This document shows positions 1 through 55,962 of a stretch of 55,962 nt of DNA, piece by piece (the first letter of the stretch is position 1; every line of letters starts with the position of its first letter). The notes under the pieces were generated by a model. It had not been told where the DNA came from and searched no databases. It saw nothing but the letters and a program-made list of their open reading frames with translations. This stretch comes from Ectocarpus siliculosus (Eukaryota; Sar; Phaeophyceae; Ectocarpales; Ectocarpaceae): positions 56,409 to 112,370 of the forward strand of contig FN648381.1 of NCBI GenBank assembly GCA_000310025.1. Reading direction: 5' to 3'. A program made the translations under genes and the position numbers.

Positions 1-1524
1 AACCGACCGCCGACATAGGCATCCGTGTGTGAGGAATCAGAGCGGGGGATGTGTATCGGGGAACACTGCTGACGTCTTGCACCGCTTGGCTTTACCGCAT
101 ATTTTGTATCTTGCATATGTTGCGCTGCGCCGGCAAACCTGCTGCTGCCGGTCGAGACCGCAAGACACGTCGCATGTGTTGGTACAGCAGAGTTGTTTGT
201 GTGTAACGAATGAGCGCGGAGCGAGGCGTGTTGGGGAATGGTGTAACAGCAGCCAATTTGACGCACCGACGTTTACAACAGCATGTATTTGGCGATCACA
301 GGTGTTGACAGGTTGCCATATATACCGGACGTGGTGCCCTCAGATCGTAAACTGCAACTTAGAAAAAATCGTTCAACAACATGACACGAGACCAACAACA
401 ACAGCAGGAACAAGAACAACATTTGTCACGCAAGTCCGCGAAGTATGCTAAACACTTACATGTGCATTATGTGACGGTAATTGTTTTTTTGTCGAACACT
501 GCCACAAACAAGACAGATGTGTTGTTAACACAAGTTTCTGTCACCACGCCGACACTCATATTATACCTGTTCAGACTGAATTGCGATACCGTCCGCTTGC
601 CCCTTCTTGCGTGGCTAAGTCGCCGGACGAGAAGACGCGATAGGGCGACTGTAACGCTGGCCATCACGATGGAGTTATTCAACTCATTGGCTGGAATGGT
701 GGCGATGGCGATGGTGACATTTTTTCACGCAACGATGGCGAAAAGCGTGCATCTTGAAGTGTTACCTTCGAAATCGCTGCCGGTGATTTCACCAGAAGCA
801 GTGTGCGCTGACTGGGCAGCGTGGGTCCCCGACCAATCAGATCCCGCGGTTGTGATGCAGGTGGGTAACGTTTTTAGCAAGGTTTATCCATAGCCATACT
901 TTCATAGAATCTATCGTGACTAAGACGATGGAACCACAATGACTTGCTCGGGCTCGCCAGGTTGACAGCATGATAGTCAGTTGTGAAGTTGTCCTATATA
1001 TGTTCAAGAACGGATGGCTTGGAACTAGACCATTATGCTGAGCAATCCGCCGGGAGGTACGAAGCCAGGGCTAACGGGCTACCCATGGGCATGCGCATGT
1101 GGGTGTCCCATGGGTCATTTGGGAACACACACTGTAGAAAGTGTGGTTGAACCCCCATACCTGTGTCGTACGGTCAACGTTAAAAGAGCTATTCTAGCTA
1201 TCAGACGTGTAGGCAACTGAGATGTGGTCCTCATGCGACGCAGTTATCCCCGGTACTTCCGATCTCAAATTTCGGCCGAGGCTGGGGTGCTTCTTGAAGT
1301 TTCTCTTGGGAGCTAGCTACAAATGTCCGCTGCATAGGTGTTAGTGTAAAGTATCTTTACCGGGCACCGCTGGCAGTCAATCAGAGTGCGTCCGTCGGCA
1401 GACGTCTTCGGCAGCCGTTCAAGTGCAACACGTGCCCGAAAACGATACAGATCGACCACAGGTAAGTACCCTGCTATGATGTAAAATATTCAAACGGTCC
1501 GATTTTGCGCCTGTCCATGCCCAG
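1..1524. other. No confident gene; possible upstream exons
   Basis: I see no recognisable product here. A plus-strand open frame at about 660-879 has coding-like composition and ends at a good donor (CAG/gtgggt at 880). A second possible donor (CACAG/gtaagt) lies near 1461. Either could be an earlier exon of the glycosyltransferase-like gene that starts at 1525, but neither has a motif I can assign. The rest looks like intron or intergenic DNA. Confidence 0.3.
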
Positions 1525-2375
1525 GTAGTGAGCGGAGCGTATATCGAAGTGGAGCGCAACTTTATCTACTGGATGGAGCTCAGGACTTCCTTCACTCGCA
1601 ACCACCTCTACCTCATGTGCTTGGATGACGATTCTCTCCATTTCTTCGAATCTTTCATGGGGATCCACTGCATTCCTCTCAGCGGACTCAACATTTCATC
1701 GCACGAGCAAATCTGGGTATTACGGGTCCGAGTGGTATCTTGCTTGGTAAGCAGGCCGCTCGGCGTTGACAAATGGAATGTTGTCAAGATCACATGAACT
1801 AGAGACGCGACTAAACTGACCGTCACTGTCGATATTGCAAGTGCGTTTGGTGTTGAGAACAAACTGTTTACCCAACTGTGTGATATTTCCACAAAAAAAT
1901 CGTTTGCGGCTGCATCAAGTTTTCCACAGGACGACCAGCCCAGGAACCAATGGCATGATGGCGCAGAAAGCAGTTTCACAGCGGAGGCGCTCGACGATGT
2001 TGACGACACAGCAAATGAGCGACTCTAGATGATTGTAACCAGCAAATTCACCTTTACAACTGCTGTCTTGACTACTCCTTACGCTCGTCCCGTCGCCGAT
2101 CGTCTCAGGCGGAAGCAGGTCATGATGTCATCATGTCAGATGCAGATGCCCTGTGGCTGGCGGACCCCATGAAAGACTTCTCGCTCCCTGGCGTTATCGA
2201 CAGCAGTATCGTTGCATCCAGAGGAAAAAAACCTAAAGAAGTTGGTAAGGTGTGGGGGGCAACGATGTGCATGGGTTTCATTTTGTTTCGAGCGACTGCG
2301 AACCGCACTGCCATGGGGAAATTCGTCACCGTCATGAACGCCCTGGTGTTCGAATCGGAGGACGACCAGATCGCG
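1525..2375 (+). CDS. Nucleotide-diphospho-sugar transferase-like gene, two exons (partial)
   Basis: Two exons join in phase 0: 1525-1746 (acceptor CCCAG, donor gtaagc) and 2109 to about 2375 (acceptor TCTCAG). The frame can also be read on to a stop at 2409. Exon 1 has an aromatic-rich FIYWMEL segment and a CLDDDSLHFFE strand. The joined product carries the signature block of the nucleotid_trans fold (PF03407, GT77-like glycosyltransferases): a DADALWLADP segment whose D-x-D would bind the metal and nucleotide sugar, then MGFILFRAT, then EDDQIA. Such enzymes are normally Golgi type II membrane proteins that add a sugar to protein or glycan. I cannot find the N-terminal membrane anchor or the C-terminal part, so this is either a fragment or a gene with unrecognised exons. 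The family call is fairly firm; the substrate is unknown. Confidence 0.68.
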
Positions 2376-2411
2376 GTGTGTATGGAGCGTTTTTGGTACC
2401 CATTGCCATGA

Positions 2412-4816
2412 GAGTCAGAGCATGTTCAAGAGTTGCAGACAGACATGGTCATCGTTGTCTGGCCTTCACTGTGTTTATTTGTTTCTGCGAAACACACATT
2501 TTCAACCACGCGCAACCGACAGATAATGGTTGGCACACGTCGCAAACGATCAACCTCCCACGCTACTGACACTTTCGACAAACCGCCCATGGGTTGCTCA
2601 TGGGTGACCCGTCAAGGGCATGCCCACGGGTGGCCCATGAAGTGCCAACGAAGTGCCTGCCGTGGGCACTTCAACCTAGAACTCGCCACTGGCATCAACC
2701 TAGAACTCGCCACTGGCATCAACCTAGAACTTAGCCACCCAGCCCCAACCTAGCAGGTATCGTGTGGGCTTGGGGTCAGGGATAGCGGTAGGGTCATTGG
2801 CCGTGAGAATACCCGTTCCAGAGCAGATCACCCGAAGTTAAATACTCAAAGAAGTGGTTTACGTCGCACTACTTGTACATAGAGGAGGTGGAGATTTTTT
2901 TTCTTTTTTCTTCGTGCGCACGCCGCACACCTGAATGGGACGGCCTTGGACTGCCCCCCACCGCCAAGGCGTTTGGTCGTGATCGGATGAGTGTGGTGAG
3001 GAACTATAGACAACAATGCGGTCTTGAGTAGCGCACGATTTACGTACACAAAGCGGCAACCACGGCAAATACAGCAAAAATATCGTTTGTGGCGTGGGTA
3101 CGCGGCAGATCAGTGTGGAACCTACTTAGCTCAAGCACGTCTCACATATGTTGCGGTTCGGACGTTAGGTCGCGCGTTGGTGAGTTCATGACTATGGCGC
3201 TTGGTCAACCCGTGGGACGTGCATGACAGCCGCGTGTACACACCAGCACCGAAGCCCAGGAGTAGCACATGATTGGCAGCACATACAACTGGTTTTGTCT
3301 CCACAATTTTAACAGCAGCCAACACCCTCAACACGTTTTGCATGTATGGGCTCTGCATGTGGCCAACACACGATTCCAAGATGTCGTTAACCCAGCCATA
3401 CAAGGCATGCGCAAAGCCGTCAAGCCGTGAAGAAGTACACACACCGTCTGCAACATAGCGGAAAGAACTTGCCTTGCTACATGTCAACAGCATGTCAACA
3501 CAAGTATGCACGTGTTAAGGAGGACCCGATTCGCAGGGTATCCGTCGATTGACTTTTACCAGAATCGGTACACCTTCGCAATGCGCGCTTTCTCCACACT
3601 CATAGATATAGGAATACAGTCAACTTTGCCCAGCCCTGCATCATCAAGGTCGCTGATTGTCTCTTCACCTTGTGTGTCATTCGGGCTTCAATGGGCGGGG
3701 GGGCCTTTAGTGGCCTCCATAAACTACGTAGACGAATAGTATTGGGGTGTAACTTGTAAGGAGGAACCAAAGCGTTTTCTGCCAACAATAGCCATAGTCT
3801 ACTAGGGTTAAGGATTGGCCCCCCGCCCCCCAATGGGCCTGGGGGCCAACATCCCGGCCCGATGGTAGTGAGTGTCCGTGGGGAAGCAAAGAAGAAGAAG
3901 AAGGGTAGAGGATTTGTAGGGGGAAGAAGTGGAGAGGTAAGGAATTAGTGAAGAATTTTCGGCACTCGACGAGCGCGCGGTCCTGCGGAGGGGGAAGGGA
4001 CGTGTGAGTCCATAGTCTGGTCTATCGGAAATTGTAAAGCCGAAAAACCGAAGTACACATTATGCACATTATGATGGAGATTGCCGACAAGAAAGGTACC
4101 CAACATATCATAGAAACATATGCACAATATGGATACGAAGTGGTATGTGGGGATGTTGGCAGCAGGAAGCACGTTCGACATGTCTAACAGAGCCAACTGA
4201 TACTCGAATATTTTGCTGTAGTCTAACTTTAAGTATAGGTCGTGACGGTAGGCGCCCACCGAGTGCTCATGGCGGCTTTGAGGCGTCCGACATAGGGTGA
4301 TGTGGATCGCAAATCGCGCAGTATCGTCGTCATGGTCCCTTTGTCGAGGTGGCTAGAGACGAAGTTGGGGTCATGTAGGAGCCATTGAACGTTGGAATGG
4401 CCGCCGTCTCGAACAGAATGGTAAGTTCTGGCCAAAGAGATGGGCAGGAACGGTGTACATGGGGGAGAGCGCAAGATGTACGAACTTGTGATGCGGTGTG
4501 TGAATGGAATATGAACGGAGGAGGGAAATTATTGTTGATGTTAGTGACATTGTTTTTTGTATCGGAAGGTGTACGGGTATTGCGTCGTACAGAAGAAAAG
4601 ACGAAAATACGCTTTTATATGGATGTATTGTATTTTGTAACACGAATAAAGATATATACGAAAGATCACACGAACTAACCTACACTCAATTATATGCTAT
4701 CGAACGAATCAAACGTGTTTTAAACCATGAAGGAAAATAGAAATGAAAGACCACACGAATGAATCTATACCTCATTATACCATTGTAGCATATATCGTTG
4801 CACATGTGAATCGATC
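2412..4816. other. Intergenic DNA with short repeats
   Basis: No convincing coding sequence on either strand. A 24-bp unit starting CAACCTAGAACTCGCCACTG is tandemly repeated about 2.5 times at 2679-2735. A self-complementary block built on CATGGGTTGCTCATGGGTG lies at about 2588-2640 and recurs at 7975-8008. A small fold-back has arms at about 3690-3706 and 3819-3841. The rest is unassigned. Confidence 0.4.
2679..2735. repeat. 24-bp tandem repeat
   Basis: The unit beginning CAACCTAGAACTCGCC occurs twice in full and once in part. It is short and shows no sign of function. Confidence 0.75.
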
Positions 4817-5485
4817 TCACCTCCCTTGGACGGATAAGAGATGGTCACCGAACATTTTTTTGAGTTCACCATCCTCCACGTTGAGCGAGGCGAAGTTGCA
4901 TCGGCAGTTATACATCCTCGATTCCTTCCTGAACCTCTGCGCTGATGGCTCCGGAGAATCGTACAATTCTTTCAATGACGGGGGTAGTGGCGGCAGTCGC
5001 GGGAGGATGTACTTCCCATTCTTGCAACAAATGCCCTTGGACTCTTTAGCGAACAGTTTGGCGCCACAATGCCGGCAAGGATCTCCGGTCTGCGCTGTGA
5101 TGCCCTGGTCTCGTCGCGCCTCCTCCAAGGCTCGCTGGCGGTCTCCAACAATGGCTCGTAGTGAGGTGGAGTCGTCCTCGGCGTGAAAGATGTCGTTGAA
5201 GGGCAACCCCCTTTTGTTGTTGATGACGGTCGCTCTACGCCGTCGACGTGCGGCGTTGAGCTGTTGTGCTCTGTCGGCATGGCGAGTTCTACGACGGCTG
5301 TTGATGGCCTCTGCCGACGCGGAACATTGTGCTCTACGATGGGCGTTGAGGGCATCGGCGGAGGCAGCACGCTGAGCCCCTCGACGCGTGTTTATGTCGG
5401 TGGCGTTGACAACTCGGTACCGGCGGTTCCTTGTGTTTGTGTCGTCTCGACGGCGGTTGTTGCCGCGATCTCTTGGATCGGTCAT
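4817..5485 (-). pseudogene. Helitron-type replicase N-terminal fragment
   Basis: A 222-residue minus-strand ORF. Its second half holds a block typical of the region just before the Helitron_like_N domain of Rep/helicase transposases: CRHCGAKLF, then GICCKNGKYILP, then a leucine/proline stretch, then a SRMYNCRCNFAS segment. These elements move by rolling-circle replication. The first half is a basic low-complexity region with about three tandem 16-residue units rich in Arg, Ala, Asn and Gln. The frame ends shortly after the N-terminal block, and I find neither the HUH nickase nor the SF1 helicase downstream (below 4817). I therefore read it as a truncated element, though an unrecognised intron could continue it. 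The Helitron assignment rests on the cysteine/RxYN block only. Confidence 0.62.
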
Positions 5486-8086
5486 GAGTTGGGGTGTACA
5501 GTGCGTGGTAAAGCACTGGGTTGCTGTGTGGTAGGGTTGAGCGCGAGAAACCTATTGGTGGGGCTGGACGTGTGAACGACGTGCGTGTCGTCTTTCGGAA
5601 TCTTTAGGAAGGCCCAATAAAAATATTCAAATTTTCCCGATTGCTGTGTCGGTGTCATACTGCTTACTTCATCAGTTGATGCTGATGTGCACCGAAAGTC
5701 GGGTCATACGAGCCTTTTTCCACACTTGGCGTCCGGCTGTTTCAACCTGATAGTATTACATGTTTGGGACACTCAGGCGCACGATCATGGTTTTTGTTGC
5801 CCTTTGCAGTTGGCATGGACTCCAACACGTACTCGGTCTTTCCTGTAATTCCGCAGTACGCATCATCCTCACGGGGTGTCTAGTGTGATGGCAGTTGATT
5901 GAATAACCACTGCAGCCGTCCCCAAAAGATGCAAATCTTCGCGGGTACATCAAAGAAGAAAGCCATTTCAATTGGCAGCGCCTGGGACACGTTTTTGGGT
6001 CTTCTGGTGGAGAACTACGGTGTAGTGTTGTGATGAGTTGTTCGCGTACTCACTCCAGGAGGTATATTCAATGGGTCGGACGCCGGAGCACGACGAACTG
6101 GTGGCAAACGTCCCAAATTGTCGAGGGCGATCGATAATATTAGGGTATTTCAGTTTGGTGTTTGGATTCGAACCCAGATGTGTGGAAGAAGTCCGGCGTG
6201 TACTAACAAATTTAATGTGAAATAGACCACAGGTTACCGTATTCTTCTTTTTTAAACTTTTCTTACGTCATCCTATCTATGTGACGTCACGAAGTGGTAC
6301 ATGTTGCCATTCATTTTATCCTTTCCTGCGTCTCCGGGGTAAAATCGTTAAAAAATATATAACGGAACATGGACTTCGTAAAGATCCACCGGCCTCCGGT
6401 GGTGTCAAACAAAAATGTCAACCTGAAGTTGTCCTGCTGTGAAGCAAAAACAGATATATATATCGACTTATCTACATATGCATGGACGCGTTTTTTTTTT
6501 GTCGTTGTTGCACGGACACTTGCTTGCGTAGTCGCCGCTGTATGTACCGGACGGGGTAGGGCGTAGAAAATACCGTCACAACACAGCTAACTCCACACTC
6601 TTACGACCATGATCAGTGGGCGTCTCGTCGATACGATAGTCGCAGGTGGGCATGATGAAGGTCGCGACCCGCCCCCCGTCGTTCGATGTAAAATTATAAA
6701 AGCAAAAGTTGGACTGCGTAAAGATACGGCCGTCTTCTTGGCAGTGCCAAAGGACAATGGAAAAATGCCGCAGGGGATATATGTCCCTATATGCTGTCTG
6801 GGAAATCGTAGACATACAGGTAGCTTTTTCTGACGCTATGAATTCATTGCTAATCTGACTCTGACTCTTACCTATGACAGAGATGGATTCGTTGTGTCAT
6901 ATTCAGAAAAAAAAAATTGGCATCATGTCGCAAAAAAAAAAAAAAAAGGTGAGCGGGATAATAATAAATAGAACACCGTATCCTCTGTTGTTGCAGGCAC
7001 GTTTGCTGCACAACCAACACGGGAACCCAAACCACTCTCGTCTTCCGGCGTAGAATACTGCATGACGCAAGCACCGGTAGGAGAGTGCGGTAAAGATGCC
7101 GTGACAGCACAACTCCACTCTCCTACAACATCTATGCACAGTAGTACTGCCGTCGTCGGAGCACCATATATGTGGAAGATCTCGGGGGGGTCCTCCCGCG
7201 CAATAACGACAACGTCGCGAGAGCCCTGCGTGTGTATCTGTCGTCGATACACGAAGCAGCCGCACGACACAAGAACGGATGTTTACATTGCGTTGTAGTA
7301 TGGTTAGCCGTGGCAGGAAGTATCCCATCCAGTTGGTCTGTAGTAAGAACACAGCAGCACGGTAGTCGAGCTATGCATGCAATTTTTTGCTGTGGCTGCA
7401 GGCATACTTTTGCCTCCACAACTCGAGAATCCCACTGCTGTATCTCGACCTACAAGACTCCAAACAACAAAGCAGCGCTGGCAGAAGTGCGTGGAAGATG
7501 CCGTCACAACACAACTCAGTCGACACTCGCCAACTTCTATGTACAGTCGGCGTCTGGTCCATACCGCTGTACGAAAAAAATTATCACAGCCATTTTTATT
7601 TTATTTTTTTCCATACTAATAACAAGAAATGTGTCACGTCACGACGACCATTCTGTAAGTATATATATAACATGAGCTCGTGTTGTGTGCGTTTCACATC
7701 AATCAGTTGTGAAAATATATGCGCGGCTGAGAGTAATCAGTCAGGCTCATATGCATACGTCAAAGGCCGGCAAACAGCAGTAGTATGTAGCAGAGAGGTT
7801 CCGTTATGTCCCACTCACTGCTTGGGTTGTGTGTAAAACATCCTTCTACACAGCTTGTGTCTGTGTATTTGAATCGCAACTTGACGCGCCTAACTGTGTT
7901 CGGATACGACATCCTTTCGTGCACACAGGCTCCACTACATGAGGACCCGACGACAAACAGTAGTGCATCTACCCATAATGGGTTGCTCATGGGTGTCGCA
8001 TGGGCGGTTTAGCTAAGCTGTAGAAGGTGTGGGAGATCCCAACCGATTGATAGCATCCAGAATAGACGCAGCACACGTCGGCCGTT
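5486..8086. other. Repeat-bearing intergenic DNA
   Basis: No gene recognised. Two related blocks at about 7010-7180 and 7395-7560 share a core around a GATGCCGT-ACA-CACAACTC segment, and a weaker third copy lies near 6560-6610. A segment at 6775-6870 belongs to a dispersed repeat also seen at 13490-13580 and 53400-53475. An A-tract interrupts at 6932-6947. Confidence 0.4.
6775..6870 (+). repeat. Dispersed repeat X, copy 1
   Basis: The stretch around TGCTGTCTGGGAAATCGTAG, followed by the GACGCTATGAATTC block, recurs in reverse orientation at 13490-13580 and more divergently at 53400-53475. It may be the conserved end of an otherwise diverged element. Confidence 0.6.
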
Positions 8087-9168
8087 CAGTAGTGGCTACG
8101 GTTTAAGAAAACAAATTAAGAGCAAGTACCGATTTGAGAGAGTCATGCTGGCTTGTCATGACCAAAATCGATGTAAGAGAAAAATTGCCATATTTCTGAG
8201 ATCTTTTCTTGAGTCGAACCTGAGCAAAAGAGCCGCGTACAGCCATTACACACAGAGCTGCAGACACCACGCCATGCGCAGTAGGCACCTGCTGTACAGT
8301 GGAGATTTCGATGACGACATCAGCGGGGGACTGGCTGGCTTGGGGCTGGCACCGGGAGCGAAACCAAATGCGGGTTCCATGGACGCGTTGGAAAAATGGC
8401 TGAGAGAAGAGGAGAACGAGGAGTTAGCCAATATGATCGTAGCAGACATGGTACTCGATCTCTGTGATGAAAAGCTGGCGCAGATGGATGCCGTCTCGGA
8501 TGAAGATGTCCAGCAGGCTGAGCAAGGCGAAGCGGGTCAGTCCTCGGGGGCAACCGCACGGCGTCCGCCGCCATACTCGGGGGTAGCGGAAGACTTTTGT
8601 GAACTCCAAGATACTGCCGAGACGTGCGGCATGTCTGAAGTGTCCTACCACCTCCGCAAGGGTTTGCTAGCTTGGATGAGTGCCTACGGGTCGAGGGAAA
8701 CCAGGGAGACGGTCATGGGAGAGTACATGTAACGGAACATAGCAGAGATGGGCGTTGAGGCCGACAGGTTGAATAATTTGATTTTGCGCTTGCGATTACT
8801 CTTGCGCGTGCGATACTTGCTATGTAAGTGTTTTTTTTCTCTGCTTGATTGTTGTGAGTTGAAAAGGACGGGTGTTGAGTGTAGGGGGTGGCCTGAGTAG
8901 GAGTGTATACCCGGTCCTCGCGGTGGGTACAATCCTCGCCAACAAACAGATTGAGCAGTGTGTGGACCTAGCACAGGTGCGAACGCGTACTGACGTGGTG
9001 AAATTTGAATCATATGCCCTCCACCAACCTCTTACGGCGACAGCGTTGGTTATGCGGTCTTTGGAGAATGTTCTCTTAAACCGTGGCCAATACGGTATTA
9101 GAGGAAGCCCGATTTAAGGATAAAACAGGGTGTTGTCACCATCCTCTCTTAAACCGTAGCCACTACTG
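8087..9168. mobile_element. 1.1-kb element with 22-bp terminal inverted repeats
   Basis: A 22-bp sequence beginning CAGTAGTGGCTACGG at 8087-8108 is repeated exactly in reverse complement at 9147-9168. A third, imperfect copy in the right-hand orientation lies at 9073-9088. The interval contains one plausible ORF (8274-8732). Size and termini fit a small cut-and-paste DNA transposon or a non-autonomous derivative. I see no clear target-site duplication, so the superfamily is not assigned. Confidence 0.6.
8274..8732 (+). CDS. Hypothetical acidic protein inside the 8.1-9.2 kb element
   Basis: About 152 residues if translation starts at the ATG at 8274; the frame is open from 8145. I do not recognise the family. 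The product is acidic and Glu/Asp/Ala-rich, with a predicted helical EKWLREEENEELANM region, a proline patch (RRPPPYSG), and a C-terminal part that looks globular. Codon composition is more gene-like than that of neighbouring frames. Its place between matched inverted repeats suggests an element-encoded protein, but no DDE, Myb or zinc-finger motif is visible. Confidence 0.45.
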   Translation: MRSRHLLYSGDFDDDISGGLAGLGLAPGAKPNAGSMDALEKWLREEENEELANMIVADMVLDLCDEKLAQMDAVSDEDVQQAEQGEAGQSSGATARRPPPYSGVAEDFCELQDTAETCGMSEVSYHLRKGLLAWMSAYGSRETRETVMGEYM

Positions 9169-10072
9169 TACTTCTAGACCTACCGCATGCCAATTTGGGT
9201 TAACGCAGGAACCACGCAGGTATCTACACCAGCAGTACGCGACCGTAGCGAATTTCGCGTAAATTATGCGTACGGCAACCAACTTTCCGCATCACACGAG
9301 ACAAAGTACCCTACTTATAGTCTAGAGCGTGCCCGAAACACCACAACGAGGGCAGGGGGAGTTGCGGCTACTGTGGTGCGCGCTCAGCCAACTACGGCAG
9401 CCCTGATAATTCGCCCTCCTTCAATATTAGGCGTGAAGACAATTATGCTTCAGGTTTCGACCGCTGAGAGCGCAGACCCCGCAGCGCAGTGAGCAAAGCA
9501 GCGGGATTAGGTCCCCCCTCATTGCAAGACTTGAGCGCCGACTTGTCGCCCGACTTGTCGGCTGGCCCGCGCAACAGCTCCTATGGACGTCTCCTCTTCA
9601 CGGCGTCCACCACAAACGTCTTTCCACCACCGCCGGCCCGTCGTGGGGCCAAGCGTTCGCCCGCCTTGAGCGTTACACCCCCGCGTAGGCCCTAAACGGG
9701 TGATTCCCCTTGCATCCCGGAGAGTGTACGACGGGCTGTTCATATGAAACATAATGGGGACTCTTATTAGTCGAGCTCTCGGCGGAGAACGTCAACGTCA
9801 CGTTACATCATCACCCATTCTATTCTTGGCGGTAGGGTCTCTGTCCTTCGCAAAAGGAAAACTCCCGAGGCCCACGAAGCCGCATAAAGCAGTACAACGC
9901 GTGGCGGGTAGTCGTCTCTTCCACACAGTATACGGGAGTAGTCAATTCTATGTGCATATACGCACACACACGGATGTTGATACGCACACACACGGATGTT
10001 GCACGAGGAACTCAATACAAGAATACTCGAAGTGTTCGGTTTCTGCAACTGAAATCCCAACGTCGGTAGAGC
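9169..10072. other. Intergenic; no clear gene
   Basis: Open frames at about 9187-9492 and 9489-9695 on the plus strand have no recognisable motif; the second contains a short DLSADLSPDLS repeat. A tandem copy of an ACACACACGGATGTTG unit lies near 9963-10000. Nothing else is assignable. Confidence 0.35.
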
Positions 10073-10480
10073 TTGGGTCTCTGTCGACCAAAATTCACAT
10101 TTTCCGTCCCTGTCATTTTCACTCGCGAAGCCTACACCTTGCCTGACAGGGTCTCAAATGCTGATCTCGAGCTACAGTGCAACTCTCGTGGCGCCTCAAA
10201 TATGGTTCGGAAGGGAATTGCAACCGATGACCCCTTGCATGTTTCGGCATGGGAACGGCCGCTTGAACAGAGAAAGAGGGTGCTGCGCGCCACAACCCTC
10301 CATTTTTGATATTCTGCGTTTGTGTGTGATTTATTCTCGCTGAGTGATGCTGGAAATGTGCTGCAAAGCTCGTAAGGTAATCGTTTCTGTAGGTTGCGCG
10401 CGTTGCTCGCGTGTGCAGCGAGTTCCTCGCGTATAGGTAACGATCCGCGTCTCTTTTTTTTCGTCTGTGTCGTCATCCAT
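10073..10480 (+). repeat. Repeat family R1, copy 1
   Basis: Shares, in order, a GACAGGGTCTCAAATGC block, a GTATGGTTCGG-type block, a CATGGGAACGGCCG block, a GAAAGAGGGTCCTGCGTG-type block and a GTGATTT-TTC-TG-GTGA block with the copies at 11770, 12370, 14505 and 17033. No coding potential is conserved among the copies. Confidence 0.7.
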
Positions 10481-11769
10481 CATCACAACAGCAGCTCGAG
10501 ACGAAGACTAACAACACGGACGGTCCGCCGCTAGTAAGCATTGCATTTTGGCTGCGTACGAAATTCTAAAGCTTTAGCTTCAGTCTCATCTTCCAATACG
10601 GTGTTTGCGAAGTTGAAATTTCAGTTTCATCTTGGTCTTTTTGATCCCCCCGAGCGCCGAAGACCAATGGATCTTTAGGAATTCAATCTTTTGCTTTATG
10701 GAATTGCCCCCAAAGACCGCAGGAAAGCTTGAATTCAGTCTTGCTCATTTTGGTCTTTGAAGGAACAATTTTTGATTGGCCTACACACCTCGAGATACTC
10801 CCGACGTCCTCCCGACACCGCCGCACCATCCCGTGGAGCTGCCCAAACACAAACACCTTGGCCGCCGTAGACGACACCATGCACGGCGAACCAACTACAA
10901 ACAGCAGCAGTGCCGCCAGACCACAGACGGTCAGACAAACGTCGCTGCACCGCACACCCGGTGCGCATTGCATGCTGCCGACATGGTGCAACTTTTGCTT
11001 CATCTTAAATGTTTATGCGTGGACAGAAGCATGCCGCTCTACATGCATGCTCATAATAATAAGTGACACATCAAACCGCGGCGTGAGGAGGGTGAGGCGG
11101 TGAGGCGGGCAGCATAGATCTCAGGAGTGCGGCACAGGTGGTGGAGGCGGAGGTGATGGAGATGGGGATGCTTCAAGCGGCGTGGGGGCGTGAGGAGCTG
11201 CAGCGCGTGCGTCCTGTGGACCGTGCTGTGGTGATTTGTTTGACAGGAAACTATCGACTCCGTCGACGACTGACTGCGATATGTATCACAACTTGTTCGC
11301 GTGCTGAAGGGGTACGTACACACATACATGCATGCCTCCGCTTTTTGCGGTGCTACGCTTCCCATGCACTCCCGGTAACTGAACTGGGCCAACCGCCTGT
11401 TCATGAATTAGTACGTTGCTCCATCAGTATTCTCCATGACTGGGGGTGGGTGAGGGTGCAGTGATAGTGGAGTAGTAGTAGCCTTGTTGGGGTGAAAGCG
11501 GAAGCTTGGAAATATGTTTGGTGTTCCGAGTCGGCTCAACCATCTGTCTGCCGCCGCCGGCAAAGGGGCTCCGTCGTATTGAACGCAACGTTCTAGGAAA
11601 TTTCCGCATGTTCAAGACTGAAATATTGCGCTCCGGTCTTCGCAAGCTATTTTTAAAACCAAAATTCAATCTTGGGCCGGAATTCCTTCAAACTTCCAAG
11701 ACTGAAATGTGAGACCATTTCGCAAACACCCTAATATCCGTGGGTGGGTGGGTGGAACTTTTATTTGCA
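10481..11769. other. Unassigned DNA between R1 copies
   Basis: No gene recognised. Several plus-strand frames are open but lack motifs. The segment AAGCTTTAGCTTCAGTCTCA at about 10570-10590 recurs at 23180-23200, immediately left of the Gypsy 5' LTR remnant. Confidence 0.35.
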
Positions 11770-12260
11770 TAACCCACCCGTTGCCCGACCCTGTCTCAAA
11801 TGCCGATCTCGACCTACAGTGTAAATCTCGTGGCACCCGAAGTATGGTTCGGTAGGCAATCGCAAACCATTACCCCTCCCCGAGTTTCAGCAGCTTCCAC
11901 CTGCTGTGGCCGACACGGCTCGGCCTGGACTGTTCCTTGTCGGTGTCGCCATGGGAACGGCCGGTTGAACAGCGAAAGAGGGTCCTGCGTGCTGCGCGCC
12001 ACAATCTTTTTTTTTTGTGATTTTCTTCGTGGGTGACCATGCGGCTGTTGTTGCTGAATTGCTTCAGTCTCTGTGGCTTTGGTCTGCACGCGCTGCTCGC
12101 GTAGGCGTTGCTCGCGTAGTAGGCGATGCGCGTCACTTACTTTTCGCATGTTGCAACAGCAGCACAACAGTTGAAGAGACAACCAACAGCAGACCTTTTT
12201 TTTTCTGTTGCTGCATATGCATGGGTGGTGTGCATCGCACAGTATAAGCGGCATATATAT
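11770..12260 (+). repeat. Repeat family R1, copy 2
   Basis: Contains all R1 blocks in order, including the CATGGGAACGGCCGGTTGAA segment and the GTGCTGCGCGCCACAA segment. It extends to a CATATGCATGGGTGG-type block that is also found in copies 3 and 4. Confidence 0.72.
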
Positions 12261-12369
12261 GCATGTGGTGTGGAATACATCGTATAAGCGTGTTGCCTTT
12301 TTGGAGTCACTGTGTAGTCAGTCGTAACTTGAGCCATAAGGTAGATGGCAGCATAATTCTGAACATTTA

Positions 12370-12960
12370 ACTTCAGTCTCATCGTTCGACGGCACGACTC
12401 GGCCTTGACTGTTCCTTGTCTGTTTCGCTATGGGAACGGCCGGTTGAACAGGGAAAGAGGGTCCTGCGTGCTGCGCGCCACCATCTTTTATATGTTGCGT
12501 TTGTTTGTGATTTCCTTCCTGAGTGACCTTCTGCTGCTGTTATGCTCGGAACATGCTGCAAAGGTCGTATCGTCTCTGTCGCTTGGGCTGCACGCTGTGC
12601 TCGCGTAGGAGATGCGAATTCCTTAGTTTTTTCTCTACTGTGTCGATATCGATAAAGAAAAGTAACGGCAGCACGGTTGAAGATACAGCCAACAACAGAC
12701 GGTCCGCCTTAGTGATTTTTTTATTCTCTTGCTGCATAGTCTATGCATGGGTGGTGAAGCATCGTAAGCGTGTTGCACCTTGAGTCTGCTGCATAGTCGT
12801 AGTTTGAGCGATAAGGCAGATGGCAGCACAATCTTATTAACGTGGTGAGGTATGACAATCAACAGTCTGGTCGTTCGTGCAGCGGTGCGTGTCTATCGCG
12901 ACGGCAAGCGTATTCAGATAATATTAGTTCGTCCGTGGTGCTTCTAGACTAATGTAGTCA
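12370..12960 (+). repeat. Repeat family R1, copy 3
   Basis: Starts with the CTTCAGTCTCATCGTTCG block shared with copy 4 and continues through the R1 core to a GTGAGGTATGA block and a GTTCGTGCAGCGGTGCG block. It runs into an R2-like head at 12960, so R1 and R2 appear joined as one composite unit. Confidence 0.72.
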
Positions 12961-13084
12961 TGTTCTTTTTTTGTTTTGCCACACTTCAAACCACAAAGGA
13001 AAGCAAGTCTCCACATTTCGGAAACGGCGACTATGTTTATTTTATTTTTTTCTTAATATTGTTGTTGTTGTTGTTGTCTTGACA

Positions 13085-13385
13085 TTAAAAACCGTTCCGA
13101 TCTCTCTCTACCCAGTACCTTCGTATGTCCGTACTGATCCAACACTCGACGCGGTCGATTCCCGTGGTCACAGGTTAACGTACCCTAAAAAGGTACACTC
13201 AAATAAACTGGCCCCGAGGGGTCCGCAAGTCAATAGAAATCAACGACAGACATTCTGGAATCCTCCACGCCCTCTGCGCGCTATGCGAGGAATCAACTGA
13301 GACTAGGAGTCACTATCTATCATGGGCCGGAGAGAAAGAGGTACACCCCCTTGGTTCAATCTTGGTACTTCACAACGCAAGCAGA
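13085..13385 (+). repeat. Repeat family G, copy 1
   Basis: A roughly 300-bp segment is repeated in reverse orientation at 18425-18745, and its first part again at 18098-18180. Conserved landmarks are CGCGGTCGATTCCCGTGGTC, CCCTAAAAAGGTACACTC and GGCCCCGAGGGGTCCGCAAG. One frame stays open in both long copies, but the amino-acid differences are no fewer than expected without selection. Confidence 0.75.
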
Positions 13386-13489
13386 GACAAGGCCATCTGG
13401 CACAGAAAAAGAGAGAAAAAACGAGAGAAAAAAGAGAAAAAATAAAAGATGGAAACACAATGAATCCATCTCTAACATAGAAAAGAGTC

Positions 13490-13580
13490 TCAGACAGATT
13501 AGCAATGAATTCATAGCGTCAGAAAGTATCTGTATGTCTACGATTTCCTAGACAGCATATAGGGACATCTCCCCTGCGGG
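13490..13580 (-). repeat. Dispersed repeat X, copy 2
   Basis: Reverse-orientation match to 6775-6870, with the landmarks ATTAGCAATGAATTCATAGC and GACAGCATATAGGGACAT. Confidence 0.6.
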
Positions 13581-14504
13581 TAACAGGCTCAATAAAACAG
13601 TGTGGTAGCTGTCTTGTGTGTATAATATATGTTATGTTCGGAAGGTGCAGAAGAAATGTGTTAGGTACTGTTGGGTAGTCGAGCGTTTTGTGTATGGCGC
13701 ACCCTTTTAGTCGTAGGGCATGCAATCTCCCTCAGTTTTCGAACGTATTTTCAGTGTGGTACGCGTATTTACGGGGTATGCATATGTGCGGACACACGGG
13801 AGTGGCCTCACCATTTTCTTTGCGTTTTGTGTAATTTCGTGTAGTTGGATGTGCAAAGGGCACGGGAGAACATTCTCTCATCATTGCCTCCTGACGTGGC
13901 CGCCTAGAGGCTTTTGTTTGTTATATTTGTTGTGTTTGTTGTTGCTGAGCGCACATCGGATGTCTCCCTTCGTTACACGTATTTTACAGCCTTCGGTGGG
14001 CCACAGGGACGAGAGTGAGTGACTGTCTTCTCGAGAGTCAATGCCTTCTCGACGCTCTCTTCTTTTGGTTTACAGTACCTGTCTCGCTCTCGCCTGTCGC
14101 CGTTGGGGTCCCAACAACATCGAACGTCAACCGCAATCGTTTTGTTTCTTGCTGAGTGAGGCTACCCGTGTACCCGGCTGCTGCATGTGAGGCGATGGGC
14201 GCTGCCTCTCTCCGTGGAAAACAATGGGCATGGCCCTTACTGTTTGCTGCATGCAGTGCTGTGTGACAGCTTCCAGCGGTTCAGAGCGGCGACGGTGGCT
14301 TTTCTATGCTCTCTTTCACCACCTCCCGGAAGCCTGTCTCGTCTTGCTCACTTGTCTTTGTTCTCCCTTCTTTCTACTTTTGTTTTTGTTTTTGATGCTT
14401 TGCTTTTTGGGGGCCGCCGGTCACCCACCCACCCATTATTTCAGTTCTAATTTTTGGTGCTAACGTGTCATGTCTATAAAACTGGGCGCACGTTTCGCAT
14501 TTCT

Positions 14505-15130
14505 GAAGCTTTTCTGAAGTCTCATCGTTCGATATCCGTTCGGTGGAGAACCGCAAAAAACTCATGACCCGTCCCCGAGCGTGAGCAGCTTCCGCCTCCT
14601 GTGGCCGGCAAGAGTCGACCTTCACTGTACGTTGTCTGTTTCGCCATGGGAGTGGCCGGTTGAACAGCGAAAGAGGGTCCTGCGTGCTGCGCGCCACAGC
14701 CTTTTTTAGTGCGTTTGTGATTTTCTTCCTGAGTGACCGTTGTACACAACATGCGGCTGCTACTACTGCACAAATACATGCGGTTGCTGCAGTATATGCC
14801 CGGAATGTGCTGCAAACGTCGTAAAGTTATTGTCTCTGTCGTTTTGGGCTGAACCCGATGCTCGCGTCTGCTCGTTATCCATGAAGAGCAACGGCAGCAC
14901 AGTTTAAGCGACAAACAACAACAGGCGGTCGGCCTTAGTTTCTTGTTTATGTTTTGCTGCGCTGCATTCATGGGTGGTATGCATCGGTAAGCGTGTTGCC
15001 GGCTTACCTTGAGTCTGCTGCGTAGTCGTAATTGGAGCGATAAGTTAGGCAGCACAATCGTATTTACGTAGTGAGGTATGATGACCAACAGTCAGTCTAC
15101 TCGTTCGTGCAGCGGTGCGCATCTATCGCG
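14505..15130 (+). repeat. Repeat family R1, copy 4
   Basis: A full-length R1 copy, about 0.62 kb, running straight into R2 at 15178. Together 14505-15780 give the cleanest example of the composite unit. Confidence 0.72.
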
Positions 15131-15177
15131 GACGGCAAGCGCACTGAGATGGTGGTTCGTCCGTGGTGCTACAATCA

Positions 15178-15780
15178 TGTTCTTTTTTGTTCTCACTTCC
15201 TACCACAAAAGATAGATAGTCCACAGTTCGCAAACGGCGACTTTATTTGTTTGTTGTGTTGTTTGTTGCTGAGCCCACATCAAATATCGCCGTTCGAGAA
15301 ACATCATGTCTGACAGCCTGCGGTGGACCAGAGGGACGAGAGTGAGTGTCTTCTCGATCGAGTTATATGCCTTGTCTTTTAGTCTACCTCTCTCTCTCTC
15401 TCTCTCTCTCCCTCTCTCTCTTTCGCCGGTGGGGTCCCAGCAACATCGAACGTCAACCGCAGTGGTTTTGCTTGTCGCTGTGTAAGAGGCTCCCCTTTCA
15501 TCTGACTGCTGCATGTGAAGCGATGGGCGCTGCCTCTGATGTCAAGCAATTGACTTGGGCCCTAGCTACTGCTTCTTGCATATTACGTAGTGCTCTGTGA
15601 GAGCTTCCAGCAGTTTAGCGCCAGCAGCGACGGTGGTGTTTCTGTGCACTCTTTTGCCTCCTCCCTGAAGCCTGTCGCGTCTGGCTCTCTTGTTCTCGCT
15701 TCTTTCTTTTGTATATTTTTCATGCTTTTTTTTTTTATTTTTTGGGTCCCCCGGTTCCTGTGTGCTCATCGGGCGTCTTC
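15178..15780 (+). repeat. Repeat family R2, copy 2
   Basis: Carries a TC microsatellite (15387-15422) and the R2 blocks GTGGGGTCCCAGCAACATCG, ACTGCTGCATGTGA-GCGATG and GAGAGCTTCCAGC. It ends at a TTTTTTGGGTCCCCCGGT block. Confidence 0.72.
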
Positions 15781-16039
15781 TTGGTGTCTACCTTGATTGT
15801 TTCCCGCTGAAAAAATCGAAAGCTTCAGACAGGCAACGCGACGATACTCGTCGAGTTGCCATACACAATTGGGAACTTGAGCGACAAGGTCGATGGCAAG
15901 CACAATATCTGCACCTATGTCCACACGTAATAGTATGGCTATGAGAACGCGGTCGACGCTTGTCTTGTAGAGGTGCACATCTAAAACGAACGGCGTATTG
16001 AGGTACAGTAGTTCGTCCATTGCTTACAGTACGCCCTTC

Positions 16040-16530
16040 TCTAAGTCATGTTCATTGTACAACAATACCACACAGAAAAAAAGTCCGTCCGTAGATTCCG
16101 TAGTTGTTTTGTTTGGTGCTGTCTGAGTAAACGAGGCTACCGGTGCACCCGGCTGCTGCATGTGACACATTGGGCGCTGCCAATAATTGGGCGAGGCCAT
16201 AATGTTTGCTGCAGTGCCTACGTGAGAGCTTCCGGGGGTTACGAGCGGCGAGGGTGCTTTTTCTACGCTCTCCTCCGCCTCCTCGCTGAAACGTGTCGAG
16301 TCGGGGTCGGCTCTTGTGTTTTTGTTGTTCATGCCTTGGTTTTTGGGGTCCTCCATCCGCCCACTCACCAATCAATTTTAGTTTTTGTTGGGGAATTTTT
16401 TTCTTGCGATGTATCGGGTATGGCTGTGTGTGAGCTTGAGGGAAATAGGGTCGACGGCAGCACACTCTCATCATGTGCGTAGGAAGCTGTACGAGGGATT
16501 AACGCCTTCCTCGCTCTCGGTAGCGACGCG
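16040..16530 (+). repeat. Repeat family R2, copy 3
   Basis: Contains the GGCTGCTGCATGTGACAC, CTCTCCTCCGCCTCCTCGCTGA and GGGGTCCTCCATCCGCCCAC-type blocks, then a GTCGACGGCAGCACACTC block. It matches the copy at 21405-21680 across its 3' half. Confidence 0.7.
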
Positions 16531-17032
16531 CATCTCTGACGTCAATCAATCAGGTTATACCATCATGATGTTCTTGTGACTACAAATGCACGTTCGCCCG
16601 GGGGTATTTCATTCTTGCCGAAAGAGCGGGAGACTTAACTACCGGTCCGCGTTCTGGTGCTCCTTCATTCGGGTGCAATCGTGCGTGTAGCCAGATCACC
16701 AGCGAGAACGACTAGCGACATTGACGGAGCGTGGTGTAGCGAGATTAATGATAGCGTGGGGTCCCTCGCCACAAACAGTGCATACGCAAGGATGGGCGCT
16801 GTGAGAAGTGCCCTATTCTTTCTCTCCGCTGAGGGCCGGTCGAAGACTGTTTTGTCCGAGTGCGTGCGGGTCAGGTCGTCTCAACAATCTTCGCGCGAAA
16901 CACCAGTCATGGTGTCCAACAACAATAAACGCTCATCTATGAGTGTAGCGCAGATACTGCTAGGTTAGTCCATGTATAGTAGTACTTTTGCTGTTAACTG
17001 GCCACAGTATCATCTAACGTCTGCATTCCCAA

Positions 17033-17456
17033 GCTTGGGTCCATCGACCTGAATTCACTTTTTTATGTATCCCTGTCATTTTCAGTCCACCCCCGACAGG
17101 GTCTCAAATGCTGATCTCAAGCCACAGTGGTCAGAGGGACGAGATAGTGTGTCTTGTTGAGAGTGAATGCCTTGTCTTCTTTCGCTCTCTTCTCTCGCCT
17201 TTTGCCCGACCGGTGGGGTCCCCACTACAACGCCAACCACGATTGTTTTTTTTTTGCTGACTGAGTAAAGAGGCTACCCGTGCATCGGGCTGCTGTACGG
17301 GAGACGATGGGTGCTGCCAGGGAATGGTCGTTATGACCATGATGCTTGCTGCAGTGCCCATGTGATAGCTTCCGAGGATTCAGAGCGGCGAGGAGGGCGC
17401 TTTTTCCATGTTCTCTTCCGTCTCCTTCCTGAAGCCTGTCGGGTCTGGCTCACTCT
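17033..17456 (+). repeat. R1 head joined to R2, truncated by gap
   Basis: 17033-17125 matches the first 100 bp of R1 copy 1 (including GACAGGGTCTCAAATGCTGA). From about 17125 the sequence switches to the R2 body and runs into the gap. It is a deleted composite unit. Confidence 0.68.
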
Positions 17457-17915
17457 NNNNNNNNNNNNNNNNNNNNNNNNNNNNNNNNNNNNNNNNNNNN
17501 NNNNNNNNNNNNNNNNNNNNNNNNNNNNNNNNNNNNNNNNNNNNNNNNNNNNNNNNNNNNNNNNNNNNNNNNNNNNNNNNNNNNNNNNNNNNNNNNNNNN
17601 NNNNNNNNNNNNNNNNNNNNNNNNNNNNNNNNNNNNNNNNNNNNNNNNNNNNNNNNNNNNNNNNNNNNNNNNNNNNNNNNNNNNNNNNNNNNNNNNNNNN
17701 NNNNNNNNNNNNNNNNNNNNNNNNNNNNNNNNNNNNNNNNNNNNNNNNNNNNNNNNNNNNNNNNNNNNNNNNNNNNNNNNNNNNNNNNNNNNNNNNNNNN
17801 NNNNNNNNNNNNNNNNNNNNNNNNNNNNNNNNNNNNNNNNNNNNNNNNNNNNNNNNNNNNNNNNNNNNNNNNNNNNNNNNNNNNNNNNNNNNNNNNNNNN
17901 NNNNNNNNNNNNNNN
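17457..17915. other. Assembly gap
   Basis: A run of 459 N. It interrupts the repeat mosaic, as expected if near-identical copies could not be assembled. Confidence 0.99.
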
Positions 17916-18097
17916 TGTTTGGCCCCACCCACCCCCTACCTGGAAAAGGCAAAATATGGCCGGTTTTAGGCCAACTCGAAAGATTTTTTTTTTCCTGCTA
18001 AAACAACGCCGGAGAATTCAACAAACACATCGCCAAACAGATCAGACACCGTTAAGGGGGCGCGAAAACATAACGGCACAGACTTATGATACAGAGG

Positions 18098-18180
18098 AAG
18101 TATGTCCGTGCCGATCCAGAACTTGACGCGGTCAATTCCCGTGGTCAAAGGCTAGGTTACCCTAAAAAGGTACACTCAGG
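18098..18180 (+). repeat. Repeat family G, copy 2 (partial)
   Basis: Matches the first third of the copy at 13085-13385 (GCGGTCAATTCCCGTGGTC, CCCTAAAAAGGTACACTC). A GA-rich tract at about 18180-18235 follows, as it does after copy 1. Confidence 0.7.
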
Positions 18181-18424
18181 GAGAGAGAAAAAAGAGAGAA
18201 AAAAAGAAAATAGAGAAAAAGAGAAAATAGTGGACAGATCATCAGCGAGCACATGAGCGAGGAGATGGATGAAAGTATCGAGTCCCTCACCACTAAAAGT
18301 GCATACAGTAGGTGGCCCGATTAGTGGCATGTAGGGGTAAGAGGAGAATATGTCACTATTCAGGGTAGTGCCATTACTCTTCTGTTCGATATACCATACC
18401 GGGTTCATGTACATGTCTTATTCT

Positions 18425-18745
18425 GTGTCAGATCGCCTTCTCTCTCCTTGCGTTGTGAAGCACCAAGATTGAACCAAGGGGGTGTACCTCGCCTCTGGCC
18501 CGTGATGCTGACTCCTAGTCTCCATTGTTATCTCGCACAGCGTGCAGAGGGAGCGGAGGACTCCAAAATATCTGTCGTTGATTTCTACTGACTTGCGGAC
18601 CCCTCGGGGCCTGTTGATTTGAGTATACCTTTTTAGGGTAAGTTAGCCTGTGACCACGGGAATCGACCGCGTCAAGAGTTGGATCAGTACGGACACATGA
18701 AGGTACTGGGTAGATAGAGATCGGAACGTTTTTCAATGTGAAGAA
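18425..18745 (-). repeat. Repeat family G, copy 3 (inverted)
   Basis: Reverse complement of 13085-13385 over about 300 bp with scattered mismatches. With copy 1 it forms an inverted pair bracketing about 5 kb of R1/R2 mosaic. Confidence 0.75.
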
Positions 18746-19820
18746 GAAAACCACAACAACAACAACATGTCGAGATTTACAAGAGATTGTTATGCCACTA
18801 TATGGGCAGGTCCACTCTTCTTCAAGTTGCCACTATGTCGGGCCACACGCATGGATGGGTATTCTGAGCAGTGCCGTCTCTCTCCGTTTAGGGCCGGTCG
18901 CGGTTGATATTTTCGAGAGCACTCGGGCGACACGTGCGTCAGACCCTCCGTCAGAACATGCTAGTTTTTAAGCATCTAGAAGACGACGTACGGTTAGGGT
19001 TGGTGTTGTTTCAGGTTACCTTTTTCGGGTTGCACGTTGTTGTCTCAACGTACTACTGTGTGCATGCATACGTAGTAGCTTGAGTACAATATATTTCCGT
19101 TTGCGTCAGTTGCTGCAGGCGGGGCCCCGCCCCTCCCTGCCGCGAGACTCTCTGTTATTTTGTCATGTTGAACGGGTGTTGTTGTTTTCCTTCGTTGGCG
19201 AATAATATGTGTCCGGCAACACGCATGAAAAAAAACAAATCAAGGTTGGGACTAGCACGCCGAAGATGTTCGTCGGCTTGCTTTTGAAACACTAACCCAT
19301 TTTGTTCACAAACTTACCCGTAAAATGTTCAAGGCACACCCCTTTCTGTTCAGTGGTGACGGTTCTCCCGCGGACTGCTAAAACAGCAACCAACGATCAA
19401 CCGCAGACCACCGTAGGTGCGGCGACAGAGTTTGGGTATGGTGGTCGGTGGTGCATTACGCAGGTTTCGCTTTCTGCGGCGCGGCAAGAAGAGAGAATGT
19501 TGGGGTATGATGGGGGTCTGCGGTCCAACAAACAGGCTTTGTTGTGGTCTGCGGCGAGACAAGGAGACAGCAGATACAGAGACATGGAGCTAAAACGTTA
19601 TTCAAAGACGGCGGTCTACAGGAGCCTAACCGCCATCAGCAACTGCGCCCCACACCGAAAATAAGTACACCCCATTTTGTGCCCAAACACGCGGAGGGTC
19701 GGTCTTCTAGGGCTCTTTTCTCGACCGGTACGGTAGCTGTTTTTGTTTTATTATCGCGCGCAGTCGCTGTTGCCGGTTTTTAGCGACCACGGGCTTCCAT
19801 TTTTGAATACTAAAGTACCG
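18746..19820. other. Unassigned DNA
   Basis: 18860-18960 resembles 16795-16890 (GAGGGCCGGTCG-type block), so at least part of it belongs to the repeat mosaic. A plus-strand open frame at 19302-19664 has no recognisable motif. No gene is called. Confidence 0.35.
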
Positions 19821-19895
19821 GTCGCCCCGGAGGTCTAGTTGGTATCCCCGAAACCTTTTAGAGGTCAGGTCAGGGGTTCGAATCCCGGCGTACGG
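19821..19895 (+). repeat. tRNA-like sequence (probable SINE or tRNA pseudogene)
   Basis: An A-box-like GGTCTAGTTGGTATC and a B-box GGTTCGAATCC are spaced as in a tRNA gene, which would form an internal RNA polymerase III promoter. The flanking acceptor arms do not pair and the T stem is imperfect, so it is not a functional tRNA. The start of element F copy 1 abuts its 3' end. Confidence 0.6.
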
Positions 19896-21135
19896 CCGAG
19901 TCTTTCGTCGTGATTATTTCGGGGTTTTGTTTAAGGGGGGGGGTCCTTTTCTCAGCCCAGTTAACTATTTGAGCGTCTTATGCGGAGGAATTTGGCCAAT
20001 TCCAACCGCCCAAATTCCAAATCACCGAGTATTTCCTAGGATACCAGCCGCCACGTTGGAAAATAGGCCCATTTTTCAAACTGGATCGGCTGATAATTTC
20101 CAGTTTGGAATTGGGGGGGATCACCCCCTGGTCACACCCCGATGGTGCCAGAACGAGGAACTACACCGTCTGCTGGCGAAACAGAGGCCAGTATCATGAG
20201 GTCATGCCCAAGCAGGTTTCAAAATTTCAGGGCGCTCTGCGTCGTGTTGGCCGCACACAGGCCGAAAACATCGACCCTGCCACATTCCTCTGCTGATGTT
20301 CTTGCCTTTGGGCCGAAAAGAGCCGTTTTTGGGCCTGCTACATGTGTGACCAGTTCAAAACGCATGCCAGAGAGAGGCCTTAAGCCGTCGACATCCACGA
20401 ACCGCAGCCAATGGCGTGTGTTCATACTCATACCCTCTGCACGCGTACCAGAATCAGAGCGTGTTGTCCAGTTTTGATTACACACGGCCTGCAAACGTGA
20501 CCGAAAGTGTGTTGCGGTGTTGACTTTTTGCTTTTTCTTCTTGTTCCGCCGCGTGTTTGCTCCGTGTGTCACCCGCGACCAGTCAAAGACGCATGCCAGA
20601 GAGAGGCCTTTGGCCGACAACACCCACAAACAGCAGCCAGTGGCGCGTGGTCATACACATACCCTCTGCTCGCGTCCCAGAAACAGAGCGTATTGTGCAG
20701 TTGTGATTGCACACGGCCTGCAAACGTGAATGAGGTGTGGTTCGGTGTTGCCTTTTTTGGACTCTGCTTTTTTTCTTCTGCCGCTCGCTCCGAGTCGAGT
20801 GTGATCAGTGTACAACGCATGCCATCCGACAAAGGTCTTTGGCCGACGATATCCACATACTGCAGCCACTGGCGTGCGATGTTACACATGCCCTCTGCAC
20901 GCGACCCATAAATAGGGCGCTCGGTGTCTTGTTGGTCGCACACGAGCCAAACCCGTGTACTGAAGCATGTTGTGACTCACAAGAACATGAACTAGCCTCT
21001 TTTTTCCCTTCAAAACAAATATACCTCGAGGAACCGAGACGGTCGTTCGGATCTTGATATTTTTTCCGTGCAGCCCACCCACGCCCGACCGAGAGAAGAA
21101 TAATATCTCCGATAATCACGCCGTAAGACTCAGCC
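19894..21135 (+). mobile_element. Inverted-repeat element F, copy 1 (1.24 kb)
   Basis: Begins GGCCGAGTCTTTCGTCGTGA and ends with the complementary ATCACGCCGTAAGACTCAGCC-type terminus. It is homologous along its length to 52030-53400. The interior holds three diverged tandem units of about 225-230 bp, starting at 20348, 20577 and 20802, each opening with GACCAGT-AAA-CGCATGCC. No transposase is encoded, so it would be a non-autonomous DNA element of unassigned superfamily. Confidence 0.72.
20348..21030 (+). repeat. Three 225-230-bp tandem units inside F copy 1
   Basis: Each unit runs GACCAG-CGCATGCCAGAGAGAGGCCTT to a CCTCTGC-CGCG block, a CAGAGCGT-TTG block and CACACGGCCTGCAAACGTGA. The third unit is the most diverged. 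Confidence 0.75.
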
Positions 21136-23207
21136 TAAGCGACCTTTTCTTGCAAAGTGAGTTTTCTCTCGCTTCCGCTCCTGACCTAGTGGATAGCGCT
21201 AGTTTGTGTGTACACCGAGGGGGGAGAGTGCCGAACTCTTCTCGCCTTAAAAAACGAGCGCAGCTTACCACAGGAGGGGAGGGTGGAGAGGGGCTCTTCT
21301 GTATGGCCACGGGTTGGAGAAAACGGCCCTAGTGCTGTGAGCGTTGATTTGAAGTGAAGACAAAAAAATAAAAAGACTAATGTGAGAAACAACAACCCCC
21401 ATTTTTTCAATTGCCCTCTTCTATGCTCTCCTCCGCCTCTACGCCGAAGCCTGTCAGGTCCTACTCTCCTTTATGGTTTAATGCATACTTTTATTGTTTT
21501 CATGCCTTGTTTTTTGGGGTCCTCCATCCGCCTACCCACCAATTAACTTTTGTTTTTGTTGGGGGGGGGGTTCTCGCCACGCACGGGTGTGGCTGTGTGT
21601 GCAATCAAGGCAAGGGTCGACGGCAGCACACTCATGTGCGTAGCAAGCTATGCGAAGGGTTGACGCCTTCCTCGCTGGATTTGCTTTTTTGCATGGTGGT
21701 TGTTGATGGTCGCTCGACACGCGTGCGTAAAGAAGTAATTTCGCATCCCACCAAACATGGGGACGACGAAACGGGCCAAAACGCCACGAGACAGCAGCAA
21801 GAACGGCTATTTTTTAGAGAAAAGGACACCGTGAATGACAATTCGCTCCCTGGAGGGCACCAACCGAAACCAGACCGGCCCGGATGTGACCTCTGCTCCT
21901 TGCTCTCTGCTAGAGTGCATTTGCTCAGCAGCTTCTACTCTTAATGGACGGAGAGAGGAATGTCGGTGGTGTCCGTCACTTTTTCGAACTGCTTTTTGCT
22001 GTTCTGGTTAACTTGAGAACAGACTGATGTATGAAGGCCTGACAACACTTTTCAACAGACAGCTTGTGCACACACGCAGATGACTATATCATGTGCCTAC
22101 ACACAACGAACATCTCTACCACCATATTATGCCCCGCGGGGGGTAGGGCGATGCTTTACCCCAGTACTTTGATACAAACATGGACGGGATCGTTCAGCGT
22201 GGTTTCTATCCTTTGCTGTCTGCACCACGTTGTTTTCGAGTCACTCGTTGTGTCGCAGCGAACAGCTATACCATTTCCTGAATGCTGACGACTGTATCTA
22301 CCAACGGCTTCCGACTGCTCTCACCTCAGGTCAATATGGCGGCGCGGGACTTGGGGATAGTGTGGAGACAGGAGGGCAGCGATATGCGCTACAAGGAAAG
22401 CACTGGGTTTGGGGTGGGAACGATCGATTCTCTTTCAGATGAAGATAATGGGCCCTTCATTGTGACGTTGTTGCCTCACAGCACCTACACACGCATATGC
22501 GGGAGGCCACCCGTTTCTAACACAACCGTTGTTGCTCACTGTCTATCAAAGCAAGAAGCTGGAGGCAAGCGTGACTGGATGTACCACCTAAACCTCTGGT
22601 CAGTAGATGAAAGCCCCCGTTGAATGAACATTGAGACAGCGCGACCGCCTGTGGTTGGTTGTGTTGGGATGCAGAGCTCGAGGCTCTAACCTGTTGGGAA
22701 TTCACCTTATGGTAGGTGTATCCCTGGATGTGGCACGGTGTGCAGAGGCTCACAGAGTGACTGTAAAGTACACTTGTGTTGTAGACCAGATTGATGGTTT
22801 GAATTGGCGCTTATGTGGCCGAAGGTAAGGAAGAGAAGAAGAGGAGTCCTGTGACTCGCAAAAGTCCCGAAGGACTTGGAAGAGGTCAAGGGCCTTGGAA
22901 GAAGAGAGAAAGGAAGAAGAGTGATCGAGAGGGGGCGAGCACCATAGGGGGCGACCCTCCAAGCTATCACGGAAAGATGCACACATACGGACTATTGCAA
23001 CGTACCGGTCACGGTAACAGTCGGTTAATTCGACCTATTGAACTAATCCAAGAATATCCTACTGGAATATGGTCCGATGTACCATACTCCTTTGGTTCAA
23101 CATATAACCCGTAGGTGTGTATACTCTACCGAAGACTATTCCCGTAATACTCCTCAGGTGCATACCTACGTGCTGTTTTGAAGCTTTAGCTTCAGTCTCA
23201 TCTGTGA
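21136..23207. other. Unassigned DNA with one R2 fragment
   Basis: 21405-21680 is an R2 3'-half fragment (see next entry). A plus-strand open frame at 22282-22623 reads about 113 residues with no family I recognise. Another at 22815-23114 is Lys/Glu/Gly-rich at its N-terminus. Neither is supported enough to call. Confidence 0.35.
21405..21680 (+). repeat. Repeat family R2, copy 5 (3' half)
   Basis: Matches 16255-16530: the CTCTCCTCCGCCTC block, TTTTTTGGGGTCCTCCATCC, GTCGACGGCAGCACACTC and GACGCCTTCCTCGCT. It lies 3.9 kb beyond the main mosaic. Confidence 0.7.
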
Positions 23208-23285
23208 GTCTCTGGTGTAGCTGTACGCACGTCCTACTCGAGGTCCCCTGTCCAACTGTCCCTCCGCTTGCTGAGCTGATCTTCC
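23208..23285 (+). repeat. 5' LTR remnant (about 78 bp)
   Basis: Direct repeat of 31551-31626, including GTCTCTGGTGTAGCTGTACG and TCCTACTCGAGGTCCCCTGT. The match starts abruptly at 23208 and stops at about 23285. I infer that this is the U5 end of a 5' LTR whose remainder was lost. Confidence 0.65.
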
Positions 23286-23763
23286 CGTGCGGTCCGCGCG
23301 CACCCGTATGTCACTGTATGCACATGCCCGCGTACCACATATACAAGCTTAACCGCCCAGATGGTTGTTTGTCGTCTAACGCCCGGGGAGATTCCCCGGT
23401 AGCGTGTCAGTGCTGTACCACGTTAGCACGGCACCGCAGACTGTGTCTGTGTCACCGCCTAGTCAGGTCGGTTCTGCGTCATCAGGGCTGCGTAATTGGT
23501 GTGCTGTGCACACCTCTCTTCGCCCCTCCTCTGTCACTCTTGTTCTTTCCCGCTCTTCCCCGAGACCACACCGTTGGCTCTTTCTAGGGAACTACTCCTG
23601 TCCCGCAAGTCTGTGCACTAGCGGCCCCCACCGTCGCTCCGGAAGTCTCCTCTGGTTACACAGTCGAGAGAAGGTTCAACCCCTTCCGTCGGTCTGAGAT
23701 AGGTCACCCCCATCTGGCGTCAGCGAGCAGGTTTCCACCAAGTGCACTGCCCTATCTCGGCCG

Positions 23764-25401
23764 ATGTCTTCGGAGCAGCTCACCAACCAGCAGCTCCTCG
23801 AGCACCAACAACACCTCGAAAACCTTAACTTCGAGGGAGAACTCCCAGATTCCGACGACGTCCCGCCGGCGGACCCACAACCGTCTCTCCCCCCGGTCGC
23901 CGAACCACGTACCCCTCCTTCCGGCGGCCACATCGAGGACAAAGGGTTCGACCCACCCAACGTCCACCGCCCAGTGGCCACCCCTCCACCGCCCCCAACC
24001 CCGTCCCCAACGCCGTCCGTGACTCCAGCACCAAACCCGTCCGTGACTCCAGTCGCCACGCCGTCTAGTGGTGCCGCATCGATCGCGCCGTCCACTACAA
24101 CGAACATGTCAAGTACGATCGGCCGCATCCAGAGAGTGGTCGACAACCATCTCGATCTCCTGGCCGAGGGGCGCATCTCCGAACTGCCCCCGCATGTCGT
24201 GACTCTCATGAACCGACTGGTGAGCTTGCAGGAAGCCAATAGGGCAGCTGAGCGTGTGTCCCATCGTGTCTTGTCTGTCGATGCTTCGTCGCACACCCCG
24301 TCTGTCCCGGATTTGACTAGGTCATTTGCCGCTGCGTTGTCGCAGCAAAAACATGTCGTGTTGGGCCCCACTGATGTCAAACAGATTCCCCGCCTCGATG
24401 GCAAGAGCAAGGTTGATGTCACTTCTGTCCTGTCCCAGTTCCGCTTGATTGCTAGTTTTAAGGTGACAGGCACTAACCCCACCAACATCTCTGTCACCGA
24501 ACTCGAAAAACGCGCTGATGCAGTCGCGTTCGAATCGTTCTCCCTCGTCTGCGACGGTCCGGTGTTGCAGATGTATCAAGAGATGATGTCGGGTAAGATC
24601 GATTGTTCCTCCGCTGCCGTCTCTCACGGGACTGTCGAACAAGCACGCTCTTACCCCCCGCCTGCCACTTGCGTAGAGCCCAAAACTGCTCTCCTACACC
24701 GTCTCATGCCCTCCAACATAGTCGAGGAGAGTGCACTTAGTCTTGTCAACCTCGGTCAAGCAGGCAATGAGAACGTTAGCTCGTGTGCCCTTCAACCTGA
24801 TTGTACTCGGTTTGAACAAGCTGTCGAACGAATCACTCCGGGTCGCTCGCCGTATCAAGCGCTCTTGGTGACTTTGTTCCAAAACGGCCTTTTTCCGAAC
24901 GTTCGGTCCAAGGTACTAGACAAAAAAACTGTCATAGCCCGTCGGGATGCTATCGATCGCGCTCGCCGTACCGAGTCCGCGAATCTGTCTGGTGAACCCC
25001 CCGCTGTCAGCGCTGTTTCGCTCAACCCTGTCACGTCCCGCGCTCGTCTGTCTCAAAAGTTTGACACCGCGCGGCAGAACCGGGGCCGCACCCAGTCATT
25101 CAGGTCGGCACCCACGTCAGGTGGTGGTCCGTCCACCAACGGCAGGAGGACGCCACGCAACGGCAACAACCGCGGCGGTGGCAACTCCTCCCGCTCTACC
25201 TCGAGGGAGCGCCCGCGGTGCTCGCATCCGTCATGTAAGAAGCCCCTCGGGAACACAACGGACACGTGTTTCCAGAGCAAACGCGAGGAGGCCCAGGCGG
25301 CGAAGAACCGCCGCGAGAACAACCGCCCAGTGGCGAAACGATGGTGTGCGGAGGACCGCACCCCTCGCAAGGACCAAAACAACGACGATAGCGATGCGTA
25401 G
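23764..25401 (+). CDS. Gag-like polyprotein of the Ty3/Gypsy element
   Basis: An uninterrupted 545-residue ORF. Residues about 25-110 are acidic then proline/threonine-rich and probably disordered. Residues about 115-400 are helical and take the place of the retrotransposon gag capsid domain. Residues about 425-480 are Arg/Gly/Ser/Asn-rich and likely to bind RNA. A cysteine cluster follows at about residues 482-500 (CSHPSCKK then DTC), resembling a degenerate CCHC knuckle. The ATG at 23764 begins the frame and is preceded by an untranslated leader after the LTR remnant. Gag packages the element RNA into a particle. Pol starts in another frame downstream. This ORF is the only part of the element still intact. 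Confidence 0.75.
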   Translation: MSSEQLTNQQLLEHQQHLENLNFEGELPDSDDVPPADPQPSLPPVAEPRTPPSGGHIEDKGFDPPNVHRPVATPPPPPTPSPTPSVTPAPNPSVTPVATPSSGAASIAPSTTTNMSSTIGRIQRVVDNHLDLLAEGRISELPPHVVTLMNRLVSLQEANRAAERVSHRVLSVDASSHTPSVPDLTRSFAAALSQQKHVVLGPTDVKQIPRLDGKSKVDVTSVLSQFRLIASFKVTGTNPTNISVTELEKRADAVAFESFSLVCDGPVLQMYQEMMSGKIDCSSAAVSHGTVEQARSYPPPATCVEPKTALLHRLMPSNIVEESALSLVNLGQAGNENVSSCALQPDCTRFEQAVERITPGRSPYQALLVTLFQNGLFPNVRSKVLDKKTVIARRDAIDRARRTESANLSGEPPAVSAVSLNPVTSRARLSQKFDTARQNRGRTQSFRSAPTSGGGPSTNGRRTPRNGNNRGGGNSSRSTSRERPRCSHPSCKKPLGNTTDTCFQSKREEAQAAKNRRENNRPVAKRWCAEDRTPRKDQNNDDSDA

Positions 25402-25929
25402 GGATGCCCAGCTGCCGTAGCGCTGCGTTCGTTGGGGTGTCTCCTACACTTGGTAGGAAAGGCGTGAAGAGGAAACTCTCCACGTCAGTACCTGTCGGTA
25501 CACCCGCTTTTGTTGTACCCCGTGTCCATGTCCCCAACGGTAGTTGCGTAGTGCCTAGAGTGCGTTCTCGTCCTCATGGTACCGAGAGAAAGCTTTTGGG
25601 TCTCACTGCTTTGTCTGAATTACGTGTCCCATCCCTTGGTGCTTGATGCCGAGGAGGTAGAGCCTCTGCCATCGTCGCGTAACCGTCTTGCGTGTGATAG
25701 TAGCAGCGCTGTGTCCCCTGCGGCTCTGCTAAGTGTTCTGTCTGTAGCCGTGGTGGCGATGTCGTCCCGCGGAAACGTGTCACTTTTGCTGAAGTCGAGT
25801 CTGTGTCCACCTTCGTACCCGATGATGCCGTTGCAGTAGACAATCGCGGCCTCGCCGCTCGTGTTTGCGTTCGAGTGTGAAGGAAGAGAACTTGTTGCCC
25901 GTGGATGAAAACAATAATTCAGAAGATGT

Positions 25930-26350
25930 GTGTACAGCTCACGGCTGGCGCACAAACCCAATCTTTCTTGCCTGTCTCTGTCTTCACGACGAGTGCGTAT
26001 TTACGGCTCTGTCGAAGACTTTCCCGTGAGAAACATCACGGTGGACACAGCTACTGATGTCCCTGTCGTGTCGCTTCCTTGGTTGCAATCCCATCCAACC
26101 TTATCCCCCCGGCTGCTGTCTCCCTTAGAACAGCGAACGGCTCGCCAATAGAGGTCACGGTGTTCATTGATTTTCCATCAACCATTTGCGGTATCACCCG
26201 TACGGTCACCGACCGCTCTTGTTGTCCCCTCCCTAGGACCCGATTCAATATTGTTAGACAACAGCGTCATGTCGGATTTTGGTGCAATCCTTGATTGGGA
26301 ACAGCAAATCTTGTCTTTTTCGTCCTCTGTTTTACAAATACCAGCTGTGC
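25930..26350 (+). pseudogene. Retropepsin-like protease remnant
   Basis: A VDTATDVPVVSLPWL segment sits where the aspartic protease active site is expected. The usual D-[ST]-G is D-T-A here, so the catalytic glycine is missing. The sequence continues in other frames near 26079-26340 (a TANGSPIEVTVFIDF-like strand, then a LGPDSILLDN-like strand), so at least one frameshift lies between. Non-functional as it stands. Confidence 0.55.
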
Positions 26351-26510
26351 ACCGCACCAACCCGTCCATTCCCTCACGTAGAAATCGTCGCCACGACCCG
26401 AAACCATCCGTGGCTGCTGTCCATAGCGATGCCATAGAAGTCGCGGTGTCCTCACGTGAACGCGTCGATATTCCACCGATGCGCGAGGCGCTTGCTGTCG
26501 CCTACACCGA

Positions 26511-28270
26511 TTGTCGTCTACCAAAAGATTGTACAGTCGTTGTCGAACCTCGGATCGTTACTTGTCACACGACGAAACACTCAGTCCTTTCAAAAACATT
26601 GTCATTGCCCGTACTTTGGCTACATGGCACGCCTCCGATGGATCGGTAGTTGTCCAAATCGCCAACCCTTCCTCAGATGGTGTCCGTCTCGATGATGGTC
26701 TTTGCCTCGGTCAATTGTCCACAGTGACTGTCATTGAACCTGACAAACGTCATGTCAATGCCGTCGCGAACACACCCGTCACCGACGACGGACTTCGGCA
26801 CGCCAAGTCCGAATTCGAAGAGCCTCTGTCCCAAGCCTTCGACAACACCACGCTCACATCCGAGCAACAACAAGCTGTCCTCGACTTGTGCGCAAAATAC
26901 CGTCCTGTCTTTTCTCTGTCAATGTTCGAACTCGGCCGCTGCACCATTGCAGAAGCCACGTTCCCTGTGCCACCCGGCACACGTCCTGTCGATCGTCCGG
27001 CGTACCGTCCGAATCCACGAGTTGCAACTGTCTCCGACAAATGTGTCGCCGAAATGCTCGAGTGGGGAATCATTGAAAAACGGCCCAGCGCATAGGGGAG
27101 CCCATGCACTCTCGTCGCTAAGAAAAACGGCAGTCCCCGTCTCTGTGTAGACTACCGCCACACCCTCAACCGCCACATCGTCCGTAAAACCTGGCCCATG
27201 CCCAACCTCGAGTCATGCCTGGATGCCGTCGGCCAAGCTCTCTACATCACCGTCGCCGACATCCTCAGCGCGTTCTGGCAGATTCCCGTGGCGGAGGAGC
27301 ACGTGGACCGTACGGTGTATTTGATCCCTACCGGCAAGTACTGTTTTAAACGCATGCCGTTTGGAGTAGCTAGTGCACCTTGGCTTTTCCAACATGTCAT
27401 GTCTCTCGCTCTAGGTCACCTAGGTCCATGGATGATTTGATCTGTATCAATCACACGTTCGAAGCTCATCTGTCATCTCTCGCGAAAATGTTCGCAGCAT
27501 TGCAAGCAGCAGGTCTTACGCTCAAACCGTCGAAAATTCAATTCGGTCAGAAAGAAGTCGACTATTTGGGTCATGTCATCTCTGGAAAAGGCTTTCCAGT
27601 CAGTACCGACCGTATCGATGCCATTCGCAACCTGCCCATCGCCACCTGCATCAAAGATCTTCGATCTGTCTTAGGCATGGTGAATTTTGTCCGACGTTTT
27701 ATCAAAGATTACGCCGATGTCACAGCTGCGCTGGTCGAATTCACTCGAAAAGATTATGTCAAACGTGCTAGTTTTAAAAACGCATGGGGGCCGGCCCAAG
27801 ACGCCGCCTTCGAAGACGTCAAAATATTCTTATCCTCTACCCCTGTCCTCCACTTGCCCGATTTCTCTCGAGAATTTGTCGTTCACACCGACGCCTCTGA
27901 ACAAGGCGTAGGCGCTTTCCTCGCTCAACCTTCACGCGATAGTGCCGACGGTAAATAACTCGATATCGTCGCGTTTTACAGTAAACGTTTTTCAAAAGGC
28001 CAACGCCATTACAGCGCTACCATGAAAGAATGCATTGCGGTTGTCTGGGCCCTCACCCACTGGCGCCCATACCTTTGGGGACGTCACTTTACGTGTAGCA
28101 CTGATCATCAAGCGCTCACGTATCTGTACCACATGCAAGACACGTCCAACATGTTGACGCGCTGGGCTATCGCACTCCAGAACTACGATTTTACTGTCAA
28201 ACACGTGCCGGGGAAACTCAACGTCGTCCCCGACGCTCTGTCTCGTATTTTTAGCGAGGTTAATGGCAAC
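26511..28270 (+). pseudogene. Ty3/Gypsy reverse transcriptase and RNase H, broken
   Basis: RT blocks are clear: PVDRPAYRPNP and WGIIEKRPSA, a stop at 27093, then SPRLCVDYRHTLNRH, DILSAFWQIPV and RMPFGVASAPWLFQ. The frame ends at 27440 and the sequence resumes one frame over with MDDLICI, the position of the YxDD catalytic box. KIQFGQKEVDYLGHVIS and the thumb follow. RNase H follows with VVHTDASEQGVGA, a stop at 27956, SATMKECIAVVWAL and STDHQALTYL. Order and spacing match the family. The stops and the frameshift at the catalytic box make it inactive. Confidence 0.88.
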
Positions 28271-28439
28271 CCTGTGCCGTCCGAACCAAGCCTTGCGGCG
28301 ATCTGTCGCAACGTACCAGATGATAAACCATTCTGTCCCCCGGTTCCTCGCGATTACGAAGTGTCTTCACACAACCTTGGTGAAACCGCGCTCGTCGAAA
28401 GCGACCGCGAACTATTTTCGAGTGCTGTGTCCGTCTTTC

Positions 28440-29663
28440 CTGTAGTCGATTCGGTCAAACTGTTGAATCACCAAAAACGCGAGTTCCGCCAGTATTTCGA
28501 CTACCTCGCAACTCCAGCGAAATCACCCGTCCCTCCGAACCAGTCGAAGTCTACCATGAGCAAGTTCTTCCTTCATGAAGGTTTGCTTTGTCGTTCGTAC
28601 ATCCCCGCCCACATACGCCGTCGGGCTCAATTCCGCGACCAACTCGTGGTCCCATCCTCCCTACTCTGGAGGCCACCTAGCCTTCAAAGGCACTTTCGAC
28701 AAAGTTCGCGACCGCTACTGGTGGCCAACGACGCACCCCGATATCACCCGTCACGTTCAGAGTTGCGAATCATGTCAACGTCGAAAAACGTCACACCGAC
28801 CGCCGAAACTGCCTGTCGGTCATCGTCCGGTAACGCAACCGTTTCAATGCGTAGCCGTCGACCTTGTCGAGTACAAGTCTCTGTCTGAAGGTAACCGCTA
28901 CATTTGGTCTGTGAAAGATCATCTCACACGCTTTGTCATCTTGATTCCCATCAAATCCGAAGAAGCGGTCGTCATTGTCCGGAATCTAGTAGATCGCGTC
29001 TTTTCGGTGTTCGGTCCTCCGGACACCCTGCACTCTGACCAAGGCAAGGAATTCGAAAACCAACTTGTGAAAGATTTGCAGTCTGTCTTCGGGTACAAGA
29101 AAACCCCCACCGCCGCGTATCGTCCTCAAGGTAATTCTGTCCTTGAGCGTGTCCACAGCACCGTCCATAGTATGCTCGCCATGTAGAGCAATCTGGCGTG
29201 TGATAATTGGTCGGAACTGCTACCGTTTGTCCAACTCGCGCACAATACTGCGTACTCCAAGACCTTGCAAGAGACCCCTCACAATCTCATGTTCTGTCGC
29301 GCGGCCAAACTCCCTGTCGATCTCATCCTTGGTGTCCCCGCTACGCCGGCTCCACAAAGCCGTCTCGATTACGCACCCCGTACCGTAGAGAATCTCCAGC
29401 TTGCATACGAGTTAGCTCGCCGCAACCTCAAAGAACGCACGTCAAAACAAGCGGAAGCCAATGCGAAACTATCCTTCTCAAGCTTTAAATCGGTGACCAA
29501 GTACCCGTCCATCGTCCGTGCACCGAATCAGCTGGACCCAACCCCAAGCTCATTAGCCCTTGGCATGGTCCCTACACTGTCCGAGCACAACTCTCGCCTG
29601 TCATTTATCGGGTCTCCAAACCCAACGAGCCGATCGAAACCACCGTCCATTTGGACCGTATGA
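28440..29663 (+). pseudogene. Ty3/Gypsy integrase, broken
   Basis: After a frameshift at about 28640-28680 the zinc-binding tail reads HVQSCESCQRRK. The catalytic core has its first Asp in AVDLVEY, its second in HSDQGKEFEN and its Glu in PQGNSVLERVHS, with DD35E-like spacing. A stop at 29184 follows shortly, but the same frame continues with NTAYSKTLQETPHNLMFCR. A GPY/F-type module (PWHGPYTVRAQLSP then VHLDRMKPY) lies at about 29550-29670 in a shifted frame. The core residues are intact; the reading frame is not. Confidence 0.86.
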
Positions 29664-30639
29664 AACCGTACGTTGTCCCCACCTCGTCTCCGATCCCCGA
29701 TCCTGAAACAGTCGATGATTTGTTTCTTGGAACGACACTTCCGTAGCCGGATCTTGACGGTTCTGAAACCCCAGTCACCCTCGGTCCGTATACCATCGAA
29801 CTTAGCGACGGTCGTAAACGGGGGGTAGGAGCAGCTTCCCTGGACAACTTCCAGTATCATCTCAAGTTGAAAGACTATCCTCCACAACTGGGCCTTTGGC
29901 GCCACTACCGTGCCGAAATTCTTTCCCAAGATCCCTCGGCGTTTTCACCCCCTTGGCGGAACACTCATTCGTCGCCCGCCTCTGTCGCTAGCACTTAAAA
30001 CCATGGGCTTGTCGGCGCACCCCTCCGTCCTAACATCGGTATGCAACAACCTTTGTCCGGCGCCCATGTGCTTGCTATGTTTTAGCTGAATTTTTTTACT
30101 GGTCCGGCAGTATGTCTCAGAACTGTTTATGTTCTACGTGTTGAGGGTCTCCGTACCCACATGGCTTTTACTTGGTACCCATTGTCTCTGGGTTCTGTGC
30201 GAGTACCGCGCACGCCTTGTACTTTCTTGTCCTGGGTTCTTTGGTCACGCCATCTGACGCCACCCGGAACATTCTCTGACGTGAATTTGTTTTGTCCGTT
30301 GGTTTTCTGCCTGGTGATCTGACTTTGTCCCTTCATCTGACGCCCCGCATCCTCATATGCGCTAGAGCACTCGCACTGCCAGTAAGATTTGCGCCATTTG
30401 AAAATTCCTCTGTCTCCACCCAGACACTCCAACACAGGTCTCGGCCTATCTGATTTTGTTTTTGTGGATTCTGCGGTTGGCACCGCACCTGTATGAGGAT
30501 CGTTGTCCCCACGTTTTGTTTTCTTTGTTCTTCGATTTCGTTTCGTTTCGTGTTTAGCGGTTCGCACACGTTGTGACGTTCGCACTACACGGTGTTGTCC
30601 TTCGCCATGTCGCAAGTCGAAGATGGCTTATGCCGTTCT

Positions 30640-31626
30640 GTAAGAAAATATGAAAATATTGGGGCCACTCCGGCCCGCGATGACCGAAGAATTAATAAAA
30701 TACGGAGAAAACATATTTGCCTCATAGGGTACCACACGCCCTCGTCTCATCATGTACCGCTCTTCTCCTAACCCGACGGGAGGGTCTGATGCACGACGCT
30801 TTGTCGCAGTGTGCACATGCCGATGGACTTGATTTGTTCTGCGTTCCATCAAGTCTCGGACGTGCGACAATGTGTTTCAATTTTTTTTTGCCCTGTCCAA
30901 CGTCAATCCACGTCTGTCCTCTGTCTCTCGTCATCGTTGACGCGACGCCTTGCTTGATAACCCGCATCATGTTATGCGCAAGAGCTCTGACCAGCCTACA
31001 AGATGGTTGTTAACTAGCGCACCGCGTCACTTCGATGTTACCATGCTGTCTATGTCTCACTTCGGTGGACTCATGTGCCCTGTCGCGTGCCATATCTCGT
31101 CTGACCACGGTACGCCAACGTTGCCCTGCACATGTTTTGTCTCTCAGGATCTTCCCACTATGATTCCATCCATACCCACGGGTCATAGTACACGTCGCGA
31201 CCATTTTTCTTTTGTCTTGTACGAGTCGTCAGCCCTGCAGGCCACAAAGCATTAATGGTTAGTGAATAAACTCGGTACTTCCCATAACTCCACTATATCC
31301 CTCCTTGTCGATCCTGCGATATTTCTTGTCTGACAAAGCACTACCCGTGTTTCGTCCAATCGGCACGTGTCCCGTTCTCGGCTCGTCCGTTTCCTCCGGC
31401 ATTTTTTATCACACATCAATGTTTCGACATTTGATTGTTCTTGAGTGAAGTCAATCTCATGTGAGTTAAACGTATTATTAGCGAACCAGAGCTCCTCGCT
31501 GTCGAGTTTTGGTGGAGTACGAGCTCTTAACACCACCAAAACTGGGGGTCTCTGGTGTAGCTGTACGTACGTCCTACTCGAGGTCCCCTGTCCAACTGTC
31601 CTTCCGCTTGCTCTGCGGATCTTTCC
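30640..31626 (+). repeat. Candidate 3' LTR
   Basis: The right-hand end is fixed by the 78-bp match to 23208-23285. The left end is a guess: AATAAAATACGG near 30690 could be the polyadenylation signal of the R region, putting the LTR start near 30640. A 9-bp inverted repeat (GTTTTGGTG / CACCAAAAC) lies at about 31506-31542. I see no TG...CA ends. Confidence 0.45.
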
Positions 31627-32539
31627 AAATCTCCCTCCGAATACTACCAGACGGGACGAAACTGTTGCACAGTAGCAGTCTCGGACGATTGAGCCTCCCA
31701 ATGGTACGCACTACCATTCAGAAAACACCCCAATGCTACGCCATACTTCTACGTGGCAAACGGTTGCACCAATTCCGAGTCACAGAAATATTTAGATGCC
31801 TCTCCTAGGTGAGTCCTCACTCGTATCATCTCCTATCCCCCACCTTCGAAAGAAAAGGGGTGGGTGGGCGGGAGAAAAGCTACGAATTTCTGCTAGCTAC
31901 GGGTCCAAACTTCGATGTAGCTAGCTGCTGCCCTCCTTCCCGCGTGACCCTCCGACGCGGGCTGCGTGTTACACACTGTGCATTCCTCAACACGTGGCCC
32001 TTGGTCCAGTAGACACGCGTCTATCATACTCTTGATGCAGGAGCAGCGAGGCAGCAGAATGAGAACTCCGTGAGACCTTTCTTTTTGTAAGACCCCAGAA
32101 AACCAAACCAAGACAATCCAACCAACACGCCACAACAAGAACTCAAATACAACCGTAGATCTGGGAGATGTTCCGAATTCTTCCGTGCACAATAAACTAC
32201 AGTTTATTCGGTCTTCGACAACAAACTTTCATTTTTTGTGTGTGTGTGTGTATTGGCTTGATGAACAGAGGTACAGAGGTAGATACAGCCACATGAGATA
32301 CACACAACAACACGCACTCGCCGCTACGCAGCAACACTGATACTGATACAAGTATACCGCTATGCTGCTGTGCTTCTGCACACCTCTCAAATTTTTCACC
32401 TCGTGCAGGTGTCCACTCTGTGCGTTGTGTGTGTCCACGCCCGGCTCCGTGTCCATCTCTTCTTGCTTCCAGTTTGCTGCCAGCGGTAGAGTGTAGATCA
32501 CCACGGTCTCTCCATCCCTTGCATCACCCTTCCCCCTCG

Positions 32540-32617
<78 letters not shown>

Positions 32618-33400
32618 GCCACATAATATTGCGGCTGTCAACCATTTCGGCTTCAGTTCAACCAAATTCAAGGCTTCCTTTTATTTGTTTTTCTTCGTCG
32701 CCTTAGTTGGCGCATCATCGGTAAAAAGCCAAGCGACAGCCCGCCTTCTTCTGAGTCAATTAGTTTTGATAGACTGTCTTGTCCCTGCCAGTCGACGCGC
32801 CCATATTGTGTTCTTCTACGTCTGTCTGTCTTATTCCACGCGAGAACTTGCTGCCGCCTCGTGCGCATCGGTGAAGTGCGACGGCGCAAAATGGAATGGA
32901 TCTGGGTCAATTCCCAGTGCCAACCACGAACGTCGGGAAGGTACACGTTACACAAACTTCACCTTCACTATTCCCCCGTCAAAAACCCACGATCAAATCA
33001 TGGATGTGGCGTGATTTCAACGTGTATAGAAGTATCTTGGAATCGCTTTCTTCAGCGTGGCGGCGGAAGCCGCCTCAAACCTCGTGTATGGTAGGCGCTC
33101 AGCAATATCCTGCAGAGTAGTTATGATGGAATCAATACCGTGCTTTGCGTTCACGTGTTGACTGGGCAGATCGAGGTGGGGGTGCACAGCTTGCAAGGCA
33201 AGGGGAGATCTTGCTGGGCAGGTGTTCGGTCATACACGCTGGACAAGCATTCCGCGTTTATCAAGACGAAGGGCAAGGTCGCTGTCCGCGACGGCTACTA
33301 CCCTCGAGACCAAAGGCAAGAAACGTGTTGTACAGAACATTGCGCCAACACGCTCGTTGGTGCTGTGCATGTGAACAAGCTCGGTCCAGCGTCGTGCACA
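31627..33400. other. Unassigned DNA with a CT microsatellite
   Basis: No gene recognised on either strand. It contains a GT run near 32238 and a (CT)n tract at 32545-32614. Open frames at 32685-33014 and 33140-33436 lack recognisable motifs. Confidence 0.4.
32545..32614. repeat. (CT)n microsatellite, about 35 units
   Basis: An uninterrupted CT dinucleotide run. Confidence 0.97.
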
Positions 33401-33443
33401 GGATTCCACACCCTGTACAACTACTTTAGGTGGTAGTTGTTTG

Positions 33444-33860
33444 CCAGACACCTACTCTTCCAGGAGGGTGCGCACCTAGTTGGCTGCAGACACCTACTCT
33501 TTCAGGAGGGTGCGCACCTAGTTGGCTGCAGACACCTACTCCTTCAGGAGTGTGCGCACCTAGTTGGCTGTAGATGACTACTCTTTCAGGAGCGTGCGCA
33601 CCTAGTTGGCTGCAGACACCTACTCTTTCAGGAGAGTGCGCACCTAGTTGGCTGTAGATGACTACTCTTTCAGGGGCGTGCGCACCTAGTTGGCTGTAGA
33701 TGACTACTCTTTCAGGAGCGTGCGCACCTAGTTGGCTGTAGATGACTACTCTTTCAGGGGCGTGCGCACCTAGTTGGCTGAGGTCACCTACTGGTTCAGA
33801 TTTGTGCGCACCTAGTTGGCTGTAGATGACTACTAGTCCAGAATCGTGCGCACCTAGGTG
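33444..33860. repeat. 42-bp tandem repeat, array 1 (about 10 units)
   Basis: The unit ends GTGCGCACCTAGTTGGCTG. Two unit types alternate: one with GCAGACACCTACTC and one with GTAGATGACTACTC. The array is followed by a tail beginning GTGTTTACGAACAACTAGCC. Confidence 0.95.
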
Positions 33861-34654
33861 TTTACGAACAACTAGCCGGTGGTTGTCTGTCTAACAACTA
33901 ACTTAGCTGGCTTATTAGTTAGAGTTGATAGTCTGTCCTGGAATTACAAGGAGAACGCATTAACAGTGGTAGTAGCAGTGAGAGGTTGTTTCTGCGCAGA
34001 AAGGGGTGCAGACAAGGAAGGTCAGCCAAACCTTACACCTTGTGAACCTTTATCGATCTATTCCTGGTGAAACGAACCACAATACACGCAAGCATGCTGT
34101 GTGATGATCCGCGAGCATGACACGCCAACCTAGCCAGATGGCCAGGAGCTCTCTCCTATGCGAGGGAGACCTGCCAAACAACATCCGCTTATTATACTGG
34201 GTCGTGAAAAAAACTAATTGAACATGCATCATCGACCGTCACTGCCTCTTCTTCCGACGAACCAATCCCTCCGTCTGTTTGCTGGCCACCATCTGCTGGT
34301 GGTGCTGGTGGTGCTGGCGTAGGGTCGGTTGGTGGAACAGCCGCCGCCATGCGCCGCCATGTGGTGCGCTTGTTCGCTCGTCGGGTGGTGTGTGAGAGAG
34401 TGCGTGGTGTGCGGTGGTAGTCTACTGCGCCGGCAGCTGTTCTGTATTGACTGTTGACACCTGCCCATCCGTGTGTATCTGTGGGTGCGACTGCGTGGTC
34501 TGCAGTAGTCCCCTGCTGCGCCGGCAGCTAACTGTTCTATTTTGACATCTGCCCGTGTCTGTCTATGTTTGGGTGTTAGTGTGTGCGATTCTGTGGTTGA
34601 CAATTGCCCGGGCAACAAACAACGTGAACATGTTCTATATTGACAACTGCCCAG

Positions 34655-35042
34655 GCACCTAGTTGGCTGCAGACACCTACTCTTCCAGGACGGTCCGCAC
34701 CTAGTTGGCTGCGGACACCTACTCTTCCAGGAGGGTGCGCACCTAGTTGGCTGCAGACACCTACTCTTCTAGGAGGGTGCGCACCTAGTTGGCTGCAGAC
34801 ACCTACTCTTCCAGGAGGGTGCGCACCTAGTTGGCTGCAGACACCTACTCTTTCAGGAGCGTGCGCACCTAGTTGGCTGCAGACACCTACTCTTCCAGGA
34901 GTGTGCGCACCAAGTTGGCTGTAGATGACTACTCTTTCAGGAGCGTGCGCACCTAGTTGGCTGTAGATGACTACTAATCCAGGAGCGTGCGCACCTAGTT
35001 GGCTGTAGATGACTACTCTTTCAGGAGCGCGCGCACCTAGGT
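34655..35042. repeat. 42-bp tandem repeat, array 2 (about 9 units)
   Basis: Same unit and same two unit types as array 1, but sorted: five or six GACACC units first, then GATGAC units. It is closed by the same tail. Because 42 is a multiple of 3, long frames run through the array; they are not evidence of a gene. Confidence 0.95.
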
Positions 35043-35130
35043 GTTTACGAACAACTAGCCGATAGTTGTCTGGCAAACAACTAACTTAGTTAGTTATTAG
35101 TTAAAGTTGTACAGGGTGTGCAGGATTCCT

Positions 35131-38100
35131 AAAGAGCGAAAACTGTGGGTTTGCTTGATGGAAGGATGGGCTTTTTGCTCATGCTGTCCATGTGCCACAT
35201 GATCGTCGCTGCTGTTATATTTTGTTCGCTATGTAGTTGCCTTGCGTTGCTCACCGGCCGTGATTGTTTTTCGTCATGTCTGGAGGCCTCCCGCCCGTGC
35301 GTGCACGTTCTAACGATGACGTGGGCACCTCCGTGGCTAGATGTTGATGGCACAACTGAACGAATTTGCAAGGCCTAAATTGTGGGCCCTCGGCTTCGGT
35401 CCCTATGTCCCCGGTGTTGTGGTGAAGAAGAGATACAATAAGTGCAGATGGGGTGTGAACCACATGCCTTCTTTCATGTCTTGACTCTGGGGATACTGTA
35501 AAGTAGATAACAAAAGCTTTTTTTTGTCGCGGAAGGAAAATGGAGCGATTATATTGTTTGTTTACATGATCGGTGGTCTCCGATCGTTGTGTGTTTTCAG
35601 CAATAGACACATAGACACTCGTTCGCGTAGAAGTTCGCCGATGCCCCCCCCCCCCCCTTTCCCACTCCCTCTCTCTCTCTTGCGTGTTTGTTGGCGTTGT
35701 GCTACAGCGGGTGGTGTGTGGGTACGTACCTAGCAGCGGCCGCGGAACCCTACCTTGAACGCGCGACACCTCTTATGCCACATCCCGGCCCGACACCTAC
35801 TACTTGTTACTGTGAACCAGGTGCTCGTTCCCGTGAGCACCTCAGTCATCGATGACATGTGGGCGGCTCTCAGGAGCTAGCGCGATGAGCACAACGATGT
35901 GGCGATGGACAGCTAAGGATCCTTACCGGAGTCGCCTGCGGTGGGGTCAACGCCCTCGGCCGCGCTAGAGCCTGGATCAGCGAGCGTACAAACCCCGCAG
36001 CGGGAGGCGGAAGAAAGGGTGATCAGCGATTCAACAAGAAGTGAGTGTTGAGTACTCGTAGACTTCAACGCCGAAGTGGTCTTGTGCAGGTGCAGGTCGT
36101 TTGCCGTGTTTTGTTGCTGGTATTTCGTGTTCATAATAATGTTTTCTTTTGTTGTTGTTTTTGTGATGTGGCTTGTTGGTTCCAAAGGCAAAGTAAAATG
36201 CCTTGTAGACCCCAACCAAAAACGTTCGAGCCTGTGCACGCAACAACGCTTCTCCGGATATTTCTACCGGTTCGGAGGGGAAGAAAAAGTTGGATGTTGA
36301 ACAGGCGGTGTGTTGTTCGTCTCGTCTCCTAAGAAATCTTGAAGTCAGAAAAACCTCTCTGACAAATGGCGCAACCGTCCAACGCGTCGTCCCTCAATGC
36401 TGTTCCGTTGCTGTTGCAAAGGCACAGCCGATGACAGGCGTACGCGTATCTCTCACTTCGTAAGTAAGCGTAGCGATATCAACCTTTCGGTGCAAACGAA
36501 TTGGGTATGACGTGGTTCACTAACAAATAGATCCGTCGCACACGACTGGGCTCTGGTCGAATTTTCTTCTCGTTTACTGTTTTTTTCTTGAAAGTAGAGT
36601 TTAAGTGCGTCTGTCTATTCGTTTGATTGCCTCTCCTCTTCCTTTCTTCTCTATTTGGTGTACATGCTACTGTTCTCTTTCGAGGTCCACTGTCCTCTTC
36701 TGCGTCGTACCAGGGTCGTTGTTGCGTGTGTGTTTTAGTTGATCGTGTTCGGAACGTAGAGGAGATAGCAGCAGGTCCAATCTACACCGGGATCCTGTGC
36801 GCGGGGGCGGGAGGGATTTTTTTTGTGTTGGAAAGCGCGCGCGTTGGGGGTGGCGGTTCGGGCGGGGGAGGGGGAGGGGGAGGGGGAGGGGGAGGGGGAG
36901 GGGGGGGATGAATAACTGCCGTTGCCCCAGAAAACAAATCGCAACACGCAGCCTATCGCAGGCACAGGTATGCCCCCGGTTTCTCGTGGTATGCGGGTGT
37001 GAACGCAACGGCATTTATGCGCATGACTGTATTTCCGGACGTCCCTCTGCTTGTATACCACGTACGCGCAGCTCTCACGTGCTTCCGGTTGTTGACGTGT
37101 CTATCACGCCCCAGGTGACGCTGCTGCTGCAACCGTTCAATCGTGTTGACCCCACCCCTTCACACAGGTTGTTCGAGGCGATGGTGTCTGTGTGGAACTA
37201 CAACATGAAGCAGGAGGCGAAAACAACCAAGGTCGACTGCATGAAAACCGCGAAGTTTGCTTCTCCGGCCCTACAAGCAAGTGGAGAGTGATGCGGCGTA
37301 GAATGTTGCCATTGTTATTCCCTGCTTCTGGTGGTGGGTCTTTGACGTGGGCGGACGCGGGGCGGGCTGTGGAATGTATTGCGTGGCAACCTTTGTACAG
37401 GCAGACGCTATCTTGCTTCGTCACGCAAGTTAGCGGTTGGCAGAGTTTGGTTGCGGTTTAGAACTCGTTTGCGTTTGCGCACGCCAGGAGTACTTAAGCA
37501 GGAACCGTCCGCGCTGATTCATTGGTATCTGTTCCATCATTTCGTTTTGAATTGCTCATGGTAACGTTTTATTTTCTTGTAGTAACAGATTGCCGGCCAG
37601 AAACAAGGTTGATTGTGTTGTGAAGATTTGCTGAAAATCGTTGGCCGACACTGTAGTTGTTTTTCGTGGTGGCGACTCGTACGCACCATATTTTGTGCTT
37701 GGGTTATTGTCTGTAGAGTGCTTCCGTTGTGAGATGTTTCTGCGACAACCGTGTGTGTTTGTTTACGAAAATGTTTCTCACCTCTTGCACACGCGTCACG
37801 TGCGTGCCACAGAGCCAGAGGCGTGTTGTGAAGGACTGCGACCAGCTGTGGGGTTTGGGTTACTTCGCATATTACTTAACGGGTTGGTTGCGTTTTCTGG
37901 TGCGTGGGTACTTTTTTTTTAGTGATGGTCATCTAGAGAACCCGGTCTGTGCGGCTCGTTCGCGTCGCCTTTTTCTTCGTGCGCCGACTTGCGCTTGTGG
38001 TGATGAAGTGTGGAATTATGAGAGTTGTTTGGTGATTTGTGCGCTAGTTTCGCGGTTTGTGGCGCGGTGTTCTTTTTTTTTGTCCCGGTGCCGTCGTTCA

Positions 38101-38450
38101 AGGAGGTTCTACCACCTATAATGGCCGGATTCTGGAACGCTGTGGTCTCACTGCAAACAAGCGTCCCGGTCTGATTTCGTTGTGGAAGACGCCTGAAGCA
38201 GGGAATAGACGAGCAAGCAGCGAATGGGCCAGCGTCGTCAAAACGTGCGTGGTGTAGGTGGAGAGTTGATAACGCGTGAAGGTTTGTTTCGGAGTTTTTG
38301 GTTGACCGGTTGAGTTGGTTTAGGTCGGCACTCTCATGTAGTCGTGCGACGGACGAGCAAACAAGTAGTTGAGGCGGTGCTCGTATCAGGCCCTCTTTGT
38401 TTCGTGCGATATGTAGGGTTGTTATAGTACATGGGTCCAAACTCTTAGAT
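35131..38450. other. Unassigned DNA
   Basis: No gene could be supported. A C15 tract at about 35644 and a (GGGGGA)n tract at about 36861-36907 are present. A plus-strand frame at 36908-37291 reads through a segment (VTLLLQPFNRVDP) faintly like the ThxLQPLD block of pogo/Tigger-type DDE transposases, without the catalytic blocks. I would not call it. The remaining frames lack motifs. Confidence 0.35.
36861..36907. repeat. (GGGGGA)n tract
   Basis: A purine-only tract of G5A units, about seven copies, capable of G-quadruplex formation. Confidence 0.95.
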
Positions 38451-38514
38451 GAGTCCTCCACAATGTTGGGTCGGGGGGCGTTGTCCAACGTCCTCGTTTT
38501 TTCGGGATTGTAGC

Positions 38515-39010
38515 AATGTGCACTTTTTTATCTCACAGGAGGCCCATTTTCTTGTCGAACCTTGGGCAACCCCTTTCCCTCGAACCCTGCTCAACCCTCT
38601 CGGAAAATCTGAACCCTGCCCAAGGTTGGGTTGGAGGACGTTGTCCAACATGGTCGATTTCTCGGACCTTGTCTAGTGTGCACTTTTTTACCTTGCACAA
38701 GGCCCATTTTCTTGTCGAACCTTGGGCAACCCCTTTCCCTCGAACCCTGCTCAACCCTCTCGGAAAATCTGAACCCTGCCCAAGGTTGGGTTGGAGGACG
38801 TTGTCCAACATAGTCGATTTCTCGGACCTTGTCTAGTGTGCACTTTTTTACCTTGCACACGGCCCATTTTCTTGTCGAACCTTGGGCAACCCCTTTCCCT
38901 CGAACCCTGCCCAACCCTCTCGGAAAATCTGTACCTTGCCCAAGGTTGGGTTGGAGGATGTTGTCCAACATGGTCGATTTCTCGGGCCTTGTATAATGTG
39001 CACTTTTTTT
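38515..39010. repeat. 160-bp tandem repeat, about three units
   Basis: Units start with GTGCACTTTTTTA at about 38518, 38678, 38838 and 38998 (the last one truncated). Each carries GGCCCATTTTCTTGTCGAAC, TTCCCTCGAACCCTGC and CAAGGTTGGGTTGGAGGA. 160 is not a multiple of 3, yet all frames stay open over several units on both strands. I take that as composition, not coding. Confidence 0.93.
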
Positions 39011-39561
39011 GGGGGGGGTTCCTTGCACAAGGTCAAACCTTTTCACGTTATGGCACCTTGGCCAAGGGGGGGGTAGCGTCCACCTGTGCAGCCACACAAC
39101 GAACGAAGCAACAGAATGACAATGACATCTATCGGCCACGAGCTGTGTGTACGGCTCCCTTTCCTCGCCAGTCAGTCAGTGCTGTCTTGCCCCTCCCAGC
39201 AGCGGTGCGTGTTTATAGCTGATTCATCCTCTGTTTCTCCTGGTCTGTCTGTCTGTCTGTCTGTTGTGTGGTTTCGAAGGGAGCCAACTGCTGCGTTTGT
39301 GTGTGTTTTCCCCCAGGCCGTAGGGTTTATCGATGGTCTCTCTTCACACACCGAAACAACAGTAATGACAATGATATCCGCCACCAGCTTGCTGGTGTGG
39401 CTCCCTTCTCCTGCCAGTGCTGTCTTGACAATCCCGGCGGTGTTGCGTGTTTCGCTGAGTGCTTCCTCTGTTTCCCCCAATGTGTATGTGGTGTGAACGA
39501 AGCAAACCACCGCGGTGTGTGTGTGTCGGAGATCTCCGATGGCTTGGCTGGGCGAGTCTGT

Positions 39562-39660
39562 TCGGATATCCTATGGTTTTAGGTACACATGTCGGTGAAG
39601 CACGGCGATCTGATCTCCTATGGTTTTAGGTACACATGTCGGTGAAGCACAGCGATCTGC
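39562..39660. repeat. Two-copy direct repeat (about 53 bp)
   Basis: TCCTATGGTTTTAGGTACAC followed by ATGTCGGTGAAGCAC occurs twice in tandem. It lies at the 3' side of the Copia remnant. Confidence 0.85.
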
Positions 39661-40300
39661 TGTCGTAGCACGACCAAACCGGTGTGGTCAAGATCGCCCT
39701 ATTTTCTTGCTCCTCAGAAGCCAGCAGATCATCAAACCGTACTCTGAAGCCCTCGTTGTGTTCGAAAAGGAGCGAAACGTTAGACGGTCGCAAATTAAAA
39801 GTTGGGCCCCTGGTAGATACAGCCTTTTTTTCCCTCGTGGGGATGAGAAGGGAAAAAATGTCGCTCACTTCGCTCGCTGCGCGGCTCATTATAAATATTG
39901 TGAGATTTGCCCCGCACCCAGCGGGAAGTGTGTACGCCTGCTTCACGTCCCAGTGATTGAGATTCATGCCCCTCTCGCTTGCTACCGCAAGCATCAGTTT
40001 AATGGGTGCGGATGATGGGCAAGGGGAACACGAATGGATATAGTCCACGTTCGGGATTTGCGACAACTCCCTGGCAACCAGACGCGCTTTGACAATCTTC
40101 CCTTCCTTGTTTGTCTTCAAACTGAAACACCACTTCGAGCCCACAGGTCTACGCCCATCTGTAGCGCCGTCTACAAATAAACGAAAACGTTCCCGTGCCC
40201 ACGTGCACATCAAACTCTTCCCTTATGGCCTGTTCCCACCGCTCTCTGTACTCGGACTTGGCAGCGCCGCCTACGTTCATGGGGGGGGGGGTTCTTAGTC
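39626..40300 (-). pseudogene. Ty1/Copia reverse transcriptase remnant
   Basis: Reading leftwards: a RERWEQAIREEFDVH segment at about 40190-40260 is typical of the start of Copia RT. After a frameshift it continues RRPVGSKWCFSLKTNKEGK, IVKARLVARELSQ, NVDYIHSCSP and LNHWDVKQAY, the N-terminal palm blocks up to the first catalytic Asp. After KQAY the similarity stops, and the fingers, the YVDD box and RNase H are absent. It is a 5' fragment of RT joined to unrelated sequence, with a G10 tract at its upstream edge. Confidence 0.82.
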
Positions 40301-41148
40301 ACTCGGACACTTGCCTATGGGGGATGCACTTCGCTCGTAGGATGCCAGAGATGTCTCGAACGCGTCTGGCGAGTTGAGCATAATGTCCTCCGCCCCCAGC
40401 AGGAGGCCCTCAGCCTCTTGGCGCGCGGTGTAGTCCTCCTCAGCGCGCTCACACAGGAACCCTCCCACCACTCTCGTCACCAGCCTCTAGCCACGCGAGG
40501 TACCGTCGAGAGCATCCAGCGGTCCAACTCCTCCGTGCTGTCGATGGGCAGTGACACGTCTGTGTCGCCCACAGGATAGTGCCTATTAGCAGCTATAAAC
40601 TGGCCGTGCAAGTCGACGGTCTTTGCGACTTGGGCGAACGATTTTCGCCACGAATCAATACCGTGGCCGCGGCTCTTTCCGTCTAAAAGCGGGCATTCAC
40701 CGTCACTATTTTCTGGTGGCTACTGCTGTAGCAATCGACGAACTCGTTATGGCCTCAAGTCACGGGTTTCTCATCTGGGGTTACCCCCCTCGCTTCCCCG
40801 TTGTTCGGTCCTACGCCCGGGCCCACTCCGGCTGGTCCCACATTATTCGCCAGGAGTATGCTGGCCCAGTCGCTTCCTAGCAGCTGACGTTGTGCCTGTC
40901 CACCAGCCGTTGCTTGCTGGAGAAGCCCGCCGCCTCCGCCGCGCGGCTGCATGTTGGTATCCGGGGGCGGCAGCGCAGGTAACCCTTCTGGCTTCGTCCA
41001 CCGCCACGCTACCAGGCACGTCCTTCAACATCGACTCGTTCACGAGGGGCGCCAACCGAGAACCCTGCAACTGCAAGCTTTCAAGCTCCGCGTCAAGATT
41101 CTCTAGCTCTGGCGCGCGGCTATCCGCTCGCACCATCGAGGTATTCAT
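40301..41148 (-). pseudogene. Probable Copia linker region between integrase and RT
   Basis: Two minus-strand frames (40843-41148 and 40295-40480) read Glu/Leu- and Ala/Arg-rich sequence directly upstream of the RT remnant. That is where Copia polyproteins have a poorly conserved linker. No integrase catalytic motif is visible. The assignment is by position only. Confidence 0.35.
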
Positions 41149-41224
41149 CTCCGGCGTGGCTCACCCCAATGCGACTTCCCTCAAGAGGCGAACCCTAGAT
41201 TATTTGCGGCTTGGACAATGAATT

Positions 41225-41833
41225 ATGTTCGAGTTACACTTGTCTCGGTGGTGTATTAACTTCGCAAGAGGAGATAGTACCTCGCTCCACATCCCCCTTG
41301 GCAAGTCTTGGTGTAGTGCTTCACCGCGGAGCACTCGTCAATGCCGTAGGAGGTTGCATCCATCGATCTCACTCTCATGACCCTGTCAACGTATTCCTGT
41401 TTGGGGCACCGCGAGCCGCCGTATCCAATCGCCCTCCGGACAAAGTCAGGACTCACTCCCGGTGTGTATTGGGGGAGGGACTGTCGGTACTGTTGAGAAG
41501 CACGATGACCACTAGACTACCAGTCAGCGGCTGACTGGTAGTCTAGTGGTCATCGTGCTTCTCAACAGTACCGACAGTCCCTCCCCCAATACACACCGGG
41601 AGTGAGTCCTGACTTTGTCCGGAGGGCGATTGGATACGGCGGCTCGCGGTGCCCCAAACAGGAATACGTTGACAGGGTCATGAGAGTGAGATCGATGGAT
41701 GCAACCTCCTACGGCATTGACGAGTGCTCCGCGGTGAAGCACTACACCAAGACTTGCCAAGGGGGATGTGGAGCGAGGTACTATCTCCTCTTGCGAAGTT
41801 AATACACCACCGAGACAAGTGTAACTCGAACAT
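41225..41833. repeat. Perfect palindrome, 304-bp arms
   Basis: 41225-41528 is the exact reverse complement of 41530-41833, with one centre base at 41529. The right arm runs into the gap, so the true arm may be longer. The inner 38 bp of each arm (from TGTTGAGAAGCACGATGACC to the centre) recurs as a 77-bp imperfect palindrome at 50030-50106. Each arm reads outward as a short frame with a VMRVRSMDATSYGIDE segment and a KTCQGGCGARYYL cysteine cluster. Confidence 0.93.
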
Positions 41834-41882
41834 NNNNNNNNNNNNNNNNNNNNNNNNNNNNNNNNNNNNNNNNNNNNNNNNN
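41834..41882. other. Assembly gap
   Basis: A run of 49 N directly at the outer end of the palindrome's right arm. Confidence 0.99.
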
Positions 41883-41934
41883 CCCCCCCCAAACGCCATA
41901 CTATATCCTATATAAACCACACCATACTAATTCC

Positions 41935-41946
41935 TATATAAAAAGG
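41935..41946 (+). promoter_or_regulatory. Candidate TATA box of the large gene
   Basis: TATATAAAAAGG lies 108 bp before the first ATG at 42043, with a similar TATATAAA at 41909. Transcription would start near 41965-41975, giving a short leader. Confidence 0.5.
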
Positions 41947-42042
41947 GGAACCGTACGACCCAGGGGGGGTCTTTGTGCATCTGCGTCCCCCCTAGCCTGT
42001 GCGCTTGCGGGTGCTGTGGGGTGCTTGCGTACCACGGAGAGC

Positions 42043-45000
42043 ATGATGAGTGCTCCCTCAGGGGCAGGCGTAAGCCTAGACCGAGCAGCTTTCCGGCAGC
42101 AGGACTGGCTGCAGCGACATTGCACAGAGAAAAGCAACAGCGAAGGTGGTGTGGAGTGGATTTGCTCTTGCGGGCAAGGATTCGGCGATGGCTCTGGGGT
42201 AGACGCGGCGACGTCTGTACAGCATGAGCTCTCGGACAAGCACAAAGCGTGAGTAGTGCGGAGGAGTGACGACTTTGGGGGTGTTGTTTGCTGTGAACGC
42301 TGCCTCTTACACCATTCTCTAGACGTCTCTAACATGAGAACCTATTTTGTGCAACCCAGCAAAAGTTGAACCCAGCAAGCAACATGCGGCGTGATTACCG
42401 TAGGCGACACAAGATACCACACCCCCTGGAAAAATGTTAAAAGCTCGACTACTGTACAGAAGTACTCCACAGCAGTAGAAAGAGTGGCGGTGCCGTAAAT
42501 GGTGGCGTTAAAACCTTCTCGTCGAGGGCTTTTCCAGAAAAATGCCACCAAGATTTTGGGATGCTCTTCGTCGTGGGGTGCAGTCGCGCGGAAAAAAACG
42601 CTCCGGGGGGTGTGGTTTCTTGTGTCACCTACGGCCGCTACGCTGTTTTGTAGGGCAAGGAGGTTGATGAGCGCTGGCTACTCCTAACCCTAAGCTTGAA
42701 CAGAGCGCTGTATCGACGTAGTCGATACCGGCGGCAGCAGCGGCAGCAGCGGCAGCAACGGCGGCCACAACGGCAGCTGGTGTATTGCGCGGAAAATTAC
42801 GCGCAAACAATACGGAACGTTCCAGCTACCAATGCAACTGGTTGTTCGACGTCCACACTAGATCTATAGCTTGAATGCAAAGAGGTTGAGCTGAGTTGAC
42901 GCTGGCCGCACCGCCCCCTCCTCTTCGACAACACAATAACGTTAGCAGTTATATCGAGGCGGTGAAGGAAGCAGCTCTGCCTATTTCACGCATCGCCAAG
43001 AAGAAGAGTGGCAAATGGATCTGCGAGTGCGTGAAAGATCTCGGGTCTGATCCCACGCGGTGGACCACAGTGCACGTGCAGCAGCACGAGGGTTCAAAGG
43101 ATCACACGTGAGTACAGATGTAACGTCTTCGTAAATAAAAGAGTGCCTGCTGATGCACGACTCGCCCTTCCGAAAAGTACACTTGCATAACTATATACAC
43201 GAGATTTGCAGAAGTGCTAACAGTCGCAAAACTGTTGTTCGAATCGTCAGGAGAGTCGTGAGTGCGAAGGCGAGAACCCCGACAGTGCTGAACTTTTTCT
43301 CCCGGGCGTCAGCATCATGCCCCACGCAGAGCGCAAACGAGTCAGTGGTGTCGATAGGGGCTAGTAGTGATGGGGGTGCTGGCAGTGAGGTTGAAGTGCT
43401 TTCCGGGCGAGCACCAGGCAGGCCTGAAGGTCAAGGCGCGGGCAGCGAGGTTGAGGTGCTTCCCGGCGGAGCTCTAGGCGGGCCTGTGAGTGGTGGGGCC
43501 GGCAGCAGGGTTGAGAGGCTTGCCGAGGGAACTGCAGGCGGACCTGAAGGTAGTGCGGGCAGGCTTGAGGTCGACAGCCGGGATGCACCGACGGAGATGC
43601 AGCCTGGGGAGAATGTCCAAACTCGCAACTACTGCGTGGGGCTACGTCCGGACGTCCAGGAACCTGTACTCCAGCACTACCCGACCACTCTGCATGGTGT
43701 CTCCTCCGCGACGATGTCGTGGGAAACTCGGATCGCTTCAGGGCGCGTTGCTCTTCATGCTGTGGACACGGCCATCGACGGAGTCCGGAAGCCCAGATGT
43801 TTGGGGACGGTGGGGCAAGAGGGAGAAACGTGCGACGCGTGCATGGACATCCAGTACAGGCGCGTATACAGAGGTGAGCTGACGCAGACACGGGGTATGA
43901 TCACCGCAAATCATAGACAGTGACATGGAGTTTCAAAAATTGTGTCAGGGTCGAGAAACACACTCCACACAACCCCGTGCTGTCATGGTTTCCTAGCTCC
44001 GAGTTTATGCATTCCCAACAACAGCAGGCCTTCTGCATGCTTCCGTCTTCGAGCAGGTTTGGTCGCAAGAGCTAAGCTGCGTGAAACGGATACCTCGCTG
44101 AAGAGTATCCCTTCAGATCTGTTGACTCCACACCAAAAACGAGCCCGGGGGAACGAGTGGAAGAAGAAGTTCGAAGTACAGAAACTTTTTACTCTGAATC
44201 AGCTAAGGAAGTGCATGGTTTCCCACCGTAGGCTCACACTCGCCAAGAGCATCTTGATTTACTTGGCGGACAAGGACGTGAGTGGCGTTCACAGATTGAT
44301 GAGTCAGGCGCGGCGAGACGGCCTCTCTCTGAACGCCATCCTGGGTAGGTTGCAGCAGGCAGTAGCTGGCACGTACAATGCCAAAGGGTACAGCGAGAAC
44401 GAGTATGACTTGGCAATCCTGGCCATGCGGCTGGGGGGGCAATCGCTGCTGCACGCTTTGCACAAGGCAGCGGGATTCCCGGGGGCAACAACGGTGTACG
44501 CGAAGATACGGGAGCGCTCGGTGAGTGGTATTGAGGGCAACGGAATTTAGAATCACCCCATTGCACGTCAGTCCCAGTCCATGGCAGCGCAGTAACTTTC
44601 GGGGAGTTGCCCACATTGTAGGTACCTCATGCCCGCCGATATTTTCTCTGCAACTCGTTTTCTTTGGTTCGATATCTACAGATGAAGTTCGCCCTCTGTG
44701 CGTCGGCTGACGTTGAGTGTCTGACTGCAGCCATCACCGCCAACCTGGAGCGCTTCGTCTCGCTGTACAAAGGAGAGAAGAGAGTTATAATCCTGCAGAT
44801 GGACGAGCTCGCTACGGAACAGCGTGCGAGATACGACCAAGAGGGGGATAACGTAAGTTACTTCAAGACCGCTTGAGCCAGGCGCGTGGAGGACGTTGTC
44901 CATCGGCAACAACGTCAATAATGTTGTATCACTTCGGGGAGAGCTTCGTTCCGTTACTAATAGCCGTCCTTCGTCCGTGTTGTGCGTGGATAATTCGCAG

Positions 45001-48000
45001 ATTGTCGGTTTGTGCGTGCAGTGCACTCCCCGCAAGAACACGAAGTTCGGTGGCGTGAGCAGCGTGGAAGAAATTGCGGGCATGCTCGACAAAGGGGAGT
45101 GCCACATCGGGCATCAACACACAGTCATCTCCGGAGCTGCTCTCGGGGATCGCCCATACCACGCAGTGCCATTGCTGGCGTTTGCGGTCTGCAACGAGCC
45201 GAATCCTCTCCAGCAGCAACTCGCTTTGAGAACGGTAAGCACGACGGCATCTTCCTGCGCACTTGTCATTCGTAAATGGCGCTCGCCTCTCCCCCCGTTT
45301 CGCTTGTTCACCACAAGCTACTCTCTCGTACATAAAGTCAGGAATATGCTAACACTCTTCTCCCGGCACCGCGTCTTGGGATCATTCCCCCACATCTCCA
45401 TTACACTCCCTCCATCTTGTTGCTGCAGGGAGTGTACCGTGTACTTGTCGCAGCTGTACAAATGATCGCAGCACATGTATCGCTATCGTCTTATGATGAA
45501 CGCCCTTTTCTGTCCCGCCGCCCACGTTGATGTGGCAGATCCTGGACGTGTGGAACTCGAACCCCGCCTTCGGTAACACCCTCGGCCCTATCGTGCTCGT
45601 GTGTTCGGATGGGGATGCGGTGAGGCGCAAAGTGTTGCACGACCTCACCAGCGGTGGCACATCGGACGTCTTGAACGTTTTCAAGCTCATGGACAAGACA
45701 ACCAGTGTAGAGGGCCTCATGCAGTGCTTTGATTTGAAGCACTGCGCGAAGCGATATCGCACGAAGGATATTTCGAAGAAGGGGGTCCGTGTGTCGGGGG
45801 GACTTGCGCTCAACCGCGACACTTATCCCGAGCTTTTTCGGGTGCACGACGGCAATCCTGAGGCCACGTACGACGCTCTGTTCAACCCGGACGACACGTG
45901 AATTCTAATGTTTCCTCCGCTGCAGCCCTGTGGTCTCTCTCCACCCTCCGTTCATTGGGTAGTTCCTGTTCGGCGCGCCGTCGAAGGTTGTGAAATTGAT
46001 ACAACGATCGCTTGGAACTACGTGTCCAACAACTTGAAATCTTCGTGCTGTACGTACTTCTCGGTCATTCAGGCAGAACGTGGGGCTCGGGGTGAGACTG
46101 CTTCAGAAGCAAGTGAAAGTTGCGAACGCCACCCAGGGACAGCTAGACGAGTTGGCGAAGAAGCCTGGGTTGGCAAAACTGCACGACGATTTGAAGGTGC
46201 GCACCGGCAATGCCCTACGAGACATCACTCATTCGTATCCTATTTAATCCCACGTGTATAGAGCCTTACCACGTGTGACACACCATACGTTCAGCCGGTT
46301 GCAAGCGGGTGTAGCTGTAGTACAGATTTCCCCCCTAGCATTCTCTTTCGTGCATGCAAGGTTCTTTTGGGTCGCGCGATCACTAGAAGTCGTTCTTCAG
46401 TCCCCTGCTCAATTCTTGGCATCGAAACAGGTGAAAGCGGCCATCGGAGAGAACCTTGTCGCTGTGTTGTGCGACCCTTCCAAGAGCGTGGGCCAGCTTC
46501 TGGAAGGGCTGTCGTGCGTCGCTCATTTGCTGCTCGTCCTGTTTCGCGTACATCGGACCGGGGTAATGACGGGGCAACTCTACCACGACACGCAGGCGAC
46601 GATTCGCGGCATCTTCTACTGTGTGCTGAAAGTGCAGGAGCACAGCGAGGCCATGGCAACGTTTCTCTGGCAGATTGGCACTAATTTGCTTGAGAACCTT
46701 TTTGCCGTGGTGCGGACCCTGACCAACGCCAGGAACGTCGATGGAAAGGAGCTTGGGGACCGCCTTGGCGCCGCTGTCACCCTCGAAGAAATCTACTGCA
46801 AGCACCCGGGCTGGGCGAAGACGTCTCGGCGCCTGAATGACTCTTGCGATCACATGAACGTGGAGACCTGGAAAAGCGCCGGGCCCACCGACAGTTGCAA
46901 CGTGCGGGTTGTGGATGTCCCTGAACAATGGAATGAGGGGCGGAGGAAGGCCACGGCCATCTTGCAGGCACACGAAGAGTACACCGACGTGACAGCTGCC
47001 ACATTCGAAGGCTTTGAGAAGGAGGGCATCACCATGTTCTTCCCTTTCGGGTAAGTTCACGCAGACTCTTTTGTTGCCGTTCACTGGACTGGAAGTTTTT
47101 GTTTGGACGAATGTCGTCTGTTGTAGTTTAACATTCTCCTTCCGCCAGACAAAATGCTCGCAAGAGGATGGGCCCTGTGCCCACATGACACTGTAATTTT
47201 TCGTGGACATGAACTTCTGACTGGGCCTAGGATAGTACTCTTTTTTATCGTGTGGCCACCCTCACCTCCGTCGCCGTCTTCTTTGTTGAACAAAGTAATT
47301 GAATCGTTTACACAATTTGCGACGAACCCATTATTGTCTGTCTACCATCTCCCGCGCGTTCCTTCCAAGGCCGTTGGAAGCTATGCCCGGATTGCGCCTG
47401 TCTGACAAAAACGGCACGGATGACGACGGGGATGGTCTCGGCGAGGGACTCGACGAGGGGGCATCTCCCACGGTCGCCGAGGGGGCGCCTCCCACTGTCG
47501 CCGAGGGTGCGTCTCCCACCGTCGCTGACGGAGAGTCCGACGATGCCGTCATCCGTGAAGCGTTCGAAACGGAGGGACTACATTCAGGGTCGCCCTCGCA
47601 CTCTCCCTTCCTCGAGGTTAACGGGAAAAAGGTGCGTCTCTCTGTATGTGGTCGTGTTCGCATGTTTCTTAACCTTGCTCACATTTGACTTACTCTCTTG
47701 TACCCCTCTTTTCACGCCAACTCTTGTTGTTCCCCCATGTTCCTGGTGCCCATCCCGTTTGCATCCGTCTTGGATGATAGGTCCACAAGGCATCAGCGGT
47801 GAGAGTGTACACCGGGCAGCATGCCAAAAACGCCTCCCGAGACCGCCTCATGCGAGTGCGGGCATTTACCACTGCAACAGGTGGGCCCACGGCCGCTGGC
47901 AGCCCCAACCTCGACGATTCAAGCTCTATTCTGCAGGTCGGAGCTCCTGTTGCGACGCTGTTTAGAATTCGTTCGGAACCTCGACAAGCCCCTCAGTACG

Positions 48001-49449
48001 GTATCGGGATCGTGATCGTAACGGAGACACCACGTGCTACCATTGAGGCGGCAGATGGGCAGGTCGTCAACGGGCAGCTAATGAAGCTGGTTGCTGAGGG
48101 TGGAACTTCGGTGTTTGAGTGGGAGGGCCGCCTGCTGCACACGGACCATACCTACAGCTGCCCTTTACCGCTTGTCATCGAGCTGGATCCAACGATGGAC
48201 ATGAAAAAGATGACCTACGCGTTCAGCATGGATGAGCTGACCACGACACAGCATGTGCTAGAAGAAACAGCAAGCTGCACCCTAGGGTGGGCGGCTTTAC
48301 CTACAGTGGGCAAGCCAAAGAAGGGCAAACCAGCAGCTCTTCCCCTACATGGTGACCTGATTTGCACGCCAGGTGGGGCTCTAGCGGTGGGAGATGTCCC
48401 CGCAGCATCTGTCGATGGGAAGGTCGAGTGTCCACGTTGCTGCTTGAAGGTTGGCGCGAAGGCCCTGGTGCAACACATGGCCGGACACATCCTTGAGCAC
48501 GAGGTACGTGTCCGCGTGCGGTGTGTTGAGTATTTTACAAGCCATTTTTGGTTTGCGTGCATGATGTCATGTGGATGTGCACGTCAACATTGATCTTGAT
48601 AAGCCGATGAACATCCAATGATTCAACTCATTTCATCCAGTCTCTTTGCTTGTTACCTTTGGTTTCCTCGTCAAATGATTTGAATGCTTGTGTCTCGACG
48701 TTGCTGTTTGTCGCCAAATGAAGGACCTCCGCAAGGGTGACACATGCGGCTTTTGTGGAGGAGGCCGCTGCAAGACGTGGGTCGTGACTCCCGGCGGCAA
48801 AGCTGCACCGAAGATACACTCGACGTGTATTCTCGCGCCGAGGACGGATTCGCGAAGTACCGTCGTTGGACTAAGCCTGAAGTCGGCGGCAACACCCTCC
48901 GCTGTCACACCATGCACCAACGTGCCCCTGAAGTGCATCTTTTGCACTCCCGACCGTTGGGTGTGGAAGTACTGCATGTCGTACCACGTGCAGGAGCAGC
49001 ACGGGCCAGACTTGGCGCTGAGAAAAACGGATCCCCGTGCTGTGAAATTCGTAGCCAGCTACGACGTGTGTGAGGAAGGAAAATCGAAGGTGGCGAGAAA
49101 GCCGAAGAAGGGTCCGGGTCCCAGAAATCCTGTCGCTGTTGCACGCCGCAAAACTAGACCCAAACCTTCTCGTCGCGCAGTAGAAGTAGATTCGGAGTCC
49201 AGCGAACAGGGGGAGGGCAGCGACCAAGAGGGAGGAGGGGACGGGGGGAGCAGTGAGGAAGAGGGGAAGGAGGAGGAGGAGGAGGAGGAGGAGGAGGAGG
49301 AGGAGTCGGAGGAGGAGGGTGGGGGCGAAGAGGAGGAGGAAGAGGAGCAGGAGGAGGAGCAGGAGGAAGAAAATAAAGACGAGCCGGACGTGAGCTCGAG
49401 GGGGCGTAGACGCACACCAAAACGGCGCTTTTCGGAGTTAGAAGTTTAA
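42043..49449 (+). CDS. Large 13-exon protein with P-element-like RNase H core and zinc fingers
   Basis: My exon model is 42043-42248, 42946-43107, 43251-43873, 44057-44520, 44682-44852, 45001-45234, 45429-45476, 45539-45897, 46073-46196, 46401-47050, 47370-47631, 47781-48503 and 48724-49449. Every junction is GT-AG with matching phase and there is no internal stop, giving 1583 residues. Residues 37-67 and 91-122 are two related fingers (W-I-C-x-C, 17-18 residues, H-x5-H). About 320-485 is a helical region containing RLGGQSLLHAL. MDE (D526), SDGD (D660) and LLENLF (E895) look like an RNase H-fold D-D-E set. GQLYHDTQ and RLGAAVTLEEIY flank the third. C2H2-like fingers lie at 1318-1337 and 1413-1435, then a basic patch and a polyglutamate tail. 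It resembles, from memory, multicopy basidiomycete proteins of unknown function. I infer a DNA-binding transposase or a relative. The weakest points are exon 7, the starts of exons 10 and 13, and the exon 4-5 link. Confidence 0.8.
42386..42640. repeat. Fold-back repeat in intron 1
   Basis: CCGTAGGCGACACAAGATAC followed by CACACCCCCTGG at 42399-42430 is matched in reverse complement at about 42601-42634, with partial matching beyond. The pair could form a 30-bp stem with a 170-nt loop, as in a small MITE. Confidence 0.65.
42728..42780. repeat. (GGCAGC)n-type tract in intron 1
   Basis: Imperfect GGCGGCAGCAGC triplet repeats. The frame is open, but the tract lies in the spliced-out interval of my model. 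Confidence 0.7.
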
Positions 49450-49809
49450 ATGCGGTATTGTTGGAACACCCAGCACTAGTAGTACGTTCTGAGGTTCCGC
49501 CGAGCATCGGGGTTGTTGGGTCACGCGCGGAGAGTATGTAATGTGCTGTTGCCTATCTGGGTCCTCAAAGTTGTACTGAGAATTGATTCGAGGATGTGTC
49601 AACTTGGATGTGGTGTGGTTTCTTAACCAATTATTTTTTTTATGCCCCAGGGTTTTTACGTGGATTACAGACGCATACGTGGATGATTCAAGAGAAAACA
49701 AAATGGCAAAGGGAAGAAATTTTTTTTTTTTTGGGCCCCTCCCGGGGGGGGGGGGGGGGGTACGTAGGTGTGCGGAGTAACTTTTCCCGTGCACCCTTGA
49801 CAGACTACC

Positions 49810-49815
49810 AATAAA
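49810..49815 (+). terminator. Candidate polyadenylation signal of the large gene
   Basis: AATAAA lies 360 bp after the stop at 49449. It also lies inside the tRNA-like segment that follows, so its use is uncertain. Confidence 0.35.
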
Positions 49816-49820
49816 AAGCC

Positions 49821-49852
49821 AGTGTCCGGGGTTCGATTCTCCCCTTGAGCAT
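49821..49852 (+). repeat. tRNA T-arm-like segment
   Basis: CCGGGGTTCGATTCTCCCC has a B-box (GGTTCGATTCT) with a pairing stem, as in a tRNA 3' half. No A-box sits at tRNA distance upstream; the preceding bases include ACTACCA, the reverse of the TGGTAGT found in the palindromes. Confidence 0.5.
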
Positions 49853-50029
49853 AACTTTCTTTGCGCCCGATGTATGAGGAGAAATAGTCTATGAGACTTC
49901 GCAAAGCAAGCCGATGTACCGCTTGTACCGATGCAATTCCCGGGCAAGACAGCGCTGATCACAGGGATGGCAACCCTGGGGGGACGTGTTCGTGGCTGCA
50001 AAGCTACATCGGACACGGGCATTGACTTT

Positions 50030-50106
50030 TGTTGAGAAGCACGATGACCATTAGACTACCAGCCAGCCGCTGACTGGTAGTCTAGTGGTCATCGTGCTTC
50101 TCAACA
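50030..50106. repeat. 77-bp palindrome, second copy
   Basis: Arms 50030-50067 and 50069-50106 with two mismatches. It is nearly identical to the core at 41491-41567. Each arm contains a tRNA A-box-like TAGTCTAGTGGTCATCG. Confidence 0.95.
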
Positions 50107-50180
50107 GTACGTACGTACGTGCCTCGTGTTTTGAACACAACGTTCCGCGAGGAAACACACACTCACGTACGTACGTGTAG
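50107..50180. repeat. ACGT-rich inverted repeat
   Basis: GTACGTACGTACGTGCCTCG on the left pairs with CGAGG and CACGTACGTACGTG on the right. It adjoins the 77-bp palindrome, giving two potential hairpins in a row. Confidence 0.75.
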
Positions 50181-50959
50181 TAGGCGGTGATTCGCGGTCA
50201 TTGCTGTGTGCTTGAAGCGTTTCATAATCGGACGGCACAGCAGCTTACAAATCCTGGGTGTGTGTACAGCTCACCGATCTCGATGACACAAAGATCGTGT
50301 GGAAAATCGCGGACCGCTGTTGTGTAGTGTATCGCAAGGGCTACAATCTCAAGACTATCAATCAATGTAGAAGACGACGGGGGGGTCAGCGTTCGGTTGC
50401 GATTGATTTTTTTGTAGATTCGTACTGTGGAGTTAGAATTTGGAAAACCAAGATATGCAGCAGGCGTTTCCTGGATTTTTGAAGAGGAGGTATTGCGATC
50501 TCCCCCGCGCCCTAAACTTGCTAAAAGTCCACAACCTAAGAACTTGGCCTTAATTAACCCTTTGGAGTCTACAGGCCCTCTGACGGATCATTGATACACA
50601 CAACACACAAGAACAAAAAATAATTTTTTCCATATTTTTTTTTATAGCGCTGAACAGACGGTCTAGTCGTATAGGGGAGGATAGGAAAGAAACCCCGAAC
50701 CACACATGCAAAGGAGTTGTAGAGCACACAAGGGTAGAGCGCGCCCGCCCCACCAACACACAGCTGCAAACACACGGAGCATCCACCAGAGGTGCGCCGA
50801 GAGGTCACGAGGAGGCCTCTACGACCCGCGTGGTCTGCCCTGTCTATCTGGGCGGCGTTGTTGGTAGCGCTTGCGGTAGCGCTGCCGGCAGCGCCAGTTG
50901 CCATTCCTTCTTGTACATGGGCTTTGGCCGTCTCTCTCCGGCAGCCATCCACACTTGCT
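50181..50959. other. Unassigned DNA
   Basis: No gene recognised. The frame leading into the polyglutamine ORF is open from about 50792 without an ATG in good context, so an upstream exon or 5' leader is possible. Confidence 0.35.
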
Positions 50960-51402
50960 ATGAACGCGGCCACTGAGGACAGCGAGCTTGGCATGGAGGA
51001 CAGCGGTTCTGCAATCGACCCAAGCGTGCCGAGTGATGATGAGGATGACTGTGAGTTTGATATGGGCGCATCGTACAAATCGATATATGCTACGAACTCG
51101 CAAAAAGCTGGTCACAATACCTGGGGAGCAGCTCGGCAGCTACGACAACAACAGGCGCCGGCATCACCGGTCACGCCGCCGCTCCGGACGACTTCGCTCG
51201 GGCCGCAACAGCGGCAGCGGCAACAACAGCAGCAGCAGCAGCAGCAGCAACCATCTCCACCGGAGCGTTTGGATCTAGTGGGTGTAACGAACTTGCATGA
51301 CGCTGGTCACAACACCCGCGGCGCAGGTGGGCAACAGCAGAATCAACAGGGGACCCCGGAGCTAGCGGTCACGGACCGGCTACCTACGACCTCGTGTGAG
51401 GC

Positions 51403-51437
<35 letters not shown>

Positions 51438-51844
51438 CATCCCCACCGGATCCTTGTCCGGCGAACCCGGCTGTATGTGTCGCTATCATTAGCCGCGGCG
51501 CACGACGCGGCGAAAAGTGCGGCAACAAGGTTGGAGGTAGGACGCAAGGATTTTGCAAGCATCATGACGGCCTACAGAAGCGCCGAAAGACAGCGTCAGG
51601 TGCAGCTCTTGGAGTAGGTGCAAGCGTCGAGGCAGGCAACTATGATTCGGAGTCAGAGTTGGGTGGTGGCGTGGACGAATTGCAGGCTCCTGGTGCCCAT
51701 CCTTTCATAGCGAAGTCTAAGGAACTGCACTACGCGCAGGCCTCCAAGATCGAGGATGAGGGCTTGCGGAGAGCGCAGGAGAGCGTGTGGCACCTCAAGC
51801 GGATCAAGCTTCCAAAACCAAAGGTGCACATATGTAGTGCTTAG
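50960..51844 (+). CDS. Polyglutamine protein with internal duplication and small Cys/His motif
   Basis: About 294 residues from the ATG at 50960. I do not recognise the family. Residues about 1-40 are acidic. Two copies of an approximately 75-residue segment follow, each starting near AGHNT-GA and ending in a polyglutamine run plus PSPP (first run of ten Q, second of eleven). After them comes a compact C...RGEKCGNKVGG...FCKHH cluster, a plausible single zinc site. The C-terminus has a charged helical stretch ending KRIKLPKPK. The CAG runs and the duplication point to slippage and unequal exchange. It lies between the large gene's right palindrome and F copy 2, 1.9 kb before the piggyBac-like gene. 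It could be a host gene or an N-terminal exon of a transposase. Confidence 0.6.
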
Positions 51845-52490
51845 CCTACCTTTGAGCGCTGGCGTGCTGTCCCGAAGAATGTATCCCTACGTGATAAAAC
51901 ACCATCAACTGCACAACGGTGCGCTTTCATGTCCTTCGTCAACCTACTCGAGTGTAGACATGTTTTTTTTTTTTTCTACTATGGCGCAATCAATCCGTCT
52001 CTATCTACAGAAAAAAGTCGAAGTAGCAAGGCTGAGTCTTACGGTGTGATTATTTCCGGATTGGATTTGGGGGGGCGGTCCTTTTTCTGAGCCAAAAAAC
52101 TTATTTGGGCGTCTTACGGGTAGGAAAATGGTATTTTCCAACAGCCCAAAATCCAACAGCGCAGTTTCCAACAGCGATTCCGGCCGGCCTGTTAGAAAAT
52201 TGGCCCATTTTCCAACAGCGATCCTGTTGGAAAATCGCTGTTAGAAATGGGGGGGTTGTACCCCCTGGTCACACCCGATCGTGCCAAAACGAGGAACTAC
52301 ACCGTCTGCTGGCCAAACAGAGGCCAGTATCATTAGGTCATGCACAAACCCTCTGCAGGTATTTAAAACTCAGGGCGTTCTGCGTCGTGTTGGCCGCAAA
52401 CGAGCCGAAAACGTCAACCCTGCCACATTGCTCTGCTGACGTTCTTGCCTTTGGGCCGAAAAGAGCCGTTTTTGCGCATGCTGCATGTGT

Positions 52491-53130
52491 GACCAGTTCA
52501 AAACGCATGCCAGAGAGAGTCCTTGAGCCGTCGACATCCACAAACTGCAGCTAATGGCGTGTGTTCACACTCATGCCCTCTGCTCGCGTACCAGAAACAG
52601 AGCGTGTTGACCAGTTTTGATTGCACACGGCCTGCAAACGTGAACCAAAGTGTGTTGCGGTGTTGACTTTTTGGTGTTTTTTCTTGTTCCGCCGCGTGTG
52701 TGCTCGGTGTGTCACCCGCGACCAGTCAAAAACGCATGCCAGACAGAGGCCTTTGGCCGACGATATCCACAAACAAACAGCAGCCAGTGGCGTGTGGTCA
52801 TACACATACCCTCTGCTCGCGTCCCAGAAACAGAGCGTATTGTCCAGTTTTGATTGCACACGGCCTGCAAACGTGAATCGAGGTGTGGTTCGGTGTTGCC
52901 TTTTTTGCACGTTGCTTTTTTTTTCTGCCGCTTGCTCCGAGTCGAGTGTGATCAGTCTACAACGCATGCCATCAGAGAGAGGCCTTTAGCCGACGACATC
53001 CACAAACAGCAGCCACTGGCGTGCGATGATACACATGCCCTCTGCAGGCGACCCATAAACAGGGTGCTCGGTGTCTTGTTGGTCGCACACGAGCCAAAAC
53101 CGTGTACTGAAGCATGTTGTGACTCACAAG
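52491..53130 (+). repeat. Three 230-bp tandem units inside F copy 2
   Basis: Same unit as in F copy 1, each beginning GA-CAGT and CGCATGCCA. The corresponding units of the two copies match each other better than neighbouring units do, so the triplication predates the split of the copies. Confidence 0.75.
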
Positions 53131-53247
53131 AACACGCATCAGCCTCCTTTTTCCCCTTCAGAAAAATATATACCTCGAGGAACCGTAAGACGGTCGTTTG
53201 GATCTGGATAATTTTTTCGGTGCAGGCCACCCCCCCCCCCCCCCCCC

Positions 53248-53345
53248 CCTGGTCCGGTGAGAACCTGGCGTGCTCCGTCCCGGCTTTGTAGGGATGCGAG
53301 GTCAATGGTCTAATGATTACGGCATGCACGACTATGAGTACACGC
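53248..53345 (+). repeat. tRNA-like (SINE-like) insertion in F copy 2
   Basis: Absent from F copy 1 and bounded by C tracts. It ends with TGGTCTAATGATTACGG, an A-box-like tRNA 5' half, continuing GCATGCACGACTATGAGTA. The same half occurs in reverse at 55797-55845. Confidence 0.6.
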
Positions 53346-53400
53346 CCCCCCCCCGAGAGAAAAAAATATCCCTGAAATAATCACACCGTAAGACTCAGCC

Positions 53401-53475
53401 TAAGATAGATTAGCAATATATCCATAACGTCAGCGAAAGGGCTATCTTTGTGTCTATGATTTCCCGAACTGTTTT
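53401..53475 (-). repeat. Dispersed repeat X, copy 3
   Basis: ATAGATTAGCAATATATCC, followed by a TGTCTATGATTTCC block, matches 13490-13560 with many differences. It begins exactly at the right end of F copy 2. Confidence 0.5.
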
Positions 53476-53712
53476 TGTATTTTTCCTCTTTGAGTAGCAT
53501 CGACCGCACTACTGCTGTAGACGGATGACTAATGCCAAGTGTGTGTGTCGCTCATTGCCGTAGGCGATACTGCTGTCTGTCTGTCGTATTGTAAGTTTGA
53601 ACCATTTTGCCGTGTGTTATTCGGTGCTGTTGTGCGACTCGATTTTGTATTTCAGGTGTATTGTTGGGTTGCCCTCTAATTATACCTGATGTTTGTTGTT
53701 GGTCTTTTCCAG

Positions 53713-55693
53713 GCTGGTGAACCACCCCCCCCTCCCACCCCGGACGATCCGAAGGGGTGGGTGTTCGAGGGACTACCCCGTGACGAGTCATCCGACCCGT
53801 ACAAGAGACGGCACAGACACCCCGGCGGCGACACGTTCAGCCTATCGGACCAGCTGAAGACGAGTCTACCGAAGCTCGACAAACAAGGGCTAGCTGTTTT
53901 GCGTTCTTTCGTCAACGGGAAGGGTGGGGGTCTCGCCTTCATGTTCTTTGAGAAGACTTTCCCGACGGAGGCTCAGGACGTCGCCCTGAGGGAGGTGAGG
54001 AAAACGAAGGTCGCGTTTTGCGTCTTTCAGCAATATTTTGCGAGGTAGGGCATACCCCCCCCCCCCAAACAACCAAAAGAGTGGTGTTCAAGTGGTGGCA
54101 TGATTTTCATGCCAACAGCGGCAGGAGCACCAGTATAACGGCCACCACGCGCACATTAGCATGAAGCGCGGGCTGTACATGGCGGACCGTTGTCCACGGT
54201 GCATGTATCACTTCGAATTGTTTGTTAGGGCCTGAGTTGATCGTTACATGTTCAGACGTGCAGTGCTTGGACGGCCGGGGGGGAGGGGGGGGGCATTAGT
54301 GCAAGGCGATGGAGCTAGGATCCAGCATGTATCAGAGTCGACCATAGAAAAAATGCTTTAATTAGTCAATAGGAAGGCAGCGACATCGCGTGAAGGTAGT
54401 TCTAGCGTCGTGCTTGACGCCAAAGACAATTACCAACATCAACGACATTGCGAATCACACCTTGCGCACTGCACGGAACTCGTACGAGTCATGTATGCCT
54501 TCATGGCTACCTGAAACCAGGGGGCTGTATTTCCCAAGCAACTTCGATGGGGTGCACCACCAACTATCTTCAAGATGTTTCGGCACCCTTGCGCCAGGCG
54601 AGCTCACTCTTTTGTCGTGCCAATTTGTTTTTTACAAGTCCCTCTCGTGTCCCGCCCCTTCACGCCTTTATTTTATATCCCGCCCATTTCCGCCCTCTTA
54701 AATCAGATGAACGGGTACGTCAACTTCTGCGCCGACGAGTCTGACCCGCCCCTGGAACACCAGGAACCTCGGCATCGGGCGAAGAAGGCGACGCGGGGAT
54801 TTCAGACGGTGCCGTACAAGGACCTGGCGGATGGATCTCGAGAGTACGCCTTCGAGCGCAAGCACCTGTACGGCGTGATCGGCATCCTCATCACCGCGGG
54901 AATCACCCAGAAGCGGCGGATTGCCGACCACTGGGGGTCGGAGCTCCATGACAACTACCCCCTGGTCCGGGCCTGCATGCCTCGATACCTGTTTGTCCTG
55001 TTCTGCGGCCGCTTCTCCCACTCGGCCCCGGCCACCGGCAAGCTCAACAAGGCTGATCCTCAGGACGACTGCAAACACCACATCTTCGACCAAAAGTTCT
55101 CTCAAGCTGTCAGCAACGCGTGGCCCCTGTTTTACGAGTGGGCTGGGGTGCTAGCCACGCAGTGTACGGCGGCGTTGGAGGCAGCGATCCAAGACGGAGG
55201 GGTCGGTGAGGCTGGGGAGGGAGGAGCAGCCGCGGACGGTTGCGATCTCACGGTGGCAGAGCTTCGCGAGTTTCAATCCCTAGTCAAGAAGGCCATGAAG
55301 GTGGAGCGTGTTGACTGGGACCGTAGGCTCGCGAATCACCTCATGTCCTTGTGTAGTGTAGGTCGCACTGAGATGGGGGCAAGACGCACGACAAAACCTG
55401 TTGAGACGTACAGCGTGAAGGGCGCAAAATCATCCCTTGTTTGTCATGGGGGGGATTGCGACGCCACAAAGGGCAGCCGGTACAAAGGGAGTAGGACTCG
55501 GGGGGTATGCTGGTGTGATACTTGCACGGATGGGTTGGGGAAGGACCGGGCGTTGATCCTGTGCACGAAGTGCAACAAAGTACCAGCAGCGCATGTTACC
55601 GCTAGGAAATATGCCGCCGCGAGAAAGTACAAGCCCATCGCTTGGTTTGAGGTGACAGATGACAAATTGTTTTGTTTATTGATTGTGATGTAG
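53713..55693 (+). pseudogene. PiggyBac-like transposase lacking the catalytic core
   Basis: Two exons join in phase 0: 53713-53994 (acceptor TTTCCAG, donor gtgagg) and 54707-55693 (acceptor AAATCAG). The first ends with a FMFFEKTFPTEAQ segment and the second opens MNGYVNFCAD, matching the pre-catalytic region of DDE_Tnp_1_7 proteins. The diagnostic block follows: HLYGVIGILITAGITQKRRIAD, then CMPRYLFVLFCGRFSH. Similarity stops after about residue 240, where a VDE-type first catalytic Asp should appear. The rest is an unrelated acidic/basic stretch and a cysteine-rich tail (CHGGDC...CWCDTC...CTKCNK) that could be the usual C-terminal zinc domain. I infer an internal deletion of the DDD core, or a derived protein without catalysis. 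Confidence 0.68.
54045..54706. other. Intron of the piggyBac-like gene in my model
   Basis: Contains a C10 tract at 54056 and a G-rich tract near 54278-54294, with no other recognised feature. If the exon join is wrong, this is intergenic. Confidence 0.4.
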
Positions 55694-55796
55694 ACGCGTG
55701 CAAAAACAGACCAGCAAGTGATCATGTCGCCGCCGCCAGAAAACGATCGGGGTGTGTATGTACCGTGCATGTCGTAGTCGGGGGGGGGCGGGGGGT

Positions 55797-55845
55797 CTAC
55801 TCATAGTCGTGCACGCCGTAGTCGTTAGACCATTGACCTCGCATG
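55797..55845 (-). repeat. tRNA-like half, inverted copy
   Basis: Reverse complement of the end of the insertion at 53297-53345, with four or so mismatches, and flanked by G tracts. It pairs with that copy around the piggyBac-like gene. Confidence 0.7.
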
Positions 55846-55962
55846 GGGGGGGGGGGGGGGGGGACCCCAAAGGTTTGGCAGGCTTAAGGGGTAAACCATT
55901 TACCCCCCCCCCCCCAAAAGAAGGGAAATTTTTCCCCCAGGAACCAACCCCCAAGGGCAAAC
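55846..55962. other. Homopolymer-rich end of window
   Basis: Runs of G (about 55843-55863) and C (about 55903-55916) with little else. Base quality is doubtful here. Confidence 0.5.

Follow-up and report, generated by a model that had tools for sequence, protein, structure and literature searches.

The P transposase of Drosophila has been described as unusual in its requirement for GTP (PMC10983969), and the members of the P superfamily considered here are animal and carry an N-terminal THAP domain, which is not catalytic. The superfamily signature comprises two aspartates, a [C/D](2)H motif and a glutamate; the motif is used here as defined in PMC8230255, the residues from which spacing was measured in P and THAP9 are those published in the same paper, and the P numbering was verified on PDB entry 6p5a. 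Galileo, another member of the superfamily in Drosophila, has many non-autonomous copies and is reported to have mostly 7-bp target duplications (PMC4168063); its inverted repeats are long and it includes a THAP domain (PMC3688188). The ends of Pdre2 are given as starting with CA and flanked by an 8-bp duplication (PMC10983969). For Ectocarpus, a curated repeat library lists 51 'DNA/Unknown' families in a table in which the P superfamily is not named (PMC12477816, Table 1).

Here, we analyzed a stretch of 55,962 nucleotides of Ectocarpus siliculosus (GCA_000310025.1, contig FN648381.1, positions 56,409 to 112,370; the window), in which one gene (gene A) very probably encodes the transposase of a brown-algal family of cut-and-paste DNA transposons that works in a P-like manner, is probably related to P and uses other DNA-binding domains. 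The gene extends from an ATG at 42043 to a stop at 49449, and its 12 exons join into 1570 stop-free codons, with GT-AG introns throughout and consistent phases. The gene and its flanking features are as follows, in window coordinates.

41834..41882, no strand: assembly gap (N), the possible site of this copy's 5' terminus
41883..41948, forward: 5' subterminal block; of the 40 other genome match rows, 38 overlap it
42043..42248, forward: exon 1, encoding the first of two finger-like CxC...H...H motifs at the N terminus (WICSCG...H...H, by eye)
42946..43107, forward: exon 2, encoding the second of these motifs (WICEC...H...H, by eye), from the gene model and record P0001
43212..43873, forward: exon 3, low-complexity linker, from the gene model
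44057..44520, forward: exon 4, RLGG-containing region
44682..44852, forward: exon 5, MDE with the putative first catalytic residue D539 (44802-44804)
45001..45234, forward: exon 6, from the gene model, junctions matching P0001
45539..45897, forward: exon 7, SDGD with the putative second catalytic residue D657 (45608-45610); D659 is likewise conserved
45731-45742, forward: D698-L-K-H701 in exon 7, the [C/D](2)H motif
46073..46196, forward: exon 8, portion of the D(2)H-to-E region
46431..47050, forward: exon 9, QLYHDTQ, putative catalytic residue E882 (46692-46694) and RLGAA
47370..47631, forward: exon 10, linker containing tandem repeats of 24 bp
47781..48503, forward: exon 11, C-terminal domain with a CPRC...H...H finger-like motif at its end (about 48429-48499), aligned with Suillus P0010
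48724..49449, forward: exon 12, further C-terminal C/H motifs common to Suillus P0010, acidic tail and stop
49765..49799, reverse: 3' terminal inverted repeat CAAGGGTGCAC...CACACCTA, terminus at 49799

The first-pass annotation had described an intact gene of 13 exons and 1583 residues; the open, spliceable frame with consistent phase was upheld, albeit with one exon and 13 residues fewer. The order MDE, SDGD, LLENLF that it had read was recovered within the fuller series MDE, SDGD, QLYHDTQ, LLENLF and RLGAA, and the acidic residues that it had numbered D526, D660 and E895 become D539, D657 (or D659) and E882. Junctions 5/6 and 6/7 recur in the independent record P0001 from E. fasciculatus, and junction 8/9 in records P0004 and P0007, although exons 3 and 4 are missing from P0001 and P0007 contains additional residues at both 5/6 and 6/7. 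For exons 1-4 and 10-12, the junctions were placed from the open frames, the GT-AG sites and the resemblance to a paralogous copy, B, with which exon 1 shares 44% identity. Comparison of A with B over 652 codons of exons 4-9 yielded a Ka/Ks ratio of 0.31 (bootstrap 0.24-0.38; Ks 0.85), which shows that the frame is under selection. Given this ratio and the recurring junctions, gene A is more than a chance joining of open frames.

Residues D539, D657, D698LKH and E882 follow the signature and spacing of the P superfamily. With D657 taken as the second aspartate, the successive distances are 118/41/184 residues, compared to 73/36/192 in P and 70/40/199 in human THAP9; thus, the interval between the first two aspartates is longer in the algal protein, whereas that from the second aspartate to the glutamate is similar (225 residues versus 228 in P and 239 in human THAP9). 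The D, D, D(2)H and E positions are conserved in each row that covers them in an alignment of eight sequences (A, B, a divergent copy D, P0007, P0009, P0003, P0006 and P0010). In the best local profile alignment with P and THAP9, D539 is paired with D230 at a collinear position, and the part of exon 4 from residue 455 (44389) is aligned, with a marginal score, to P residues 157-202, just before the P catalytic domain. The local hhalign score was equaled by 5 of 150 shuffles, and the global score, equaled by 24 of 60, was at chance; against P alone, the algal profile scored 14.8, below the top shuffle of 29.8 (100 shuffles), and in another run 20.3, a value reached by at least 6 of 60 shuffles. 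With one fungal row left out of the profile, similarity to P/THAP9 is marginal at best. The initial description of a P-element-like transposase is borne out as regards the order and spacing of the acidic residues.

Pfam yielded no family for the gene model at E<=1, THAP included, and none above the cut-offs for six relatives; matches of the relatives to WY-domain, CDC45 and chemokine families were weak, fell below the cut-offs and were set aside. Pfam includes models for hAT and KDZ, and these two superfamilies were likewise set aside because no such match was found in the gene model. Searching PDB sequences with the alignment of the relatives (A2) gave 0 matches, and AlphaFold models of the Undaria relative P0007, built from alignments of 16 and 14 rows, had mean pLDDT values of 39.4 and 37.9, both below 40.

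One relative of the window gene is found in a fungus. The hypothetical protein F4604DRAFT_1938847 of Suillus subluteus (P0010) is a clear homologue over the C-terminal half of the window protein, with the region around the catalytic E, the RLGAA motif and the C-terminal fingers in common, at 22% identity; its record begins downstream of the first two D positions. Against a profile of six algal sequences only, P0010 scored 37.0 bits, compared to at most -0.5 for 200 shuffles and one reversed sequence, and against the window gene alone the BLASTP score was 74.3 bits (E 5e-18, one-sequence database). This single fungal homologue agrees with the first-pass suggestion of a family outside fungi with a basidiomycete relative, and we regard the sequences as a P-like lineage, perhaps a superfamily of its own, that occurs in brown algae and in at least one basidiomycete. 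In a protein search with model residues 380-1000, none of the 7995 candidates that were scored reached E<=0.1; because the relatives emerged in another search, this result reflects the limits of the word filter rather than an absence of relatives. Among viral contigs, 64 stretches fit a pattern and 0 were relatives, and a P element pattern had no match. PF21787 matched neither this genome nor any of 14 controls, and its null result is therefore uninformative.

The ends of the element indicate mobility. In the window copy, the 3' terminus, the one terminus seen there, lies 350 bp past the stop codon, and its outer flank starts with ACAGACT, the predicted target duplication. Copy B matches all 12 exons and has both termini, flanked by the 7-bp target duplication AGGAACT. 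The inverted ends begin with CAAGGGYGCAC, a motif with 104 occurrences in the genome versus 1 for a reversed-pattern control, and in four copies the 5' subterminal block lies 91-98 bp inward of the terminus, in at least three others farther in. Inverted ends (CAAGGG) with an exact 7-bp duplication were present in 8 of 13 paired elements plus B; in the other five an exact duplication was absent, one of these (L049) being off by one base of seven. Seven of the 13 pairs contain incomplete pieces of the window gene, in matches from which the catalytic core is absent, and six contain no piece, four of these consisting of 45-83% N. The core was found in three copies, by their exon 7 match, and in the divergent copy D. 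Copies on C138 and C340 share the 3' end type of the window copy and look non-autonomous, since neither exon 7 nor exon 9 is matched in them.

Compared to the P element (PDB 6P5A), the algal family shares the D, D, D(2)H, E order, the spacing from the second D onward, the long D(2)H-to-E stretch and internally deleted derivatives, as described for P in PMC4168063. Unlike P, it has CxC...H...H motifs (by eye) instead of THAP, the longer interval between the first two aspartates, a duplication of 7 rather than 8 bp and a C-terminal finger region in a protein of 1570 residues encoded by 12 exons; a counterpart of the GTP-contacting D444 was not convincing by eye, in a region where the alignment is unreliable. 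The 7-bp duplication fits Galileo, as do the many non-autonomous copies; the long inverted repeats and the THAP domain set Galileo apart, as does its target consensus GTATTAC, since by eye no obvious consensus emerges from the nine duplications in the alga. THAP9 of human and zebrafish and Pdre2 share the signature residues and spacing (PMC8230255, PMC10983969), and Pdre2 also the initial CA, whereas the THAP domain, a significant sequence match and the 8-bp duplication of Pdre2 have no algal counterpart.

These features suggest how the element might move. The protein would bind the element ends through its C/H finger motifs and pair both ends, and a putative RNase H-type site formed by D539, D657 and E882, interrupted after D698xxH by an insert as in P transposase, would cut and rejoin the DNA by analogy with that enzyme. 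Cuts staggered by 7 bp would produce the target duplications, and incomplete repair following excision could give rise to the deleted copies.

The annotation had left open whether the transposase family is active or domesticated. Retention of the window copy for a cellular role, as a host gene domesticated from such a transposon, could account for an intact 12-exon gene amid repeat-rich surroundings, for a protein fragment in E. fasciculatus that is 98% identical to the window gene product, and for the Ka/Ks ratio relative to B. However, B, with both ends and a duplication, is the other side of that same ratio, and selection for transposition would explain 0.31; moreover, the 3' terminus just beyond the stop and the shared end type of the seemingly non-autonomous copies on C138 and C340 speak against such a role. 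Because termini, 7-bp target duplications and deleted copies mark a mobile element, domestication is disfavored, and we rank it low, as an unlikely outcome, on account of the element ends. Still less likely is a role of the gene as cargo or regulator within elements that a different transposase mobilizes, such as one of the KDZ or hAT type: the scarcity of core-bearing copies relative to the 104 termini and the six pairs lacking any piece of the gene (four of them rich in N) would fit this scheme, but the transposase-type acidic signature resides in the window gene itself, in which Pfam detects no other transposase.

Whether the transposase belongs with P is a closer matter. A separate, unnamed DDE superfamily resembling P merely in spacing is possible, if doubtful: the lack of a THAP domain and of a Pfam match, the weak profile score and the differing N- and C-terminal domains favor it, but the four-point signature with P-like spacing after the second D, the Galileo-like 7-bp duplication and the collinear local alignment pairing the first catalytic D argue for kinship. 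We tentatively propose, as a serious candidate, that brown algae and mushroom-forming fungi share a previously unnamed cut-and-paste superfamily, sister to P, whose proteins have two CxC/H-H fingers at the N terminus and a multi-finger domain at the C terminus in place of THAP. If this is correct, the catalytic design of P would extend beyond animals, and part of the brown-algal 'DNA/Unknown' repeats would belong to the sister superfamily. The family may also put a name to a source of unclassified DNA repeats in Ectocarpus. A brown-algal and fungal lineage that shares the catalytic layout of P but differs in its DNA-binding domains and duplicates 7 bp would reveal which features of the P design are of ancestral origin.

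The P-like transposase candidate of the window (A, 42043-49449) splices into 12 exons, all with GT-AG introns and consistent phases, yielding 1570 codons without a stop. The gene and the motif order proposed in the first-pass annotation are real; its count of 13 exons and 1583 residues is replaced by the present one. Junctions 5/6, 6/7 and 8/9 are spliced alike in independent protein records; a fragment from Ectocarpus fasciculatus (P0001) is 98% identical to part of A, which points to an Ectocarpus-like brown alga as the source, and skips exons 3-4, and an Undaria protein (P0007) carries additional residues at junctions 5/6 and 6/7.

Searches of the genome (189 Mb, 492 contigs) revealed paralogous copies. 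Exon 7 of A had two further matches, with 55-56% identity; exon 9 was found in five places, the window counted, including a divergent copy, D (C211, 41%), and a fragment on C24; and exon 4 gave 34 match rows, including the window, some of which are pieces of one place. Copy D, missed by the exon-7 search, also matched around the putative second catalytic aspartate. In copy B (contig C27), tblastn matches cover nearly all of residues 1-1519 of A. Across 6.6 kb of DNA, copy C (C130) shares 92.9% identity with B; it is interrupted by stops in exon 4, shows frame changes and, within the stretch examined, had no match to residues before 218. The 652 codons from exons 4-9 that align between A and B give a Ks of 0.85 and a Ka/Ks of 0.31 (0.24-0.38).

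The 5' end of B reads CAAGGGTGCACAA...CCGACACCTAACCC, its other end is the inverse, one base longer, and AGGAACT borders the element at both flanks; A has an end of the same kind at 49765-49799. The terminus pattern CAAGGGNGCACN{4,30}CACCTA matched the genome 104 times (53 forward and 51 reverse), compared with a single match for the backward-read control. Among 13 pairs of plus-then-minus termini within about 13 kb, picked by eye from the listed rows, eight are flanked by an exact 7-bp duplication; no exact match of 3-12 bp was present in the flanks of L038, L040, L046, L049 or the joined L050/L051, those of L049 showing one mismatch in seven bases. Pieces of A were detected in seven of the pairs (L038, L039, L041, L045, L046, L047 and L049) by tblastn at E 1e-3, a threshold that more diverged pieces would escape, and none of these pieces covers residues 477-1043, the catalytic core. 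Four of the six pairs lacking such pieces (L043, L044, L048 and L050/L051) consist of 45-83% N. The family of A is a transposon, and its ends, duplications and deleted copies show past mobility. The matches in L041 (C26) and L039 (C23) retain the first and linker exons without the catalytic exons, a pattern resembling that of P elements with internal deletions. Directly inside the inverted repeats, near 49750 in the window and in B and C, are long runs of G or C, and N gaps adjoin the C run on the 5' side of both A and B.

The 5' terminus of A itself was not found, an N gap occupying 41834-41882. Of 40 other match rows, 38 overlap the adjacent block, 41883-41948. Its counterpart is set 91-98 bp in from the terminus in four compared copies (C23, C33, C97 and C147) and farther in C7, C57 and C26. 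The 3' end is similar to those of the copies on C138 and C340, the common terminus type being CAAGGGTGC[AC]C...CTCCG[CG]ACACCTA; these two copies gave no match in the exon-7 or exon-9 genome searches. A thus seems to represent a subfamily of its own that includes non-autonomous derivatives. Upstream, 609 bp (41225-41833) are 99.8% identical to their own reverse complement and stop exactly at the N gap, representing either a true palindrome or an assembly fold-back artefact. A second copy of this palindrome's core, 96-98% identical in both orientations, lies on the opposite side of the element (50030-50110), and its letters resemble, by eye, a tRNA-like SINE. The window further contains:

33445-33857 and 34655-35040, a 42-bp unit repeated in tandem in two arrays
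38517-39009, a tandem repeat with a 160-bp unit present in some three copies
39626-40222, minus strand, open frame, possible Copia-type reverse transcriptase fragment (by eye)
50738-51844, open frame of 368 codons containing runs of glutamine plus a short Cys/His motif

A protein search with an alignment query that included an unverified fungal row (7994 proteins scored) returned eight proteins: two labelled Undpi1, by that label apparently from Undaria pinnatifida, one from Scytosiphon promiscuus, the four fragments P0001, P0002, P0003 and P0006, and a hypothetical protein of the fungus Suillus subluteus, P0010. The latter scored 37.0 bits against an algal-only profile (A, B, P0007, P0008, P0009 and P0003), the best control among 200 shuffles and a reversal reaching -0.5. 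Taken alone, residues 901-1480 of A gave a 626-column alignment to P0010 at 22% identity (E 5e-18, database of one sequence), which extended through the C-terminal C/H motifs. The fungal relationship suggested by the first-pass annotation is upheld by the one fungal protein found, and either transfer or old descent may account for it; the family may be multicopy in basidiomycetes.

The P-superfamily signature is D..D..[C/D](2)H..E (PMC8230255). The putative counterparts in A are D539, D657, D698-L-K-H701 and E882, spaced by 118, 41 and 184 residues, compared with 73, 36 and 192 in the P element and 70, 40 and 199 in human THAP9. D659 is conserved too, but D657 is preferred as the candidate second catalytic aspartate because the preceding V-x-V-x-S-D resembles, by eye, the residues before D303 of P and D374 of THAP9. 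The acidic residues are retained in all covering rows of eight (A, B, D, with its row joined by eye, P0007, P0009, P0003, P0006 and P0010), a comparison that leaves out P0001, P0002, P0004, P0005 and P0008; the gene model of P0008 lacks the second aspartate.

Without the unverified fungal row, the profile scored 22.1 (E 0.084) against P combined with THAP9, aligning from residue 455 (P 157) through D539 opposite D230; this score was equalled by 5 of 150 column shuffles and, in another run, 1 of 60. Adding that fungal row raised it to 29.8, with none of 150 shuffles as high, a result given little weight; the fungal and THAP9 rows are both assumed sequences. Against P alone the score was not significant, and the global score against P and THAP9 was at chance (24 of 60 shuffles as high). 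Among the open PMC papers listed by literature searches, none described a P-like family from brown algae. A curated repeat library for Ectocarpus from 2025, built from Ectocarpus sp. 7, lists Dada, Harbinger, KDZ, Mariner-Tc1, MuDR, PiggyBac, Sola-1, Sola-2, hAT and EnSpm, along with 51 unknown DNA families, and the terms 'P element' and 'THAP' are absent from the main text of that paper (PMC12477816).

Given these marginal or non-significant profile scores, we describe the family of A as one that functions like P and is probably related to it, rather than as a member. The finger motifs of the transposase would recognise the element ends, RNase H-type chemistry at D539, D657 and E882 would make cuts staggered by 7 bp, and deleted copies may arise, on the P-superfamily model, by the faulty gap repair described for those elements (PMC4168063, PMC1562414).
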